NCBI RefSeq assembly: GCF_028767125.1
Contig: NZ_JAKCWP010000013.1
Span: 1-64,000, forward strand
Origin: Chelativorans sp. YIM 93263
GTDB taxonomy: Bacteria; Pseudomonadota; Alphaproteobacteria; Rhizobiales; Rhizobiaceae
Length of the DNA stretch: 64,000 bases
Direction of reading: 5' to 3'
In this document: positions 1 to 64,000 of the stretch, in pieces
Position numbering within the stretch: the stretch's first letter is position 1
How the letters are laid out: each line of letters begins with the position of its first letter
The notes under the pieces: generated by a model
What the model was told of the DNA's origin: nothing
The model's database searches: none
What the model saw: the letters and a program-made list of their open reading frames with translations, nothing else
Position numbers and translations under genes: made by a program

Positions 1-3000
1 TCGCCAGGCTCGGCCACACCTGCAATGGAACCGCTCTCGCCTGTCAGCGCCTTCGACGGCACAGCCGTGCCCGGCGTGGGGGTGACCACGCAGGCATCCG
101 GATTGGCCGTGCAGTCGTCGGTCGCCGCGTTGCGGATCTCGCTCACCCCGGCGGGGATCGGGTTTGCCACCGTCACCTGATAGACAACAGCCACTGTGCC
201 GTTCGCCGGCACCAAGATGTCGTCCCACACCAGCGGATCACTGCCCGCGGGCTCCCTCGCCGCGCCGGCGACACTCGCCGAACCGGCAACATAGGCGGTG
301 TTGTCGTCGATATTGTCGGTGAGGTCGTAAAGCGCTGCCGCCGCGTCGCTGTTGGTCAGCATCACCGTATAGGTGAGCGTCTCGCCAGGCTCGGCCACAC
401 CTGCAATGGAACCGCTCTCGCCCGTCAGCGCCTTCGACGGTACAGCCGCCCCCGGCGTTGGCACCACCACGCAGCCGGCAGGCGGCGGCGTTACCGAGCA
501 GTCCGGCTCCGGTTCGCCAACCTTGTAGGCCACGTTGCCGATCTCCGTCACACTGTCCGGTATCGTATCGGCCACCGTCACCTGGTATTCCACAGTGACA
601 GAGCTGCTCGCGGGGATGGTGATGCCGCTCCAGATCAGGGGATCGCTGCCCGTGGGCTCCCCTGCCCCGGCCGTGCCGGCGGTCGAGCCGGCCACATAGC
701 TGGTCAGGTCGTCGATATTGTCGGTGAGGTCATAAAGCGCCGGGCTGCCGCCATTGTTGGTGAGCGTCACCGTATAGGTGAGCGTCTCGCCGGGCTCGGC
801 CACACCTGCAATGGACCCGCTCTCCGCCGTCAGTGCCTTTACTGGCGCGAAATCGTCGTTGGTGATCGTGCAGATGGCGTTCTGGCCATTGGCGAGCGTC
901 AGTTCGTTGTGGGCCACGGGCGTGGCCGCCGCGCCGTCGATGGCGCAGCTGTAAAGGCTCGGCGCGTAACCCGGCAGAGTGTCCTCGCCAAGCGTGTAGG
1001 TGCCCGCCGGGATCGACGCGTTCGTCACCGCCGCATCGCCCATCGGGCCTTCGATCAGATCGGCGGGGGTGTCGTTATTGGTCGCGCGCAGCGTGAAGTC
1101 GGCGGCTACATTCGTCCCGCCATTGTCGTTCACAACCTGCTTGCGCAGCGTGATCTTCGGCTGGCAGATCGCATCCGTATTGATCTGCGCCATGAAGGCC
1201 TGGGCGCCCGGCCCGGACTTGATGTGCACAATGACCGTGTTGAGGCCGGCCTGCCAGTCGCCATTCATGGAGCCGTTGGCAACGCCCCCAGCCGAAAAGC
1301 CCGCATAAAAGTAAGGATCAGCGGTCCCGAAATTGGACTGAATGCCCTGAGGCTGGCCGTTCACCCAGACCTCGTAGACCGAGTTGTCCGCATAGAAGCT
1401 CATCTGCAGGTCGAGGCTGGAGGGATCGACCGCAGAATCGAGGTTGAACTGGTAGCGGTAGAAGATGTCGTAATTGACCGGAGTCGGATGCGTGGCCGTC
1501 GAGCTGTTCGATATCCAGCCCGCATTGCCGAAGGGCGATGAGATATATACGGCGGGCGGATTGGTGACGATTGTCGCACCACCCCAGGTCAGGCCCGCTG
1601 GCGGTGGGCCGTTAACCGGCGTCGGCGTCAGCGCCACCTGCCAGTAGTTGTCGAAGCCACTCGTCTTCCGGCCGCCAGCGCCATCATAAGCCGTGTTGAA
1701 ATATGCGCCGGAGGTCGAACACGACATCGTGTCCGGCGGGTTCGGCGTATAGGGCGGCGCGGGCGTCGTCACCGAGCATTCGGTGCAGTCAGGCGGCACA
1801 TCGCCACCGCTGATGCGGTTGGTGATTTCGGTGATGCCGAGCGGAATGGGAGCAGCCACCGTCAGGTCAATCTCGACCAGCGCCTCGCCGCCCACCGGCA
1901 CCTCATCCACGGTGAGCTGAACCGTAGACGACCCTGCCACCGGGTTCGTGAAGCCGCTCGCGCCGTCGACGCGCGTCATGGTCGCGCCGTTCGGAATGTT
2001 CTCGATGAAATCGAAATCGTTAAAGGCAGAGCCGCCCTCGTGGGTGATCGTCACCCGGTAGGTGAGCACCTCGCCGGGCTCGGCGACATCATTGGTCGTG
2101 ATGCTCTCGCCGATCAGCTCCTTCCGCACGCTCACAACCGGATCGGCCGGGGTGTCGGTGTCGGTGGCGGTGTTGTTGTCGGGAGTGGCGTCAACCACGC
2201 CGGCAGGCTCCGTGATCGTCGCCGTATTGACGAGATCGCCGGTAAAATCGGCCGGCACGCTCATGGTGAGCATGTAGGTGACGGAAGCGCCCGCTGGCAG
2301 GTCGGCCGTGGTCGCGATCGCGCCGGTCCCGCTCGCCGCGTCGCACACAGCGCCGCCCACCTCGCTGCCGCAGGTCCAGCTTGCCGTTGTGATGCCGGCC
2401 GGCAGCGGATCGCTGATCGCCGCATCGGTGACGTCGTCCGGACCGTTGTTCGTGGCAACGATGGTGTAGACCACATCCGTTCCCGGCGCATAGGTGGTCG
2501 CGCCGTCATCCTTGGTGATGGAAAGGTCGGCCGCGCGCTGTTCGTTGGTGAACACACACTGGATATCCGCCTCCGGCCTCACATTGGCGGCCGGAATGGT
2601 CGTGGCCGGCGAGGCGAAAGTGCCGATCACGGTCGGGTTGCCCGTACTGGCGGCGTTCTGATCGGTACAGACGGCAGTCCGGAGTGCCCAATCGGCCGGG
2701 ACGACTTCGCTGAGCGTGACGTCCACCCGCGTGTCGCGTGCGAAGTACATGGGCGAGGACACGGCGGTGCCCGCCGCTGTCGTCGTCAGGGTCGTGCTGG
2801 GGACGGTGGCTCCGTCCGCCTGCACGAGATTTGTCATGTCGATCTGAAAGCTGCCAGTGCCGCCCTCGCTCACCTTCGAGATCGTCACGCAGGGTGGGCG
2901 GACGAAAAGCGAGTTGGCGATATTATCGCCACCGCTGACGTTGCTGGATGTAATGGTGATGGAAGTGACGGTGTCGGCGCTGGTTCCGTGCACGAAGCCC

Positions 3001-4466
3001 GACTGCCGGTACGGCCCACCCGGACTGTAGCGAACAGCACCGCCCGAATAGGTGAGATCGCCTGAGACGAGAGAGAAATCGGCTGTCGTAGCCGTGCTCC
3101 CGGCACCCAGGTCGACGGTGAAAACGGGCGGCACTGCATCGTAATCGGTTGTGCCGGTTTCATTGACATCAATGACGGCGAACTGGATCCAGTTCGCCGG
3201 AATGGGCTGCGAAAAGTTCCACTGGATCGTGTAGTTTCCACCGCCCTGCGTAGCCCAGGGTTGGTCGGTCTGCCATGCGCCGGCTGTCTTCTGAACCGTT
3301 CCAGTGACCGGGAAGGGAGCCAGTGTGAAGGTGTTGCCCGCTGTAACAACGCGCGGGGAGCACACGCCGGAGGTGGGCGGCGGCTCCATCGTGTCGGTGT
3401 CGCTGGCGGAATTGTTGGACGTGTCGGTGTCGGTGATGCCGTCCGGCGGCGCCACCGCCGCCGTGTTGGTGAGGTTGCCGCTGTAGCTACTCGGGATCCC
3501 CATAGTCAGCGTGTAGGTAACAGAGGCACCCGCAGGCAGGTCGGCCGTGGTGGCGATTCCGCCGCTGCCGCTCGTTGCCCCGCAGACGCCGCCACTGGTC
3601 TCTTCGCCGCAGGTCCAGCTTGCATTTGTGATGCCGGCGGGCAGCGGATCGGTGATCTCAGCACCCGTGGCGGGTTGGGGGCCGTTGTTAGTGACGGCGA
3701 TCGTGTAGGTCGTATCTCCGCCCGGGATATAAGTCGCCTCGCCGTTATCCTTGGTGATCGAAAGATCGGCTTCGCAACCAGCAGTGTCGTAGGTGTATGA
3801 AGGCTCGAATTGTTCGGCGGTCCAGGATTTGCCGCCGGCATGATGAGTCTCGAGCCATAGTCCTACGACGATATCTCCGGCCTCAAGAGCAGCAGCCGAT
3901 ACATCTTCCGTAATGGTAAGGGTTTCCGTTGTTCCAACGGGAGTATAGCCGATGGAATACTCTGTGAGGGGTGTTGTGCTACCAGCAGAGAACAGAGCAA
4001 GGCGACCGACGTAGCCGGAACCGGCGGCCGGTCCGTTATTGGTTGCCTCAACAGTGACAGTGATAGAAGCCGTACCGCTGTCGCAAACTGGTCGGGGGGC
4101 CTGAAGGGCTGCCGCGACTCCTCTGTACAGCTGAGAACCGTCCCCGTCCGATGCGTCCGAGTCCACCGGAAAGTTCACGGAACCGCCCGTCCAAAGCGAA
4201 CCACCGCCTCCCGCAAGTGGAACGTGCACCGCACTAAAATCAGGGGGCGTCGTTTCGGTTGCGGTTGGTGTGCCCGAAACCTGGGCCTGGGCGGCGCCGA
4301 GCCATGGGCCGAGTGCGGCAACGCAGAGCCAGAAGGCGACGGCACACGTAAGCGGATACCGCCTGCGAAACTTTCCACCATCAGAATTCGCGGGTCCACT
4401 CGTCGCGCGCACAAGATAGCTTAGTTGTCCGCGCACCATGTCGCGCAGCGAAATTGGCTTCCGCAT
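1..4466 (-). CDS. Giant secreted DUF11-repeat surface protein (C-terminus beyond window)
   Basis: Open on the minus strand from ATG 4466 to the window edge, at least 1,488 residues. The N-terminus has a long basic n-region and a hydrophobic segment ending in an AQA cleavage site near residue 61, so export is likely; ATG 4439 is an alternative start in the same frame. Then come several Ig-like DUF11 modules (each opening like ADLSITKD...YTI..TNNGP, around 3770-3410 and 2535-2150), a unique lectin-like stretch (about 1700-1170) rich in Tyr, Trp and Asn, a prealbumin-like segment ending in TITNDD (near 850), and near-identical repeats opening with KALT.ESGSIAGVAEPGE at about 845, 435 and 60, spaced 135 and 127 codons apart. 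DUF11 arrays are known from bacterial surface and adhesin-like proteins. Function inferred: extracellular adhesion or matrix. The C-terminal anchor or sorting signal is not visible. Confidence 0.85.
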   Translation of the reverse strand, partial: MRKPISLRDMVRGQLSYLVRATSGPANSDGGKFRRRYPLTCAVAFWLCVAALGPWLGAAQAQVSGTPTATETTPPDFSAVHVPLAGGGGSLWTGGSVNFPVDSDASDGDGSQLYRGVAAALQAPRPVCDSGTASITVTVEATNNGPAAGSGYVGRLALFSAGSTTPLTEYSIGYTPVGTTETLTITEDVSAAALEAGDIVVGLWLETHHAGGKSWTAEQFEPSYTYDTAGCEADLSITKDNGEATYIPGGDTTYTIAVTNNGPQPATGAEITDPLPAGITNASWTCGEETSGGVCGATSGSGGIATTADLPAGASVTYTLTMGIPSSYSGNLTNTAAVAPPDGITDTDTSNNSASDTDTMEPPPTSGVCSPRVVTAGNTFTLAPFPVTGTVQKTAGAWQTDQPWATQGGGNYTIQWNFSQPIPANWIQFAVIDVNETGTTDYDAVPPVFTVDLGAGSTATTADFSLVSGDLTYSGGAVRYSPGGPYRQSGFVHGTSADTVTSITITSSNVSGGDNIANSLFVRPPCVTISKVSEGGTGSFQIDMTNLVQADGATVPSTTLTTTAAGTAVSSPMYFARDTRVDVTLSEVVPADWALRTAVCTDQNAASTGNPTVIGTFASPATTIPAANVRPEADIQCVFTNEQRAADLSITKDDGATTYAPGTDVVYTIVATNNGPDDVTDAAISDPLPAGITTASWTCGSEVGGAVCDAASGTGAIATTADLPAGASVTYMLTMSVPADFTGDLVNTATITEPAGVVDATPDNNTATDTDTPADPVVSVRKELIGESITTNDVAEPGEVLTYRVTITHEGGSAFNDFDFIENIPNGATMTRVDGASGFTNPVAGSSTVQLTVDEVPVGGEALVEIDLTVAAPIPLGITEITNRISGGDVPPDCTECSVTTPAPPYTPNPPDTMSCSTSGAYFNTAYDGAGGRKTSGFDNYWQVALTPTPVNGPPPAGLTWGGATIVTNPPAVYISSPFGNAGWISNSSTATHPTPVNYDIFYRYQFNLDSAVDPSSLDLQMSFYADNSVYEVWVNGQPQGIQSNFGTADPYFYAGFSAGGVANGSMNGDWQAGLNTVIVHIKSGPGAQAFMAQINTDAICQPKITLRKQVVNDNGGTNVAADFTLRATNNDTPADLIEGPMGDAAVTNASIPAGTYTLGEDTLPGYAPSLYSCAIDGAAATPVAHNELTLANGQNAICTITNDDFAPVKALTAESGSIAGVAEPGETLTYTVTLTNNGGSPALYDLTDNIDDLTSYVAGSTAGTAGAGEPTGSDPLIWSGITIPASSSVTVEYQVTVADTIPDSVTEIGNVAYKVGEPEPDCSVTPPPAGCVVVPTPGAAVPSKALTGESGSIAGVAEPGETLTYTVMLTNSDAAAALYDLTDNIDDNTAYVAGSASVAGAAREPAGSDPLVWDDILVPANGTVAVVYQVTVANPIPAGVSEIRNAATDDCTANPDACVVTPTPGTAVPSKALTGESGSIAGVAEPG

Positions 4467-4916
4467 GAGTGGCCCCCACAAAATGTCACCGTAGTGGAGG
4501 CTTATTCACCGCTTTTACCCCCACCCCGGCGTGTCCGAAAATGGACCGTACCGTGGCGAGAAGTAGACATAGCAGCGGAGGGCCTGTCTTTCAGGATCCG
4601 TTCGAGTTTTTCAGAATCCTATCGTTTTCGTCTTTTTTTTTGAGCACTAGAATTTTGCGCCGCTTTACGACGTTGCGCTTCAAATTTAGCGTTATCCAGA
4701 ACCGGCCGTTTTCTGAGCGTAGAAATCCAGACGGTTTTCCAGACGCAGCGGCAAAAGCAGGACGCCATCGCATGCCCGTCCGAAGTAATGGTCAGGGAAC
4801 CAGCGTTTTCGGCAGAGGGAAAGCCGCTATCCAACTGTCGTTTTTACAGAGTTCAGTGAGGCGTCCGTGGTCTTGACACAAGCGTTCGTCCCGGCGTTGC
4901 TCTGAAGCTGGCCTCG
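4467..4916. other. 450-bp intergenic region upstream of the DUF11 gene
   Basis: No convincing gene. It lies between the end of the minus-strand LysR gene and the start of the DUF11 gene, so it should carry that gene's promoter. It contains a T-rich tract near 4626-4642 and is visibly richer in A/T than its surroundings. Short ORFs on both strands here have no recognisable content. Confidence 0.5.
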
Positions 4917-5819
4917 TTACTCGACTATCCCTGAAAGTTGCCGCCTTATCCAGTGCCGGAACGTTCTAAAAGCCGGGCTGTTCTTGCTGTCTGCCCAGCA
5001 CAGGTAATAGTGGCGTGTACTCTGTGCTGGCCACCGGTCGTCGCTGAACAATTGCACCAAGCGCTCGCTGGCCAAATAAGGCGCAGCATAAACATGGGAT
5101 AGCCATGCCACGCCATACCCATCTAGTGCCGCGACAAGCGTCAGCGCGCTAGGCAGCCTGGTAATCCGTGTGTGAGCTTGATGGGCTAAGCCATGATCAT
5201 CGAACCAATTAGACATTTCAATGTCCCGGTCCTCATCCAGAATCCACGGTAGCTTGGTCAGATCCTGAGGTGTTTGAATGGAAACTGACTCCAGAACCGA
5301 AGGCGCCGCCACGACGACATCCCTACTTTCAAGAAGCCGTTCGCAGTTTATCCCTGGCCAGTGACCGTCACCATGCCGGACAGCGGCATCGAAGTCCCCT
5401 TGTGCAAGATCATGCACTTTCGCATCGGCATTGATGCGCAGATCTATTTCCGGGTGAAGCTGCAGAAACTCACGAAGGCGTGGCAGCAGCCAATATTGTG
5501 CGAAATGCGGCGTCACGGTGATATTGAGGATATTTTCGTCACGTCGAAATTGGTCGATATCAGCGGCAATCGCCCTGAAATTCCGGAGCAGATTGGCGGC
5601 CAAGTCTGCGGCTTCCGGCAACATGACCAGACGGTTGCCGGAACGGGTAAACAATTTGCGCTGCAAGCGGTCTTCCAAGCCTCGTAGATGCTGACTCACT
5701 GCGCCATGCGTCACCTTGAGCGTATCCGCAGCAGCACCGACAGAGCCGGTTTCATGGACCGCCGCGAAAGCACGAAGGGAATTCAGCGGCAACCAAGCGA
5801 TATTTTTCCTTTCTGTCAT
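4917..5819 (-). CDS. LysR-family regulator, GcvA-like
   Basis: A 300-residue LysR-type transcription factor. The winged HTH occupies about residues 9-67 (LNSLRAFAAVHETGSVGAAA, then VTHGAVSQHLRGLE), followed by a substrate-binding domain to the end. The opening WLPLNSLRAF and overall shape resemble the GcvA subgroup. I chose ATG 5819; an upstream in-frame start at 5870 would add 17 residues without family similarity. It is divergent from the small ORF and epoxide hydrolase at 5916-7297, which is the usual geometry for a LysR protein controlling its neighbour. The ligand is unknown. Confidence 0.9.
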   Translation of the reverse strand: MTERKNIAWLPLNSLRAFAAVHETGSVGAAADTLKVTHGAVSQHLRGLEDRLQRKLFTRSGNRLVMLPEAADLAANLLRNFRAIAADIDQFRRDENILNITVTPHFAQYWLLPRLREFLQLHPEIDLRINADAKVHDLAQGDFDAAVRHGDGHWPGINCERLLESRDVVVAAPSVLESVSIQTPQDLTKLPWILDEDRDIEMSNWFDDHGLAHQAHTRITRLPSALTLVAALDGYGVAWLSHVYAAPYLASERLVQLFSDDRWPAQSTRHYYLCWADSKNSPAFRTFRHWIRRQLSGIVE

Positions 5820-5915
5820 GATAGAAGAACTAACAGTAACACAGCTTTTCTGACAAGCCTTAACCCCCATGAGCTGCTATGTTTTAGCGGTTGTATGAAC
5901 GGAGGTAAAATCAGA

Positions 5916-6110
5916 ATGGCATACATTTTTTCTAACAATTACGCTGAGAATATCTCCATCTGTCAGGTTCCTGCTTCCGGCATTGATCAGGAGGCAGTTC
6001 ACCGAATTCGCCACCAGGGCCGGATCGAGCGGGCGAAAATTGTTCGTCAGTGCTTTGCAACACTCAAGCGCATTGCCACGGCAACTCACTCCGGCGGGGG
6101 CATCTCGTGA
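5916..6110 (+). CDS. Small hypothetical protein (64 aa), coupled to epoxide hydrolase
   Basis: A short ORF (starting MAYIFSNNY) with a strong ribosome binding site (GGAGG at about 5900) ahead of ATG 5916. Its TGA overlaps the GTG of the epoxide hydrolase as GTGA (6107-6110), typical of translational coupling. The C-terminal half is basic and helical (RHQGRIERAKIVRQC), resembling the short alphaproteobacterial proteins with an AR.LRAE-type helix, but I cannot assign a family. It lies in the divergent region downstream of the LysR promoter. It could instead be only a leader that sets translation of the enzyme. Confidence 0.5.
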   Translation: MAYIFSNNYAENISICQVPASGIDQEAVHRIRHQGRIERAKIVRQCFATLKRIATATHSGGGIS

Positions 6111-7297
6111 CCCGTCCAACCAGCGACGTGCAAGCATTTGAAGCCCACGCAACTGACGCTGACCTCGACGATCTTCGCGCGCGATTGGCCGCTGCGCGGC
6201 TACCGGAGGCCGAGACGGTCTATCGCGCCGCGCCCGACCCTCGCCGATGGGAACAGGGCGTTCCTCTCGCCGACCTCGTCGATATCGTGAACTACTGGCG
6301 CACCGGGTATGATTGGCGCTCGTTCGAGGCGCGACTTAACCGGATCGGCCAGTTTCGCACGACCATCGACGATCTGGGAATCCATTTCCTGCACCGCCGA
6401 TCCACCCGCGCAGACGCCACGCCTCTGATCCTGACACACGGCTGGCCAGGCAGCGTTGCCGAGTTCATCGATGTCATAGACGAACTGGCAGATCCGGAAA
6501 ATCCGGACGCGCCAGCGTTCCACGTCGTGGTCCCGTCGCTGCCAGGCTTTGGTTACAGCGACAAGCCGGCCACCACTGGGTGGGGCATCGGAAAGATCGC
6601 GGCCGCTTGGGTGGAACTGATGGGAAAGCTCGGCTACAGCAAGTTCACAGCCCACGGCGGCGATTGGGGAGGTGTGATCACCACGACCCTCGGCGGCAGG
6701 TTTCCAAGTCACGTTCTCGGCATCCACACAACGCTCGCGCAGGCACCGCCAGGTTTGACAACGGAAGGGCTGACGGCTGTCGAGCGCAAATGGACCGAGG
6801 AAACCCGCGATTTCTGGCGTCAACGCGCAGCTTACGCGAAGCAGCAGGCGACCCGACCGCAGACTATCGGCTATTCGCTCGTCGACTCACCAGTCGGGCT
6901 TTTTGCCTGGATCCTCGACAAGTTCGCTGAGTGGACAGATACCGAAGATAGCCCGTTCGAGACGATTTCCAGAGATCGCGTTCTTGACAACGTCACCCTG
7001 TATTGGCTGACGCGAACCGGCGCATCGGCGGCCCGCATCTATTACGAAAGCCACGGCGGTGTTAACGCGCTCGACCCCGAGCTTCGTGTCGATGTCCCGT
7101 CAGCAATCAGTATCTATCCCCGCGACATCGAGAAGTGTCCCCGCGCCTGGGCACAGGAGCGGTACCGACAAATCGTCCGATGGAGGTCGCCTGAAACCGG
7201 AGGACATTTCCCGTCGCTGGAGGTTCCCGAGTTCTTCGTCAAGGATCTGCAAGAAGGCCTCGCGGCAGTACTGGCCGCTCGCGGTAGTCGGTCATAA
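6107..7297 (+). CDS. Epoxide hydrolase (EHN-type alpha/beta hydrolase)
   Basis: 396 residues from GTG 6107. The N-terminal EHN domain (about residues 8-110) precedes an alpha/beta-hydrolase fold with the oxyanion-hole motif HGWPGS (111-116), the nucleophile Asp186 in HGGDWGG, and a C-terminal His367 in GGHFPSLEVPE. These match the microsomal-type epoxide hydrolases and juvenile-hormone-hydrolase relatives, which open epoxides to vicinal diols through an ester intermediate. Length fits the family. The gene overlaps the preceding small ORF by 4 nt and is divergent from a LysR gene that probably regulates it. The physiological epoxide is not predictable; a detoxification role is likely. Confidence 0.88.
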   Translation: MTRPTSDVQAFEAHATDADLDDLRARLAAARLPEAETVYRAAPDPRRWEQGVPLADLVDIVNYWRTGYDWRSFEARLNRIGQFRTTIDDLGIHFLHRRSTRADATPLILTHGWPGSVAEFIDVIDELADPENPDAPAFHVVVPSLPGFGYSDKPATTGWGIGKIAAAWVELMGKLGYSKFTAHGGDWGGVITTTLGGRFPSHVLGIHTTLAQAPPGLTTEGLTAVERKWTEETRDFWRQRAAYAKQQATRPQTIGYSLVDSPVGLFAWILDKFAEWTDTEDSPFETISRDRVLDNVTLYWLTRTGASAARIYYESHGGVNALDPELRVDVPSAISIYPRDIEKCPRAWAQERYRQIVRWRSPETGGHFPSLEVPEFFVKDLQEGLAAVLAARGSRS

Positions 7298-7640
7298 CAT
7301 TGTCGACGCTGGCGTGGATGGCGAAGCGCCCTGGTGAGGCTGAGGACCCCAGGACATTTCTGCGGCCCACCAATGTGTCTCTTGAGTGCTCCAGTTTCGG
7401 TGAGTCGGCTGGTCTCAGGTGGTGCAACTTGGCAACGTGCCTGCAGGGAGCTCGCTTAGTGGAACGCACAACTGAAGGGTCCAAGGTAGGCAACAGCGGA
7501 TTGGCTGCTTACCACTGACCTGGATTGGATCCGAACAGACCGCTATCGGCCCCGAGGCAAGACAGTTGTCAACGTGGGGATCGAGCCATAGGCAGAAGAG
7601 CTGTAACAGTCTGGGGGAAGCTACCGTTGTCACTACACAC
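7298..7640. other. Intergenic region without recognisable gene
   Basis: About 340 bp between the convergent epoxide hydrolase and YfcE-like genes. Only short ORFs with no family features; no clear hairpin-plus-T terminator was found. Could be degraded DNA from a lost gene. Confidence 0.4.
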
Positions 7641-8099
7641 TCAACCGATGGAGTGAATCCTCGGTATCAGTGCGCCTTTTGCAATCTCTACCGTTGCCAG
7701 GCTCGCCGACAATTTGAAACGGCGCGGGCCAGCGCTGCCGGGGTTGAGATAAACGACGCCATCCAAAGTCTCGATGCTGGCACGATGAGAATGTCCCGAT
7801 ATGACAAGGCTTACGCCCGCTTCACTCGGCGGAAATCCGAGGTCTTTGCGATCGTGGATGATAAAGATCTTCTGATCGAACAACGTCACGTGGAGGGTCT
7901 CAGGATATGTCAGCGCCCATCCTTCAACATCGATATTTCCGCGGATCGCCGAAACTGGTGCGATCGCTTCCAGCCTTTCGATGATTGCTGGCCCCCCAAT
8001 ATCGCCCGCGTGGATGATGTGGTCGACACCATATAGCAGCTCGACGGCCTGATCGCGCAGGAGGCCGTGGGTGTCGGAGATAACGCCGATTGTATGCAT
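7641..8099 (-). CDS. YfcE/MJ0936-type metallophosphoesterase
   Basis: 152 residues from ATG 8099. Calcineurin-like phosphoesterase motifs in order: D9-x-H11 (SDTHG), GDIG with D33, RGNID with N55, and SGHSH with H103 and H105, ligands for a di-metal centre. Members hydrolyse phosphodiesters or phosphomonoesters; the in vivo substrate is uncertain. The reading frame is open upstream for 66 more codons to 8297, but that extension does not belong to the family, which normally begins with M..IGVISDTHG. Downstream of the TRAP binding-protein gene in the same direction with a 205-bp gap, so probably a separate unit. Confidence 0.88.
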   Translation of the reverse strand: MHTIGVISDTHGLLRDQAVELLYGVDHIIHAGDIGGPAIIERLEAIAPVSAIRGNIDVEGWALTYPETLHVTLFDQKIFIIHDRKDLGFPPSEAGVSLVISGHSHRASIETLDGVVYLNPGSAGPRRFKLSASLATVEIAKGALIPRIHSIG

Positions 8100-8304
8100 C
8101 GCATTCTGGACTATCAGCTTTCGAGCGGTCGTGCGAGTGCGTTGCAGACGGACGGGCTGCGGCCCAAGACGGAAATCGATTTCCGCGTCACGATCAAGGC
8201 GTGGTGTCGGCCAGCTCAGGTGTTTGAAAGCCAGCCGGATCTCGCAAGTGAAATGCTCGCCAAGCCAGCCGGTGAAAGCGATCGGCTTGGCGGGCACGGG
8301 GCGT

Positions 8305-9345
8305 TTATCGAAGATAACCTGACTCGTTGGCCTCGGCGACTTCCTTCTTGAACTGCGTCAGCAGCCCGAGGGCGTCCTCGCCCAATTCCTTCTGGATGTG
8401 TTCCTCGAAAGGCGGCTGGGTGACCTCGCGCATCTGGTCGCGCTGCTCGGGCGTGAGCGCGGTTATTTCCATAGCATCGCCCAGACCAGCGACGCCGCGG
8501 TCCGATGCTTCTATTATGCGCGACAGTCCGCGTGAGGCGACGACGCAGGACTGCGCCGCATACCGCAGGATCTCCTGCTGACGCTCATCGAGGCCATCCC
8601 AGAACGCTTTCGATAGCAAGAAAATATAGGGCGAGAACAGGTGGTTCGTCAGGGTCATGTAGTCCTGGACCTCGCCGAAGTCCGAAAAGGAGATGATCGG
8701 AACCGGATTCATCTGTCCGTCGATCACGCCGGTCTGGAGGGCGGAATAGACCTCGCCCCAAGCCAAGGGATACGCCTGTGCGCCGAGCGCGTTGATGATC
8801 ACCTGGTGTGATGGCACCGTCATTGTGCGCAGCCGAATGCCTTCAAAATCCGCAAGATCTTCGATCGCGCCTTTCGAATTGGTCACGGCGAAGAAGCCGC
8901 CGGTATCCGGGAAACCGAGCACCACCACATCGCCGAGGTCCTTTTCGATATCCTGCTTGAGCGCCTGCCCGAACGGGCCGTCGAAGACCTCGTAGGTCGC
9001 GGCGTTGTCGGTGAAGGCGAAGGGCAGGTTCAAGACGTCAATCTTGGGATAGTAGGATGCCAGGGCACCGGTCGAAGCGATCGTCGCCTGGATCACCCCG
9101 TCGCGCACCATCTGCACCTGCTCGGAGTTCGAGCCGAGCTGATCGTTTGGGTACATCTCGATCTCGATCGCACCGTTCGTATCGCTCTGGACGATGCTGG
9201 CGAAGACCTGCGCACAGGCGTGGCCCGGATTGTCGAACGGGTCGGGCGCGTTGTCGTGCGCCAGCTTGAGGACCTGCTCCTGCGCCGTAGCCGCAGTCGT
9301 CATGGCAAGCGCGCCGGCAAGGGCGTATGCGATTTTTCTTCTCAT
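8305..9345 (-). CDS. dctP: TRAP transporter solute-binding protein (DctP family)
   Basis: 346 residues from ATG 9345, opening with a Sec signal peptide (MRRKIAYALAGALAM, cleavage after ATA or TAA). The mature part has the DctP features: an LKLAHDNAP start, MYPNDQLGSNSEQVQ, an LRTMTVPS segment with the substrate-carboxylate-binding Arg, and GEVYSALQTGVIDGQMNP. It captures an organic acid-type solute in the periplasm and delivers it to the DctQM membrane complex encoded just upstream. Gene order on this strand is RpiR, D-TA-like enzyme, dctQ, dctM, dctP, with small gaps, so it ends an operon. The substrate is inferred to be the compound handled by the neighbouring catabolic genes. Confidence 0.92.
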   Translation of the reverse strand: MRRKIAYALAGALAMTTAATAQEQVLKLAHDNAPDPFDNPGHACAQVFASIVQSDTNGAIEIEMYPNDQLGSNSEQVQMVRDGVIQATIASTGALASYYPKIDVLNLPFAFTDNAATYEVFDGPFGQALKQDIEKDLGDVVVLGFPDTGGFFAVTNSKGAIEDLADFEGIRLRTMTVPSHQVIINALGAQAYPLAWGEVYSALQTGVIDGQMNPVPIISFSDFGEVQDYMTLTNHLFSPYIFLLSKAFWDGLDERQQEILRYAAQSCVVASRGLSRIIEASDRGVAGLGDAMEITALTPEQRDQMREVTQPPFEEHIQKELGEDALGLLTQFKKEVAEANESGYLR

Positions 9346-9402
9346 GTCGTGTTCCTCTCCTTCATTCTCGTTGTTGCAGGCAGTCGCCTTCAAATGTCCG
9401 CG

Positions 9403-10683
9403 TCAGGCGAAGCCGAGCCAGCGCGGGATCAACATCGCCATGTCCTCCCAGAAGGCGAACAGGATGAGGACGGCAACTTCGGCGATGAGGAAGGGCCAGA
9501 GCTTTAGCGCGATTTTTTCGAGCTTCTCTCCGGTGACGGAGGAAAGCACGAAGAGGCAGGCACCGACGGGCGGCGTCATCAGCGAGATATTGAGCGCGAT
9601 GATGAAGATGAGCCCCGCGTGGATCGGCTCTAGGCCGATCTGCGCGCCGAGCGGCGCCAGCACCGGTGCCAGGATGATGAGGGTGGCTGTCACGTCCATG
9701 ATCATGCCGATGGCGAGAAGAAGCCCGATGATCAGCAGAATGAGGACGTAGCGGTTTTCCGAGATCGACAACAGCGTTTCGGCGATGGCCTGCGGGACGC
9801 GGTTGAAGCTCATCCACCAGCCGAGCGTGCTGGCGAAGCCGATTATGACGAAGATCACGCCACTGATGATCGCCGTGCGAAGCAGCATGCGACAGAGCGC
9901 TGAAAAGCTGATGTTACGGTAGACAAAAAGTCCGAGCGCCAGGGCATAAGCAACGGCGACGGATGCCGCCTCCGTCGGCGTCACCACACCGCCGAGAATA
10001 CCGCCGAGAATGATGACGGGCATCAAGAGGGCGGCGATCGACTTCGCGAAGGATCGTGCCAGGTCCATGAAGGAGGCGCGCGCCTCCGCCTTGGGAAGCT
10101 TGTTGCGGGCAGCACCGAGCGCGATAACCGCCATGCAGACAATGCAGATAAGCAGGCCGGGAAGAATGCCGGCGGCGAAGAGCCCTCCGATCGACACGCC
10201 CATGAGGGACCCGTAAACAACCATGATGCCCGATGGAGGGATCGTCGGCCCGATGATGGAGCCGGCGGCCGTGACAGCACAGGCATAGTCGCGCCTGTAG
10301 CCCTGGCGGACCATTTCCGGCACCAGCGTCTTGCCGAAGGCGGCAGCATCTGCGGTCGCCGCCCCCGTTAATCCCGCGAACATGATCGACGCAACCATGT
10401 TGGCGTGCGCCAGCCCGCCACGAAAGTGCCCAACCAGCACATGCGCGAAGCGCATGAGCTGCTGAGTGATGCCGACATGGTTCATGATCTCGCCGGCGAG
10501 AATGAAAAAGGGCATAGCCAGGAATGGGAAGATGTCCAGGCTGTTGAACATCCGGCTGGGACCCATGGCGAGGAACTGCCCGCCACCCATCTGCACGACC
10601 CCCACCATCCCGGCAATCCCGATCGAGAAGCCGATCGGCGTGCCTATGAGCAGAAGAATAACGAAAGCGAGTCCGACGAGCAT
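9403..10683 (-). CDS. dctM: TRAP transporter large permease (DctM)
   Basis: 426 residues from ATG 10683, the normal size for DctM with about 12 membrane helices. Motifs include the opening MLVGLAFVILLLIGTPIGFS, FFILAGEIMNHVGIT, AGLTGAATADAAAFGKTLVP and IGPTIPPSGIMV. It forms the sodium-coupled translocation channel with DctQ. It starts 2 nt after the dctQ stop (TGATCATG), so the two are translated together. The frame is open for 137 codons upstream, but that is only the shadow of dctQ. Confidence 0.93.
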   Translation of the reverse strand: MLVGLAFVILLLIGTPIGFSIGIAGMVGVVQMGGGQFLAMGPSRMFNSLDIFPFLAMPFFILAGEIMNHVGITQQLMRFAHVLVGHFRGGLAHANMVASIMFAGLTGAATADAAAFGKTLVPEMVRQGYRRDYACAVTAAGSIIGPTIPPSGIMVVYGSLMGVSIGGLFAAGILPGLLICIVCMAVIALGAARNKLPKAEARASFMDLARSFAKSIAALLMPVIILGGILGGVVTPTEAASVAVAYALALGLFVYRNISFSALCRMLLRTAIISGVIFVIIGFASTLGWWMSFNRVPQAIAETLLSISENRYVLILLIIGLLLAIGMIMDVTATLIILAPVLAPLGAQIGLEPIHAGLIFIIALNISLMTPPVGACLFVLSSVTGEKLEKIALKLWPFLIAEVAVLILFAFWEDMAMLIPRWLGFA

Positions 10684-10685
10684 GA

Positions 10686-11186
10686 TCAGAGCTCCGCGTT
10701 TTCTTCGAGGTGATAGCCGCCGAGATCGCGGACCATGACCAGAGCCATTTGGAGCGCTGCGAGCCCTGCCGCCGCAGGAATCGCCGAATAGGCCGGCGCC
10801 AGCGTCATGCCGAAAATCATCGCCATGCGGGTAGAGCCGGACTGGGCAAAGCCGATTCCGAACCAGAAGAGATAGATGAATAGCAGCAGCGTGATGAAAT
10901 CGGAAAGCATCAGCAGCGCACGGCGTGGCGTCTCCGGTAGCCGATCGGTGAGCATGGTGAGGCCGATATGCTCGCGACGGACGATACCGGTCGATATGGC
11001 GAGCAGCACGGTCCAGATCATCAGATAGCGGGCGAGCGGCTCGGGCCAGTTGAACTGCCAGTGAAAATAGTAGCGATCCATCACGCCGATCCATACGTCG
11101 ATGACCAGCGCGGCCATGAGGACGATCAGGATGATCTCGACCAGCCGGTTCAATCGGTCGCTAATGATCGCCGCCACACGTCTCAT
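10686..11186 (-). CDS. dctQ: TRAP transporter small permease (DctQ)
   Basis: 166 residues from ATG 11186 with GAGG about 9 nt upstream. Four hydrophobic helices with the DctQ signature region (FNWPEPLARYLMIWTVLLA, then GIVRREHIGL). Works with DctM in a sodium-dependent TRAP transporter. It begins 23 nt after the stop of the upstream PLP enzyme and ends 2 nt before dctM. Confidence 0.92.
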   Translation of the reverse strand: MRRVAAIISDRLNRLVEIILIVLMAALVIDVWIGVMDRYYFHWQFNWPEPLARYLMIWTVLLAISTGIVRREHIGLTMLTDRLPETPRRALLMLSDFITLLLFIYLFWFGIGFAQSGSTRMAMIFGMTLAPAYSAIPAAAGLAALQMALVMVRDLGGYHLEENAEL

Positions 11187-11209
11187 CGGGCTGTTCCTCG
11201 TTGTTGCGG

Positions 11210-12265
11210 TCAGTCCACCCGCCCGCGTGCGGCCACCGGCACGCGTTCGACATGACAGTTGCCGCCGACGAAATGCACCTCGTCGAACAGGTTCGTGACG
11301 ACGCAGGCATGGTTCGGAATGATCTCGATGCGATCGCCGATCGCAGGCCGTCTTCCGCAGGCGGAAACGTCGACAACGCCGTGCTCCTCGCTGAGCGAGA
11401 TGATACGCGCTTCGGGGTAGGCCGGAATGTAACCGAACCCTTCGAGGCCGAGCGTGTCGCTGGAGAGCGTCTTGGAACCGGAATCGAGCACGACGCGGTC
11501 CGGCGCCGGCGCAGAGACCACGGTGGCCAGCACATGCAGCGCGCATTCGTCGAAAGTGCAGGCCTCACGCGCCACCTGCGACCGGTCCATGTAGATGTAG
11601 GTGCCGGGCCGGTATTCGGTGACGACACCTGCCTCGTGGGCGCGCCACATATCGGGCGTTCCGCCGCTGGTCACCACGGGTACGTCCAGCCCGGCTTCTT
11701 TTAGCTTGCGGGAAGCCTCGGCCAGCCACGTGGCCGCCTCTTCGGTTCTTCCGGCGGCGGGATACGTCATCAGCCCGCCGAAGCGAAGGCTTCGCGCGCC
11801 GTCGATCCGCCTTGCCAGCGCAAGTGCCTCGTCGATGCTCGGCACCCCGCAGCGCCCCATGCCGGTGTCGCATTCGACGAAGACGGTGAGCGGCGCATCT
11901 GCCCGGAATGTCTCTGCGTAGCCGTCGATCGTCTGGGTGCTGTCGGCGGTCACCGCCAACGTGACGCGTTCGGCGAGCGCCTTGAGGCGCTTCAGCTTTG
12001 CGGCGCCTACGATGTTGAAGGTCAGGAGGATGTCAGAGAGGCCGGCATCGGCCATGACCTCGGCCTCGCCCAGCTTCTGGCAGGTGATGCCGCAGGCGCC
12101 GAGTTCGATCTGTCGCGTGGCGAGGTGGGGCAGCTTGTGGGTCTTGATGTGCGGGCGCAGCTTCAGGCCGTGTTCGTCGGCGTAGGCCTGCGCCTTTTGC
12201 AGATTACGCTCGACGCGGTCGCGGTCGATCACGACGGCCGGGGTTTCGATATCGTCCAGGGTCAA
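11210..12265 (-). CDS. D-threonine aldolase / D-serine dehydratase-like PLP enzyme
   Basis: 351 residues from a TTG start at 12265, preceded by TAGGAGG that overlaps the stop of the RpiR gene. Fold-type III (alanine-racemase-like barrel) with the PLP lysine K41 in RPHIKTHK and a C-terminal beta domain with the probable metal ligands EEHG and PNHAC. The Cys in PNHAC recalls the zinc site of DSD1-type D-serine dehydratases more than a D-threonine aldolase, but both reactions, or action on another D-3-hydroxy amino acid, remain possible. Encoded between the RpiR regulator and the TRAP transporter, so it likely acts on the imported compound or its breakdown product. Confidence 0.85.
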   Translation of the reverse strand: MTLDDIETPAVVIDRDRVERNLQKAQAYADEHGLKLRPHIKTHKLPHLATRQIELGACGITCQKLGEAEVMADAGLSDILLTFNIVGAAKLKRLKALAERVTLAVTADSTQTIDGYAETFRADAPLTVFVECDTGMGRCGVPSIDEALALARRIDGARSLRFGGLMTYPAAGRTEEAATWLAEASRKLKEAGLDVPVVTSGGTPDMWRAHEAGVVTEYRPGTYIYMDRSQVAREACTFDECALHVLATVVSAPAPDRVVLDSGSKTLSSDTLGLEGFGYIPAYPEARIISLSEEHGVVDVSACGRRPAIGDRIEIIPNHACVVTNLFDEVHFVGGNCHVERVPVAARGRVD

Positions 12266-12278
12266 TTCGACGAACCTC

Positions 12279-13157
12279 CTAATCGCCTACCGGCCGGCCC
12301 GGGTCGCTCATGTTGAGGCCGGAGAGGCTGATGCGGATGCGGCGCAGACCTTCCAGGACGCTCGGCCCGATCATCTCCGCCGTGGTCATGGCGATCAGGT
12401 CGATGATGAAGAGCAGCGAGTAGCGGCCGGCGGTGGGCTTGTAGAGCTGGGTGTCGGGCGCGATGACGAAGGGAAGGCAGACTTCCGCCTCCTTCGCCAG
12501 ATCGGATCCCGGGTTGGTGATGGCCACGGTGCGCGCGCCGTACTGGCGGGCGACGCGCACCGACTCAATGATCGAGGTCGCCTGTCCCGATGCGGAAATG
12601 GCAAAAACGAGGGATTTCTTGTCACAGACGGCCGACTGCATGCGTTGCATCTGCCCGTCAGTATGGGCGACGACCGACAGGCCGAGACGGAAGAGGCGGT
12701 TCTGCATCTCCACGGCACCAAGCGATGACACGCCGCCGGAGCCGAAGACGCAGATCTGGCCGGCGTTGACCGCCATCTCGGCGACGGCGTTGACGGTGCT
12801 CATGTCGGTGGTGTCGCGAGCACGCTGGATGGCTGCGGCCGCACCGTCGGCCACCGCATCGACGACACGCGCGTCGCGTTCGTCGCGCACCAGTGGCTCC
12901 GGGAAGAGATAGAGTCCCCCGATCGCCAGTACCTGGGCGAGCTTGAACTTGAACTCGCGCACACCCTCGCAGCCGAGGGAGCGGCAGAAGCGCGTGACCG
13001 TCGGTTCGCTAACGCCGGCGCGTAGGGCGAGATCAGCGATGGGTGCGCGCGAAGCGTACTCGATGTCGGACAGGATGATCTCGGCAAGGCGACGCTCGGC
13101 CTTGCTGCCGTCAGCCGCCCAGATACGCAGTCGATTGACGATATCCGTCGTGGTCAA
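12279..13157 (-). CDS. MurR/RpiR-family transcriptional regulator
   Basis: 292 residues from TTG 13157 with GGGAG seven bases upstream. N-terminal HTH_6 domain (about 1-77; APIADLALRAGVSEPTVTRF) and C-terminal SIS sugar-isomerase-like domain (about 125-255; ICVFGSGGVSSLGAVEMQN, ISASGQATS). SIS domains in this family sense phosphosugars or small acids. First gene of the minus-strand operon and divergent from ridA, so it is the probable local regulator of both arms of the catabolic cluster. No enzymatic partner is needed for this assignment. Confidence 0.92.
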   Translation of the reverse strand: MTTTDIVNRLRIWAADGSKAERRLAEIILSDIEYASRAPIADLALRAGVSEPTVTRFCRSLGCEGVREFKFKLAQVLAIGGLYLFPEPLVRDERDARVVDAVADGAAAAIQRARDTTDMSTVNAVAEMAVNAGQICVFGSGGVSSLGAVEMQNRLFRLGLSVVAHTDGQMQRMQSAVCDKKSLVFAISASGQATSIIESVRVARQYGARTVAITNPGSDLAKEAEVCLPFVIAPDTQLYKPTAGRYSLLFIIDLIAMTTAEMIGPSVLEGLRRIRISLSGLNMSDPGRPVGD

Positions 13158-13234
13158 GCGATGCTCCCGAAACTGTTCCCGTGGCGCCTTTGCGGCTGCT
13201 CATGAGGAAAGCTTGGCAGGCAAAATGTAAAAAA

Positions 13235-13257
13235 GCAACATAAAATTTTGTGGTTGT
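13235..13257. promoter_or_regulatory. Candidate RpiR operator in the divergent promoter region
   Basis: An imperfect palindrome centred on AAAATTTT (left arm GCAACATAAAA, right arm TTTTGTGGTTGT) lies in the 198-bp spacer between the rpiR-type gene and ridA, in an A/T-rich stretch well suited to promoters for both arms. Assignment to the RpiR protein is inference from position. Confidence 0.4.
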
Positions 13258-13355
13258 ACCCTGCAGATGTGACGTTTAGAACAGATATGTAAGAAACTTA
13301 ACTTCATAATTGACGGATGGCAAATGCCATATCTTTGCGAGAAAGGGTTCCTGAG

Positions 13356-13721
13356 ATGACCAAGCAGACGTTCGGAAAGGCACATGTGCCACTGTCACCC
13401 GCAGTGCGTGCCGGCGACTTCGTTTTCATATCCGGGCAGGTGCCGGCGGACGCGAACGGCAGCATCGTCGTCGGCGGAATCGCGGAGCAGACGAAACAGG
13501 TGATGGAGAACGTGAAGGCGGCGCTCGCGCTTGCCGGCGCCGAGCTCTCGGACGTCGTGAAGACGACGGTCTGGTTGGAGGACGCCCGCGATTTCGGTGC
13601 CTTCAACAAGGTTTACGGGAGCTATTTCGAAAACGACCCGCCCGCGCGGACGACTGTGGAATCGCGGCTTATGGTCGACATCAAGATCGAGGTGGAAGCC
13701 GTCGCCTATAAACCCGCATAA
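13356..13721 (+). CDS. ridA: RidA-family enamine/imine deaminase
   Basis: 121 residues from ATG 13356, with GAAAGGG upstream; an in-frame ATG at 13317 would add 13 unrelated residues. It has the YjgF/YER057c/UK114 core: SPAVRAGDFVFISGQVP, the NVKAALALAGA helix and the conserved Arg in PPARTTVES that binds the substrate carboxylate. RidA proteins hydrolyse reactive enamines released by PLP enzymes such as serine/threonine dehydratases. Its place as first gene of an arm that ends with a threonine-synthase-like lyase, opposite another PLP enzyme, suggests it clears an imine made in this pathway. Confidence 0.92.
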   Translation: MTKQTFGKAHVPLSPAVRAGDFVFISGQVPADANGSIVVGGIAEQTKQVMENVKAALALAGAELSDVVKTTVWLEDARDFGAFNKVYGSYFENDPPARTTVESRLMVDIKIEVEAVAYKPA

Positions 13722-13761
13722 GGCAGAAGGCCGAACCTGAACTGCAGCCCAGGAACACCAG

Positions 13762-14898
13762 ATGACATTTGATCTCGTCCTCACCGGCGGCCGCGTGATC
13801 GATCCCTCGCAATCGATCGACGCCGTCACCGATGTCGGCTTTGCTGACGGCAAGGTGGTGGCCGTCGAGGACGGCCTCGCGCAGCGTACCAACACGATCC
13901 GGGACGTCACCGGGAAGATCGTTACGCCCGGCATCATTGACCTGCACACCCACGTCTATTGGGGCGGGACGTCGCTCGGCATCGATGCCGAGGAGTTCGC
14001 GCGCACCAGTGCGGTGACCACCAGCATCGACACCGGCAGCGCCGGGCCGGGCAATTTCGCCGGATTCCGCAAGCACGTGATAGAGCCGTGCGAGACGCGC
14101 ATACTCGTCTACCTGCACGTGTCCTTCGCCGGCATCTACGGTTTCGATCCGGTGGTAATGGTGGGAGAAAGCCACGATTTCCGGCTTATGGCACCCAGCC
14201 ATGCACGACGGGTAATCGAGGAAAACCGAGACGTCATCGTCGGCATCAAGGTGAGGATCGGGCGCCATGCCAGCGGACCGCAGGGCATTGCGCCTCTCGA
14301 CGTGGCGCTCGGTCTGTCCGACGAGACCGGACTGCCGGTCATGTGCCACATCGACGAGCCGCCGCCGTCCTACGAAGCGGTCGTCTCCAAGCTGCGCAAG
14401 GGCGACGTGCTCACCCACTGCTACCGGCCGTTCCCGAATGCGCCGGTCAAGGGCGACGGGACGATCAAGGCCGAGGTGCTGGCGGCGCGCGAGCGAGGAG
14501 TCTATTTGGACATCGGACACGGCATGGGATCATTCTCCTACCGAACTGCCCGCGCCATGCTCGCCGGGGGCTTTCCGCCGGACACGATTTCTTCCGACGT
14601 CCATGCCTTCTGTCTGGAGGGCCCCGCCTACGACCAACTCACCACGATGAGCAAGTTTCTTGGCCTCGGCATGCCACTCGACGAGGTGATTGCACGCTCG
14701 ACGGTGAAGGCCGCCGAGGCGATCAACCGGCCGGAACTCGGCACCTTGCGTAAGGGCGCGGTCGGTGACGCCTCCATCCTTTCGCTCGTTGAAGGCGAGG
14801 ACCAACTTGAGGACGTGGAGGGCGAGGTGATGACGGTCAATGAGCGTCTGATGGCCGAAGGCGTCGTCGTTGGCGGAGAATGGTGGCACCCGAAATGA
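13762..14898 (+). CDS. Amidohydrolase-superfamily metallohydrolase (COG3964, Atu3266-like)
   Basis: 378 residues. Amidohydrolase metal-site residues are all visible: H62 and H64 (DLHTHV), K163 (GIKVRIG, the carbamylated lysine), H196 (CHIDEP), H219 (THCY) and D279 (SSDVHA). Similarity is to the group often misannotated as dihydroorotase or deacetylase; an Agrobacterium member (Atu3266) was reported to hydrolyse acetylated alpha-hydroxy acids. Located 40 nt after ridA and overlapping the creatininase-like gene by 4 nt, so it is co-translated. Likely removes an acyl group or opens a ring of the imported substrate; the substrate is unknown. Confidence 0.85.
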   Translation: MTFDLVLTGGRVIDPSQSIDAVTDVGFADGKVVAVEDGLAQRTNTIRDVTGKIVTPGIIDLHTHVYWGGTSLGIDAEEFARTSAVTTSIDTGSAGPGNFAGFRKHVIEPCETRILVYLHVSFAGIYGFDPVVMVGESHDFRLMAPSHARRVIEENRDVIVGIKVRIGRHASGPQGIAPLDVALGLSDETGLPVMCHIDEPPPSYEAVVSKLRKGDVLTHCYRPFPNAPVKGDGTIKAEVLAARERGVYLDIGHGMGSFSYRTARAMLAGGFPPDTISSDVHAFCLEGPAYDQLTTMSKFLGLGMPLDEVIARSTVKAAEAINRPELGTLRKGAVGDASILSLVEGEDQLEDVEGEVMTVNERLMAEGVVVGGEWWHPK

Positions 14899-15689
14899 TC
14901 TGGGACACGCTCACCACCACTGACTTTGCCGGCATCGACCGACGCACGCCCGTGATCCTGCCCATCGCAGCGGTCGAGCAGCACGGACCGCACCTGCCGC
15001 TTTCGGTGGACTGCGACATCGGCCGGCACTTTGTCCGCCAGGCGGAGACACAATTCGGTACGGAAATGCTTGTTCTGCCGCAGGTCCAGGTCGCCTGCTC
15101 GCAGCATCACATGGATTTCGCCGGAACGCTAACAGTTAGGCCGGAGACTTTCCTCACCTATGCGGCGGACCTGTTGGAATCGGTCATTGCTCATGGGTTC
15201 GACCGGATCGTGATCTTTAACAGCCATGGCGGCAATCAGGCGATCGGCCGAGTGCTGGCCGACAAGATGGGCACCAGTCACCGCCATTGTCATGTGGTCA
15301 TGGCGACGTGGTGGACGCTCGCGGCAGCCGAGCTCACGCCACTCCAGGAGAGCGCGCGGGGCGGCATCAGCCATGCTTGCGAGTTCGAGACATCGGTGAT
15401 GATGTTGGCGCATCCCGAAAAGGTCCGGACAGACCAGATCACCGGCATGTCGCACGTCACGACCCACGAATGGGCGCAGGAGGACATGCTGAACGGCGCG
15501 CGGGCCTCTCTCTTCCGCACCATGTACGAAAAGTCTGGCGGCACCGGCACGGTTGGCGACGCTTCTACGGCGAGCGCTAAGAAGGGCGAACGCATTACCG
15601 ACGCCGTCGTCGGCGCGCTGGAGATTGTTGTCCGCGATCTGAAGTCAGCCGGGCCGCGTGTCGCGGCTGTGCCCGGAGGGCAGGCATGA
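14895..15689 (+). CDS. Creatininase-family amidohydrolase
   Basis: 264 residues from ATG 14895, chosen because it overlaps the upstream TGA as ATGA; a start at 14880 would add 5 residues. Family motifs: PIAAVEQHGPHLPLSVDCDI (metal-binding Glu, His, Asp), FNSHGGNQ (metal His) and SHACEFETS (metal Glu). Creatininases open cyclic amides; relatives act on lactams and formamides in cofactor and catabolic pathways. It forms a tightly coupled trio with the flanking metallohydrolase and PLP lyase, so a cyclic or simple amide is a plausible intermediate of the pathway. Confidence 0.87.
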   Translation: MIWDTLTTTDFAGIDRRTPVILPIAAVEQHGPHLPLSVDCDIGRHFVRQAETQFGTEMLVLPQVQVACSQHHMDFAGTLTVRPETFLTYAADLLESVIAHGFDRIVIFNSHGGNQAIGRVLADKMGTSHRHCHVVMATWWTLAAAELTPLQESARGGISHACEFETSVMMLAHPEKVRTDQITGMSHVTTHEWAQEDMLNGARASLFRTMYEKSGGTGTVGDASTASAKKGERITDAVVGALEIVVRDLKSAGPRVAAVPGGQA

Positions 15690-16921
15690 GCGTGCCGGAG
15701 ATCTTGCGCTGCACGACCTGCAGTGTGGAGACGTCGATTGCATCGGTGCCGTCCACCTGTCCGGAATGCCGCGGCATTCTTGATCTTCGCCTTGCCGCGC
15801 CGAAAGAGGGAATTACGGCCGAGGAGGCAGAAGGGATCTGGCGGTGGGCAAAGCATCTGCCCCATTGCGACCCGACGAACCGGGTTACGCTCGGTGAAGG
15901 CAAGTCGCCGCTGCTCTCCGCGCCGCGGATGGCAGAACAGACCGGGCTAACGGATCTCTGGATCAAGAACGACTCCATCATGCCGACGGGATCCTTCAAG
16001 GACCGCGCAATCGCCTTGGCGACATCGCTGGCGCGGCACTATGGAAGACCGGGACTGGTCCTTTCCTCCAGCGGCAATGCGGGTGCGTCGAGTGCAGCCT
16101 ATGCAGCGCGCGCGGGCCTGCCGCTGGTTGTTTTCGTGCCGGCTACCGCGCCGGAGGCAAAACTGCGCCAGATCGCGGCGACCGGCGCGCGACTAGTTCC
16201 TATCGACGGCAACACCGCCGACTGCTGCCGCCTGGCCGACCGCCTTTCACGCGAAAAGGGATGGGTGAACCTGACGACCACCTATCACAATCCCTACGGC
16301 GTCGACGCCTATGCGACGATCGCCTATGAAATCGCAGAACTCGATCCGGACGTCATTCTTCTGCCGATCTCCAGCGGGCCGCTTCTCGCCGGCATCATGA
16401 AAGGCTATTGCCGGCTGATGGACGCCGGGAAGATTACGCGCATGCCGCGGCCGATAGCGGTTCAGGCCGAAGCCTGCGCCCCGATCGCCCGCGCATTCGC
16501 ATGTAACGGCGACATTGAGCCTTGGCCACGCCGCCCGACGATCGCCTCCGCACTCAACGACACGCTGGAAGGATATGAGCGCGATGGCGACTATACGCTC
16601 TATTGGATTCGGCGCCACGACGGTGCGGCGTTCGCCGTAGACGACGATGCGATCCGCGCCGGCACCAGGCTACTCGCCACGACCGAGGGCATCCTCGTGG
16701 AACCAAGCGCCGCCGTTCCCGTGGCCGCCATCAGCCGATTGCTGGAACGCGGACTGATGCTGCCCGATGAGCGGGTTGTGGCTGTTACGACCGGCCATGG
16801 CTTGAAGGATATGTCCTGGGCGAACTTGTCTGCCGACCGAGCCGGCTTCCCCGCCGATGTCGATCTCGGCGCCATTGCGGATAAAGTACAGCTTGCCCGC
16901 TCTGACGGGTCTTACCAGTAG
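15686..16921 (+). CDS. Threonine-synthase-like PLP-dependent lyase
   Basis: 411 residues, start overlapping the creatininase stop as ATGA. An N-terminal Cys4 motif (CTTC...CPEC, residues 9-29) is followed by a fold-type II PLP domain with K105 in PTGSFKDRA, the SSSGNAGASSAAYAARAG phosphate-binding loop and a C-terminal VTTGHG. This matches threonine-synthase homologues (ThrC-like), many of which catalyse beta-elimination or replacement on other amino acids. Because it sits in a catabolic operon with RidA, a degradative lyase/dehydratase role is more likely than threonine biosynthesis. Confidence 0.87.
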   Translation: MSVPEILRCTTCSVETSIASVPSTCPECRGILDLRLAAPKEGITAEEAEGIWRWAKHLPHCDPTNRVTLGEGKSPLLSAPRMAEQTGLTDLWIKNDSIMPTGSFKDRAIALATSLARHYGRPGLVLSSSGNAGASSAAYAARAGLPLVVFVPATAPEAKLRQIAATGARLVPIDGNTADCCRLADRLSREKGWVNLTTTYHNPYGVDAYATIAYEIAELDPDVILLPISSGPLLAGIMKGYCRLMDAGKITRMPRPIAVQAEACAPIARAFACNGDIEPWPRRPTIASALNDTLEGYERDGDYTLYWIRRHDGAAFAVDDDAIRAGTRLLATTEGILVEPSAAVPVAAISRLLERGLMLPDERVVAVTTGHGLKDMSWANLSADRAGFPADVDLGAIADKVQLARSDGSYQ

Positions 16922-17078
16922 CGGCAGTTACTCTCTTCGTCCTGAAACCACAACGTCAGCTTTCGGCGCGTTTTAAAGGTTCATCACCGGCCGAGCCGGG
17001 TGGGTGAGGTGGAAATTCGGGCAGCCGGAGCCGGAAGCGCCGACTGCCTGTGTTCGTGCCGGCTCTGGCTTACCGGCG

Positions 17079-17873
17079 TCAGCGCGCAGCGGCGTCAGCG
17101 CCTTTCGCAGCTTGGTCGATGACGTCGGCAACCACCTTCGGCTGTGTCATGAAGACCGCGTGGCTGGCCTCGACTTCAGTGATCGTCGCGCCAATGCGCT
17201 CGGCCATACTGAATAGCATCTTTTGGTCGAACGCCTTGTCGTCGGTGGCGATGACCGCCCAGCTCGGCTTGGTCCGCCAGGCGGCGTGGCTGAGCTTGGT
17301 GGCGAAGACCCACATGTTGATCGGCACCTGCGAATCCCGCAGGAAGGCGGCGTCCGCATCGCTGGTATCGGCGGCAAAGCCGGCCTTAAATTGCTCCTGA
17401 TTCACAAAGCCGAATCCGTCCTCCTGCGTCTCGATGACAAATTCAGGCGGGGTGGTGAACCCTTCATACTGTTCAGCCGTCGTCTCGCCGGCATCAGGCG
17501 AGAGTGCGGCGACATAGACGAGGCCCGCCACCTTCGGGTGGACGCCCGCCTCGGTGATGACGGTGCCACCCCAGGAATGGCCAACGAGGATGGTGGGACC
17601 GTCCTGGCGATCCAGAGCCCGGTTGGTCGCGGCGACATCGTCGGCGAGCGAGGTCAGCGGGTTCTGCACGATGCTGACGCGATATCCACGCTGAGTCAGC
17701 TCGTTATAGACCCCACGCCAGCCAGAGCCGTCGGCGAATGCGCCGTGCACCAGCACGACATTTCTGATGGCCTGCTCCTGAGGAATCCGATCGGCAGAAT
17801 GCGCAAGCGTAGCGGCGGCGATGCCGGCGCTGGCAGCCGTTGCGGCCAGCAGGTTTCTCGTCTTCGTGTTCAT
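17079..17873 (-). CDS. Exported alpha/beta hydrolase
   Basis: 264 residues with an N-terminal signal-like segment (LLAATAASAGIAAATLAHSA). Alpha/beta-hydrolase motifs: VLVHGAFADGSGW (oxyanion region), nucleophile Ser in GHSWGG, and a C-terminal His in EASHAVFMT. Related proteins are annotated as general esterases or salicylate-esterase-like hydrolases. Divergent from an OhrR-type regulator, with two identical palindromes in between, so it is probably repressed by that protein. The substrate is not predictable. Confidence 0.85.
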   Translation of the reverse strand: MNTKTRNLLAATAASAGIAAATLAHSADRIPQEQAIRNVVLVHGAFADGSGWRGVYNELTQRGYRVSIVQNPLTSLADDVAATNRALDRQDGPTILVGHSWGGTVITEAGVHPKVAGLVYVAALSPDAGETTAEQYEGFTTPPEFVIETQEDGFGFVNQEQFKAGFAADTSDADAAFLRDSQVPINMWVFATKLSHAAWRTKPSWAVIATDDKAFDQKMLFSMAERIGATITEVEASHAVFMTQPKVVADVIDQAAKGADAAAR

Positions 17874-17903
17874 GTGCGTCTCCTTTCAAATCGCGATAAC
17901 CAT

Positions 17904-17968
17904 TATCGCGATATATAATCGCTTACGCGAACTCTCGCCGCCTGTCCAGCATAATTTTTATCGCGATA
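17904..17968. promoter_or_regulatory. Paired TATCGCGATA palindromes, likely OhrR/MarR operators
   Basis: Two perfect 10-bp palindromes TATCGCGATA occur at 17904-17913 and 17959-17968, 55 bp apart, in the spacer between the hydrolase and the MarR-type gene. A further half site, AATCGCGATA, lies at 17889-17898. One copy is near each divergent start, as expected for a repressor that controls itself and its neighbour. Confidence 0.65.
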
Positions 17969-18016
17969 TTTATTTTTGCGATTTCACCGGCTATATGGGT
18001 GCCGAAGGAGATCGCC

Positions 18017-18487
18017 ATGAAACGGAAACAAGAGAACAATCCCGTGCCGCTGGAGGACCAACTCTGCTACGCCATTTACTCGGCGGGCATCGCCATTCAG
18101 CGCGTCTACAAGCCATTGCTCGACGAATTGGAACTTACCTATCCGCAATATCTCGTGCTCAACGTGCTTTGGCGTGAGGACGAGCAGACGGTCGGCGGCA
18201 TCGCCGAGAAGCTGGCGCTGGAATCGAGCACGCTCACGCCCTTGCTCAAACGGCTCGAAGCTGCCGGACTCCTGCGCCGCACGCGGAACCCGGAGAATGA
18301 ACGGCAGGTGGTGGTCGCGTTGACCGGCCAGGGTCGTGAACTCAGGTCCAAAGCGGGCTGCCTCGGCGATGCATTGCTTTCCGCTTCCGGGCAAAGCCCT
18401 GCAAATTTAAGCGAACTGAATCGGGACGTCAGGACGCTTCGCGACAATATCTACAAACACATTGGAAGCTGGACCTCGCCGGACTGA
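18017..18487 (+). CDS. OhrR-type MarR-family regulator
   Basis: 156 residues from ATG 18017 with AAGGAG seven bases upstream; an upstream in-frame ATG at 17999 is less well placed. The opening EDQLCYAIYSAGIAIQRVYK is typical of OhrR, with Cys17 as the expected peroxide-sensing residue, followed by a winged HTH (QTVGGIAEKLALESSTLTP, then RTRNPENERQVVVALT). OhrR proteins release DNA when this Cys is oxidised by organic hydroperoxides. Here the neighbour is an alpha/beta hydrolase rather than an Ohr peroxidase, so the controlled response may differ from the textbook pair. Confidence 0.88.
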   Translation: MKRKQENNPVPLEDQLCYAIYSAGIAIQRVYKPLLDELELTYPQYLVLNVLWREDEQTVGGIAEKLALESSTLTPLLKRLEAAGLLRRTRNPENERQVVVALTGQGRELRSKAGCLGDALLSASGQSPANLSELNRDVRTLRDNIYKHIGSWTSPD

Positions 18488-18559
18488 ACGCGCGGTTCCG
18501 GGCATGTGTAGCCTAGGCCGGCGCGATGGCCGCTGCATTGCGACTTCTCGGAGACCGGG

Positions 18560-19339
18560 CTACACAGTCGGAACGGTTCCGCCGTCGATTACATATTCCG
18601 TGCCGGTGATCGTCGCGGCGCGGTCGGAGGCGAGGAAAGCGACGAGATTGGCGACCTCGATGGGTTTTGATGGCCGGCCGATCGGAACGCCGCCGAGAGC
18701 ATCCATGATGATCTTCTTGCCGCCCTCTATATCCGTTCCTGCTTCCTCCGCAAGCCGTTGCGCTAATTCGATGGACGATTCCGTTTCGATCCAGCCCGGC
18801 GAGACACGAACTACCCGCACACCCTTCGGCGACACCTCCTTTGACAGACTTTTGCTGTAGGCAGACAGCGCGGCCTTGGCCGCCGCGTAGGCAGTGGTCG
18901 CTTCCGGCAGCGGGAGCAATCTCTGGATCGAGGAGACGTGGATCACGACGCCGCTCCCCTGCGCGATCATGCCCGGCAGCAGCGCACGGTCGAGCCGGAC
19001 CGCAGGCAACAAATTGAGGTCGATTTCCTTCCGCCATTCCTCATCCGTAAGCGCTGCGAAGCCACCGGCGGGAGCGGACGAGCCGCCGAGCATGTGAACG
19101 ATGATGTCGACGCCGCCCAGCCGGTGGCGCGCAGCCTCGGCCACGGTCGTGCAGCCTTCGTCAAGAGTGAGATCGGCCGCAACGAAGAACTCTTCCGGCA
19201 GCATCTCCGGCGCTGACCGCGCCGTCGTCAGCACCTGCGCTCCAAGCTGACGGAACAGCTCTACCGTCGCGGCCCCGGCCCCCTTGGTGCCAGCGGTGAT
19301 AAGGGCGCGCTTCCCTTTTAATGTGAAGAATTCGACCAT
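18560..19339 (-). CDS. SDR-family oxidoreductase
   Basis: 259 residues from ATG 19339. Rossmann cofactor motif [14 protein letters not shown] near the N-terminus, active-site serine in [16 protein letters not shown] (Tyr-x3-Lys catalytic pair) and a C-terminal [10 protein letters not shown]. These mark a classical short-chain dehydrogenase/reductase using NAD(P)H. An upstream in-frame start at 19426 would overlap the SnoaL-like gene and adds no family sequence. Likely an operon with the SnoaL-like gene and under control of the divergent LysR protein. Confidence 0.88.
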
Positions 19340-19422
19340 CCTTGAATCCTCGGTTCGATGCTCGTTCAATGTTGTCTCCCCGACACTGTGGGGACTCCTC
19401 CGAATCCTATCAGGGCGCCCGG

Positions 19423-19746
19423 TCACGCGCGGATGTCCAGCTCCACGATCTGGCCATCCTCGAGCCGGAACGCGAAGGTGAGAGTGGCGGGACCTCCCGG
19501 GAATTGCCCGGTTACCCTGGCGCGGACTTTGGTGGCGCCCTCCTCCTCGGCCACCTCAAGTGGCTCGGCGACATGCTGGTATTTGGCTTTCACGTCGCGC
19601 CACCAGGCAACGATGGCCTGACGGCCGGTATGGGAGCGGCCCTCGTCGTTAACGACGGCATCGGGCGCGAAGGCACGGATCAGAGCCTCGCCGTCATTGC
19701 TCCTGTCTGCGTGGAAATAGCCCTGGATCGGTGAAGGCAGGTCCAT
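19423..19746 (-). CDS. SnoaL/NTF2-like protein
   Basis: 107 residues with the cystatin-like NTF2 fold pattern: [20 protein letters not shown], then [16 protein letters not shown] and a C-terminal [13 protein letters not shown]. Such small proteins are isomerase-like or of unknown activity. Upstream of the SDR gene on the same strand, 83 nt apart, and divergent from the LysR gene. Confidence 0.82.
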
Positions 19747-19854
19747 AGCGCTGTTCCCTCTTTTTGGGTGTCGTTTCGTCCCTGCTATTTAGACGTGGAC
19801 ATCTGTTTCGATAAGCTGGATAAAGATGGATGAGGAATTGCGATAAGAGGGACA

Positions 19855-20760
19855 ATGTACCGGCCAGCGCTGAACGACCTCGACGCGGTCATCGCCGTTG
19901 CGCGCAGGACTTCATTCCGAGTCGCGGCGCTCGATCTCGGCATGTCCACAACTGCGCTTAGCAACGCCATCGGGAGGCTTGAGGCGAGCCTTGGCGTCCG
20001 CCTGTTCAACCGCACGACGCGCAGCGTCTCGCTCACCGATGCCGGGCGCGTGTTTATCGAGCAGGTCGGCCCGGCATTGCAGGACATTCACGGCGCCATG
20101 GAGGCGGTACGGGCGCGGCAGGCAACGCCGTCAGGGACGCTCCGCATCAATGCATTTGCCACCGCGGCGCGCGAGATCCTTTCGCCGCTGGTGCTGGAGT
20201 TCCTGCGCCGCTACCCGCAGGTGCATATCGATCTCGTCACCGAGGGGCGGCTGGTCGATATCGTTGCCGAAGGATTCGACCTCGGCGTGCGTGTGGCCGA
20301 CCTCGTGCCCAGCGATATGATCGCAATATCGCTGGGCCGACCGCAGCGATATGCGGTCGTCGGCTCGCCGGCCTATGTCGAGAAGCATGGCAGGCCGCAC
20401 GCTCCGCCCGACCTCCTCCAGCATCAGTGCGTCCGCGTGCGTCTCCCGAATGGCGCGCTCTATCGCTGGCAGTTCGAGAAGGACGGCAAAACCGCCCAGA
20501 TCGACGTAACCGGCCCGATTACCTTGGATGAGGCGAGCCTCGCGCGAACCGCCGTGCTGCAGGGCATCGGGCTGGGCTTCTTCATGGAACAGGACATACA
20601 TGCCGACATCGAGGCGGGACGTCTCGTTCGCGTGCTGGACGACTGGACGCCGCCCTTTGCCGGCCTCTGCCTCTACTATCCCGGACGGCGCAACCCTTCC
20701 GCCGCCTTCAAGGCGTTTGTCGCTCTGGCGCGAGAACTCGGTGGAAGATCGGCAGCGTGA
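19855..20760 (+). CDS. LysR-family transcriptional regulator
   Basis: 301 residues. HTH at about 1-60 ([20 protein letters not shown], then [18 protein letters not shown]), effector domain from about 90, with [20 protein letters not shown] typical of the CrgA/DsdC-like group. Divergent from the SnoaL-SDR pair with a 108-bp spacer, so it is their likely activator. Confidence 0.9.
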
Positions 20761-20974
20761 TGACGTTCAAGGCGGCACTACTCTCCCGCGCTGCAATGTT
20801 ATGTGCTGCTGCAACGAGATCGGAGCAATCGACTGCTTTCCCAAATGCCTCCCGATAGCGGTCGAGGTTACGGCCCAAGTCGAGCCATTTGAGAACCAGG
20901 GTAAGCAACAACGCCGGCCTTATCTGCCCACGTAAGGAGCCAGGTGCCTCGACAGTGTCGGCAATTCAGGTTGC

Positions 20975-21165
20975 TCAACTCTTTGGAGCAACCCCATGGT
21001 GGAACAGATTGTCGGGATCATAAGTGACCTTGACCTTCTGCAGCGCACATAGCTCCCGCCCCAGAAGGCTTGTACCCAATTCGCTTCAATGTAGTCGCTC
21101 TCGGAAATGTGATCCGCTGGGACGTGGACCTGAGCGCATTCATGGCCGAGGCCCCCTCCGCCTGA
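20975..21165 (-). pseudogene. Remnant of a BBE-type FAD-linked oxidoreductase (C-terminal fragment)
   Basis: The minus strand encodes the end of a berberine-bridge-enzyme-like oxidase: HVPADHISESDYIEANW and QAFWG in one frame, then after a one-base shift LQKVKVTYDPDNLFHHG and a TGA at 20975-20977. The YDPDNLF.HG ending is characteristic of BBE/FAD-linked oxidases. No N-terminal part or FAD domain is present upstream, so this is a decayed fragment. The rest of the 506-bp gap (20761-21266) holds no gene I recognise. Confidence 0.65.
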
Positions 21166-21266
21166 CCTTCCGCCAGCGCCGCGTGTAATCCGGGCGCCTC
21201 TGGCGGGAATACGGCCGCATCGGCGGCGGCTGCTATGAGATGATCTCCTCGGTCGGCTTGACCCGG

Positions 21267-22583
21267 CTATTCCGCAGCAACTATTCGCTGCGTGGCATTA
21301 GGGGGTGTCGACCGCAGTGTCAGAACCCAGAAGGTCAGCGTCAATGCGCTGATGCCCGCTCCCATAACGGAGACACCATTCCAGCCGGCATAGGCATAGA
21401 CCATCGTTGACGCCGATGAGCCGATCGCACTGCCGATGGAATAGAAAATCACATAGGCCGCGGTGAGGCGATTCTGTGCCTCTGGCCGCACTCGGTAGAT
21501 CATGCCCTGGTTTGTCACGTGCGCCGCCTGCAACCCGAAATCAATGATGAACACGCCGGCGATCAGCCAAAGGATCGAGTGCGGCAGCATCGATATCGGC
21601 AGCCACGCAATAAGCATGAGAGTGAGCGCTATTCCGGTGGTACGCTGCCCGTGCCCCCGATCGGCCCACCGTCCGGAGCGCACAGCTCCGAGCGCGCCGG
21701 CAGCGCCAGCGAGGCCGAAGAGCCCGACCTGGGTATGAGACAGTGAAAAGGGCGGCGCGCTCAGCGGCAACACCAGGGGTGCAAGCAGTGTCGTGATGCG
21801 GGCGAAGATCAACATGGCGATCACGGCGCGAATGCGCAGCACAGGTTCCTCGATGAAGAGCATCAACAGGGAGCCGATCAGACGCGGATAGGAGAGTCTC
21901 GCCTTTGGCTTTTCCTGATGTGGGAGAGTTTTGCAAAGGAGCGCTGCAATCACGAGCGTCAAAACAGCGGAAAGGAGATAGACTGTTCGCCAACCTGAAA
22001 GGTCGGTTAGAAGTCCTGCGAACGTCCGCGCCAGCAGGATGCCGAGAACGATGCCGCTTGTGACGACGCCGACGATCTGTCCGCGTTCGGCGGGTTGAGC
22101 CAAGCTCGCGGCATATGCAACAAGCGCTTGCGTCACGACAGCCAACAGCCCGACCGCTGCCATCGAGACCAGTAACATCGCCGCGGTGAAGGAAAGTCCC
22201 ACGCATCCGAGCGCTAAAACCGATAACAGTGACTGGCCGATGATAAGCTTGCGACGGTCGATGAGATCACCGAGCGGCACCAGCAGAACCAGACCGAACG
22301 CATAGCCCAACTGCGTCGCTCCGACGATCAGGCCCGCTATGGAGCGCTTAAGCCCAAGATCGTCAGCAATTACGTCAAGCAGCGGATGGGCGAAATAGGC
22401 GTTGGCCACCGCGAGACCGCTCGCGACAGCAAACAGCAGCATGACCGGCCGACTGAGCGCGGACGCCTGCGTTTCTGGGGAAACAGATGCTGTTCCGCTC
22501 TCACGGCTCTGCATGTGCCTTTCATTTGTGCACAAGGCACCGTTCGCAGCGCCACAAGGCGCTTCGCCTTTCATCGAATCCAT
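21267..22583 (-). CDS. MFS transporter (drug-efflux type)
   Basis: 438 residues from ATG 22583, which has GGGAG six bases upstream; ATG 22514 is an alternative. Twelve hydrophobic segments; loop 2-3 carries GDLIDRRKLIIGQ, the MFS motif A variant, and the opening SGLAVANAYFAHPLLDVIAD is characteristic of DHA-type efflux pumps. Divergent from an HxlR regulator with a 32-bp palindrome between them, so expression is probably controlled by that protein. Export of a small toxic compound is likely. Confidence 0.88.
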   Translation of the reverse strand: MDSMKGEAPCGAANGALCTNERHMQSRESGTASVSPETQASALSRPVMLLFAVASGLAVANAYFAHPLLDVIADDLGLKRSIAGLIVGATQLGYAFGLVLLVPLGDLIDRRKLIIGQSLLSVLALGCVGLSFTAAMLLVSMAAVGLLAVVTQALVAYAASLAQPAERGQIVGVVTSGIVLGILLARTFAGLLTDLSGWRTVYLLSAVLTLVIAALLCKTLPHQEKPKARLSYPRLIGSLLMLFIEEPVLRIRAVIAMLIFARITTLLAPLVLPLSAPPFSLSHTQVGLFGLAGAAGALGAVRSGRWADRGHGQRTTGIALTLMLIAWLPISMLPHSILWLIAGVFIIDFGLQAAHVTNQGMIYRVRPEAQNRLTAAYVIFYSIGSAIGSSASTMVYAYAGWNGVSVMGAGISALTLTFWVLTLRSTPPNATQRIVAAE

Positions 22584-22613
22584 TGCGGACTCCCGTAGAA
22601 TTTGTTGTATTAT

Positions 22614-22645
22614 GAAACCAAAAACGAGATATCTTGTTTGGTTTC
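22614..22645. promoter_or_regulatory. 32-bp palindrome, likely HxlR operator
   Basis: An inverted repeat with arms GAAACCAAA and TTTGGTTTC around a centre AGATATCT lies between the divergent MFS and HxlR genes. It falls inside the longest possible HxlR reading frame, which supports the later start at 22683. Confidence 0.65.
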
Positions 22646-22682
22646 GTTATGCAACCTTTTTCTATGCATTGGAGCTAGATCA

Positions 22683-23135
22683 ATGGTCGGGAGAAAAAGC
22701 CTCAAAGGAGATTACTGCCCCAGCGCACGGTCGTTGGATGTTATCGGCGACTGGTGGTCGCTTTTGATCGTGCGTGACGCCTTCGAGGGCCTCACCCGCT
22801 TCAGCGAGTTCCAGAAGAGTCTCGGCATCGCCAAGAACATTCTTACGGATCGCCTCCGCACGCTCGTTTCGCGTGGCATCCTGGAGGCCGTGCCGGCCGG
22901 TGGGAGCGGCTCGCGCACGGAATACAAGCTGACAGCGATGGGACGGGATTTGTTTCCGGTGATGGTTGCGCTACGGCAATTCGGCGAACGCCACCTTTTT
23001 GGGCCGGGAGAGGAGCATTCCGTTCTGGTCGATCGTGAGAAGGGCTTGCCGGTTGCCCTCGATATCCGCACACAGGATGGCCGAACCATCGGGCCCGACG
23101 AAACCATGCTGTTGAAGATCCTTGAAGAGGAATAA
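22683..23135 (+). CDS. HxlR-family transcriptional regulator
   Basis: 150 residues from ATG 22683. HxlR winged HTH: CPSARSLDVIGDWWSLLIVR, then FSEFQKSLGIAKNILTDRL and SGSRTEYKLTAMG. The conserved Cys near residue 12 is present. Divergent from the MFS transporter gene and preceded by a palindrome. A frame extension to 22602 would overlap that palindrome and gives no family sequence. Confidence 0.9.
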   Translation: MVGRKSLKGDYCPSARSLDVIGDWWSLLIVRDAFEGLTRFSEFQKSLGIAKNILTDRLRTLVSRGILEAVPAGGSGSRTEYKLTAMGRDLFPVMVALRQFGERHLFGPGEEHSVLVDREKGLPVALDIRTQDGRTIGPDETMLLKILEEE

Positions 23136-23579
23136 GGTCCACCGGAATGCGGCGAAGCAGCACGACCTCCGACCGCAAATCGAGAAGACCGCACAAGGGC
23201 ACAACCGATCTATAGATCCTAACACGAATATGCCATCGGCGCTGAGATCAGTGGTGAGGAGCCGGTCTTGATCGACATTGATTCTAAGGCGACCTCTATA
23301 GCCAACCCTGGACAGCCGCTTTGCGCCTCGACTCAGCCGTTTAGCGCAAACCCGGAGCTTCTCCGAAAGCTGAAATCGTCGCCGCGGCATGAGCAAGTCG
23401 TTGTAGAGCGATTTAGCAAACTAAGATTCGTTCATTTCGGCGTGTGCGTCGAGTGCACGCTCATAGCCGGCCCCCGCGGGCATGGGGTCTGCGGCGTATT
23501 GCGTGCGGTGCAGTCCCGCGAGTGGCCTCATTAGGACAATGCTCCTGTAACGATGCCTCTTCCAGGGGTGTTTCGGCAC
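23136..23579. other. Intergenic region without recognisable gene
   Basis: About 440 bp between the convergent HxlR gene and the PstS-like gene. Several short ORFs on both strands, none with family features. No obvious terminator seen. Confidence 0.4.
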
Positions 23580-24539
23580 TCAATTGTAGAGACCGTCGAT
23601 GCCGATGCCGATCGGCATCTCGCCGTCGAAACGTGTTCCCGTCGTTTTGCTTTCGAGCCGTTCGAGAGCCCTGTCGTAGGCCTGTGCGGAGAGCGGCATA
23701 TAACCCGTAAAGTGTATCCACTTCTGCGCACCGCCGAGATAGCTTTTCAGAAACTCCTGCAAATCCGCCTTGCTCTCCAGAGAGGCTACGTTGACGTAGA
23801 GGAACAGCGGTCGCGCGAGCGGCTGATAGCGACCGGCCAGCACCTCACGCATCGCCGGAAGCACCGGTCCGCTGCCGGCGTCGATGGCGAGATCGTTCAT
23901 TTCCTCCCAATGGCGAAAATAAGCGCCGACACCGAAGAAACCGAGCGCATCGGGGTTCACCGCGATTCCGGCGGCCAGCTGTTCCTCGTCCTCACTGGCG
24001 GTGTAATCGCTGCGGCTGGAGCGCGTCTCACCAACAATCGCGGTGGTGAAATAGTCGTAAGTCCCCGAATCCTGGCCGCGCCCGAACAGCTTGATCGGGC
24101 GATCTGGCCATTCTTCACGCACCTGCTGCCAAGTCGTAACGGTGCCCTCGGCCGCCGGCTCCCAGAGCTTGCGCAACTCCTCGATCGTAATGGATTTCGC
24201 CCAATCATTGGTCGCGTTGACGACCACGGCGAGTGCATCAAAGGCGATCGGCAATTCCACATAGTCCACGCCGGCCTCGGCACAGACCTCCATCTCTTCC
24301 GTGTTGATCGGTCGAGAAGCATTGCTGATGTCTGTCTCACCTGCGCAAAAGCGCCGGAACCCGGCTGTCGTTCCGGAGAAATTGACATCTATCTCGATGC
24401 CGGCGCGTCGCGCCGCTTCGACCGTGATAGGATAGACGGTACTCGATCCGTCAGCGATGATCTGCTGCGCCGAGGCTCCGGATGTCATGGCTGAACTCAG
24501 GCCCACGAAGGCGGCAAAGAGCAATGATTTCGTCTTCAT
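23580..24539 (-). CDS. PstS-like phosphate-binding protein
   Basis: 319 residues from ATG 24539 with a signal peptide (MKTKSLLFAAFVGLSSAM, cleavage after ASA). The mature protein opens IIADGSSTVYPIT and has FSGTTAGFRRFCAGETDISN, RGQDSGTYDYF and PDALGFFGVGAYF, the phosphate-contact regions of the PstS/SphX group. An in-frame ATG at 24584 overlaps the preceding stop as ATGA and could be used, giving a longer n-region. No pstCAB genes are adjacent; instead it follows a Na/Pi cotransporter gene, so it may sense or scavenge phosphate for that carrier or for an ABC transporter encoded elsewhere. Confidence 0.87.
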   Translation of the reverse strand: MKTKSLLFAAFVGLSSAMTSGASAQQIIADGSSTVYPITVEAARRAGIEIDVNFSGTTAGFRRFCAGETDISNASRPINTEEMEVCAEAGVDYVELPIAFDALAVVVNATNDWAKSITIEELRKLWEPAAEGTVTTWQQVREEWPDRPIKLFGRGQDSGTYDYFTTAIVGETRSSRSDYTASEDEEQLAAGIAVNPDALGFFGVGAYFRHWEEMNDLAIDAGSGPVLPAMREVLAGRYQPLARPLFLYVNVASLESKADLQEFLKSYLGGAQKWIHFTGYMPLSAQAYDRALERLESKTTGTRFDGEMPIGIGIDGLYN

Positions 24540-24580
24540 CAGACTGCTTCCGTTTCCGGTGACCATGCTGGAATACCAGT

Positions 24581-24808
24581 TCATTTCGATTTGCCCCGCA
24601 ACTCTGCCAAGACCTGCTGGAAGAAGGCCTTCACCTCCGTCCAGTTAACCTGCGCCTGCTCGAGGTGCAGTTCCAGCGAATCGACGGCCTCGTGCTGATC
24701 GCTCTGCTCGCGGCGCTCCAACTCGGCGCGAATCTCGCCGATGTGCCCTTCCGTTTCGTCCAGAACCCTTTTGAGGTCTTCCTTCGACAGACGGCTCAGA
24801 TCATTCAT
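24581..24808 (-). CDS. Small coiled-coil protein in phosphate operon (75 aa)
   Basis: 75 residues, highly charged and helical (LSRLSKEDLKRVLDETEGHI, then IRAELERREQ). GAGG lies upstream of ATG 24808. It begins 9 nt after the Na/Pi cotransporter stop, and its own stop overlaps a possible ATG of the PstS-like gene, so it is part of the operon. I do not recognise a family. Position suggests an accessory or regulatory subunit of phosphate uptake, analogous in place only to PhoU-type partners. Confidence 0.75.
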   Translation of the reverse strand: MNDLSRLSKEDLKRVLDETEGHIGEIRAELERREQSDQHEAVDSLELHLEQAQVNWTEVKAFFQQVLAELRGKSK

Positions 24809-24817
24809 GGCAATACC

Positions 24818-25975
24818 TCAGAACAAAACAGTGATGGCGATGAGCAGCAGCGGCACCACGATGAAGACACCCAGAACCCACACTGCAGCATAGATTTTGC
24901 GCTCGGATGCCAGTCCTGCAAGCCATTCGGCGCCCAAAATCGGCAGGTTCCGCAGGAACGGCAGGCCGAAAATCAGCGCCACAGCGAACACGTTGAAGAG
25001 CACGTGGACGATGGCGATCTCCAGGGCGTGTGCCGCCACGGCGCCCGTGACCGCGGTCGCGGCCAAAAGCGCCGTCACGGTGGTCCCGATATTTGCGCCC
25101 AGCATGAACGGGTAGATCTGTCTCAACGAGAAAGTCCCCGCCCCGGCCAGGGGCACCATGAGGCTGGTCGTCGTCGAGGAGGATTGCACGAAGATCGTGA
25201 CCAGCGTGCCCGAGAAGATACCGGTCGCCGGCCCCTTCCCGATCGCGCTGTGCATGACCGCCTTGGCCTTGCCGACCATCAGCACCTTGAGAAGCTTGCC
25301 GATCCAGGTGATGGCCAGGAAGATAAGGGCAAGACCGATCACCACCATCGCAAGCCCCGCCAACATGCCCGGCAGCAGGCTGGAGACGCCTTCCAGTGTG
25401 CCGACGAGGGGTTTGGTGAGGATCTTCATGAAGTTCAGCCCGGACATGGAATAGTTGGCGTCACCAACCAACAGCCCCGCGACCGCTGCGGAGATCCGTT
25501 CCAGAAGCCCGAACATGATCTCCAGTGGTAAAAAGATGACGATCGCTATGAGGTTGAAGAAATCGTGCACCGTCGCCGCCGCGAAGGCGCGCCGGAACTC
25601 CTCCTTGTTGCGCACATGCCCGAGGCTGACCAGTGTATTGGTCAGGGTCGTGCCGACGTTTGACCCCATGATCATCGGAATGGCGATCGCCACCGGCAAG
25701 CCGCCGGCGACCATGCCGACGATCAGGGACGAAACGGTTGACGAGGACTGGATCAGCGCCGTGGCGACGATGCCGATCACGAGCCCGACATAGGGATTGG
25801 AGGCGAAGCTGAACAGTTCCTGCGCTTGCCCGCCGGTCGCGGCCTTGAAACCCGTACCGATCAGGCTGACCGCGCTGATGAGCACGTAGATCATGGTAAC
25901 GACGGCCAGCCACTGCGGCAGTCTGCTACTGCTGCCAGGCGCCGATATCTTATCGAGTGTTTCTGTGTGCGACAT
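24818..25975 (-). CDS. Na/Pi cotransporter family protein (NptA-like)
   Basis: 385 residues. The two inverted QSSS motifs of the PNaS family are present (ATALIQSSSTVSSLI and TIFVQSSSTTTSLM), each followed by a glycine-rich re-entrant segment (MGSNVGTTLTNT and LGANIGTTVTALL). Eight or more membrane helices. There is no C-terminal PhoU-like domain, unlike the longer YjbB type. Sodium-coupled phosphate uptake or export is expected. First gene of a three-gene operon with the 75-aa protein and PstS-like protein, divergent from PPK2. No Pho box was evident in the spacer. Confidence 0.9.
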   Translation of the reverse strand: MSHTETLDKISAPGSSSRLPQWLAVVTMIYVLISAVSLIGTGFKAATGGQAQELFSFASNPYVGLVIGIVATALIQSSSTVSSLIVGMVAGGLPVAIAIPMIMGSNVGTTLTNTLVSLGHVRNKEEFRRAFAAATVHDFFNLIAIVIFLPLEIMFGLLERISAAVAGLLVGDANYSMSGLNFMKILTKPLVGTLEGVSSLLPGMLAGLAMVVIGLALIFLAITWIGKLLKVLMVGKAKAVMHSAIGKGPATGIFSGTLVTIFVQSSSTTTSLMVPLAGAGTFSLRQIYPFMLGANIGTTVTALLAATAVTGAVAAHALEIAIVHVLFNVFAVALIFGLPFLRNLPILGAEWLAGLASERKIYAAVWVLGVFIVVPLLLIAITVLF

Positions 25976-26159
25976 CCGCCTCTCTCCGTTGACGGCAATC
26001 AGCTAGCACCGGTGGGTAACAGGTATGTGACTGCTGCTATGCCGGCGTTTGCCAAGCGAATGCACACCTCTTGCCTCTGCAATAAAACCGTTACGCCCGG
26101 GCGGTAGGTATTGATGGCAAACTGCGAAAAGCGGCAAATATCGTATGCGGAGACCCGAG

Positions 26160-27080
26160 ATGGAGAAGAGCGAGACCAGGACGAACTCGGCGGATTGGCT
26201 GAAAGCCGAGTTGGAAGACACACTGGACGAGGACTACGAGCTCGAGATTTCGGAACCGGCTCTGTCGTTCGAGTTGGCCAGAATCTATAAGAAGGCGCAT
26301 CCGGACACGATCGACCGCCGCACCTATTTTCGCGAACTCATCCGGTTGCAGTCCGAACTCATCAAGCTGCAGGACTGGGTAGCCCACCATAAGGAAAAAG
26401 TCGTCGTCATATTCGAGGGCCGAGACTCCGCCGGCAAGGGCGGCGTCATCAAACGCATCACACAGCGCCTCAACCCACGGATATGCCGCGTTGCAGCCCT
26501 GCCTGCGCCGAGTGACCGCGAAAAGACGCAATGGTATTTTCAGCGCTACGTGCCGCATTTGCCGGCCGGCGGAGAGATCGTGCTGTTCGACCGCTCCTGG
26601 TACAATCGCGCCGGGGTGGAACGGGTAATGGGCTTTGCCACGCAGCAGCAGGTAGAGGAGTTCTTCCGGGACGTGCCGGAGTTCGAGCGCATGCTGGTGC
26701 GCTCCGGCATCAGGCTCGTCAAGTACTGGTTCTCCATCACGGACGAGGAACAGCAATTACGCTTCCTGATGCGCATTCACGACCCGATGAAGCAGTGGAA
26801 GCTCTCGCCCATGGACCTGGAATCGCGGGTGCGGTGGGAAGACTATACCAAAGCCAAGGAGGAGATGTTCGCGCGCACCAACATTCCCGAGTCGCCGTGG
26901 TACATCGTCGAGGGCAACGAGAAAAAGAGAGCCCGCCTCAACTGCATTAATCACCTCCTGCAGCAGATCCCTTATGAGCCGGTGCCGCATCAGGAGATCG
27001 AGCTGCCCGATCGCGTGTTCAATCCGGAGTACGAACGCGCCGTCCTGCCGCCAGAGCTCTATGTGCCGCAAAAATATTGA
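26160..27080 (+). CDS. ppk2: Polyphosphate kinase 2
   Basis: 306 residues from ATG 26160 with GGAG eight bases upstream. PPK2 motifs: Walker A EGRDSAGKGGVIKRI, the lid-region sequence ALPAPSDREKTQWYFQRYV, Walker B LFDRSWYNRAGVERVMGF and SITDEEQQLRFLMR. PPK2 uses polyphosphate to phosphorylate nucleoside di- or monophosphates. The single-domain length fits class I. Divergent from the phosphate-uptake operon, so phosphate import and polyphosphate use are physically linked here. Confidence 0.93.
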   Translation: MEKSETRTNSADWLKAELEDTLDEDYELEISEPALSFELARIYKKAHPDTIDRRTYFRELIRLQSELIKLQDWVAHHKEKVVVIFEGRDSAGKGGVIKRITQRLNPRICRVAALPAPSDREKTQWYFQRYVPHLPAGGEIVLFDRSWYNRAGVERVMGFATQQQVEEFFRDVPEFERMLVRSGIRLVKYWFSITDEEQQLRFLMRIHDPMKQWKLSPMDLESRVRWEDYTKAKEEMFARTNIPESPWYIVEGNEKKRARLNCINHLLQQIPYEPVPHQEIELPDRVFNPEYERAVLPPELYVPQKY

Positions 27081-27323
27081 TAGGGAGCGGAAGACCGGCT
27101 GCCACTCTTTCGCATCCGCCTTTTCCCGCTCCTCTGGACACCAACCGGCACCTGGCGGTCCACCGTGAGACAGCCGCGCACATCGGCGAAACTGCCATTG
27201 ATGATCAGTGTCCGAGGGAGGATTGGACGGAAGGTCTCGGCCACGTTCGAATCTCAACAGACCCTGCATCGTATGCCGGACCGACAGACCCGGTCGGAGT
27301 AGAAAGCGCGCATTGACGTATGG

Positions 27324-29666
27324 TTATACTTCGCCTTCGGAAGGGATGTCCGGTTCACCTTCCTGCGTGGACTGCGCCGGCTTCTTCTTTGGGGGTTTCG
27401 TGCGCCGGGGTCTTTTCGGCCCTTCCTCATCCGCGTCCTCATCCACATCCGTAGACAAGGGTTGAATGACTTTGATCGGCGCGGCGGGTGCGGAGCCTTT
27501 CTTGTCCTCGCCGAAATACAGCGTGACATGCGGAAACGGTATCTCGATGCCGGCCGCATCGAAGTGTTTTTTGATGATCGCGTTGTAGGCGCGCCCGATA
27601 GCCCACTGCTGGCCTGGCTGCGTTTTTATGCGTACGCGGACGTTCACGCTGGAATCTGCAAACGCCGTAACGCCATGCACCTCAAGATCGCCGATAATGT
27701 CGTCACCGTATTCGGGGTTGGCACGCAGTTCCTCAAAGGCCTGCTTCATCACCTCGATCACCTCATCGACATTCTCTCTGTAGGCGACCCCGTATTCGCC
27801 CACATGGTAGGAAAAGCCGCGCATGAAGTTCGACACTGTGTCGACAGAGGAGAACGGAATGAGGTGATAGGTACCTGAAAGGTCGCGAATCCCGACCGAG
27901 CGCACGGTCAGCTTCTCGACCACCCCTGTAATGCCGCCAGCCGTGACGACATCGCCGGTGTAGATGGCGTTTTCAAGCTGGATGAACACGCCCGTGATGA
28001 CATCCTGTACGAGCTTTTGCGCCCCGAAACCGATTGCGAGGCCGAGCACGCCGGCACCGGCCAGCAGCGGCCCGATATCCAGGCCGAGCTCGGACAGAGT
28101 AATCATCACGGCCATAACCACGAGCGCGATTGTGAAGGCATTGCGGAAGATCGTCAGAAGTGTGTGCTGACGCGCTCTGGAGGCTGACATGACGCCGCCG
28201 GTTTGCTGGTTCAGGCGGTATTCGATCCAGGACGAAACGACGAGCCAGATGGCGAAAGCCGCAGCCAGAACAAAAGCGACGGTCACGATTCTGCCGATGA
28301 CCTGCAGACCGGAATCCGAGCTTATCCAGGCGGAGAAGTCGAGGATCTGCCAGGCATCCAGCACAATAGCGGCCACAACGAGCCCGATAACGATCCGCAC
28401 GACCTTCAGTGTCGCGGGCACGAAGGCATTCAGCCGCTCCTCGAGCATAGGGAACTGTGAGCGCGTCTCCGGCTGCAATCGAATGCCAAGAGCGATTGCC
28501 CTGCCGATCAGCGCCGACAGGAGAATGCCGGCCGCAAGCGCTACGATCGTCTGGACCGTAGCAGCAACCATCAAGGAGAACGCGGTCTTCGGATGAATGA
28601 GCAAGAGCAGCGCCAACACCGAAAAATAGGCGATGACAATGATATGCCAGATACGGGCAAGCGTACCCAGAAGCATGCTCGCAAAGCCGATTTGGGTTCT
28701 CTCGGCCATTGCCTGGAGCCGCATCCTCACTGGCTCGCGATTCTGGCGGATCACGATAACGGTGAGGACGAAGCCCACACCATAGACAAACGTTGCGATG
28801 GCCGATCCAACGATCGTACCGAGAGTGGAGCTGACGATCGGCACGACGACGAGAATTCCGTAGCCCACAAAGCTTATCAGGCGCGAAAGCCAGGTGTTCC
28901 AGTAGGCCGCGTCCTCGCCCCTGATCAGGAGCAGGCGCAATCCGTCATACCGCGTTGCGAAGAGAAAGCGGATCACCACTTTGGTAATCTCGATGACGAG
29001 AAACGCATTGAGGAAGAGCGATTGATTCGTATCCATGCGCCCGAACTCCTCACCGAGAGCGAAAAGTGCGACGGTGTGGCCAACAAACCAACCTATGGCG
29101 ACGATGGCGAGATCGAGCAGACCGCAACCCAAGGCCGCAAGGCCGCGCCTTGTCCAAGAGTTTGGCCCGCCCCGTGCCAACACCCACTCGGACGCCCGTC
29201 GGTAAGCGGCACTCGCCAGGCTTCGCAAAAACCACAGGGTCCCGATAACAACGAGGATGACAACGCCGAGATCGAATGCGGCCCATGCGAGATTGATCAT
29301 CCCCTGGGAAGAAAGCGACCCCATATCGAGGCCGAGTATGCGATCGTAGGCAGCAATGATCCGGGCCACGATGCCCTCGGCAAACGCGTTTGTGATATGC
29401 GCGATCTCCCGCGCCAGGGAGGCATCTTGTGCCGCCGGTGCAGCCGGCGCGGTTTCCCCGGCTGCGAGCCGTCGCAATTCCGCAATCAGCGCGTTCCGGG
29501 CCGCTTCGTCTTCGAGGATATCCGCCATCGCGCCATAGCCCGGTTGCGGATCGGCCCCGGCCGGCTCTTGCGCTGGAGGAGATGCTGATATCTGCGAGGC
29601 TGCGGGACTCGTAATGAGAAGAAGGGCGAGAAGCGGAAACAGGATATGCCGAAGAGCGCTGGGCAC
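27324..29666 (-). CDS. Large MscS-type mechanosensitive channel
   Basis: 780 residues from GTG 29666, chosen because it has GAGG upstream and directly begins a signal peptide (PSALRHILFPLLALLLITS); an upstream ATG at 29732 adds 22 residues. A periplasmic region is followed by about ten membrane helices, then the MscS core: pore helix GPLLAGAGVLGLAIGFGAQK, beta domain FIQLENAIYTGDVVTAGGI and the alpha/beta tail. The C-terminus is a basic and acidic low-complexity tail rich in Lys, Pro and Glu. Length and layout resemble YbiO/MscM-class channels. It releases osmolytes on hypo-osmotic shock. Confidence 0.9.
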   Translation of the reverse strand: MPSALRHILFPLLALLLITSPAASQISASPPAQEPAGADPQPGYGAMADILEDEAARNALIAELRRLAAGETAPAAPAAQDASLAREIAHITNAFAEGIVARIIAAYDRILGLDMGSLSSQGMINLAWAAFDLGVVILVVIGTLWFLRSLASAAYRRASEWVLARGGPNSWTRRGLAALGCGLLDLAIVAIGWFVGHTVALFALGEEFGRMDTNQSLFLNAFLVIEITKVVIRFLFATRYDGLRLLLIRGEDAAYWNTWLSRLISFVGYGILVVVPIVSSTLGTIVGSAIATFVYGVGFVLTVIVIRQNREPVRMRLQAMAERTQIGFASMLLGTLARIWHIIVIAYFSVLALLLLIHPKTAFSLMVAATVQTIVALAAGILLSALIGRAIALGIRLQPETRSQFPMLEERLNAFVPATLKVVRIVIGLVVAAIVLDAWQILDFSAWISSDSGLQVIGRIVTVAFVLAAAFAIWLVVSSWIEYRLNQQTGGVMSASRARQHTLLTIFRNAFTIALVVMAVMITLSELGLDIGPLLAGAGVLGLAIGFGAQKLVQDVITGVFIQLENAIYTGDVVTAGGITGVVEKLTVRSVGIRDLSGTYHLIPFSSVDTVSNFMRGFSYHVGEYGVAYRENVDEVIEVMKQAFEELRANPEYGDDIIGDLEVHGVTAFADSSVNVRVRIKTQPGQQWAIGRAYNAIIKKHFDAAGIEIPFPHVTLYFGEDKKGSAPAAPIKVIQPLSTDVDEDADEEGPKRPRRTKPPKKKPAQSTQEGEPDIPSEGEV

Positions 29667-29829
29667 GTGATGGCCTCGATTCCGAAAATGCTTGTCAGAC
29701 GCAGACAATGCCATGGTCGAGAATAGACACACGGCCTCTCATTTCAACCTAAGGGACTGGTTCTGACAATCCTCCGTGGCGCTCGCGCGCTCTGGTTCTG
29801 AATGTGGATTTCACCGGTCCGCGGCCCAG

Positions 29830-30477
29830 CTACTCGGACAGAGGCTGCCCATCTTCGAGTAACATCGCACCGATGGCATCGACCACTTCGGTACGCGCCC
29901 GGTAGGAATGCGTGCTGTTGTTTGCGGTAGCGGCGACCGTCTCCTCGCTCGGAGCTGGCGGTACTGCTTGCGTCACCTTATGCTTGCTTCGTTTCTCGTA
30001 GAACGCGTTGCCGCCGGCAACGAGCACGTAATGCATGTTCTTGTAGGGGAATGTGAGGCCCGCGGTATGGAAGAATTTGGCCTTCTGCACTCCGGGATGC
30101 CGCTCTCCGCTGAGCACCGCAGCGGCAGCATTCTGCACATCCGGCATGGCCTCCGAATTCATCGGTCGGGAAAGCACGCCAGGCGCGAACTGCCCCTTTT
30201 GCCCCACGACGCCGCAGACCGTGTCGGGAAACTGATCCGAATGAACCCGGTTCATGACCACCGTCCCTACGGCCAATAGCCCGTCATGGCTCGACCTGTT
30301 GGATTCAAAGAACATGGCGCGCTCCATGCAGGCCCGGTCCTTTTGCGTATAGGGATAGGATTTCGAACTGCTGGAAGATGTAGTGATGCTATCAAGGCTT
30401 TGGGAGCAGCCAGCAAGCGCCAGCATCGCGGTGGCAATGCCCGAAACAGACAACCTCTTCGGTCTTCCGGCAATCAT
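29830..30477 (-). CDS. SleB-type cell-wall hydrolase (lipoprotein)
   Basis: 215 residues with a lipobox-like signal (ATAMLALAGC). The Hydrolase_2 domain starts near residue 48: ACMERAMFFESNRSSHDGLL, with the likely catalytic Glu, then VGTVVMNRV and a C-terminal FPYKNMHYVLVAGGNAFYEK. This family cleaves peptidoglycan glycan strands and is widespread outside spore formers. Monocistronic in appearance. Confidence 0.85.
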   Translation of the reverse strand: MIAGRPKRLSVSGIATAMLALAGCSQSLDSITTSSSSSKSYPYTQKDRACMERAMFFESNRSSHDGLLAVGTVVMNRVHSDQFPDTVCGVVGQKGQFAPGVLSRPMNSEAMPDVQNAAAAVLSGERHPGVQKAKFFHTAGLTFPYKNMHYVLVAGGNAFYEKRSKHKVTQAVPPAPSEETVAATANNSTHSYRARTEVVDAIGAMLLEDGQPLSE

Positions 30478-30583
30478 GAAAATACCCCATCGCTATACCA
30501 TCGGCGGCTTTTGCTTATGGTAAGCATGGGAAACTTAACGGCGAGAAAATGTCATCCCGGTATTCGGCTGATGACAAGCATTT

Positions 30584-31468
30584 TCAGGCAAAACGCTTTG
30601 CGCCTGCGACACAACAGACAACAAGAACCGTCACGCCGATCATTGTCAAAGACACGGGCTCGTGCAGCAGCAGGCCGGCAAGCATGAGACCGAAAAACGG
30701 TTGCAGCAGTTGCAACTGTCCAACGCCCGCGATCCCGCCAAGCGCAAGCCCCCGATACCAGAACACAAAGCCGACGAGCATGCTGAAAACGGAGACGTAG
30801 CCGAGGCTGAACCAGGCAGGCAGCGCGATCCCGGTCACGCTTTCAGGGCTCGTTGCCAGCGCAACCACCGCCATGCCCGGGAGCGAGAGCACCAAGGCCC
30901 AGGAAATCACCTGCCACCCGCCAAGCTTACGGGACAGGGCCGCCCCCTCGGCATAGCCGAGCCCGCAAACCAGAATTGCCGCAATCATCAGAAGATCGCC
31001 GGCCCATGATCCACTGCCACCCTGCGCCAGCGCATACCCCACCACCAGCAGACTTCCCATGCAGGAAAACAGCCAAAAGACGGGCCCGGGGCGCTCGCCG
31101 CCGCGCAGAACGCCGAAGATGGCGGTGGCAAGCGGCAGAAGGCCGATAAAGACAAACGAATGCGCCGAAGTAATGTGCTGAAGAGCAAACGCGGTCAACA
31201 ACGGAAAGCCCACGACCACACCAAGCGCCACGACCGCCAAAGAGGCTAAGTCCGTGCGTTCAGGACGCGACTGCCGTAACAGGAACAGCAAAGCCGCCCC
31301 CAGCAGTGCCGCGATGACGGCCCGGATGGACGTTAAAAACAATGGGGTGAAACCCTCGACAGCCACCCGGGTCGCGGGCAGAGATCCGCTGAAGATGATC
31401 ACGCCGAGCAGACCACTGCCCCATCCTGCCGTCGTCGGTTGCACCGCATTTTCCTTTTCAGACGACAT
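30584..31468 (-). CDS. EamA/DMT-family transporter
   Basis: 294 residues, ten membrane helices in two EamA halves, with GFTPLFLTSIRAVIAALLGA and the second-half LQPFFGLMLAGLLLHEPVS. Likely exporter of amino acids or similar metabolites. Divergent from a MocR-type regulator with repeated TACAGAAC boxes between them, an arrangement common for MocR-regulated DMT exporters. Confidence 0.88.
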   Translation of the reverse strand: MSSEKENAVQPTTAGWGSGLLGVIIFSGSLPATRVAVEGFTPLFLTSIRAVIAALLGAALLFLLRQSRPERTDLASLAVVALGVVVGFPLLTAFALQHITSAHSFVFIGLLPLATAIFGVLRGGERPGPVFWLFSCMGSLLVVGYALAQGGSGSWAGDLLMIAAILVCGLGYAEGAALSRKLGGWQVISWALVLSLPGMAVVALATSPESVTGIALPAWFSLGYVSVFSMLVGFVFWYRGLALGGIAGVGQLQLLQPFFGLMLAGLLLHEPVSLTMIGVTVLVVCCVAGAKRFA

Positions 31469-31500
31469 CGATATACGGGAACAGGATCAGCGGAGACAGT

Positions 31501-31530
31501 TACAGAACAGCACAATTTTACAGAACTGTA
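31501..31530. promoter_or_regulatory. TACAGAAC direct repeats, candidate MocR operator
   Basis: TACAGAAC occurs at 31501-31508 and again at 31519-31526, 18 bp apart; the second lies in ACAGAACTGT, and an ACAGT box precedes the first. Direct repeats between divergent promoters are typical of MocR/PdxR-type regulators. Confidence 0.55.
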
Positions 31531-31567
31531 CTGGTTTTCAGACCCACACACTTGTAAGCTTTGATTT

Positions 31568-32977
31568 ATGAGAGACCGTAAGAACACGCGCACCGGCATG
31601 GTCATGGAGGCAATTCGCCGGAAGATCGCGGGCCGTGCCCTGGCGCCTGGAGAGAAGCTGCCCTCGATCCGCAGCTTCGCAACGGCCATGGGCGTGTCGC
31701 CCTCGACGATCGTTGACGCGTATGATCGATTGACTGCTGAAGGCCTGATCCGCTCCCGTCCCGGATCCGGATTTTATGTTTCCGGCTCGGCGGCGCCGTT
31801 CACCCTGTCCGATGTCGAGCCCCGCCGCGACCGGGCCATCGATCCCCTTTGGGTTTCGCGGCAATCTCTGGACGCACGTTCCGGAGTACCGATGCCCGGA
31901 TGCGGCTGGCTTCCTTCCGACTGGATGCCGAACGCCGCGATCCGCCGGGCAATCCGCAAGCTCGCTCGGGCGGAAGATGCGCTTTTGGTTGACTATGGAA
32001 ACACCCGCGGCGCATCCAGTCTGCGCCGTATTCTCGCGCGCCAATTCGCCGAGGAAGGACTTACCGCCGGTCCCGAGCAGATCCTGCTCACCGGATCGGG
32101 CACCCAGGCGATCGACCTAATCTGCCGTTTCCTGCTTCGCCCTGACGATGTCGTGCTCCTCGACGACCCGTGTTATTTCAACTTTCAGGCGCTGCTGCGA
32201 GCCCACCAGGTAAAGATCGTCGGCGTGCCCTATACATCGAAAGGGCCGGATACCGCGCTCTTCGCGGACATTCTGGCGACGCAAAAGCCTCGCCTCTACA
32301 TCACCAACTCCGCCCTTCACAACCCGACAGGAGCGACCATCTCGCCTCAGGTAGCACACCAGCTTCTCAACACGGCCGCGGAGCATGACCTGATCATCAT
32401 CGAGGACGATATCTTCGCCGGATTCGAGCCGGAACCCTCACCGCGCCTCGCAACGCTGGACGGCCTCGAGCGTGTCATTCGGATCGGCAGCTTCTCCAAG
32501 ACACTCTCCGCTTCGGTCCGCTGCGGCTATATCGCCGCCCGGTCGGACTGGATCGATGCGCTGGTCGATCTTCAGGTGGCGACCAACTTCGGTGGCCCCA
32601 GTCCTGTCGCCGTCGAGATCCTGTTCTCGACCTTGAGCGACGGCAGCTACCGCAAGCACATGGAGGCGACGCGCCAGCGCCTCGCGCGTGTGCGCCGCGA
32701 AACAGCGGCCAAGCTTGAGAAATTGGACATCCACCCCTGGCTGATGCCGCGCGGCGGTTTCTATCTCTGGTGCCGTCTCCCCGGCGAGCAGGACGCAGCG
32801 GCGGTGGCCCGTGCCGCGCTGCATGAAAATGTCATTCTCGCCCCGGGCAACGTATTCAGCGTCTCGCAATCCATGCCCAGCTTCTTGCGGTTCAATGTAA
32901 GCCAAATGGCCGAGCCACGAGTATTCGACGTGCTAGCGCGGGCGTTGTCGGCACGGGACACGCAGGACCGGATTTAG
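31568..32977 (+). CDS. MocR/PdxR-like regulator (GntR HTH plus aminotransferase domain)
   Basis: 469 residues. GntR winged HTH at about 1-75 (PGEKLPSIRSFATAMGVSPS, then DRLTAEGLIRSRPGSGFYVS), linked to a fold-type I aminotransferase-like domain with the PLP lysine in IGSFSKTLSASVRCGY, and YITNSALHNPTGATIS. MocR regulators bind PLP or PLP-amino-acid adducts and control nearby transport or metabolic genes. Here the divergent EamA exporter is the probable target. Confidence 0.9.
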   Translation: MRDRKNTRTGMVMEAIRRKIAGRALAPGEKLPSIRSFATAMGVSPSTIVDAYDRLTAEGLIRSRPGSGFYVSGSAAPFTLSDVEPRRDRAIDPLWVSRQSLDARSGVPMPGCGWLPSDWMPNAAIRRAIRKLARAEDALLVDYGNTRGASSLRRILARQFAEEGLTAGPEQILLTGSGTQAIDLICRFLLRPDDVVLLDDPCYFNFQALLRAHQVKIVGVPYTSKGPDTALFADILATQKPRLYITNSALHNPTGATISPQVAHQLLNTAAEHDLIIIEDDIFAGFEPEPSPRLATLDGLERVIRIGSFSKTLSASVRCGYIAARSDWIDALVDLQVATNFGGPSPVAVEILFSTLSDGSYRKHMEATRQRLARVRRETAAKLEKLDIHPWLMPRGGFYLWCRLPGEQDAAAVARAALHENVILAPGNVFSVSQSMPSFLRFNVSQMAEPRVFDVLARALSARDTQDRI

Positions 32978-33152
32978 CGACACGATTCTCCAGCATTGGG
33001 ACGTAACCCATGTGTTCTGCAGAGGCCTATGACCGACAACCCTTGGGTCATCGCCTGCGGCGCGTCTGCATGCACCGCAAAAAGGTCATGTTCGACCGTG
33101 CTCGCCGGTCAGAACTCGGATTGTAATTTGTTTCCGGGTCGTACAGGAAAAC

Positions 33153-33228
33153 TGGCACTCCCAAGGGGACTCGAACCCCTGTTTCCGCCGTGAGAGGGCG
33201 GCGTCCTAGACCGCTAGACGATGGGAGC
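33153..33228 (-). tRNA. tRNA-Glu (CTC)
   Basis: Cloverleaf on the minus strand: acceptor GCTCCCA pairing with TGGGAGT, anticodon loop CTCTCAC giving anticodon CTC, T-loop GGTTCGAGTCCC, and an encoded CCA end at 33153-33155. 76 nt including CCA. Confidence 0.95.
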
Positions 33229-33289
33229 GTCTGTCGAGGCCGCGATATAGTCTCGAATTGCGACAATTGCAACAGGGTAGGTGCCCGAT

Positions 33290-33702
33290 TCAGCCGTTCG
33301 CATCGGCGGGCTGCAGAAGGTCCCAGAGATTCCCGTAGAGATCGGCAAAAACGACGACCCTGCCGTAACGCTCCTGGCGGGGTTCTTCTTGGAACTCGAC
33401 GCCGCGAGCCTGCATCATATGGTAATTCCGCCAGAAATCGTCCGTGTAAAGGAATAGAAAGACGCGTCCGCCGGTCTGGTTTCCGATGCTGCTTCCTGCG
33501 CTGTTCCACGAGCCTGAGCGAGCAGGAGACATGGTCCGTTTGAACCTTCTGGTCCCATCACGACCCAGCGCTTATTGCCCTCGAGCGACGTATCCTCGAT
33601 CAATTCGAAGCCGAGCTTCTCACGATACCAGGCGATTGCCTCATCATAGGCGCGCACCACGATGGTGACCAGCGCGATGCGCTGTCTACGGCCGGGCGTC
33701 AT
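33290..33702 (-). pseudogene. VOC (glyoxalase-like) protein gene with frameshift
   Basis: The first part (IALVTIVVRAYDEAIAWYRE, KLGFELIEDT, NKRWVVMGPEG) runs in one frame to about 33490, and the second half (GNQTGGRVFLFLYTDDFWRN, then VVVFADLYGNLWDLLQP) continues in another. Restoring one base near 33486-33496 rebuilds a complete 137-residue vicinal-oxygen-chelate protein. Its ATG overlaps the upstream stop as ATGA, so it was in an operon with the DUF6476-like gene. Either a true recent frameshift or a sequencing error. Confidence 0.8.
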
Positions 33703-34088
33703 TGCTCTTCCCGAAGAATTTCGATCTGTCCGAGCGACCGCCCCTGGTCGAGTCCGAAGATTTCGATCGCCTCGCTCCCATCCGAATTCCTGAGATAGAT
33801 CGTCAGCCGGTTTCCGAAAAGACCGTGCGAGACCACCTCTGCGCCGCCCGGTAGAGCGATCTGGATATCAACGCTTCCCCCCGAAGCCACGGGTGAGGAG
33901 GATGCTTCCGTTCCCTCATTCGGCGTCAGGGACTTGTAGACAAACGCCAGAACCACGACCATAACCGCGGTGAATAAGATGGCGAGGTTGATCCCCATGA
34001 AGCGCACGAGCTTGCGCCGGACGCGCTCCGCGGCCGGGTCGAGCGGTTTTTCCTCTTCTAGGTCGTGCGGTGCGTTCGGCCCGGTCAT
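33699..34088 (-). CDS. Single-pass membrane protein, DUF6476-like
   Basis: 129 residues from ATG 34088. A charged N-terminal cytoplasmic part (HDLEEEKPLDPAAERVRRKL), one membrane helix (MGINLAILFTAVMVVVLAFV) and a periplasmic beta-rich domain ending SLGQIEILREEQ. Found in alphaproteobacteria next to pseudouridine synthase genes; function unknown. Divergent from the RluA gene with a 27-bp spacer and coupled to the VOC gene downstream. Confidence 0.78.
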   Translation of the reverse strand: MTGPNAPHDLEEEKPLDPAAERVRRKLVRFMGINLAILFTAVMVVVLAFVYKSLTPNEGTEASSSPVASGGSVDIQIALPGGAEVVSHGLFGNRLTIYLRNSDGSEAIEIFGLDQGRSLGQIEILREEQ

Positions 34089-34115
34089 AATCAATCCAAT
34101 CCACAAGTGCGGCAA

Positions 34116-35147
34116 ATGAGCGATCCTGATAGCGAAGCCGGCGGTGAATGGAAAGAGTTGCAGGCCGAGGCGGATGCAGAAGGCAAGCGGCTCGACCAAT
34201 GGCTGGCCGCGGAAACGGCGCCGGATCTCTCCCGCAGCCGCGTCCAGGCCCTTATCCGCGCCGGAGCGGTCCTCCACGGGGGTAAGCCGATAACCGAGCC
34301 GAAGCGGAAGGTCTCGGCCGGTGAGCGCTTCACGATAGAACTGCCGGAACCGGAAGCGCCCGAGCCGGAAGGCGAGGCCATACCTCTCGACATTCTTTAC
34401 GAGGACGATGCGCTTATCGTCATCAACAAGCCGGCCGGCCTTGTCGTGCATCCCGGCCCCGGCAACTGGAGCGGCACGCTCGTCAATGCGCTGATCCACC
34501 ACTGCGGGACGAGCCTTTCGGGCATCGGCGGAGTTCGCCGTCCCGGTATCGTTCACCGGCTCGACCGGGAGACCAGCGGCGTCATGGTCGTCGCCAAAAC
34601 CGATCGTGCGCACCGCGCTTTGGCCCAGGCATTTGCCGACCATGGTCGCGACGGCATGCTCGAGCGGGCCTATGTGGCGCTGGTCTGGGGCGCTCCGCAA
34701 CGCGCTTCCGGTATAGTCGACGCTCCGCTCGGGCGCTCAACCCACGACCGCACCTTGCGGGCGGTCGTTTCGTCATCCCGGCCCGATGCCCGCGCGGCGG
34801 TAACGCACTATACCGTGCTCGCGCGCTATGGCCCGGGCACACCGGAAGAACGCATAGCATCGTTGATCGAATGCCGGCTTGCGACCGGCCGCACACACCA
34901 GATCCGCGTCCATATGGCGCATATTGGTCACCCGCTCGTCGGCGATCCGGCCTATGGCCGCGCCTTCCGCACCAAGGCAAACCGGCTCCCCTCGGATCTC
35001 GCCGAACAGGCCCGCGCTTTCCCGCGCCAGGCCCTGCACGCGAAGCTGCTGGCTTTCCGCCATCCCGAAACAGGAGAGACGTTGCGCTTCGAAGCGCCAA
35101 TTCCGCACGATTTGGCGGAACTTATCGAGGGGTTTAATCGTCTATAG
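34116..35147 (+). CDS. RluA-family 23S rRNA pseudouridine synthase (RluD-like)
   Basis: 343 residues from ATG 34116. S4 RNA-binding domain at about 20-75 (KRLDQWLAAETAPDLSRSRV), then the catalytic domain with GIVHRLDRETSGVMVVAKT, whose Asp is the catalytic residue, and LATGRTHQIRVHMAHIGHPL. The S4 plus RluA layout and length fit RluD or RluC; rhizobial rpoH genes are often preceded by such a gene, as here. Confidence 0.9.
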   Translation: MSDPDSEAGGEWKELQAEADAEGKRLDQWLAAETAPDLSRSRVQALIRAGAVLHGGKPITEPKRKVSAGERFTIELPEPEAPEPEGEAIPLDILYEDDALIVINKPAGLVVHPGPGNWSGTLVNALIHHCGTSLSGIGGVRRPGIVHRLDRETSGVMVVAKTDRAHRALAQAFADHGRDGMLERAYVALVWGAPQRASGIVDAPLGRSTHDRTLRAVVSSSRPDARAAVTHYTVLARYGPGTPEERIASLIECRLATGRTHQIRVHMAHIGHPLVGDPAYGRAFRTKANRLPSDLAEQARAFPRQALHAKLLAFRHPETGETLRFEAPIPHDLAELIEGFNRL

Positions 35148-35208
35148 GATAACAAAAAGACAAAGCGAACCCGGCTGGTAACGTTTAGTTGACCAGGGAT
35201 GGAAGGTT

Positions 35209-35237
35209 TTGTCTTTTGGTATCTCTTCCTATATATT
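35209..35237 (+). promoter_or_regulatory. Probable sigma70 promoter of rpoH, with downstream hairpin
   Basis: TTGTCT (35209-35214) and TATATT (35232-35237) are separated by 17 bp, about 84 bp before the rpoH ATG. Between promoter and start codon is a potential stem (GCGTCTGCCTG / CAGGGGACGC, about 35275-35297), followed by a strong AAAGGAGG ribosome binding site. Confidence 0.5.
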
Positions 35238-35320
35238 GATGAGGGCGTGGTGCGTACACGGCGGCCACGTGGGGCGTCTGCCTGAAACAGGGGACGCGGA
35301 AACAAAAGGAGGGTGCTAGA

Positions 35321-36238
35321 ATGGCCCAGACACTTCCGAGCATCGCTTCGGGCGAGGGCGGGCTTACCCGCTATCTTGAGGAAATCCGCAGATTTCCCAT
35401 GTTGCAGCCCGAGCAGGAATACATGCTTGCGAAGCGCTATCGCGAGCATGGAGATCCCGACGCGGCGCACAAACTGGTCACCAGCCACCTGCGGCTCGTG
35501 GCGAAGATAGCCATGGGCTATCGTGGCTATGGACTGCCCATCGGCGAAGTCATTTCCGAGGGCAATGTCGGCCTTATGCAAGCCGTCAAGAAATTCGAGC
35601 CCGAGCGCGGCTTCCGTCTTGCCACCTACGCAATGTGGTGGATCAAGGCTTCAATTCAAGAGTACATCCTTCGTTCGTGGAGCCTCGTAAAGATGGGCAC
35701 CACGGCGAACCAGAAACGGCTGTTCTTTAATCTGCGCAAGGTCAAGGGCAAGATCCAGGCGCTTGAAGAGGGCGATCTGAACCCCGAGCAGATTTCGCAG
35801 ATTGCCGAGCGCCTGAATGTGAGCGAGGAAGAGGTGGTCTCGATGAACCGCCGCCTTTCCGGCGATGCCTCGCTCAATGCGCCGATACGCGCCACGGAAG
35901 GCGAGTCCGGCGAATGGCAGGACTGGCTCGTCGATGACAGCGAAAGCCAGGAGCAGATGCTTGTCCAGCAGGACGAGCTCGAATCGCGCCGCCGCATGCT
36001 GAGCGACGCGATGGATATCCTGAACGACCGTGAACGGCGTATCTTCGAGGCACGTCGGCTTTCAGACGAGCCGCTGACGCTGGAAGAACTGTCCGGTGAG
36101 TTCGATATCAGCCGCGAGCGCGTCCGGCAGATCGAGGTCCGTGCCTTCGAAAAGGTGCAGGCCGCTGTCACCTCGTCCGCCCGCCAGCAGGCGGCCGGCC
36201 AACGCCCCGGCGCCGAGGGTCAGGGCGTGTCGGCCTGA
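35321..36238 (+). CDS. rpoH: RNA polymerase sigma-32 factor
   Basis: 305 residues with AAAGGAGG upstream of ATG 35321. Region 2 is intact (HLRLVAKIAMGYRGYGLPIG, then FRLATYAMWWIKASIQEYIL), followed by the RpoH box QKRLFFNLRKVKGK that distinguishes sigma32, and region 4 (LTLEELSGEFDISRERVRQI). Directs heat-shock transcription. Alphaproteobacteria often have two RpoH proteins; which one this is cannot be told here. Its 3' end overlaps the convergent esterase-like gene by 19 bp. Confidence 0.95.
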   Translation: MAQTLPSIASGEGGLTRYLEEIRRFPMLQPEQEYMLAKRYREHGDPDAAHKLVTSHLRLVAKIAMGYRGYGLPIGEVISEGNVGLMQAVKKFEPERGFRLATYAMWWIKASIQEYILRSWSLVKMGTTANQKRLFFNLRKVKGKIQALEEGDLNPEQISQIAERLNVSEEEVVSMNRRLSGDASLNAPIRATEGESGEWQDWLVDDSESQEQMLVQQDELESRRRMLSDAMDILNDRERRIFEARRLSDEPLTLEELSGEFDISRERVRQIEVRAFEKVQAAVTSSARQQAAGQRPGAEGQGVSA

Positions 36239-37254
36239 TCGTCCAAACGGAACTCGAGATAAAGGTTGCGCTGGAGAAAGGAATGATTGTCGTCGGACAG
36301 GAGTGAGATCATCGTCTGCCCGTCGGCATTCTCCCAGATATCCAGCGCTTCCATATTGTCGACCTCGTAATCCATATCGGCCTGCATGAGGACGGTACCG
36401 TCGATGGCGGCGCCGGGCTTGATATCGTCCCCGTCGATCCGCCTCAGCCGCATGGCAACCCCGCCGTTAAAGAGCGAAAAGCGACGTTCCAGCAAGAGCA
36501 GGTCGCCATCGGGCAGAAACGCGCCGTCGGTGATATCGAACTCGTCGCTTCGGACGACGGTGAAGATCCCCTTGCGCGGCCCTGACAAGATCGCGGCAAA
36601 GATATTCTCCTGCAAGTCGATGCTGCGTTCCGTAATCGCAACGAGCGCTCCGGCAAGCGGGCTGTCCTCCGGCGCGTAGGCGATCGTTTCAAAACCCTGG
36701 TTCACACGCAACTCATATTCAGGGACGAGAAAATCGAGTTCCAGCTTGGCCGGTCCCATATCCGGTGGATCGAATTCGAATACCGCAATGCGATGCACGC
36801 GCTCGAAGCCCACCGCCACCTCGCCGCCGCGGACTGCAATCGCTTCGGCATCGGTCGTCCATTTATCGTCAACAATGTTCCCGTCCGGATCATGAATGGG
36901 AGCCATCGTAAAATCGGTGAAACCCGAAGGACGGCCTTCCCCATCGCGTTCGAGCCGGCCAAAAAACCAGAAACCCGTATCGGTAACGCCGATGAAGCGG
37001 TCACCTGGCGACAGAAACCGGAATGACGACAGCCCACCGAAACGCCTGTCCCGCGACCGCATTTCCAGTCCGCCGACGAACGTCAGCGGCCCGAAGCGCG
37101 TATCGCGCGAGCCGATTTCAAAATCGGTTATCCGGCTGCTGGAAACCGTGGTCGTTCCGTCTTCTTCCGGAACAGCGCTAGCAGAAAAGCCGAAGATGAA
37201 AACTAGGAAGAGACCGGCCACCCACGCGGCCGGAGCGGATATGTCAGCTCGCAC
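36220..37254 (-). CDS. Exported esterase-like (phytase-type beta-propeller) protein
   Basis: 344 residues from GTG 37254, which overlaps the cobT stop by 11 nt and leads straight into a signal peptide ([19 protein letters not shown]); an in-frame ATG at 37314 lies further inside cobT. The mature part, with [38 protein letters not shown] and [12 protein letters not shown], matches the esterase-like activity of phytase family (DUF1513-like propellers). Activity unproven. Probably cotranscribed with cobT. Confidence 0.82.
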
Positions 37255-39136
37255 GGCGCAGGCGCCCACGATCGCCGCCACGCCGGAGGCTCTCCTCCTC
37301 GAAAAGGGAAGCAAGCTGTTCCGTCATGGCTCCGGCGAGTTCTTCGGCATCGACGATGGTCACGGCCCGGCGATAATAGCGTGTGACGTCATGACCGATC
37401 CCGATAGCCAGAAGCTCCACGGGCGAGCGCGTCTCGACGAGTTCGATGATGCCGCGCAAATGTCTTTCCAGATAGTTGCCGGGATTGACCGACAGGGTGG
37501 AGTCATCCACCGGTGCGCCGTCGGAAATCATCATCATGATCTTGCGCTGTTCGGGGCGCATCATAAGCCGTTGGTGAGCCCACAGCAGCGCCTCCCCGTC
37601 GATATTCTCCTTCAGAAGCCCCTCGCGCATCATCAGACCGAGGTTGCGGCGTGAACGACGCCACGGCGCATCGGCGGACTTGTAGACGATGTGGCGCAAG
37701 TCATTCAGCCGGCCGGGATTGGCATTCTTACCTTCCTTGAGCCACGATTCGCGCGCCTGTCCGCCCTTCCAGGCGCGGGTGGTGAAGCCAAGAATCTCCA
37801 CGCGCACACCGCACCGCTCCAGGGTACGCGCAAGAATATCGGCGCAGATCGCCGCCACCGAAATGGGGCGGCCCCGCATCGAGCCTGAATTGTCGAGAAG
37901 AAGTGTGACCACCGTGTCGCGGAAATTTGTATCGCGCTCCTGCTTGAAGGATAGCGGCTGCATGGGATCGATAATGAGGCGCGGCAGGCGTGCAGGATCG
38001 AGAACACCTTCCTCCAGGTCGAACTCCCAGGAGCGGTTCTGCTGAGCCATCAGCCGGCGCTGCAGGCGGTTGGCAAGCCGCCCCACCACGCCTTGAAGAC
38101 TGGTGAGTTGCTTGTCGAGATAGGCGCGCAGCCGGTCCAGCTCTTCTTCGTCGCACAGGTCTTGCGCGCTCACCACCTCATCGAATTTGGTGGTGAAAAC
38201 CCGGTAGTCGATCTCGCTTGCCGCCTGGTCGAATGCACTCTCGGGCTGGCGCGCCTCGCCCGGCGTCTCGTTTTCGAACTCGTCCTGATCAGTATCGTCT
38301 TCGGTCGTGCTTTCAGCGGCGTTGCTTTCGCCGGCTTCCTGCTCGTCGCCGGCGGTATCGGCTTCCTCTGCCTGGCTGCGTTCGCCTTCGGAATCCTCTT
38401 CGCCGCCTTCCTCCGAGGATTCCTCGCCCTTGGGCTGATCATCATCCTCGTCGCTGTCGTCGAACTGATCTTCCTCTTCGAACTCCTCGCCCATATCCAT
38501 GGAGCCCAGGAGGTTGCGCACGCTGCGTGCGAAGGCGTCCTGATTTTCTATATTCGGCAGGAGAGTGTCGAAATCTGCACCGGCTTTTTCCTCGACCCAC
38601 TCACGCCACAGCTCGGTGACCCGCTCTGCATTTTTCGGGGCAGCGCGGCCTGTCAGCTTCTCGCGCACCATCATCGCGACCGCCTCTTCCAGGGGCGCGT
38701 CGGCCTGATCGCTGACATCCGCCAGGTTGGCGCGAGCGAACTTATCGTCCAGCATCGCCGCCAGGTTGTCCGAAACGCCCTGCATGGAGCGCGCGCCGAT
38801 GGCTTCGATGCGGGCCTGTTCAACCGCATCGAAGATGGCGCGCGCCTGCTTGCCCTGGGGTGCGAGCCGGTTGTGCACGCGCGCATCGTGGCAGGCCCGG
38901 CGCAGGGCCATGGAATCGCCCAGTCCACGGGTGACGCGCAAAGTCTCGGCGGTCGGTTTTTTCGGTGGATCCGGGAGGCGGATCCTGTTTCCCGTCAGCG
39001 CCGGCTTGTCCTTGGAAAAGGATACCTCCAGGTCATGATCGCCCGCGATGGCGCGCACGCAGCCCGTCACTGCCCGCTTGAAAGGATCAAGCGGCGCTTC
39101 CTGGGGCTGGCCGGGCTTACGGTTGGTCTGGCTCAC
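37244..39136 (-). CDS. cobT: Aerobic cobaltochelatase subunit CobT
   Basis: 630 residues. N-terminal CobT domain ([20 protein letters not shown]), a long acidic Glu/Asp-rich linker (about residues 215-300) and a C-terminal VWA domain with the MIDAS sequence [14 protein letters not shown]. With CobN and the AAA+ protein CobS it inserts cobalt into hydrogenobyrinate a,c-diamide in aerobic cobalamin synthesis. Same strand as cobS, separated from it by the GFA gene. Confidence 0.95.
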
Positions 39137-39156
39137 TTCCTGGTGTCTCCAGCCGC

Positions 39157-39504
39157 TCAGCGCGAGCGACCATCAAATTGCTGCGTTTCCAGAGCATCCA
39201 AATCGACATCGTCCAGACAACGCACATTCACGGCTACCATCGCGGTGCCATCGGGCATGGCGCCACGGGCGAACGATTCCATCCCGCAGGACGAACAGAA
39301 CAGATGCTCGATTTGCTTCGTGTTGAAGCGGTATTCCGTGAGGCTTTCCTCACCCTTTTCCAGCGTGAAGCTTTCTGCCGGCGTGAAAGCGAGAATGCTG
39401 CCGCGCTGCCGGCAATATGAGCAGTTGCAGGTGATCGGGCTCGACAGGTCGACATCGACCTCGAAGCGAACATTCCCGCAGTGACATCCACCCGCGTACT
39501 GCAT
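39157..39504 (-). CDS. GFA-family (glutathione-dependent formaldehyde-activating-like) protein
   Basis: 115 residues with the zinc-binding Cys sets of the GFA fold: [21 protein letters not shown] and [12 protein letters not shown]. Members include glutathione-S-hydroxymethyl synthase-like proteins, mostly of unknown function. It lies 9 nt downstream of cobS and 20 nt upstream of cobT, so it is embedded in the cobaltochelatase operon. Confidence 0.88.
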
Positions 39505-39513
39505 TCCGGCCCC

Positions 39514-40503
39514 CTAGCTCAAAACCACGTTCGCCGCCGATTCCGGCAGGTCTTCACCAAACGCACGCTGATAGAATTCCGCCACCAGGGCGCGCTCCAG
39601 TTCGTCGCACTTGTTGAGGAAGGTAAGACGGAACGCAAAACCGACATCGCCAAAGATCTCCGCGTTCTCCGCCCACATGATGACCGTACGCGGACTCATG
39701 ACGGTCGAGAGATCGCCGTTCATGAACGCAGAGCGCGTCATATCCGCTACACGCACCATGCGGTCGACGGTTTCCCGGCCTTGGTCTCCCTGATAATGCT
39801 TGACCTTGGCCTGGACGATCGCCGCTTCCTCGTCATGGGGCAGGTAGTTCAACGTCGTGACGATGGACCAGCGATCCATCTGCGCCTGGTTAATCTGCTG
39901 CGTGCCGTGATAAAGCCCGCTCGTGTCGCCCAGTCCAACCGTGTTTGCCGTAGCAAACAGGCGGAAGGCGGGATGCGGACGGACTACCCTGCTCTGGTCG
40001 AGCAGCGTCAGCCGGCCCGAGGATTCCAGCACGCGCTGAATGACGAACATCACATCCGGGCGGCCCGCATCGTATTCGTCGAAGACAAGCGCGACATTGT
40101 GCTGATACGCCCAGGGCAGAATGCCGTCCCGGAACTCGGTGACCTGCTTGCCCTCCTTTACCACGATGGCATCCTTGCCAACGAGGTCGATACGGCTGAC
40201 ATGACTGTCGAGATTGATCCGTACGCAAGGCCAGTTGAGCCGCGCCGCCACCTGCTCGATATGAGTGGATTTGCCCGTACCGTGATACCCCGATATCATC
40301 ACGCGGCGATTATACGTAAAGCCGGCAAGGATCGCGAGTGTTGTCTGCTTGTCGAACAGATAGTCCGGATCCACATCCGGAACGTGTGAATCGGCTGCTG
40401 AGAACGCCGGCAGCACCATATCCGAATCAATGCCGAAAACCTCTTTCGCCGAGACGGTCGTATCGGGGAGATTGGCAATCTCGCGGTCAATCTTATTCAT
40501 CAT
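39514..40503 (-). CDS. cobS: Aerobic cobaltochelatase subunit CobS (AAA+)
   Basis: 329 residues. AAA+ MoxR-like ATPase with Walker [14 protein letters not shown], Walker [17 protein letters not shown] and sensor region [20 protein letters not shown]. CobS and CobT form the ATPase chaperone that drives cobalt insertion by CobN. Downstream of the J-domain gene (70-nt gap) and upstream of the GFA and cobT genes. The first two codons are both ATG. Confidence 0.95.
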
Positions 40504-40573
40504 ACCTCCAGCGCGCGCGGTACTCTCTCCGCGCCGCTCGTCTAGAAACGCTGCCTCTTAGCAGAGACCGGGA

Positions 40574-41194
40574 CTAACAGAAACCCGCCTGCTTGAGGAG
40601 CCTGTAAGCTTTGATCACGTCACGCAGACGCTCTTCCGAGCCCCTGTCGCCGCCATTTGCGTCAGGATGGTGACGCTTGACCAGCGCTTTATAGCGCGCC
40701 CTTATATGGTCGCCAGTAGCATTCTCGTCCAGGCCCAGCGTTTCCAGCGCCTTGGCCTCAAGCGGCCTCAGCCGTTTCGCCTTCGGCGCCTGGGGCTCGG
40801 CCTGTTCTCCGCCAAACAGATTAAAGGGGTCGCCAATACGGCGGAAATAGGCCGCGTGACCGGATCGGAAAGGGGCAAAGTCGGCGGCCGCCTGGCCGCT
40901 ATTAGCCGAGCCGACCTTCCAGGTCGGGCGATGACCTGTCATCGCCTCCTTCTGAAACCGCGCGATCTCGGTATCCTTTAGACCCGAAAAATAATTGTAG
41001 TTCTTGTTATAGTGCCGCACGTGTTCGAAACAGAAGCAGAAGTACTCGCCTTCACGCTCCCGCCCCACCGGCGCGCGATGATGGCCCGGCTCCTCACAGC
41101 CGTCCCATTGGCAGCGCGGCGCGTGCACATCGGTCTCGACCTTCGGATCCGGGCGAATGCGAATCTTCTCGAAATATTTCGAGTTCAGTTTCAT
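40574..41194 (-). CDS. J-domain protein (DnaJ-like)
   Basis: 206 residues. The J domain is C-terminal (about 148-203) and carries the HPD motif in LVKRHHPDANGGDRG, needed to stimulate DnaK ATPase. The N-terminal part has conserved CQWDGCEEPGHHRAP and FCFCFEHVRHYNKNYNY with several Cys and His, possibly a metal site. This protein is commonly encoded next to cobS in Rhizobiales. Divergent from bolA. Confidence 0.9.
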   Translation of the reverse strand: MKLNSKYFEKIRIRPDPKVETDVHAPRCQWDGCEEPGHHRAPVGREREGEYFCFCFEHVRHYNKNYNYFSGLKDTEIARFQKEAMTGHRPTWKVGSANSGQAAADFAPFRSGHAAYFRRIGDPFNLFGGEQAEPQAPKAKRLRPLEAKALETLGLDENATGDHIRARYKALVKRHHPDANGGDRGSEERLRDVIKAYRLLKQAGFC

Positions 41195-41341
41195 ACCTGA
41201 CCTGAATACAGCAAATCAGTATGGAATTATGGCGCTTGTCCGCCACGAAACAAGAATTGACATTTTGTCGGAATTGCGCCTAGCGAACTGGTCCGAGCGC
41301 TCTCTAGGGATGCTGCTCCAATATGGTGTTGGGAGAAGGCC

Positions 41342-41644
41342 TTGTCCATACAGTCTACGATAGAAGCCCGGCTTAAAGAGATATTTGCGCCGGAACGGCT
41401 CGATGTTATCAACGAAAGCCATCTTCATGCCGGCCATCATCACACGGAGGCTGGCCATGTAGAGACCTTCGATGGAACGGGCGAGACTCATTTCCGCGTG
41501 CGAATCGTCTCCGCCATGTTCACCGGCATGAATCGCGTGGAGCGGCACCGCAAGGTGAACGAAGCGCTGGCGCACGAGCTTAAGAACGGCCTGCATGCGC
41601 TTGCCATAGAACCCGCAGCGCCTGGCGAGAAAACGCGGTGGTAA
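41342..41644 (+). CDS. BolA-family protein
   Basis: 100 residues from TTG 41342, directly after the ribosome binding site GGGAGAAGG. BolA features: IEARLKEIFAPERLDVINES, HFRVRIVSAMFTGMNRVERH and a C-terminal VNEALAHEL. BolA proteins bind [2Fe-2S] clusters with monothiol glutaredoxins and may regulate transcription. Ends 36 bp from the convergent CorC-like gene. Confidence 0.9.
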   Translation: MSIQSTIEARLKEIFAPERLDVINESHLHAGHHHTEAGHVETFDGTGETHFRVRIVSAMFTGMNRVERHRKVNEALAHELKNGLHALAIEPAAPGEKTRW

Positions 41645-41680
41645 GACAGCTAAGGTTAGCGCCATAGGGCGAATTGGCTT

Positions 41681-42976
41681 TCACTCCTCCTTCGATACCG
41701 TCGGGGTCTCCTCCACCGCCGGTCGGATGCGCAGCTTGGTGATGCGGTTTTTTTCGCGCCGCATGACGATGAAGCGCTTGCCGAAGAAGGTGAAGGCCTG
41801 TTTTTCCTCGGGAATGGTCTGAGTCTCGTGGATGACGAGACCGGCAATCGTCGTCGCCTCCTCTTCAGGCAGTTCCCAGTCGAGGACACGATTCAGGTCA
41901 CGGACGGGTACGGAACCATCCACCACGACCGAGCCGTCAGCCTCCTGCTTGACCCCCTGCATTTCGACGTCGTGTTCGTCGGCGATCTCTCCGACAATTT
42001 CCTCGATGATATCTTCGAGCGTGACGAGCCCTTCCACCTCGCCGTATTCGTCAACGACGATCGCCATGTGCGCCTTGCGGCGCAGGAAGGCGTTGAGCTG
42101 ATCCTGGAGCGTCGTGGTATCCGGAACGAACCATGGCCTTGAGGCGACGTCCATGATGTCCACGCGCGAGGCGTCGTAACCGCCTTCGTGGAGCGCCCGC
42201 AAAAGATCCTTCGCATGGACGACCCCGACGATGTTTTCCGTGGAGCCGCGCCATAGCGGCATGCGCGTATAAGGGCTGCTCAGAATCTCACCGATCACCG
42301 TCTCGCGCGAATCGTCGGCATTGACCGAGCGCATACTCGTGCGGTGGATCATGACGTCCGAAACCTCCAACTCGTGAAGGTCCAGAAGGCCACCGACACG
42401 GTCCCGGTCCTGCTTTACCACCGCGCCCTCGCGATGAAGCACCTCGACCGTGCCGCGCAACTCCTCGTGCGCCGACAGCATGAAAGTATCGCGCGACAGG
42501 TTCACACCCAGAATCGAGAGCAGGAATCGCACAATCGCGTTCGCCATCGACGACAGCGCGCCGAACAGAAAAGTGACCAGCCGCGCGAAGGGCGAGACGG
42601 TCAACGCGAATTGCTCCGGCCGCGCGAGCGCCAGCGATTTCGGCAGGATCTCGGCGAAAATGACCAGCATTACCGTCATCATGATGGTGGCGTAGGCTAC
42701 GCCGGCCTCGCCGAAGAGCGTCAGGAAAAGACTGGTGGCCAGGGCCGAAGCGAGAATATTGACGAGATTGTTTCCGATCAGGAGCGCACCGACCAGGCGG
42801 TTGCGACGCGTGACCAATGTCGCAACCACGCCGGCACGCTTGTCACCGCCCCGTTCGAGCGTATGCAGCCGCGCGCGTGAAACGGCGGTCATTCCCGTCT
42901 CCGTGCCCGAAAACAGGAACGACAGCGCAATAAGCACGAGAATAATGCCACCAGTGGTCAGGAGACTGGCCGTCAT
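41681..42976 (-). CDS. CNNM/CorC-type hemolysin-family transporter
   Basis: 431 residues. An N-terminal CNNM membrane domain ([37 protein letters not shown], then [14 protein letters not shown]), two CBS domains (about 205-325; [17 protein letters not shown] and [20 protein letters not shown]) and a C-terminal CorC/HlyC domain. Family members act in magnesium or cobalt efflux. Its ATG overlaps the aroB stop by 4 nt, so it is translationally coupled to the shikimate genes. Confidence 0.92.
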
Positions 42977-44121
42977 TGTTCAAGACACTCCTTCAGAAAA
43001 GCCTGGACCTCCGAAGCCGGAACATCGCTGGCGATGAACGACTGCCCGACACCGTGTGTGAGGATAAAGGTCAGCGCGCCACGGGATACCTTCTTGTCTT
43101 GCGCAATATAGGAAAGAAGCCGCTCCGCATCAGGGAGCCCGCCGGGAATGTGCTCCAGTCGGGTGGGCAGGCCGACGGTGCCCAGATGCGCCTCCACGCG
43201 GTCGGCATCGTCAGGACTGGCGAGATTCATGCGCGCGGAAAAACGGTGTGCCAGCGCCATGCCTATGGCAACACCTTCCCCATGCACCAGACGTTGGCTG
43301 TCGTATCCGGTAGCGGCCTCAAGCGCATGACCGAATGTATGTCCGAGATTCAGAAGCGCGCGATCGCCTGTTTCCCGCTCGTCGCGTTCAACGATCTCCG
43401 CCTTCGCCCGGCAGGACTCGGCAATCGCCTCGGCGCGCGCAGCACCGCCGGAAAAGACGTCCCGCCAATTCGCTTCCAGCCATCGAAAGAAGTCCGGCCG
43501 ATTGATGAGCCCGTACTTGGCCATCTCCGCATACCCTGCGCGAAACTCGCGCGGCGGCAGCGTATCGAGGGTCGCCGTGTCGGCGAGCACCAGCTTTGGC
43601 TGATGAAAGACTCCGACGAGGTTTTTCCCGCGAGGCGTGTTGATACCGGTCTTGCCGCCAACCGAAGAATCGACCTGCGCCAGCAGGCTGGTGGGCATCT
43701 GGACGAAATGCATTCCCCGCCGAACGATCCCTGCCGCAAAGCCGGCGAGATCGCCCACCACACCGCCGCCAAGCGCGATGAGCGTGTCGGAGCGCTCCAG
43801 CCGGGCGGCGAGGATAGAATCCACTGTCTCTTGCAAAGCGTCGAAGCTTTTGCTGCGCTCGCCCGGCGGCAGTGCAATGACGTCGGCGCAATCAATGCCG
43901 GCCTCGTCAAGACCTGCCCTGAGAGTTTCGAGATGAGCGGCCGCGACATTCTCGTCCGTAACCACTGCAGCGCGCGTACCGGGAAGGCGCTCGGCAATTT
44001 CGGCCCCGGAACTGGCGATCAGGTTAGGGCCGATCAAAATATCATAAGCCCGCTCCCCGAGCCCGACCGACACGGTCACCCGGTCCCCGGCTTCATGGGT
44101 TATTGAGCCGGCTTCTTGCAT
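42973..44121 (-). CDS. aroB: 3-dehydroquinate synthase
   Basis: 382 residues from ATG 44121, overlapping the aroK stop by 22 nt. AroB motifs: [55 protein letters not shown] and [10 protein letters not shown]. Converts DAHP to 3-dehydroquinate using NAD+ and a divalent metal, step two of the shikimate pathway. The frame is open further upstream but that part is the shadow of aroK. Followed by the coupled CorC-like gene. Confidence 0.95.
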
Positions 44122-44699
44122 TTTTCTTCCTCGATATAGGCGGTAAGGGCGGAGACGACCTCCCCAGCGATCACTTCTTTCGGCTCGTCGCGGGAGTGAA
44201 CCGTCATATCCGCTTTGCCGTAAACAGGATAGCGCGTATCCATCAGACGTTGCATGGTGCCGCGCGGGTCTTGCGTGTTGAGCAGTGGACGGTTCTGCCG
44301 CTTGGCGACGCGGTGCATCAGTGTGTCCAGATCGGCTTTCAACCACACCGAAACGGCGTGTCGCACGATAGCACCCCGGGTTGCCGCGTTCATGAAGGCA
44401 CCACCGCCCGTGGAGAGCACCTGAGGTCCATTCCTCAGCAGCCGCTTGATGACACGCCGTTCCAGTGCCCGAAATTCGTCCTCGCCGTATTTTTCGAAGA
44501 GTTCGGGCACTGACATGCGGGAGACAGCTTCAATCTCATGGTCGCTGTCGGTAAACGGCAGTCCCAGCACAGTCGCCACACGGCGTCCGATCACCGTCTT
44601 GCCCGCCCCCATGAGACCGACGAGGACAACGCTGCGCCGCCCGAGCCGCGAAAGCAGCGTGGCGATGTCGGTTGTATGTCTTTCGTCAGCCGGTGTCAT
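44100..44699 (-). CDS. aroK: Shikimate kinase
   Basis: 199 residues. P-loop [15 protein letters not shown], shikimate-binding DSDHEIE and LSTGGGAFM, and the lid region [15 protein letters not shown]. Phosphorylates shikimate at the 3-OH. aroK-aroB overlap is the normal alphaproteobacterial order. Divergent from the small membrane protein upstream of xerD. Confidence 0.95.
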
Positions 44700-44806
44700 G
44701 CAACAGGTTTCGACATCAAAAGCGCAAAGGCGTCAAGCGCCGCGCGCTTGCCTTGTTTGGGGCTGCGCTCCATAACATCGGCAGGAAACCTGTGCGGACA
44801 TATCTC

Positions 44807-44953
44807 ATGCCGACCCTTATACGGTTGTTAACCGTGATCGCCATATTAGTCGGTGTCGCCTATGGCGCGATGTTCGCGCTCGTCACCTTTGTCGAGCCGA
44901 ACACGACCGAGATGACGATCACTATCCCGGACGAGAGATTTGCCGAACCTTGA
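44807..44953 (+). CDS. Small membrane protein upstream of xerD (48 aa)
   Basis: 48 residues from ATG 44807, one membrane helix ([20 protein letters not shown]) and a short tail with [17 protein letters not shown]. Small proteins of this shape occur before xerD in many Rhizobiales. Its stop lies 7 nt before the xerD GTG, so it is cotranscribed. Function unknown. Confidence 0.7.
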
Positions 44954-44960
44954 GGCGCCA

Positions 44961-45890
44961 GTGATAACGAGTGCGGCGGGAATAGAAGCGTTTCTCGAGA
45001 TGATGGCGGCCGAACGCGGCGCCAGCGACAACACTCTGGCTGCCTACCGCCATGATCTTGAAGACGCCGATGCATTTCTGAGCGTGGCTCATGAAGGCCT
45101 CGTTCCTGCCGATCGGGGGAGTATACGCGCCTATCTCGGAGATATGGCGGCGCGCAGCTTCACAGCGACAACGCAGGCACGCAAGCTCTCCTCCCTGCGC
45201 CAGTTTTATAAGTTTCTCTATGCGGAAGGCCTGCGCTCCGACGATCCGACTGGCGTTCTCGACAGCCCGAAGAAAGAGCGGCCGCTGCCAAAAACGCTCA
45301 GCGAAGAAGAGACGACACGTCTCCTGGAGCAGGCCGCAAAGGAGGCTCTAGCGGCTGAGCAAGGCACCGCGGAAGGCCTCTCCGCGCGGCGCCTGCACGC
45401 CCTTCTGGAGATTCTCTATGCCTCCGGCCTGCGGGTGTCAGAGCTTGTCGGTCTGCCCGTCACCGTGGCGCTGCGCGACGAGCGCTTTTTTTCTGTACGT
45501 GGAAAAGGCGGGAAGGAGCGGATCGCGCCGCTTTCGGACAAGGCGCGGGCAGCGGTCGCCTCCTGGCTCGCCGAGAGAAACAAACACCCGGCGCTGGCTG
45601 AAAGCCCGTGGCTCTTCCCAGCGAAATCGGATACCGGCTACCTACCCCGTCAGGTCTTTGCCCGCGAACTCAAGGGGCTCGCCGCACGCGCGGGGATCAG
45701 AACGTCCAAGATCTCGCCGCATGTGCTGCGTCATGCGTTCGCCAGCCATCTACTGCAAAATGGTGCCGACTTGCGGGCGGTGCAGCAGCTCCTGGGGCAT
45801 TCAGACATCAGCACCACTCAGATATACACCCATGTTCTGGAAAAGCATCTGCAAGAACTGGTGCAGTTTCATCATCCGCTTGCCGACTAG
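44961..45890 (+). CDS. xerD: Tyrosine recombinase XerD
   Basis: 309 residues from GTG 44961 with GAGG seven bases upstream; TTG at 44940 is a weaker alternative. SAM-like N-terminal domain ([20 protein letters not shown]), catalytic Arg in [30 protein letters not shown] and [16 protein letters not shown] with the nucleophilic Tyr. Resolves chromosome dimers at dif with XerC. Upstream of accA, a common Rhizobiales order. Confidence 0.93.
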
Positions 45891-45972
45891 GCTTGGGATC
45901 GTTATGTCAGGCTCTTAATCTTGGCGGTTTCTTAATGCCGACCGCGTGTTTCGTGTCCGATTTGGCGGGTTA

Positions 45973-46923
45973 ATGTATAACTATCTCGATTTCGAAAAAC
46001 CGGTTGCCGACCTCGAAGGCAAGATTCTCGAACTGAAGAAGCTGGCGGATAGCGGCGAGGCCGTCGACGTTGCCGATGAGATCGCCCGGCTGGAAAAACG
46101 TTCGAAAGATGCGCTTCGCGATATCTACACGGCGTTGACCCCTTGGCAGAAGGCGCAGATCGCGCGCCATCCCGACCGCCCGCATTGCATGGACTACGTC
46201 CACGCCTTGTTCACGGATTACACACCGCTTTCCGGCGATCGCGCATATGGTGAGGATCAGGCGGTCATCGCGGGTTTTGCCCGTTTCCGGGGTGAAGCCA
46301 TCGCGATCGTTGGTCAGGAAAAAGGCAACGATACGCAGAGCCGCCTGAAGCGCAACTTCGGCATGGCCCGGCCGGAGGGATACCGCAAGGCAGTGCGCGT
46401 GATGGACCTTGCCGAGCGCTACGGCATACCGGTCGTGAGTCTCGTCGATACGGCCGGCGCTTATCCTGGCATCGGAGCGGAAGAACGGGGACAGGCGGAA
46501 GCGATCGCCCGCTCGACCTCCAAATGCCTCAGCCTGACGGTGCCCAATGTCTCCGTTATTATCGGTGAAGGGGGATCGGGCGGTGCCATAGCCATCGCGA
46601 CCGCAAACCGGGTCCACATGCTGGAGCACTCGATCTATTCGGTGATTTCCCCCGAGGGGGCCGCTTCGATCCTGTGGCGTGACTCGACCCGCGCCAAGGA
46701 CGCCGCCACGAACATGAAGATTACCGCACAGGACCTTCTTCAACTCAAGATCATAGACGGTATCGTCTCCGAACCGCTCGGCGGTGCGCATCGCAATCCG
46801 GATGCTGTAATCCGGGCGACGGGCGAAACAATTGAGAGCAGCTTCAGGGAACTGGGCGAAAGTAACCAGGATTACCGGGAGCAGCGGCGCGAGAAGTTCC
46901 TCGCCATCGGCCGCGATCTCTGA
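45973..46923 (+). CDS. accA: Acetyl-CoA carboxylase carboxyltransferase subunit alpha
   Basis: 316 residues from ATG 45973 (MYNYLDFEKPVADLEGKI), the usual start of this protein; an upstream ATG at 45946 adds nine residues. Carboxyltransferase features: DRPHCMDYV, the glycine-rich FIDTAGAYPG-like sequence LVDTAGAYPGIGAEERGQ, and EGGSGGAIAIA. Makes malonyl-CoA with AccD for fatty-acid synthesis. Confidence 0.95.
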   Translation: MYNYLDFEKPVADLEGKILELKKLADSGEAVDVADEIARLEKRSKDALRDIYTALTPWQKAQIARHPDRPHCMDYVHALFTDYTPLSGDRAYGEDQAVIAGFARFRGEAIAIVGQEKGNDTQSRLKRNFGMARPEGYRKAVRVMDLAERYGIPVVSLVDTAGAYPGIGAEERGQAEAIARSTSKCLSLTVPNVSVIIGEGGSGGAIAIATANRVHMLEHSIYSVISPEGAASILWRDSTRAKDAATNMKITAQDLLQLKIIDGIVSEPLGGAHRNPDAVIRATGETIESSFRELGESNQDYREQRREKFLAIGRDL

Positions 46924-47116
46924 ACCCTGCGGCTCTCGCGCACATCGAGCGGCGGCGGCTGCTGTTTTCTTGCTCCGCGCCGGCTTCAGTGCTACTCAAT
47001 AGTGCGAAATTGTGTGTTTGTGGTAATGATTTATCAAGCCTAATGGGTCTTTACTCGGGGGAGACCCGGCTTCCGTCGCCGGAGAGGAAGTTTGGTAAGC
47101 TGACAGAGACCATTGC

Positions 47117-48271
47117 ATGAACATCCGCCTTGCACATGCTGCCTTGTTGACTGCCATGTTGGCCCTGGCCGGCTGCAATGGGACGCTGAATGATATCGCG
47201 CCCAAGGCCGAACGCGAGTTGCCAACCCGTATTGTGCAGACGATGAAGGCAAAGGGCATGGCCAAGGATGCGCCCATCATGATGCGCATCTTCAAGGAAG
47301 AAGGTGAGCTCGAGGTCTGGAAGCAGAAGCACAACGGCCGCTACGATCTTGTTACCAGCTATGACATCTGCACGTGGTCCGGAAAGCTCGGACCGAAATT
47401 CGCCGAGGGGGACCGGCAAGCGCCGGAAGGTTTCTATACCATTCGTCCCAGCCAGATGAACCCTCAGTCGAGTTACCACCTGGCCTTCAACATCGGGTTT
47501 CCGAACACCTTTGATCGGGCCAACGGCCGCACGGGCAAGCACCTCATGGTGCACGGCGCCTGTTCTTCCTCCGGCTGTTACTCCATGACCGACGAACAGG
47601 TGGAAGAGATCTATGCGTTCGCGCGTGATGCATTCCGCGGCGGTCAGCAGGCGTTTCAGCTTCAGGCATTCCCCTTTCGCATGACTGCCAAAAACATGGC
47701 GCGCTATCGCAATGACCTCAACTTCGAGTTCTGGCAGACGTTGAAGGAGGGCTACGATCATTTTGAGGTGACCAGAAAGCCGCCGAAAGTGGATGTGTGC
47801 GAGAGGCGCTATGTCTTCAATCGCATTCCCGCCGAGGGACACAGTTTCGCACCCACCGAGGCTTGCCCGCCATCTTCACAACCTGAGGCATTGATGACGG
47901 CGTACCGCGCACATGTCGAGAAAGAGAAGAGTGTCTTCGACAAAGCTCTGAAAAGCGGCCCTACGAAGGAAGCTAAGCCAAGCATCCAGGGGCTGAAGGA
48001 GGCGCACCTCGTCGCCGATTGGAGCCAGCGCCGCGCTCGGGGGGAGAATGTGACGCCCCAACCGCCTTCCCTTGCGCCAACGGCTGTGGCCAACAATAAT
48101 GAATCCGCCCCCATGTCGGTCCCTGTTTCGGCCTACGCAGCGCAGGACGGGCAGACGGAGGGTACCGCGGCCCCACCTCCCTCCCAGAATTCCCCGTCTG
48201 CCTCCGGTGCCGAATCCGAGGACGGCTCGGGCAATCGCGTCTGGAATCCACTCAGTCGGTTTAGGCGCTGA
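47117..48271 (+). CDS. YafK-type L,D-transpeptidase-like lipoprotein
   Basis: 384 residues. Lipobox LALAGC with Cys20, then a YkuD-type domain: MRIFKEEGELEVWKQ, APEGFYTIRPSQMNPQSSYH and the catalytic HGACSSSGCYSMTD with the active-site Cys. A long Pro/Ala/Ser-rich C-terminal tail follows. YafK/DpaA relatives form or cleave links between peptidoglycan and lipoproteins. A conserved follower of accA in Rhizobiales. Confidence 0.85.
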   Translation: MNIRLAHAALLTAMLALAGCNGTLNDIAPKAERELPTRIVQTMKAKGMAKDAPIMMRIFKEEGELEVWKQKHNGRYDLVTSYDICTWSGKLGPKFAEGDRQAPEGFYTIRPSQMNPQSSYHLAFNIGFPNTFDRANGRTGKHLMVHGACSSSGCYSMTDEQVEEIYAFARDAFRGGQQAFQLQAFPFRMTAKNMARYRNDLNFEFWQTLKEGYDHFEVTRKPPKVDVCERRYVFNRIPAEGHSFAPTEACPPSSQPEALMTAYRAHVEKEKSVFDKALKSGPTKEAKPSIQGLKEAHLVADWSQRRARGENVTPQPPSLAPTAVANNNESAPMSVPVSAYAAQDGQTEGTAAPPPSQNSPSASGAESEDGSGNRVWNPLSRFRR

Positions 48272-48572
48272 GTAAGCGTCGTATCCGAACCGGGGAATCT
48301 GCGACCTGTAGGAGTTCAACTGTCCCTTCCCGTGCTGAAGACGCGTAAGCGCCTTGCGAGGTGGTTCCAGGCCAAGCGATCGTGGGTGGAGACAATAGAT
48401 CCCTAACCCTTATCGACATGCCTGCATTTGCATCCAGGAGCCGAACCCCTCCAACTAGCCGATCATCTCCGGCCTAGTCGAATGCGCGCGCAGCATGCGC
48501 TGGCGCTCCCTTCCTTTGCAACGGCTCATAAACACTCTTGCGCTAGACAAAGGCGGGAACTGGTAAAGCGGA
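48272..48572. other. Intergenic region, no gene recognised
   Basis: 300 bp after the L,D-transpeptidase gene. No ORF with family features and no clear RNA. May include the promoter for the downstream GNAT gene. Confidence 0.4.
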
Positions 48573-48827
48573 GTGTATTGCGTGCGCTTTTCTGCAGCAG
48601 CTATGGCCGAGCGTATCCTGCCGGAACGGCCTGCTCCGCGCGCGCGACTCCTCACAAAACAGATTGGCGCGATCCTCCTCATCGTTAACATCGCATTGAA
48701 TTGGATTCCTGTCTCCCTACTCGGGTTCCGGAGCGCCGCTGCGGCTTCAACGCTCACTGTCAGGCGCAGGCTCGGCATCTTCATGGTGGTTTTCTGGCCA
48801 GTGGTTTCAGAAATGGAGGCGGTCTGA
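48573..48827 (+). CDS. Uncertain small ORF coupled to the GNAT gene (84 aa)
   Basis: An 84-residue frame from GTG 48573 whose TGA overlaps the next ATG as TGATG. It contains one hydrophobic stretch (IGAILLIVNIALNWIPVSLL). No family recognised and no strong ribosome binding site, so it may be chance; the coupling is the only positive sign. Confidence 0.25.
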   Translation: MYCVRFSAAAMAERILPERPAPRARLLTKQIGAILLIVNIALNWIPVSLLGFRSAAAASTLTVRRRLGIFMVVFWPVVSEMEAV

Positions 48828-50101
48828 TGGTTGCTGTACCGTTGTTGGAGGAAACCGAGACCAGCGCTTCCGGCGCGATGATCAGCGATTTCGCCGGAGT
48901 TGCCGAGGCTCCGGCCTCAAATGCTGAACTGTCATTGGCCGCACATCCCGCAAGACGGCTCGCAGTCTATCCGGCATCGGCTGGCTTCGACCTGGTGGAT
49001 GAACTCGATTATCTGAGTGCCCGCACCATTGAGCCCAATGTCTTTTTCAACCCCCGTTTTCTCGCCCCGGCCATGCCGCGGCTGGAGGATCGGGAGGTAC
49101 GGCTCGCCGTCATCCGCGACGGTCATGAAGAAAAAAGCAGACTGCGCCTCCTCTTGCCGTACTCGATTGAGAAACCCCCGATTCCCTTGGGCGTGACGGT
49201 CTTGCGGGCGTGGTCACACCCCTTTGGCCCGCTCGGCACACCGCTGCTCGATTTCGACGATCCTGCCGGTGTTCTCGAGGATTTTTTCGCCATGCTGGCG
49301 CGACCGCACCTCGACATGCCGAAGGTCTTCGTCCTGCCGGAGAACCGTCTCGACGGACCTTTTGCCGCCGTACTGCGGGCCGTTGCCGAAAGCCGCAACC
49401 TGCCGCTGGTCGTGTCGGGCCAGATTGAACGCCCAATTTTGCGGAGCGATCTCGACGGTGACGCCTATCTCCGGCGGAACTTGCACTCCCGCCACTATAA
49501 GGAGTTCCGCCGGCTGAAGCGGCGTCTCGGCGAACTCGGCCATCTCGAACATGAGATTGCCCGGCAACCGGAAGAAATCCGCCATGCCGTTGAAAACTTC
49601 CTGACGCTGGAGGCTTCCGGCTGGAAGGGACGCGGGCGATCGGCAATGGTCGTGGACCGCTATCGCGCCGCCTTTGCGCGCGAGGCCGTATATCGCCTTT
49701 CCGAGCGGGATATGTGCCGCATCCACACGCTCAAGGTGGACGACAGGCCCATAGCCTGCCTCATCGTCTTCGTCGAATCAGGCATGGCCTACACCTGGAA
49801 GACGGCCTACGATGAAGGGTACGCCGCCTTCTCACCCGGCACCCTGCTGATGATCGAGGTCACGAAAAATCATCTCGAAGATCCCAACATCGACGCCACC
49901 GATTCCTGTGCCGTGCCCGACCATCCAGTCGTGAGCCGCATGTGGTCGGAGCGCCGCGATATGGGAACCTTTGTGATCGGCTTGACACCGGGAACCGAAC
50001 GTCTCGCACACAAGGCCGCAGACCAGATTCATTTCCACCGCGAAGCGCGTAACAGAATGCGCCTCCTGCGCAATCGCGTGAAACGGCTGTTTGCTCGGTG
50101 A
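48827..50101 (+). CDS. GNAT-family (CelD/BcsL-like) acetyltransferase
   Basis: 424 residues from ATG 48827 with GGAGG upstream. An N-terminal region of unknown fold is followed by an Acetyltransf_6 domain: HYKEFRRLKRRLGELGHLEH, FLTLEASGWKGRGRSAMV and ACLIVFVESGMAYTWKTAYD. Such proteins acetylate polysaccharides or amino groups in envelope or exopolysaccharide pathways. The last chromosomal gene before the island's left boundary. Confidence 0.85.
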   Translation: MVAVPLLEETETSASGAMISDFAGVAEAPASNAELSLAAHPARRLAVYPASAGFDLVDELDYLSARTIEPNVFFNPRFLAPAMPRLEDREVRLAVIRDGHEEKSRLRLLLPYSIEKPPIPLGVTVLRAWSHPFGPLGTPLLDFDDPAGVLEDFFAMLARPHLDMPKVFVLPENRLDGPFAAVLRAVAESRNLPLVVSGQIERPILRSDLDGDAYLRRNLHSRHYKEFRRLKRRLGELGHLEHEIARQPEEIRHAVENFLTLEASGWKGRGRSAMVVDRYRAAFAREAVYRLSERDMCRIHTLKVDDRPIACLIVFVESGMAYTWKTAYDEGYAAFSPGTLLMIEVTKNHLEDPNIDATDSCAVPDHPVVSRMWSERRDMGTFVIGLTPGTERLAHKAADQIHFHREARNRMRLLRNRVKRLFAR

Positions 50102-50166
50102 TGGGAGACACTGCTTCGCGCCAACGGCAATACACGTGGCTGCGTCACGCCCCGCAAGGCGAAGCG

Positions 50167-50182
50167 TGGTGCCCCTGGCCGG
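50167..50182. repeat. Left attachment site (att copy of tRNA-Leu 3' end)
   Basis: TGGTGCCCCTGGCCGG, identical to the tRNA-Leu(CAA) 3' end at 61361-61376. Lies 180 bp before the integrase start, in the 250-bp gap after the GNAT gene, which otherwise holds no gene. Confidence 0.82.
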
Positions 50183-50300
50183 CACATATTTTATTATCCC
50201 GGTCGTGCTACTGTTCTCAACAATGCGTGCGTATGCTTGCGTTCGCGCGAACTGAGAGATTTTGGACGTCCCCAAACATCAACATTCTACAGAACTCTAA

Positions 50301-50358
50301 AGGTGGATCGAAAGGTGGATCCTGATATAGGGGTGTTGAGGTTCTTACAGAGGTGGAT
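50301..50358. repeat. AGGTGGAT repeats near left end, possible integrase arm sites
   Basis: AGGTGGAT occurs at 50301-50308, 50313-50320 and 50351-50358, between the attachment site and the integrase coding region. The same octamer recurs near the right end at 61297-61304. Confidence 0.5.
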
Positions 50359-50361
50359 GCC

Positions 50362-51558
50362 ATGCGTGCCCTCAACAGACTTAGTGCCGTTTCCGTCAAG
50401 AAACTGGCGCCGGGAAAATATGCTGACGGAGGTGGCTTGTGGCTGCTCCGGCGTGAAGACGGCGGTGGTCAATGGTTCCTACGGTACACCATTCACGGCA
50501 GACGGCGGGAAATGGGCCTTGGCTCCACTGAAGTCAGCTTAAAGGATGCGCGTGAGAGCGCGGCGAAGTGGCGTGCGGTGGTGCGCGCCGGAAAAGACCC
50601 GATCAAGGAACGGGATCGTCAGAAGCGGGAGGCAGCGCGCAACCTGCATATCCTGGCCGACATTGCTGAAGATGCTTTTGATGCCCGGAAGGCGGAACTA
50701 AAAGGGGACGGAAAAAAAGCGGGCAGATGGTTCACGCCGCTGGAACTGCATGTGCTGCCAACGCTGGGAAGGTTGCCCGTTAGCGAAATCGATCAGCGGG
50801 ACATACGCGATGCGCTTGCACCCATTTGGCACGCAAAAGCTGATACCGCACGCAAGGCGATGAACCGGTTGAATCTTTGCCTCAAGCATGCCGCCGCGTT
50901 GGGCTTGGAGGTGGATTTGCAGGCCACGGAAAAAGCAAGGGCACTGTTAGGCAAGCAGCGTCACACGCCAGAGAGCATCCCTGCCATGCCGTGGCGACAC
51001 GTGCCCGACTTCTATGAGGCGCTGGTTGAGAAAGACAGCATCACAAATTTGGCCTTGCGGCTATTGATCCTCACCGGGATGAGATCGGCGCCGGTCAGGC
51101 ACATCCACGAAAGTCAGATTGACGACGACGTGTGGATCATACCGGGTGAGGCGATGAAGGGCCGCAAAGACACCACCAAGGAATTCAGGGTGCCCCTATC
51201 AGAAGAAGCTGAGGCCGTAATTGAGAAGGCGGAGGAATATTCGCGTGACGGCTATCTGTTCGCCAATCCTAAGAAGGGTGTCATCAGCGACATGGCGATG
51301 AGTCAGCACATGAAGCGTGCGGGATTGAAGTATAGGCCTCATGGCTTCCGATCGTCACTGCGGGACTGGCTAGCGGAGACGACAGATGCACGGCATGAGG
51401 TAGCCGAAATGATGCTGGGCCATACCACCGGCTCAAGCGTTGAACGGGCGTACCGGCGCACTGACTTCCTAGAACCCAGGCGTGAACTTCTTGAGCGCTG
51501 GGCAAGGCATGTCACGAGTCGCGTTGGGAAGAAATACCGACGAAGGGTCAGGCTCTAG
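50362..51558 (+). CDS. Tyrosine-type integrase (P4/DUF4102 family)
   Basis: 398 residues from ATG 50362, preceded by GAGGTGG. N-terminal DUF4102 arm-binding domain (GKYADGGGLWLLRREDGGGQ, then RREMGLGSTEVSLKDARE), a core-binding domain and a catalytic domain with Arg in ILTGMRSAPVRHI, HGFRSSLRDWLAE, LGHTTGSSVERAYRRTD with the nucleophilic Tyr. P4-type integrases usually target tRNA 3' ends, which agrees with the tRNA-Leu repeats flanking the island. Confidence 0.93.
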   Translation: MRALNRLSAVSVKKLAPGKYADGGGLWLLRREDGGGQWFLRYTIHGRRREMGLGSTEVSLKDARESAAKWRAVVRAGKDPIKERDRQKREAARNLHILADIAEDAFDARKAELKGDGKKAGRWFTPLELHVLPTLGRLPVSEIDQRDIRDALAPIWHAKADTARKAMNRLNLCLKHAAALGLEVDLQATEKARALLGKQRHTPESIPAMPWRHVPDFYEALVEKDSITNLALRLLILTGMRSAPVRHIHESQIDDDVWIIPGEAMKGRKDTTKEFRVPLSEEAEAVIEKAEEYSRDGYLFANPKKGVISDMAMSQHMKRAGLKYRPHGFRSSLRDWLAETTDARHEVAEMMLGHTTGSSVERAYRRTDFLEPRRELLERWARHVTSRVGKKYRRRVRL

Positions 51559-51836
51559 CTATAGGGTGGCGGTTGGCATGGGGAAGTCCATGGCGGCCTT
51601 TGTGCGATATGCGCACCAGCCCGCGCGCAAGACTTTTTCGCTGTGGTGACAATACGGGCCAGTTCTTGACTAGGCTAGAAAATTAGTCGGTTAAGGAAAG
51701 CCTGTTTCCGGCATTTCCTGTATGCGTATAACCCACTGAAATAATATTTATTCTCAGCAGAAAAGCCTCGCGCGCCAAGCTTCAACATCCAGAGACGTAT
51801 AGTTCTATGTGTAAGCCACTCACAAAGGAGGTTGTC

Positions 51837-52226
51837 GTGGCCCTATACAAGCGCATACGTCTCGAAAAAAACCACACCCCCAAGCCCCGACGCAGAGAAC
51901 GGGTAAGGCTCACTGAGTGGGACCGATTTCTCGATCCAGCTGAATGGAAGAAGCTTGATGCTTTGCGCCCGCTTCCGCTCAACTGGAAGCGGAGGCCCGG
52001 ACTGATGTTCCCGTTGATGCTCAGGGCCAATCCTGAGTCGTTCTTTCTGACAACGAAGCAGGCAGCCGAATTCCTTGGGAAAAGCGACAAGACGTTGCAC
52101 AATTGGCGGGCGCAAGGGATCGGTCCCAAGTTTGTCAAAGTGGAGCGCCGTACGGTGCACTACAACGTAGCTGACATGCTAAACTGGCTGGTTAAGCTGC
52201 GAGCCAAAAGAGAGACTCAACGATGA
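51837..52226 (+). CDS. HTH (AlpA/MerR-like) DNA-binding protein, possible excisionase
   Basis: 129 residues from GTG 51837, directly downstream of AAAGGAGG; an in-frame ATG at 51807 precedes the Shine-Dalgarno and is less likely. The N-terminal half is basic (KPRRRERVRL). A helix-turn-helix of the HTH_17 type lies at about 70-120: FFLTTKQAAEFLGKSDKTLH and RRTVHYNVADMLNWL. Such proteins act as excisionases or regulators in integrative elements. Its stop overlaps the next gene as ATGA. Confidence 0.72.
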   Translation: MALYKRIRLEKNHTPKPRRRERVRLTEWDRFLDPAEWKKLDALRPLPLNWKRRPGLMFPLMLRANPESFFLTTKQAAEFLGKSDKTLHNWRAQGIGPKFVKVERRTVHYNVADMLNWLVKLRAKRETQR

Positions 52227-53137
52227 CCATTGCCATTCAGGAATGGGATGGCCCAGGCACAGGCTTCAGCATCATCGACACGGTGTCCTATTTGGACACC
52301 GTGGAGGTGATTATCAGTTTTCCTTTGCCGGTCAGGCTGCTGAGTAAGCTGCGCAAGCGTGTGGGGAAGCGCATGGGCGTGCGTGATGCGACCCGACCCG
52401 ACAAGGCCAACTTGGATAAGAAGCATGCGTATGGCAAGGTAATTGCCATTGCGCAGCCCACGAGCGAAGAACTGCGGCTCATCCTGGAAATGTGCGGATC
52501 CAACTGCCTTGTTCACCGGGTCGATGTGGCGTGCGATTTCCACCACCGCACGCTGGCGGAAGCGCAGAACTGTGGTGAATTCCTTCGTCGGCGGGGTTGT
52601 CAAAAATGGCGGGGGAATAGGCGGCGCAATGCCACTGAGAACATCACCTATTGGTCAGTCGATGCCGGCGTGTCCCGCAACATTGCCCTCTATGTAGACA
52701 AACCATCACGCAAAAATGGGAGGCCTTGTACACACTGGGAAATGCGTTTTGTAACCGCCGCATCGTGCCGAAGAGCCGGGCTGAGCGACTTGCGTATACT
52801 GCTGGGCGAGGTGGATGCCCTCAAGTTGCTCAAGCACGAAGCATGCCTTCGAACCCTCAGCCGACACCGCTACGAAAAATCGCTCGAGGAAATAGCACGA
52901 TGCACCAAGCGTAGGTACCGGCGCAGTTTTGAGAAGAAGACGGTGGCGGACGTAGAGAAGCGTGTTCAGGGCCTGATATCTGCAGCCCTGCAAAACCGAC
53001 AGTTCGACTACAACGAAGAAGCGATCCACCTTGTTCCTGCGCAAGAAGTTTACGATCGTGTTCCCTTGCTACGCAAAACGCTCGTCGAAGCGGGGAAGTG
53101 GGAAGAACTGGCACCAGTGATCAGGTGGTTAAGGTAG
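52223..53137 (+). CDS. Replication-initiator-like protein of an integrative element
   Basis: 304 residues, translationally coupled to the HTH gene. Visible features: DTVEVIISFPLPV, VHRVDVACDFHH, a WSVDAGVSRNIALYVDKP strand and GRPCTHWEMRF, a pattern like rolling-circle or phage replication initiators, which recognise an origin and nick it. I cannot place the nicking Tyr with certainty. If right, the island can replicate after excision. The assignment is by pattern and position only. Confidence 0.5.
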   Translation: MTIAIQEWDGPGTGFSIIDTVSYLDTVEVIISFPLPVRLLSKLRKRVGKRMGVRDATRPDKANLDKKHAYGKVIAIAQPTSEELRLILEMCGSNCLVHRVDVACDFHHRTLAEAQNCGEFLRRRGCQKWRGNRRRNATENITYWSVDAGVSRNIALYVDKPSRKNGRPCTHWEMRFVTAASCRRAGLSDLRILLGEVDALKLLKHEACLRTLSRHRYEKSLEEIARCTKRRYRRSFEKKTVADVEKRVQGLISAALQNRQFDYNEEAIHLVPAQEVYDRVPLLRKTLVEAGKWEELAPVIRWLR

Positions 53138-53843
53138 CACTCCTGCAATTTTCAAAATAACACCTTGATACCACACACAAAACGGCACCCACGACGAAGA
53201 GAAATTTCCATTGAAACGTAATACCTTTAGTTGGAGTTTATTCCCCTGACGCGATAGAACAAGAGACGAACAGGATATACCACGACAGCTGCTCAGCGGC
53301 CCCATGAAACTGCCAAACCATCGCCTGCCCAATGCTCTTGTTCCTGATTTAGACGGTGCCGCCTTCTTCTTCGTGGCAAGCTGAAAGCCCAGAACCTTCA
53401 TCACGTGAAGAATGGTCAACAGCCCGCGATGAAGAAGGGACTTCTGAGCTATGGGAGCAGCGATGGTTGGCCTTGCTGCTTTATGGCGACATTTGCCCAG
53501 AGACACGCGATGTTGCCGATCAGGCTGGCAATCACCGTCAAAGCGTCGAACGGCCGTCAGCGGCAAAAAATACGTCCGCTGTGGCCTTACCCCACCGAAC
53601 GAGGGACGGGGAGTGCGATTTGGGCAAAGGGGGGAGGTACCTTCTGCCGGCGCCCCGCCGATGTGCGGCACTGCCGCAATACTCGTTTCTTCATGGCTTG
53701 CCGCTTAGGCCGTTCACGGCCATGGCGCGCGTAGCCGACATTTGACCACTAAGCGGCAATACCGCCACGCCGCTACCCGAACCCTCGCCCAAACTAAGAA
53801 TCACTCAGACACGCTTGCCTTTGGCGGACACGGGCATCTGGGG
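53138..53843. other. Region with degraded phage-like sequence and repeat copy A
   Basis: About 700 bp without a gene I can support, although ORFs up to 180 codons exist on both strands. Right part holds flank copy A (53736-53805). A hydrophobic stretch (VIASLIGNIACLWANVAIKQ) is readable on the minus strand near 53550-53470 and may be a relic. Confidence 0.4.
53736..53805. repeat. Flank repeat copy A
   Basis: Begins CGACATTTGACCACTAAGCG and is imperfectly repeated at 55734-55805 (copy B) and 56250-56315 (copy C). Copy A and B also share the adjacent sunset-domain 3' end, so the full homologous block is about 155 bp. Confidence 0.72.
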
Positions 53844-53912
53844 TCAACCGCGGGCTCTGCGCCAACCGGCTTGGCGGGCTTCAGCCTGAGAACGCGGCCA
53901 GAGTACCGCAGG
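53844..53912 (-). pseudogene. Remnant of a sunset-domain gene 3' end
   Basis: Minus-strand codons read SQAEARQAGWRRARG then TGA (53844-53846), matching the end SQADARQAGWRRAHR of the intact gene at 55832-56155. The rest of the gene is missing; the fragment begins right after the stop of the Abi/HEPN gene at 53915. Confidence 0.7.
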
Positions 53913-53914
53913 CG

Positions 53915-54781
53915 CTATTCACCAACCACGGCTGCCTGTGCTGCCTTCATTTCTGTTTTGCCTTCACTCTCACGGGCTTCTTTGGTTTTTTCTATAATCT
54001 TTTGAAATTCAGTAGTGGCGGCCGATAGGCTTTTAAGGTGTGGCATCATGAGCTTAGCTAAAGGTGTCTCATCTGTTGGTCGTCGCGAGCCGAGGTTGCG
54101 GGAGATAAATTCTATTGCGTCCATAGCTTCTCTAAGACGCTTTCCAAAAACCGGTTCGTGATGAGCAAGACGATTTCTGGTCTGATATATGACCTCCAGA
54201 TTGTCAGCAATCCGGGCCCGCGAATATGTCTTGTTTGGAAAAACCTTCTTCAATGACCGCTTCCAGAGCGTCTTCTCATAATTTTCTGAAAACAATCTCT
54301 TCCAGAAGTATATGGTTAGCTGTGCCACAACCTGTCCCTCGGAGACGGGTATTTCCCCTTGTCTGCGAATGGCTAGCCTGGAGCGCTTAATGTTCGCTGG
54401 CACTCCTTGAGGGAAGGCGAGCGCATCTAAAGCTAGTTTCTGTCCGTTGTTGAGCTTGGCATATGCAGCACGCCTCGCCATTGCCTCAGCCTTTACTATA
54501 TTCCGCTGCTCAGGCTCTGCCCAACTGAAGTTCGATGGAGGGCTGCGCAAACAGTCTTGAACTCCCAGATCAGCTGAGATCCTTCGGCAAATAGCGTTTC
54601 GAAGGGAGACTTCTATTACACCGATAACCGCAGTAAGTGCACCCGATAGCCCCATGGCCGCCTGATGCAGCTCTATTGCGTCAAGATCTGCATCGGCAAT
54701 CCTTTTGAAGGTGCCGAGCCGTTCAGCCGACATAAGCCCCCTGATGGCAGCAACATCTCCGTCGGTAAGCCTTCTTGACAT
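53915..54781 (-). CDS. Abi-family (Abi_2/AbiD-F-like) HEPN protein
   Basis: 288 residues from ATG 54781; ATG 54790 is also possible, both after AAGGAGGG. Abi_2-type features: LSGALTAVIGVIEVSLRNAI, FWKRLFSENYEKTLWKRSL and a C-terminal YQTRNRLAHHEPVFGKRL, where RNRLAH is the Rx4H motif of HEPN ribonucleases. Abortive-infection proteins of this kind are thought to stop phage growth by RNA cleavage. Lower GC than flanking core genes; stands alone between phage-like pieces. Confidence 0.82.
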   Translation of the reverse strand: MSRRLTDGDVAAIRGLMSAERLGTFKRIADADLDAIELHQAAMGLSGALTAVIGVIEVSLRNAICRRISADLGVQDCLRSPPSNFSWAEPEQRNIVKAEAMARRAAYAKLNNGQKLALDALAFPQGVPANIKRSRLAIRRQGEIPVSEGQVVAQLTIYFWKRLFSENYEKTLWKRSLKKVFPNKTYSRARIADNLEVIYQTRNRLAHHEPVFGKRLREAMDAIEFISRNLGSRRPTDETPLAKLMMPHLKSLSAATTEFQKIIEKTKEARESEGKTEMKAAQAAVVGE

Positions 54782-54870
54782 TCCCCCCATCCCTCCTTAT
54801 TTTTTTACTCGAAACGTCGGGATTTATGTCGGCAGCGCGCCTTGCTCGTGACGGACACCCGACGCCCTAC

Positions 54871-54897
54871 AAAAAGGCCGCCCAACGCGGCCTTTTT
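54871..54897. terminator. Bidirectional rho-independent terminator
   Basis: Stem AAAAAGGCCGC / GCGGCCTTTTT with a 5-nt loop and A and T runs on either side, so it could work in both directions. It lies between the Abi/HEPN gene start and the gene at 55101. Confidence 0.82.
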
Positions 54898-55100
54898 CAT
54901 TTTACCGACGCAGCCATTCAAAGCCAACCCTCGCATCGAATAAGTATTTGCCAGCCCATCCGCATCTTGCTCACCCTAAGACTGAGGCGAATTGGCGTTC
55001 GTCTCACTCCAAGTTCCGGGCCGGCGATCCGCTTCGCTCCCTAAACCGAATATTTATCGGGCCTGATTATCTGTCCCTGTGAGTAGGGAAGGGGCAGAAG

Positions 55101-55430
55101 ATGCAGAACGCAATTACAGCTGTCGTTTTCTCCGTGGTCCTCGGTGCGATGGCTTGGGAGGGATACAAATACGTCGATCACCATTGGCCGACCTGTTCAA
55201 TGCTTCACTCGGAGCAGCAGAAGCTGGAGCGCGAACTGGCAGAACGAAGACGGCTCGAAGAGGCAGGCCATATTCAACCCGGTCCCGATCGCAGAATACT
55301 TCAAGCGGTCCGCCAAGATCGAGAGCTGCCTACATACGAGGAATACAAGGAGGGGCAGGAGTGGAGGAGCGAAGCGACTGAGCGGCTTTTTGACCGCTGG
55401 GAGCGGGAGAAGGAATGTGGCCTAGTTTGA
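55101..55430 (+). CDS. Small membrane-anchored phage-like protein (109 aa)
   Basis: 109 residues after the ribosome binding site AGGGAAGGGG. One N-terminal helix (AITAVVFSVVLGAMAWEGY), then a charged coiled-coil-like segment (SEQQKLERELAERRRLEEAG) and a DRxLPTYEEYKEGQEW tail. The layout recalls small phage lysis-accessory (Rz-like) or superinfection proteins, but I do not recognise a family. Confidence 0.6.
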   Translation: MQNAITAVVFSVVLGAMAWEGYKYVDHHWPTCSMLHSEQQKLERELAERRRLEEAGHIQPGPDRRILQAVRQDRELPTYEEYKEGQEWRSEATERLFDRWEREKECGLV

Positions 55431-55683
55431 TAGAACTTCGCTCTAGAAATCTCGGAGCTGCTTGTAGCATTTGAGTTCGCTTCACCTCGGAAATCGGTAA
55501 TGATACGTCGCCTGTACTCCGCGCTATCAAAGCAGGGGTTTCATAGGCCCTAACCAGTTGTTTGGTGAATGCATCAACACGCGGATCTTCATCCATAGTG
55601 AGGCCTCCATCATCTTCGATGGAACTCCTGTTTGTCGTGCTTCTTCCCGGGCGTCGAATTTTGTCGCGCCAATATTTACTCAA
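55330..55683 (-). CDS. Hypothetical protein (117 aa), uncertain
   Basis: An ORF overlapping the previous gene by 100 bp on the other strand. The first 90 residues (DEDPRVDAFTKQLVRAYETP, then VSLPISEVKRTQML) look like real protein, while the last part is the mirror of the other gene. No family found. Confidence 0.4.
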   Translation of the reverse strand: MSKYWRDKIRRPGRSTTNRSSIEDDGGLTMDEDPRVDAFTKQLVRAYETPALIARSTGDVSLPISEVKRTQMLQAAPRFLERSSIKLGHIPSPAPSGQKAAQSLRSSTPAPPCIPRM

Positions 55684-55733
55684 CTTCTTAATGGATTACC
55701 GCTGGGGCCGCTTAAAAGGCCATAACGCGCAGG

Positions 55734-55805
55734 CGACACTTGACCGCTGAGTGGCATTATCGCTCAAGCCGCACCCGACCCCACGCCCAAGGTTGCAAAC
55801 GCCCA
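55734..55805. repeat. Flank repeat copy B
   Basis: Begins CGACACTTGACCGCTGAGTG, imperfect copy of A (53736) and C (56250). Just downstream of the sunset-domain gene on its strand. A GCCCATTTATGGGC hairpin (about 55801-55814) next to it may terminate that gene. Confidence 0.72.
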
Positions 55806-55831
55806 TAAATGGGCTTTCGCTAAGCAAATGG

Positions 55832-56155
55832 TCAACGGTGGGCTCTGCGCCAACCGGCTTGCCGGGCATCAGCTTGAGAACAAAACCAGCGTTCACCGTG
55901 AATTGGTGAGACGCGGGTAGCGGAATAATACCGCTGGCCGGGGACGTGATAGATGCGCTCACCGGTTCCTACTGAAATGTTGCCCTTGATGTTGCAGCCG
56001 GAACCGGGAAGCATGGCGGTAATGGCATCAACGGGAAGACCACCAGTGGAAGCGCCTGCTCCCAGGGCCCCGCTCAACATCAAGACTACAGGCAGTGCGG
56101 GAAGCTTCTTGAACCAATGCGACTTGCCGGGAGCTTTTGCACGTGACCACGCCAT
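55832..56155 (-). CDS. Membrane-anchored sunset-domain protein
   Basis: 107 residues: an N-terminal hydrophobic helix (LPALPVVLMLSGALGAGAS) then a sunset domain, CNIKGNISVGTGERIYHVPG, followed by GERWFCSQADARQAGWRRA. Sunset domains occur in thermonuclease-like and phage or secreted proteins; function unknown. Flanked by repeat copies B and C, and its 3' end is duplicated at 53844. Confidence 0.82.
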   Translation of the reverse strand: MAWSRAKAPGKSHWFKKLPALPVVLMLSGALGAGASTGGLPVDAITAMLPGSGCNIKGNISVGTGERIYHVPGQRYYSATRVSPIHGERWFCSQADARQAGWRRAHR

Positions 56156-56249
56156 GGAGGCGCCATACCAGACCCGGCTTACGATTCAGGAAAAGTGGTG
56201 CCTGCAATTTTAGGGAAATGCTGCACGAAAGTGAATACACTTGGCGGTG

Positions 56250-56315
56250 CGACATTTGCCCCCTAAGCGGCAATACCCTCAGCCCGCCCCTTGCTTCCAC
56301 GCCAAACCTGCAAAC
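56250..56315. repeat. Flank repeat copy C
   Basis: Begins CGACATTTGCCCCCTAAGCG, related to copies A and B, followed by the inverted repeat AACGCCCGCAGGCGGCGTT. No sunset tail accompanies this copy. Confidence 0.62.
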
Positions 56316-56610
56316 GCCCGCAGGCGGCGTTGCCTTGGTCAGACAGGGCACGCGTAGTTGGTGTGGTATGAAGAACAGCGCGACGCGCCGCAGCTGAGCG
56401 CCAATGGCAGTTGCTCTGCTCCTGTACCAACGTGATTATTGGGGGTAGTGCTGGAATCGGCAAGGACTCTCGGGATCGCATCAGGCTTGGGCGAGGAAGT
56501 TGGTCTACAGCGACGAACGCGGTGCGCAGGATCAGGAACACAAAGAGATTGGCGCTACCCTGCGTTGATTGTGACGACAGTTAGGAAAGACGTAGTTTTG
56601 GGGGGGGAAT
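56316..56610. other. Upstream region of the Gabija operon
   Basis: About 295 bp with no gene I can support. Should contain the promoter for gajA. A run GGGGGGGGAAT just before 56611 acts as its ribosome binding site. Confidence 0.4.
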
Positions 56611-58344
56611 ATGGCGGTCATCCGCAAGATTGAAATCAGGAATTTCAGATCGATTAAGTCACTCGACTGGTGGCCAACTGACGGCGTGAACTGCCTGATA
56701 GGTGCCGGCGACTCCGGCAAGAGCAGCGTGCTGGACGCCATAGAATACTGCCTCACGACCCGCCGTTCCCTTTCTATCAGCGATTCTGACTTCCACAACC
56801 TCGACGTTGAACAGGACATTTCCATCACCTTGGTTCTGGGTCGCCTGGATGACAGTCTCAAAAGCTACGAGACATATGGCGACTTCCTGTCCGGTTTGCG
56901 CCGTGACAACGGTGCCATTGAGGAAGAACCCGGACACGGGCTGGAAACAGTGTTGAGAGTCAACTTCTCTGTCTCAGGAGATCTTGAACCCAAGTGGCGG
57001 TTATTGTCGAAGCGGGCAGAGGACAAAGGACTGGAGCGCGGCCTCAATTGGGGAGATCGTCTTGCATTGGCGCCAACACGACTCGGCGCTTGGACAGAGC
57101 ACAACCTGGCGTGGCGGCGGGGCTCGGTTCTAAATCGGCTGAGTGACGAGAAGCCTGATGCGTCGAAGGCACTTGCTGACGCTGCACGCGATGCGCGGAA
57201 GACTTTTGGTGTCCAAGCCGAAAAGCAGCTCGGCGATGCACTTGCGTCCGTTAACAAGGCCGCCCGTGAGCTAGGGGTCCCAATTGGGGCCTCGGCAAAA
57301 GCCATGCTCGACACCCATTCGGCTTCAGTTAATGGCGGGACGATTGCACTTCACGATGAGCTCGGTATTCCGCTTCGCACATTGGGGCTTGGTTCAACCC
57401 GTTTGTTGATCGCCGGCTTGCAACACGAGGTATCGGATAGGGCATCAATCCTTCTCGTTGACGAGATCGAACACGGCTTGGAGCCGCATCGCATCATGCG
57501 GCTTGTTAGCTCGCTCGGGGCAAAGACCAAACCGGCACCGCAGCAGGTGTTCGCAACATCGCATTCCCCGGTCGTACTGCGGGAGCTCAGCTCGGATCAG
57601 CTGATTGTCCTCCGCCGATCGGGGGATGGTAGTCATGTGCCCCTGGCTATACCGGGAGAAGCACAGGGAACATTGAGATCGTTTCCAAACGCGTTCCTCG
57701 CACCATCGGTGTTGATTTGTGAAGGTGCATCAGAAATCGGTTTCATTCGCGGTTTTGATCAGTTTTGTGTCCAAAACGGTCACATCTCACTGCAAGCTGC
57801 AGGCTTGGCAATGGTGGATTGTGGAGGCGGGCACGCGGATCACCTCTATCAGCGCGCGAAGACCCTTGCCAACCTCGGATATCGAGTTGGCGTGTTCCGC
57901 GACGATGACATCAAGCCCAGCGCAGCGCTGCAAGCTGAAGTCGCGAGATTGGGTGGGATAACCTTTACTTGGGAGGATGGGCAGGACATCGAAACCGCGA
58001 TCGTGATGAACGTAAGCGAAGGCATATTACTGCGATTAATAGACTACGCTATTGTACTCCATGGATTTGATTTCGTCGGCGATCATATAAAATCCGCCTC
58101 TGGAGGGATCGAGACCCTAGAGAATCTTCGCGGGCTCTTATATCCGCAACAGCACACCATTACGGCCGATCAGCGGGCAATCATTGCACGCGCTGCCGGT
58201 GGCAAGAATGCCTGGTTCAAATCCGTGGGAGCCATGGAGTCTGTCGCCCGGGAGATCATCGCCCCAAACTTCGACGGTGTAACCGAGGATTTTAAGGCGA
58301 AGGTCAACGCGCTTCTCGTTTGGGGGCAAACTTTTTATGGATGA
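56611..58344 (+). CDS. gajA: GajA-like OLD-family ATPase/TOPRIM nuclease (Gabija)
   Basis: 577 residues. ABC-type ATPase: Walker A GAGDSGKSS (31-39), Walker B LLVDEIEHG (about 282-289) and a His loop in ATSHSPVV (about 317). C-terminal TOPRIM domain: LICEGASE (368-375) with the catalytic Glu, and FRDDDI (429-434) with metal-binding Asp. In Gabija, GajA is a nucleotide-sensing DNA-nicking nuclease that assembles with GajB. Length and pairing with a UvrD-like helicase gene overlapping by 8 nt fit Gabija well. OLD nucleases also occur in other systems (PARIS, retron), but those lack a helicase partner. Confidence 0.88.
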   Translation: MAVIRKIEIRNFRSIKSLDWWPTDGVNCLIGAGDSGKSSVLDAIEYCLTTRRSLSISDSDFHNLDVEQDISITLVLGRLDDSLKSYETYGDFLSGLRRDNGAIEEEPGHGLETVLRVNFSVSGDLEPKWRLLSKRAEDKGLERGLNWGDRLALAPTRLGAWTEHNLAWRRGSVLNRLSDEKPDASKALADAARDARKTFGVQAEKQLGDALASVNKAARELGVPIGASAKAMLDTHSASVNGGTIALHDELGIPLRTLGLGSTRLLIAGLQHEVSDRASILLVDEIEHGLEPHRIMRLVSSLGAKTKPAPQQVFATSHSPVVLRELSSDQLIVLRRSGDGSHVPLAIPGEAQGTLRSFPNAFLAPSVLICEGASEIGFIRGFDQFCVQNGHISLQAAGLAMVDCGGGHADHLYQRAKTLANLGYRVGVFRDDDIKPSAALQAEVARLGGITFTWEDGQDIETAIVMNVSEGILLRLIDYAIVLHGFDFVGDHIKSASGGIETLENLRGLLYPQQHTITADQRAIIARAAGGKNAWFKSVGAMESVAREIIAPNFDGVTEDFKAKVNALLVWGQTFYG

Positions 58345-59752
58345 AACTGAAATCCTCAATAGTGACAGAATCAGCATAACAGCTCCCGCGGGATGCGGCA
58401 AAACTCACTTGATAGCTGCGTGCTTGCGAGCGTCTGCTGACAAGAAACCCTCTTTGGTCCTGACGCATACAAACGCTGGTGTTGCTGCTCTACGGTCCCG
58501 GCTCGATGCAGCGGGCGTCGCGCGCACCCGCTATCGCATCACTACGATCGATGGCTGGGCGTTGCGACTTGTGGGCACGTTTCCGGGTCGAAGTGGACAG
58601 TCGCCTAGCATCTTGGCTCTCAAGAATCCTGGGTTTGACTACCCGGCGATCCGTGCTGGCGCACTCAGTATCATCGACGGTCGGCACGTGCAGGATGTGC
58701 TTGAGGCGACGTATTCGCGAGTGATTGTCGATGAGTACCAGGATTGCATCATCCAGCAACACGGAATGATCATGCGTTTGTCCGAAGTCTTGCCAACATG
58801 CGTCCTGGGGGACGCCATGCAGGCGATATTCGGTTGGGGTAGAAACGTCCTAGTCGATTGGACAAAAGAAGTAGAGGCAACTTACCCGCCGTTTGGACGA
58901 CTGGATACGCCGTGGCGGTGGGACAACTCTGGGTGTTCTACCCTCGGGAAGTGGCTACTTTGGGCTCGCGGAGCGCTACAAACTGGTGCACCGATCGATT
59001 TAAGAAACGCACCGGAAGAAGTAACATGGGTGCAGGTTTCCGGCCCGGATGACGTACAAGCGTTGACCAGGGCGGCTTATACCGCTTCGCCAGTAGCGGG
59101 AGGTGGTGCGCTTATCGTCTGCGACAGTCGGCTGCCCCGCCGGCATCGTGAAATTGCAAGTCGTGTAAAGGACGCTGTCGTCGTTGAGAACGCCGATTTA
59201 TCTGATTTCATCCGGTTCGCTGAACAGTTTAATTTTGCGGCGCCGACTGCTGCAGACGATCTTATCGATTTCGCCGCCAGCACGCTCACCGGCGTCGGCG
59301 CGGCCCAACTCAAGCAGAGACTAAAGATTTTGCTAGCTGGCAGAGCTCAAAAAGCACCAAACGATGTCGAGCAAGCGGCGGTCGCCTTTGCTCGAAATCC
59401 TGTACCGAATTCTGCGGTGGAGTTGCTGGTCGAGATCAACCGACAGTCTGGTGTCGCACCCTTGCGGCCATCGATATTGCGCGCGTGTATTCAAGCGCTG
59501 AATGGTTGCGTTTCACCCATCGAGTTCTACGAAATGGCGGTTCGCACTCGCGAGCAGTCACGCGTGCTTGGTCGCACTATTCCTCGTCGCGCCGTTGGCA
59601 GCACGCTGCTGTTGAAAGGTCTTGAGGCCGATGTTTCAATCGTGCTTGATACCGAATCGCTCGATGCTCGGAATCTCTATGTAGCGATGACGCGCGGCTC
59701 AAGACGCTTGGTCATCTGTTCAACTAGTCCAGTAATCACACGTCAGATATGA
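58337..59752 (+). CDS. gajB: GajB-like UvrD/REP-type helicase (Gabija)
   Basis: 471 residues, overlapping gajA. SF1 helicase motifs: I APAGCGKTH (16-24), II VDEYQDC (131-137), III LGDAMQAIFGW, V LLKGLEADVSIVLD and VI VAMTRGSRRLV (449-459). GajB senses DNA ends or ssDNA made during infection and activates GajA. The compact size, short of the full UvrD length, is typical of GajB. Confidence 0.88.
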   Translation: MDETEILNSDRISITAPAGCGKTHLIAACLRASADKKPSLVLTHTNAGVAALRSRLDAAGVARTRYRITTIDGWALRLVGTFPGRSGQSPSILALKNPGFDYPAIRAGALSIIDGRHVQDVLEATYSRVIVDEYQDCIIQQHGMIMRLSEVLPTCVLGDAMQAIFGWGRNVLVDWTKEVEATYPPFGRLDTPWRWDNSGCSTLGKWLLWARGALQTGAPIDLRNAPEEVTWVQVSGPDDVQALTRAAYTASPVAGGGALIVCDSRLPRRHREIASRVKDAVVVENADLSDFIRFAEQFNFAAPTAADDLIDFAASTLTGVGAAQLKQRLKILLAGRAQKAPNDVEQAAVAFARNPVPNSAVELLVEINRQSGVAPLRPSILRACIQALNGCVSPIEFYEMAVRTREQSRVLGRTIPRRAVGSTLLLKGLEADVSIVLDTESLDARNLYVAMTRGSRRLVICSTSPVITRQI

Positions 59753-59877
59753 CAAAGAATGGCGCACAGCCATGACTGGTAACAAGGCTTTCGCTGTGTC
59801 TGGCGATGTCCGCTTTTGGATGGCGACTAAGCCGATCTCTATATGCCGTTGGCCAGCCCGTCTGGTTGCACATCGTT

Positions 59878-60054
59878 TCACCTTGGTGAATTGGGCCGGT
59901 AGAATGGGCGACCGCTGTCGCGTAATTGCAGCCCCAAGCTCGACAACTTGATATTGCTTGCGCGCCGAAGCAGCGGTGCCAAAAACAACATGGGCGCAGC
60001 AACTGCAAAGGTAATTGTCAGTGGAACGCTCAGCGTCGAGAATAACTCGGCCAT
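59878..60054 (-). CDS. Small membrane protein (58 aa) next to Abi-alpha-like gene
   Basis: 58 residues from ATG 60054 with GGAGAAG eight bases upstream. One or two hydrophobic segments (STLSVPLTITFAVAAPMLFL, then a polar tail). Follows the Abi-alpha-like gene on the same strand after 78 nt. An extended TTG start at 60114 is possible. No family recognised; may be a membrane partner. Confidence 0.55.
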   Translation of the reverse strand: MAELFSTLSVPLTITFAVAAPMLFLAPLLRRASNIKLSSLGLQLRDSGRPFYRPNSPR

Positions 60055-60132
60055 TTGTATATCTTCTCCGTCTATTAATCGAATAGAGAAGAACGATGGC
60101 ACAGTGAAACCCAAAATGATTGCGAAAAATAG

Positions 60133-60708
60133 CTACATAGTGGTCGTAGGGAGGCTGCGGCGAGTAGCCTGACGCCAGTCATACGCGAATATCAAACCGA
60201 GGCGCTGAAATCTCTCTGCGCGTATTGGATCTAGTTCCTCGCGTGGAAACCAGCTTGAAGGCAAATCCAAGAGGACACGGGCATCGCTCCTGTTCATCTG
60301 CTTCAGCAAAGCGACTAGTTCCTCGGTCTCGTCGTCCTTGTAGATTCTGCCTAGTATGCCTTGCCAGAGCGCCGCTAGATCATTTTCCCGCTCCGGATCA
60401 ACCTTCTGAGCCTCCTCCGCCCAATCCAACATCGCCGCAGCCTGCCGCTCTGTAGGCTCCTTAGCCTCGCCATCGATGTGTTCGACCGTTTTGACCTTCT
60501 CAACATGAGCGTTAATGTTCTTGGCGCGCTTGCTATTCACCCATTCCTGCATGCGCTCGCCCCAATACACCCCCAAGACGTCGAAGGCGGGACCAAAGAG
60601 CGCAGTGAAAGGCTTGCTGTTGGCGGCACCGACCAGTGCACCAGCTGTACTTGGCAGGCCCTCGTCCGGCTCTTCGTCCGCCGTCTCTGCCATTGCTTTG
60701 TCAGACAT
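60133..60708 (-). CDS. Abi-alpha (DUF4393)-like protein
   Basis: 191 residues with GGGGGAG upstream of ATG 60708. A helical N-terminal region (FGPAFDVLGVYWGERMQEWV) and a domain with DLAALWQGILGRIYKDDET and ALLKQMNRSDARVLLDL, the pattern of DUF4393/Abi-alpha proteins found in phage-defence loci. The mechanism is unknown. Convergent with the Gabija operon. Confidence 0.62.
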   Translation of the reverse strand: MSDKAMAETADEEPDEGLPSTAGALVGAANSKPFTALFGPAFDVLGVYWGERMQEWVNSKRAKNINAHVEKVKTVEHIDGEAKEPTERQAAAMLDWAEEAQKVDPERENDLAALWQGILGRIYKDDETEELVALLKQMNRSDARVLLDLPSSWFPREELDPIRAERFQRLGLIFAYDWRQATRRSLPTTTM

Positions 60709-61360
60709 TTATTTACTCCCCCAAGCTCTTAGCAATGTATCAATACATGGATCTGCTTCAAGGGGAGGAGTGCGCTTGAGTCTCCGGAACACTTACTATT
60801 CTGTGCCTTGCGGCTTTCGAATTAAGAATAACGCCCGCAACGGCTATATTCGCGGAGGAAACCGAGCGTTGGCAGCCGTGTCGGTCAGCTTGCTAAGGGC
60901 ATATTTGACGTCATCATAGAAGGCCGGAAGCTGGCGCCGGAGTTATCCCGTGGCCCAAAATAGGCGAGCGGACCAACCATTGGCCCATTCGCCCGGTCTG
61001 TTTTGTGTCCACGCCGTCAAGGTATCGCCGTTCCATGCTGCCCGCAAATCGAAGATTGCTCCACACTGCGCTCCGTTGCGTCCTCCGGGGCGGCCTAACC
61101 TTAACGCGAAGTGCGAGCGCCGCAATCGCAAAACGTAACTTTTATGGAGGTCACCATGAACAGATCATCACCCTCCTGCGCCGCACCGACCAATCGATGG
61201 AAGAAGCTGCCAGCCAGTCTTCAAGAAGCACCTACATGGTGAACTGTAGCTGTTCACACGAAAAGAAGGCTACCAAGCGTCCTAAGGTGGTTTCTCAGGT
61301 GGATGGAAATCCACAAAATAAGCCTATCCCATTGAAAAGTAGTTATTTTCAAGAAATCTA
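60709..61360. other. Right end of the island, no confident gene
   Basis: About 650 bp with no supported gene. A short ORF at 61156-61242 follows a good ribosome binding site (TATGGAGG) but encodes only 28 residues. A longer frame nearby (HEQIITLLRRTDQSMEEAA) vaguely recalls a transposase start and may be a relic. Confidence 0.4.
61285..61314. repeat. AGGTGGAT and inverted copy near right end
   Basis: AAGGTGG at 61284-61290, AGGTGGAT at 61297-61304 and the inverted repeat GTGGATGGAAATCCAC at 61299-61314, close to the right attachment site. Matches the octamer repeated near the left end, so it may be an integrase or excisionase arm site. Confidence 0.45.
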
Positions 61361-61376
61361 TGGTGCCCCTGGCCGG
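61361..61376. repeat. Right attachment site within tRNA-Leu
   Basis: TGGTGCCCCTGGCCGG, the last 16 nt (CCA end to acceptor and T-arm edge) of tRNA-Leu(CAA). Identical to 50167-50182. Confidence 0.82.
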
Positions 61377-61445
61377 ACTCGAACCAGCACTCCTTGCGGA
61401 AACCGATTTTGAGTCGGTCGCGTCTACCAATTCCGCCACAGGGGC
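61361..61445 (-). tRNA. tRNA-Leu (CAA), island attachment site
   Basis: Minus-strand tRNA with acceptor GCCCCTG, anticodon loop CTCAAAA giving CAA, a long variable arm typical of Leu, T-loop GGTTCGAGTCC and an encoded CCA at 61361-61363. 85 nt. Its 3' end is duplicated at the left island boundary. Confidence 0.95.
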
Positions 61446-61587
61446 CCGCACCTGTCGAAGGTGAGCAAGCGCGGACTATACGGTGAGATGCGATCACGTC
61501 AACCGCATTGTCCCGCCATTGCGCAGCAAACCCGCTCCGGTTAGATAGGTCGCTCGCCGGAACAGGTCACTCGATCGAGGACACTCC

Positions 61588-62169
61588 ATGCTTCGCAAAT
61601 TATACGACATGACCCTTCGGCTTGCCGCGACACGGCATGCGGAAAAGGGGTTGGCCGGCGTATCCTTCGTCGAAAGCTCCTTTTTTCCAATCCCGCCCGA
61701 CGTTCTGCTCATTCCCATGGTGTTGGCTGAGCGGACAAAATGGCTGCGCTACGCCTTCATCTGCACCCTCGCCTCCGTTGCCGGCGCCCTGCTCGGCTAC
61801 GCCATCGGCGCTTTTCTCTACGAATCGGTCGGCGCGCCGATCCTAAGCTTCTACGGCAAGGAAGATGCTTTCCAGAAGGTCGCGGACTGGTATAACCGAT
61901 GGGGCGGCTGGGGCGTCCTCTTCGCCGCCGTCACGCCATTTCCCTACAAGGTACTGACGATATTTTCCGGCGCAACCGGGCTCAGCCTGCCCATTTTCAT
62001 TGTCGTGTCGATTATCGGCCGGGCGCTGCGCTTTTTTATCGTGTCCTGGCTCCTATATCACTTCGGACCGCCGATCCGGACGTTCATAGAAAAGAACCTG
62101 GGTCTTCTTTTCACCTTTTTCATGGTCTTGCTCATCGGCGGTTTCGTCGCCGTCCGGTACGTTTTCTGA
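61588..62169 (+). CDS. YqaA/DedA-family (SNARE-associated-like) membrane protein
   Basis: 193 residues, four to five membrane helices. Family pattern: EKGLAGVSFVESSFFPIPPD, GALLGYAIGAFLYESVGAPI and TPFPYKVLTIFSGATGLS. DedA-like proteins affect membrane lipid flipping and envelope homeostasis. Followed 7 nt later by dsbB on the same strand. Confidence 0.88.
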   Translation: MLRKLYDMTLRLAATRHAEKGLAGVSFVESSFFPIPPDVLLIPMVLAERTKWLRYAFICTLASVAGALLGYAIGAFLYESVGAPILSFYGKEDAFQKVADWYNRWGGWGVLFAAVTPFPYKVLTIFSGATGLSLPIFIVVSIIGRALRFFIVSWLLYHFGPPIRTFIEKNLGLLFTFFMVLLIGGFVAVRYVF

Positions 62170-62176
62170 GGCTGGA

Positions 62177-62683
62177 ATGACACTGAGTTCGCCCACGGGC
62201 CGACCACAAACCTTCATCGCAGCCTTTCTGGCCGCCGGAATGACCGTGACGGTCGGCACCGCGCTCGCCTTCGAGCACATCGGTGGCTATATCCCTTGCA
62301 AGCTGTGCCTGGAGCAACGTGTGCCGTACTATATAGGCATACCGGTCGCACTCTTTGCTCTTGCCTCCAGCGTGCTGCGGCTTCCGCAAATTCTTACGCG
62401 CGTGCTTCTTCTTGGGGGCGCGCTGCTGATGGTCTGGGCCGCTGGGCTTGGCATCTTCCATTCCGGTGTCGAATGGGGCTGGTGGCAAGGCCCCACCGAC
62501 TGCGGTGTTGTCGCTTCCGGCAGCGGATCAGGCAGCCTGCTCGACCAGTTGGACGCGACGATCCCGCCCGCCTGTGACGAGGCCGCCGGGCGATTCCTCG
62601 GCCTGTCCTTCGCGGGCTGGAACGTGGTGGCAAGCACCATTCTCGCCGTATTCGCCTTTAGCGGTGCGCTGAAGCGCTCGTAA
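62177..62683 (+). CDS. dsbB: Disulfide bond formation protein DsbB-like
   Basis: 168 residues, four membrane helices, redox Cys in CKLCLEQR and a second pair in the periplasmic loop (TDCGVV and PPACDEAAG). Reoxidises DsbA with quinone. Operon with the YqaA-like gene. Confidence 0.88.
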   Translation: MTLSSPTGRPQTFIAAFLAAGMTVTVGTALAFEHIGGYIPCKLCLEQRVPYYIGIPVALFALASSVLRLPQILTRVLLLGGALLMVWAAGLGIFHSGVEWGWWQGPTDCGVVASGSGSGSLLDQLDATIPPACDEAAGRFLGLSFAGWNVVASTILAVFAFSGALKRS

Positions 62684-62720
62684 AAAATCCGGCTTGATCC
62701 GACCACGCTGGTCCCTCTGT

Positions 62721-63278
62721 TCAGGGTTCCAGCTCGACATCCCAGTACAGGTAATCCATCCAGCTTTCATGGAGGTAGTTGGGCGGAAACAGTCGGCCGT
62801 TCTTGTGAAGATCGTGTACCGATGGCCGAAAAGGCTTTTGCTGGGGCCACATCTTTGCCTTGGCTGGCATCAGGCCGCCCTTCTTCAAATTACAGGGAGA
62901 ACAGGCCGCCACCACGTTCTCCCACGAGGTCACCCCGCCACTACGGCGTGGCACCACGTGGTCGAAAGTCAACTCCTCACGTGCGCCGCAATACTGACAT
63001 TCGAACCGGTCACGCAAAAAAAGGTTGAACCGGGTGAATGCGGGATAGCGCGAGGGCTTCACATAGCTCTTGAGGCTGATGACACTCGGCAGCCGCATGG
63101 AGAAGGAGGGTGAGGAGATCGTATTCTCGTATTCGGCAACGATATTCACCCGGTCAAGGAACACGGCCTTGATCGCATCCTGCCACGACCACAGTGACAG
63201 AGGATAGTAACTGAGCGGCCTGTAATCCGCATTCAACACCAGAGCGGGCATGCCGTCCGGTGAAACTGCGATCGTCAC
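62721..63278 (-). CDS. HNH endonuclease
   Basis: 185 residues from GTG 63278 preceded by AAAGGAG. HNH core: FECQYCGAREELTFDHVVPR, ENVVAACSPCNLKKGG, with the Cys zinc pair and the catalytic His. This type, opening with ALVLNADYRPLSYYPLSLWS, is a common chromosomal HNH protein in alphaproteobacteria, function unknown. Confidence 0.9.
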   Translation of the reverse strand: MTIAVSPDGMPALVLNADYRPLSYYPLSLWSWQDAIKAVFLDRVNIVAEYENTISSPSFSMRLPSVISLKSYVKPSRYPAFTRFNLFLRDRFECQYCGAREELTFDHVVPRRSGGVTSWENVVAACSPCNLKKGGLMPAKAKMWPQQKPFRPSVHDLHKNGRLFPPNYLHESWMDYLYWDVELEP

Positions 63279-63406
63279 GTCCTTAAAGCTCCTTTGCCAG
63301 GCAGATCGATCGACGGCATAATGTAAGCAGGTGATGACAATAATGTGAAGCCGGTATTTGGGTTCCCGGCCCGCTGAATCGAAATTTTTCCCGATTTTTC
63401 AGAAAG

Positions 63407-64000
63407 TCAGGCTCCCGGCGCCGCTTCCGCGCCCTTCATTTCACGGTAATAGGCCCAAAGCAGCCGGGCCGCGACAGAACGCCATGGCCTCCATGATTCG
63501 GCAAGATGCGCCAGAACCTTCGCGTTCGGGCGGACGTCCAGGGCAAGGGCATGACGCGCTGCCGTCTGGAGGGCGACATCGCCAGCCGGGAATATGTCGG
63601 GATGGCCCGCCGCGGTCAACAGATACACCTGTGCCGTCCAGGGACCGATTCCCGGCACCGCAACCAGATCCGCGATGGCCTGCTCGGCGGGCACGTCGCA
63701 AAGCTCCGCCAGTTCGAGCTTGCCATCGACGATCGCCATGGAAAGCGCCGTCAGTGCCCGCTGCTTGGCCCGCGACAAACCCGCCTGCACCATGCCCTCT
63801 TCCCCGAGCTCCAGAAGCTGCTGTGCTGTGAATGGAACCGCCAACTTGCACAACCGCCCGAAAATCGCTTCGGCGCTGGCACGCGACACCTGTTGTGCAA
63901 CGATGATCGAAGCGAGCGTCTGAAGCCCCGGCGGGCGGCGGCGCAAAGGCACATCCCCGGCGAGCCGGCGCACGGCAGCAAGCCGGGCGTCACATGCAAC
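63407..64000 (-). CDS. DNA-3-methyladenine glycosylase (AlkA-type), N-terminus beyond window
   Basis: At least 197 residues, open to the right edge. HhH-GPD fold: TLASIIVAQQVSRASAEAIF, the hairpin VPGIGPWTAQVYLL and the catalytic Asp in FPAGDVALQTA. Removes alkylated bases. About 15-20 N-terminal residues are likely missing. Confidence 0.88.
   Translation of the reverse strand, partial: VACDARLAAVRRLAGDVPLRRRPPGLQTLASIIVAQQVSRASAEAIFGRLCKLAVPFTAQQLLELGEEGMVQAGLSRAKQRALTALSMAIVDGKLELAELCDVPAEQAIADLVAVPGIGPWTAQVYLLTAAGHPDIFPAGDVALQTAARHALALDVRPNAKVLAHLAESWRPWRSVAARLLWAYYREMKGAEAAPGA

Follow-up and report, generated by a model that had tools for sequence, protein, structure and literature searches.

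Much phage defence rides on integrase-only islands, and how these islands choose their sites and move is an open question. The E. coli integrase-only defence islands (PLoS Genet 2023, PMC10121019) are described in that report as carrying an integrase and defence genes between core-gene flanks, with no known transfer genes; Gabija is among the defence genes in its Fig 3 legend, and its authors state that how the islands move is not clear. The Pseudomonas intY islands I23, I44 and I55 are likewise described as combining a tyrosine integrase, an AlpA-type HTH and defence cargo with no autonomous transfer genes, and they have a 14-bp direct repeat taken from the end of an RNA gene and, in I23, Gabija (PMC12595487). 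PICIs are small integrase-driven elements, many of them in tRNA genes, and a shared attB is presented as the unifying principle of their integrase clades in the set analyzed there, with the exception of a tRNA-Phe group whose integrase closely resembles one that directs insertion elsewhere (Tommasini 2023, PMC10111431).

Here we describe an element within a 64-kb stretch of DNA, hereafter the window, that adds a new member to a class already described, the integrase-only defence islands. It has in common with the E. coli islands each of the features named above; however, it lies in a host of another class and adds an HTH gene and a Rep-like gene, and the two are likened by description, not by integrase sequence (PMC10121019). 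The features listed for the intY islands have their counterparts here, whereas those islands use tmRNA and have AlpA at the other end and ours uses tRNA-Leu, a likeness that is again one of description and not of sequence (PMC12595487). Unlike the PICI clades with their one attB, the clade of the window's integrase spans five tRNA genes (PMC10111431). What is new is that relatives of this integrase occupy several tRNA genes with a near-identical attachment-site layout. As the ends, the empty site and the recurrent attachment layout are given here at single-base precision, and close integrase relatives lie in different tRNA genes, the target determinant becomes testable.

Ends of the element and its empty site

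The element spans 11,194 bp with one copy of its core counted (~11.2 kb) and is integrated at the 3' end of a tRNA-Leu gene. Its ends are an exact 16-bp repeat, with one copy on the integrase side (50167-50182, forward strand) and one on the tRNA side (61361-61376, reverse strand), that is identical to the final 16 nt of tRNA-Leu(CAA), which ARAGORN places intact and with its CCA encoded at 61361-61445 on the reverse strand. Chance origin of the repeat was ruled out by the 1.3e-5 exact copies of the 16-mer expected in 11.4 kb (both strands, local base composition) and by empty sites in two of 15 same-genus genomes (G007 and G009), in which the tRNA gene is identical and a single gapped alignment spans the joined flanks at 74-75% identity. 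A reading made from the sequence only had proposed an element integrated at tRNA-Leu and bounded by exact 16-bp repeats, and had called for an empty-site comparison; the repeat, the tRNA end and the empty sites agree with that proposal, and the comparison, run here, was positive in these two relatives. Because both genomes align across the joined flanks in one piece, we consider the locus very probably to be the filled attB of a site-specifically integrated genomic island.

In five further genomes of the genus (G004, G005, G006, G010 and G015) a distance of 1.7-3.5 kb separates the left flanking gene from the tRNA, and the flanks enclose 8.6 kb in G008 and about 34.5 kb in G012. The two flanks fall on separate contigs or places in G001, G002, G003, G011 and G014, and in G013 the flanking gene was not found. 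G+C per kb is 0.51-0.58 within the element and mostly 0.56-0.66 outside, so that composition is a weak sign of foreign origin. A megablast search of plasmids returned no relative of the whole element, with one 40-bp piece at the tRNA as its only match.

Integrase, HTH protein and candidate arm sites

The first gene (50353-51558, forward strand) encodes a 401-aa tyrosine integrase with matches to PF13356, PF22022, PF00589 and phrog_1 (3e-44), and points inward, with its own core behind it. The coordinates bear out the earlier placement of the integrase at the element end distal to the tRNA; its description as P4-type is a loose label for what is a three-domain tyrosine integrase, and no P4 satellite gene was seen. 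The HTH gene (51807-52226, forward strand; 139 aa) was also called correctly, matching PF12728 (HTH_17, 1.2e-8) and phrog_66 (excisionase and transcriptional regulator, 1.1e-8), and its product is a candidate excisionase or regulator. When searched with tblastn at E<1e-4, the same-genus stretches L067-L080 contained no relative of the window's integrase.

A pattern search located two candidate integrase arm sites of the form GGTGG-N7-GGTGG, both on the forward strand, one on the integrase side (50302-50318) and one 75 bp inside the tRNA end (61286-61302). These are the only two such pairs in the window with both strands searched. Genome-wide, the pattern turns up roughly as often as its reversed control does (10 versus 8 in G000, 25 versus 24 in G007, 22 versus 20 in G009 and 6 versus 11 in G432), and therefore only position and recurrence count; its use as a stand-alone detector was rejected.

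We propose that the integrase recombined the 16-bp core of a circular attP with its exact counterpart, the attB formed by the 3' end of tRNA-Leu(CAA), so that one end keeps an intact tRNA and the other bears a copy of its 16-bp tail. The paired GGTGG candidate sites either side of the core are probably where the integrase binds, the HTH_17 protein is probably the directionality factor, and the element would be excised as a circle.

A recurrent layout across tRNA genes

We examined 18 loci of the integrase clade (the window, L053-L064 and L108-L112), of which nine were delimited; these layout counts leave out L065 and L066, which have partial integrases, and relatives of 36-49% identity. All nine delimited elements have the tRNA tail as their core and carry the integrase at the end opposite the intact tRNA. 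With the count begun at TGG, core and tRNA agree over exactly 16 bp in seven of the nine, three of which have 2-3 more matching bases ahead of the TGG, over 19 bp in L111 and at 15/16 positions in L053, and those cores that were found beyond direct repeats came from TGGTGC ahead of the integrase, a search biased towards that start. The 16-bp core spans the CCA, the discriminator, the acceptor 3' strand and the T-stem 3' strand. An exact GGTGG-N7-GGTGG pair occurs in 7/9 integrase-side arms, the window included, and 6/9 tRNA-side arms, and L063 has GGGGG halves in both.

Among the nine undelimited loci, ARAGORN found no tRNA in the stretches, so that in no case there does an intact tRNA stand next to the integrase. 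The tail-bearing tRNA lies on another contig for L054 and L057 (Thr-CGU with one mismatch and Leu-CAG, respectively), as does a Leu-CAG tail differing at 1/16 positions for L061; L056 and L112 are on short contigs, and the stretch of L109 begins too near the integrase. For L060, L062 and L064, a pattern search allowing zero mismatches turned up no tRNA ending in the core-like sequence, and G042 (L112) gave no match.

The tRNAs used by the clade are Leu-CAA, Leu-CAG, Leu-UAA, Phe-GAA and Thr-CGU. Integrase subfamilies in the sense of Williams 2002 reportedly prefer one sublocation within the tRNA gene, and the place within the tRNA is kept here too, but close integrase relatives differ in tRNA gene. 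Tentatively, and a little short of calling it probable, we suggest that this alphaproteobacterial clade of integrases has switched from one tRNA gene to another, changing little beyond the 16-bp core and keeping its arms and integrase-distal layout. The loci for which no equal tRNA end was found and the tRNA-Phe exception among the PICIs (PMC10111431) lower the likelihood of this reading. If it holds, the integrase would recognize, instead of a single attB sequence, its arm sites together with a tRNA tail in a fixed position, and islands of 10-46 kb would share one insertion system in which replication and cargo genes, defence included, are interchangeable.

Clear defence systems were present in two of the seven clade elements scanned. 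The L111 integrase has an in-frame TAG, Toprim and DUF3987 genes occur in L063 and L108, and L108 and L110 encode very large proteins that look virion-internal by eye and carry no family call.

Rep-like gene and possible vehicles

The gene whose start overlaps the HTH stop (52223-53137, forward strand; 304 aa) had been named Rep-like, a label that comes from motifs alone and is not established, as no family cut-off was reached; nor was there a family match to a rolling-circle Rep (gene II/X type). The AlphaFold model (pLDDT 44) was too poor for a fold search. The protein is 29% identical (E 9e-33) to the product of a Mesorhizobium gene that lies behind its own integrase. Searches for homologues returned only the protein itself among 397 genomes of the order and none in plasmids, 50,697 phage records and viral contigs (pattern-based scan); with 376 genomes of the class included, the sole addition was one 54-position fragment. 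A 354-aa protein at the same position in L053 is dissimilar, and Rep was therefore rejected as a shared backbone gene of the clade.

The Rep-like protein may copy the excised circle. Among the eight ORFs covered by the family scans, which left out shorter and overlapping frames, no conjugation family was found, in agreement with the sequence-only reading. Since none of the genes seen would serve in transfer, the element would depend on some other vehicle to spread, be it phage particles, a conjugative partner or uptake of free DNA by natural means.

Were phage particles the vehicle, the element could be a PICI- or P4-like phage satellite with the integrase, an AlpA-like HTH and Rep as its backbone and helper phage particles as its carrier, a possibility that we regard as rather doubtful. 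The order integrase, HTH, replication-type gene is usual in phage satellites and resembles the order here, but the eight scanned ORFs include no packaging, capsid-remodelling, primase or Pri-Rep family. The Toprim, DUF3987 and very large proteins of the clade relatives would fit a satellite, as would the report that a Pseudomonas tmRNA-type island, whose sister island bears Gabija, is carried by a jumbo phage (PMC12595487). The phage records and viral contigs scanned, however, hold no Rep homologue.

It is unlikely that the element is an integrative mobilizable element (IME) in which the Rep-like protein is a relaxase and a co-resident conjugative element mobilizes the circle. Rep-type relaxases exist in IMEs, and the congeneric G012 island at the same tRNA-Leu has Trb/TraG-like ORFs by eye and is a possible kind of helper, but no relaxase or T4SS family occurs among the eight scanned ORFs.

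Defence genes and remaining content

As an integrase-only defence island, the element would benefit its host chiefly through Gabija and a HEPN-like Abi protein, both of which are predicted to act against phages. The Gabija system is full length as judged by homology, in keeping with the earlier call: PADLOC matches GajA, the ATPase-TOPRIM nuclease (56611-58344, forward strand; 577 aa), to PDLC04168 over residues 1-571 (3e-215) and GajB, the UvrD-like helicase (58337-59752, forward strand; 471 aa), to PDLC04173 over residues 3-468 (4e-175). The pair resembles known Gabija in these matches and in the adjacency and overlap of gajA and gajB, and no difference was found in a comparison drawn from sequence alone. 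GajA is 76% identical to proteins on Agrobacterium plasmids and matches PDB GajA chains at E 1.4e-6. Pfam assigns AAA_21 and UvrD-helicase to the pair, with OLD-like_TOPRIM at 20.2 bits, under its 23.2 cut-off.

The 291-aa Abi protein (53915-54790, reverse strand) is a weak relative of PD-T4-5 (PADLOC 1.5e-10, over residues 18-229) with a lesser match to AbiD (2e-4); the Abi claim stands to that extent but not at the level of the Abi_2 family, whose match is below cut-off (5e-4; 20.8 versus 25.6 bits). HEPN_RiboL-PSP also scores below cut-off (0.006), the translation contains RNRLAH, which we take to be a HEPN-like motif, and no sequence match was found in the PDB.

The gene that had been called Abi-alpha-like (60133-60708, reverse strand) is interrupted by an in-frame stop, whereas the frames that hold its relatives are open over 308 and 314 aa. 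By tblastn, similarity extends past the stop to L115 (E 1e-33) and ends before it in L116 (E 4e-13); to one relative it runs on in-frame to about 59914. The name itself did not hold, with Pfam Abi_alpha (PF14337) at E 0.21 and 12 bits against a cut-off of 29 and no other family cut-off reached, and the AlphaFold model of the ORF (pLDDT 38) was too poor for a fold search.

A 109-aa ORF (55101-55430, forward strand) has no match in four libraries, and a repeat block at 53736-53904 is similar to 55734-55892 and 56250-56320 (repeat families D1, D2 and D7). To call the element devoted to phage defence goes too far, because three of the eight ORFs are mobility- or replication-like, the Abi-alpha-like gene is interrupted and, by coordinate arithmetic, some 36% of the element lies outside assigned genes. 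Both the Abi-alpha-like gene and the repeat blocks point to erosion as a likely process. That the whole is the remnant of a former island, now fixed and decaying, is nevertheless the least likely of these alternatives: the in-frame stop, the repeat blocks and the unassigned 36% would fit it, but the integrase, the HTH, both cores, both arm pairs, gajA and gajB appear complete.

Boundaries and anatomy of the Gabija island

The sequence-only reading had given the tRNA-Leu(CAA)-integrated Gabija island (50167-61376; 11,194 bp with one core copy) exact 16-bp boundaries, and this held: the repeat is exact and matches the final 16 nt of the tRNA, which lies on the minus strand with an encoded CCA. 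In tRNA numbering, we take the repeat to comprise 5 nt of the T stem 3' strand, 7 nt of the acceptor stem 3' strand, the discriminator (1 nt) and CCA (3 nt). At local base composition, 1.3e-5 chance copies of the 16-mer are expected in the interval. G+C per kb is 0.51-0.58 within the element versus mostly 0.56-0.66 beyond it, where one kb falls to 0.525.

Inward from the integrase-side core, the element (in a 4.25-Mb genome of 27 contigs) encodes the integrase (50353-51558), an HTH_17 protein (51807-52226), a Rep-like protein (52223-53137), an Abi_2/PD-T4-5-like protein (53915-54790, minus strand) whose translation contains RNRLAH, which we take to be a HEPN motif, a 109-aa ORF, gajA (56611-58344), gajB (58337-59752) and an Abi-alpha-like ORF (60133-60708, minus strand), followed by the tRNA. 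Both gaj genes match their PADLOC models over almost the whole length (3e-215 and 4e-175). The Abi-alpha-like ORF is probably an interrupted gene, because it spans 191 aa while its relatives in genomes G203 and G135 lie in uninterrupted frames of 308 and 314 aa, and similarity to the G203 relative extends beyond the stop in the same frame; a sequencing error may be the source of this interruption. Three mutually similar repeat blocks between the cargo modules (53736-53904, 55734-55892 and 56250-56320) may be marks of module exchange. The translation of one block presumably resembles the last part of a small exported protein of the 'sunset' type, and a Pfam search of 55832-56155 gave no match. 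Near the tRNA end, 61130-61240 holds a short frame that we take to resemble the start of an IS3-type OrfA.

The tRNA-Leu locus in same-genus genomes

An empty site had been proposed as the check on integration, and using 1 kb of each flank fused at 50166/61361 as the query we recovered one in two of 15 same-genus relatives, each as a single gapped alignment (G007, 75%; G009, 74%). Both carry a tRNA identical to that of the window; the final 9 bases ahead of the core are the same in G007 and differ in G009. The left flanking gene lies 1.7-3.5 kb from the tRNA in G004, G005, G006, G010 and G015, 8.6 kb in G008 and about 34.5 kb in G012; in another 6/15 relatives the flanks are separated or only one could be located. 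The same-genus stretches L067-L080 encode no relative of the window's integrase.

At the same tRNA-Leu, G012:C32 (L067 3256-20000, L068 1-17867) carries an island of ~34.5 kb with Trb/TraG-like ORFs, recognized by inspection. Because its tRNA-tail copy adjoining the flanking gene is 53 bp and such ORFs are present, the island's sequence suggests a different recombinase using this tRNA; L067/L068 contain no relative of the window's integrase.

A shared attachment layout in the integrase clade

Scanning genomes by pattern, we identified 14 clade loci: two from Mesorhizobium, the nearest named integrases (83 and 81%, best segment), nine from Rhodobacterales and one from another bacterium at 64-67%, and two partial integrases. 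Among 297 genomes of the order, we observed 21 integrase matches at E<=1e-60 besides the window's own, five of them 52-62% identical over almost full length, with G122 at 49%; the G087 integrase (locus L111) has an in-frame TAG. An open-access literature search found no description of this clade or its attachment layout.

Of 18 clade loci examined, nine were delimited at both ends: the window, L053 (15.8 kb), L055 (10.8 kb), L058 (35.7 kb), L059 (18.7 kb), L063 (10.5 kb), L108 (15.7 kb), L110 (14.9 kb) and L111 (45.9 kb). An intact tRNA stands opposite the integrase end in all nine, and the core-tRNA match, counted from TGG, is exactly 16 bp in seven, 19 in L111 and 15/16 in L053. A pattern search allowing no mismatch found no tRNA end equal to the core-like sequence in L060, L062 or L064, three of the remaining nine loci. 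Roseisalinus locus L066 (10001-13138), left out of layout counts for its partial integrase, has a tRNA-Leu(GAG) 3 kb downstream on the distal side.

Candidate arm sites recur at similar positions. The 64-kb window contains only two instances of the pattern GGTGG-N5..9-GGTGG, one within each end of the element, at 50302 (120 bp inward of the core) and 61286 (75 bp inward of the tRNA end), with 0.08 pairs expected from shuffles of the element. Exact pairs are present on the integrase side in 7/9 delimited elements (110-139 bp from the core) and on the tRNA side in 6/9 (73-76 bp from the tRNA end). Both arms of L063 have GGGGG halves, which looks like a joint change, while one exact half is kept on the tRNA side in L108 and L110 and on the integrase side in L111. 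Genome-wide, the pattern is about as common as its reversed control, so the evidence for arm sites rests on position and recurrence.

Related integrases in different tRNAs

The delimited elements occupy tRNA-Leu(CAA) (window), tRNA-Phe(GAA) (L055), tRNA-Leu(CAG) (L063), tRNA-Leu(UAA) (L111) and tRNA-Thr(CGU) (L053, L058, L059, L108 and L110). In the integrase tree, the window groups with the two Mesorhizobium integrases (support 100/100), within which the window is in tRNA-Leu and L053 in tRNA-Thr. L055 (Phe) pairs with L058 (Thr) at 100/98, and L059 (Thr) with L057 at 98/98, the L057 core being the tail of a tRNA-Leu(CAG) on another contig of its genome. As 11/16 inner branches are unresolved, this tree gives no number of tRNA changes. 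Tommasini et al. 2023 (PMC10111431) describe use of the same attB as what unites each integrase clade in their set and report one exception of their own, whereas the window's clade uses five tRNAs.

Gabija distribution and cargo across the clade

Relatives of gajA occur on 293 plasmid records, the best at 77% over part and 76% over the whole (Agrobacterium plasmids), and GajA relatives at 63-77% identity lie on Agrobacterium, Dinoroseobacter and Pelagibacterium plasmids; at E<=1e-80, only 2/384 other sampled genomes of the class matched. The element is similar to two described types, the integrase-only defence islands found in E. coli (PMC10121019) and the Pseudomonas tmRNA islands (PMC12595487). 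Among the Pseudomonas islands, a jumbo phage moved one, and a different one carries Gabija. In the consulted part of a survey of tRNA-inserted phage-related sequences in Sinorhizobium meliloti (PMC11476347), tRNA-Leu(CAA) appears only within a remark on sequence variants.

We scanned cargo in seven elements, the window, L053, L055, L059, L063, L108 and L110, using 20 proteins from selected ORFs of the six relatives' elements; 10 of these and other ORFs were compared with Pfam. Two of the seven hold a clear defence system: the window has Gabija, and L055 has a type II restriction-modification system with an MvaI/BcnI endonuclease and a C5 methylase. L053 encodes a REase-ARP endonuclease by Pfam, without a PADLOC match; L108 an M78 peptidase matching capP and RmrA models, alone not a system; L059 (read as L123) trypsin-like and subtilase-like proteins matching the subtilase, LmuA and Avs1b models; and L063 Toprim and DUF3987 genes with two regulator-like proteins weakly matching CARF models. 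Two L110 proteins searched for defence models gave no match. Among the clade loci searched, a Rep-like homologue was found only in Mesorhizobium locus L054. Given this cargo, defence is one cargo among others in the clade.

At 13954-14819 in the tRNA-Phe element of L055, ARAGORN calls a tRNA-Ile and there is also a resolvase-like ORF; this stretch may be a nested insertion. The sister elements of L108 (6669-13190) and L110 (6402-12515, both in integrase-forward orientation) encode proteins of 922-1247 aa that by eye look virion-internal; if so, these elements would be satellite- or prophage-like.
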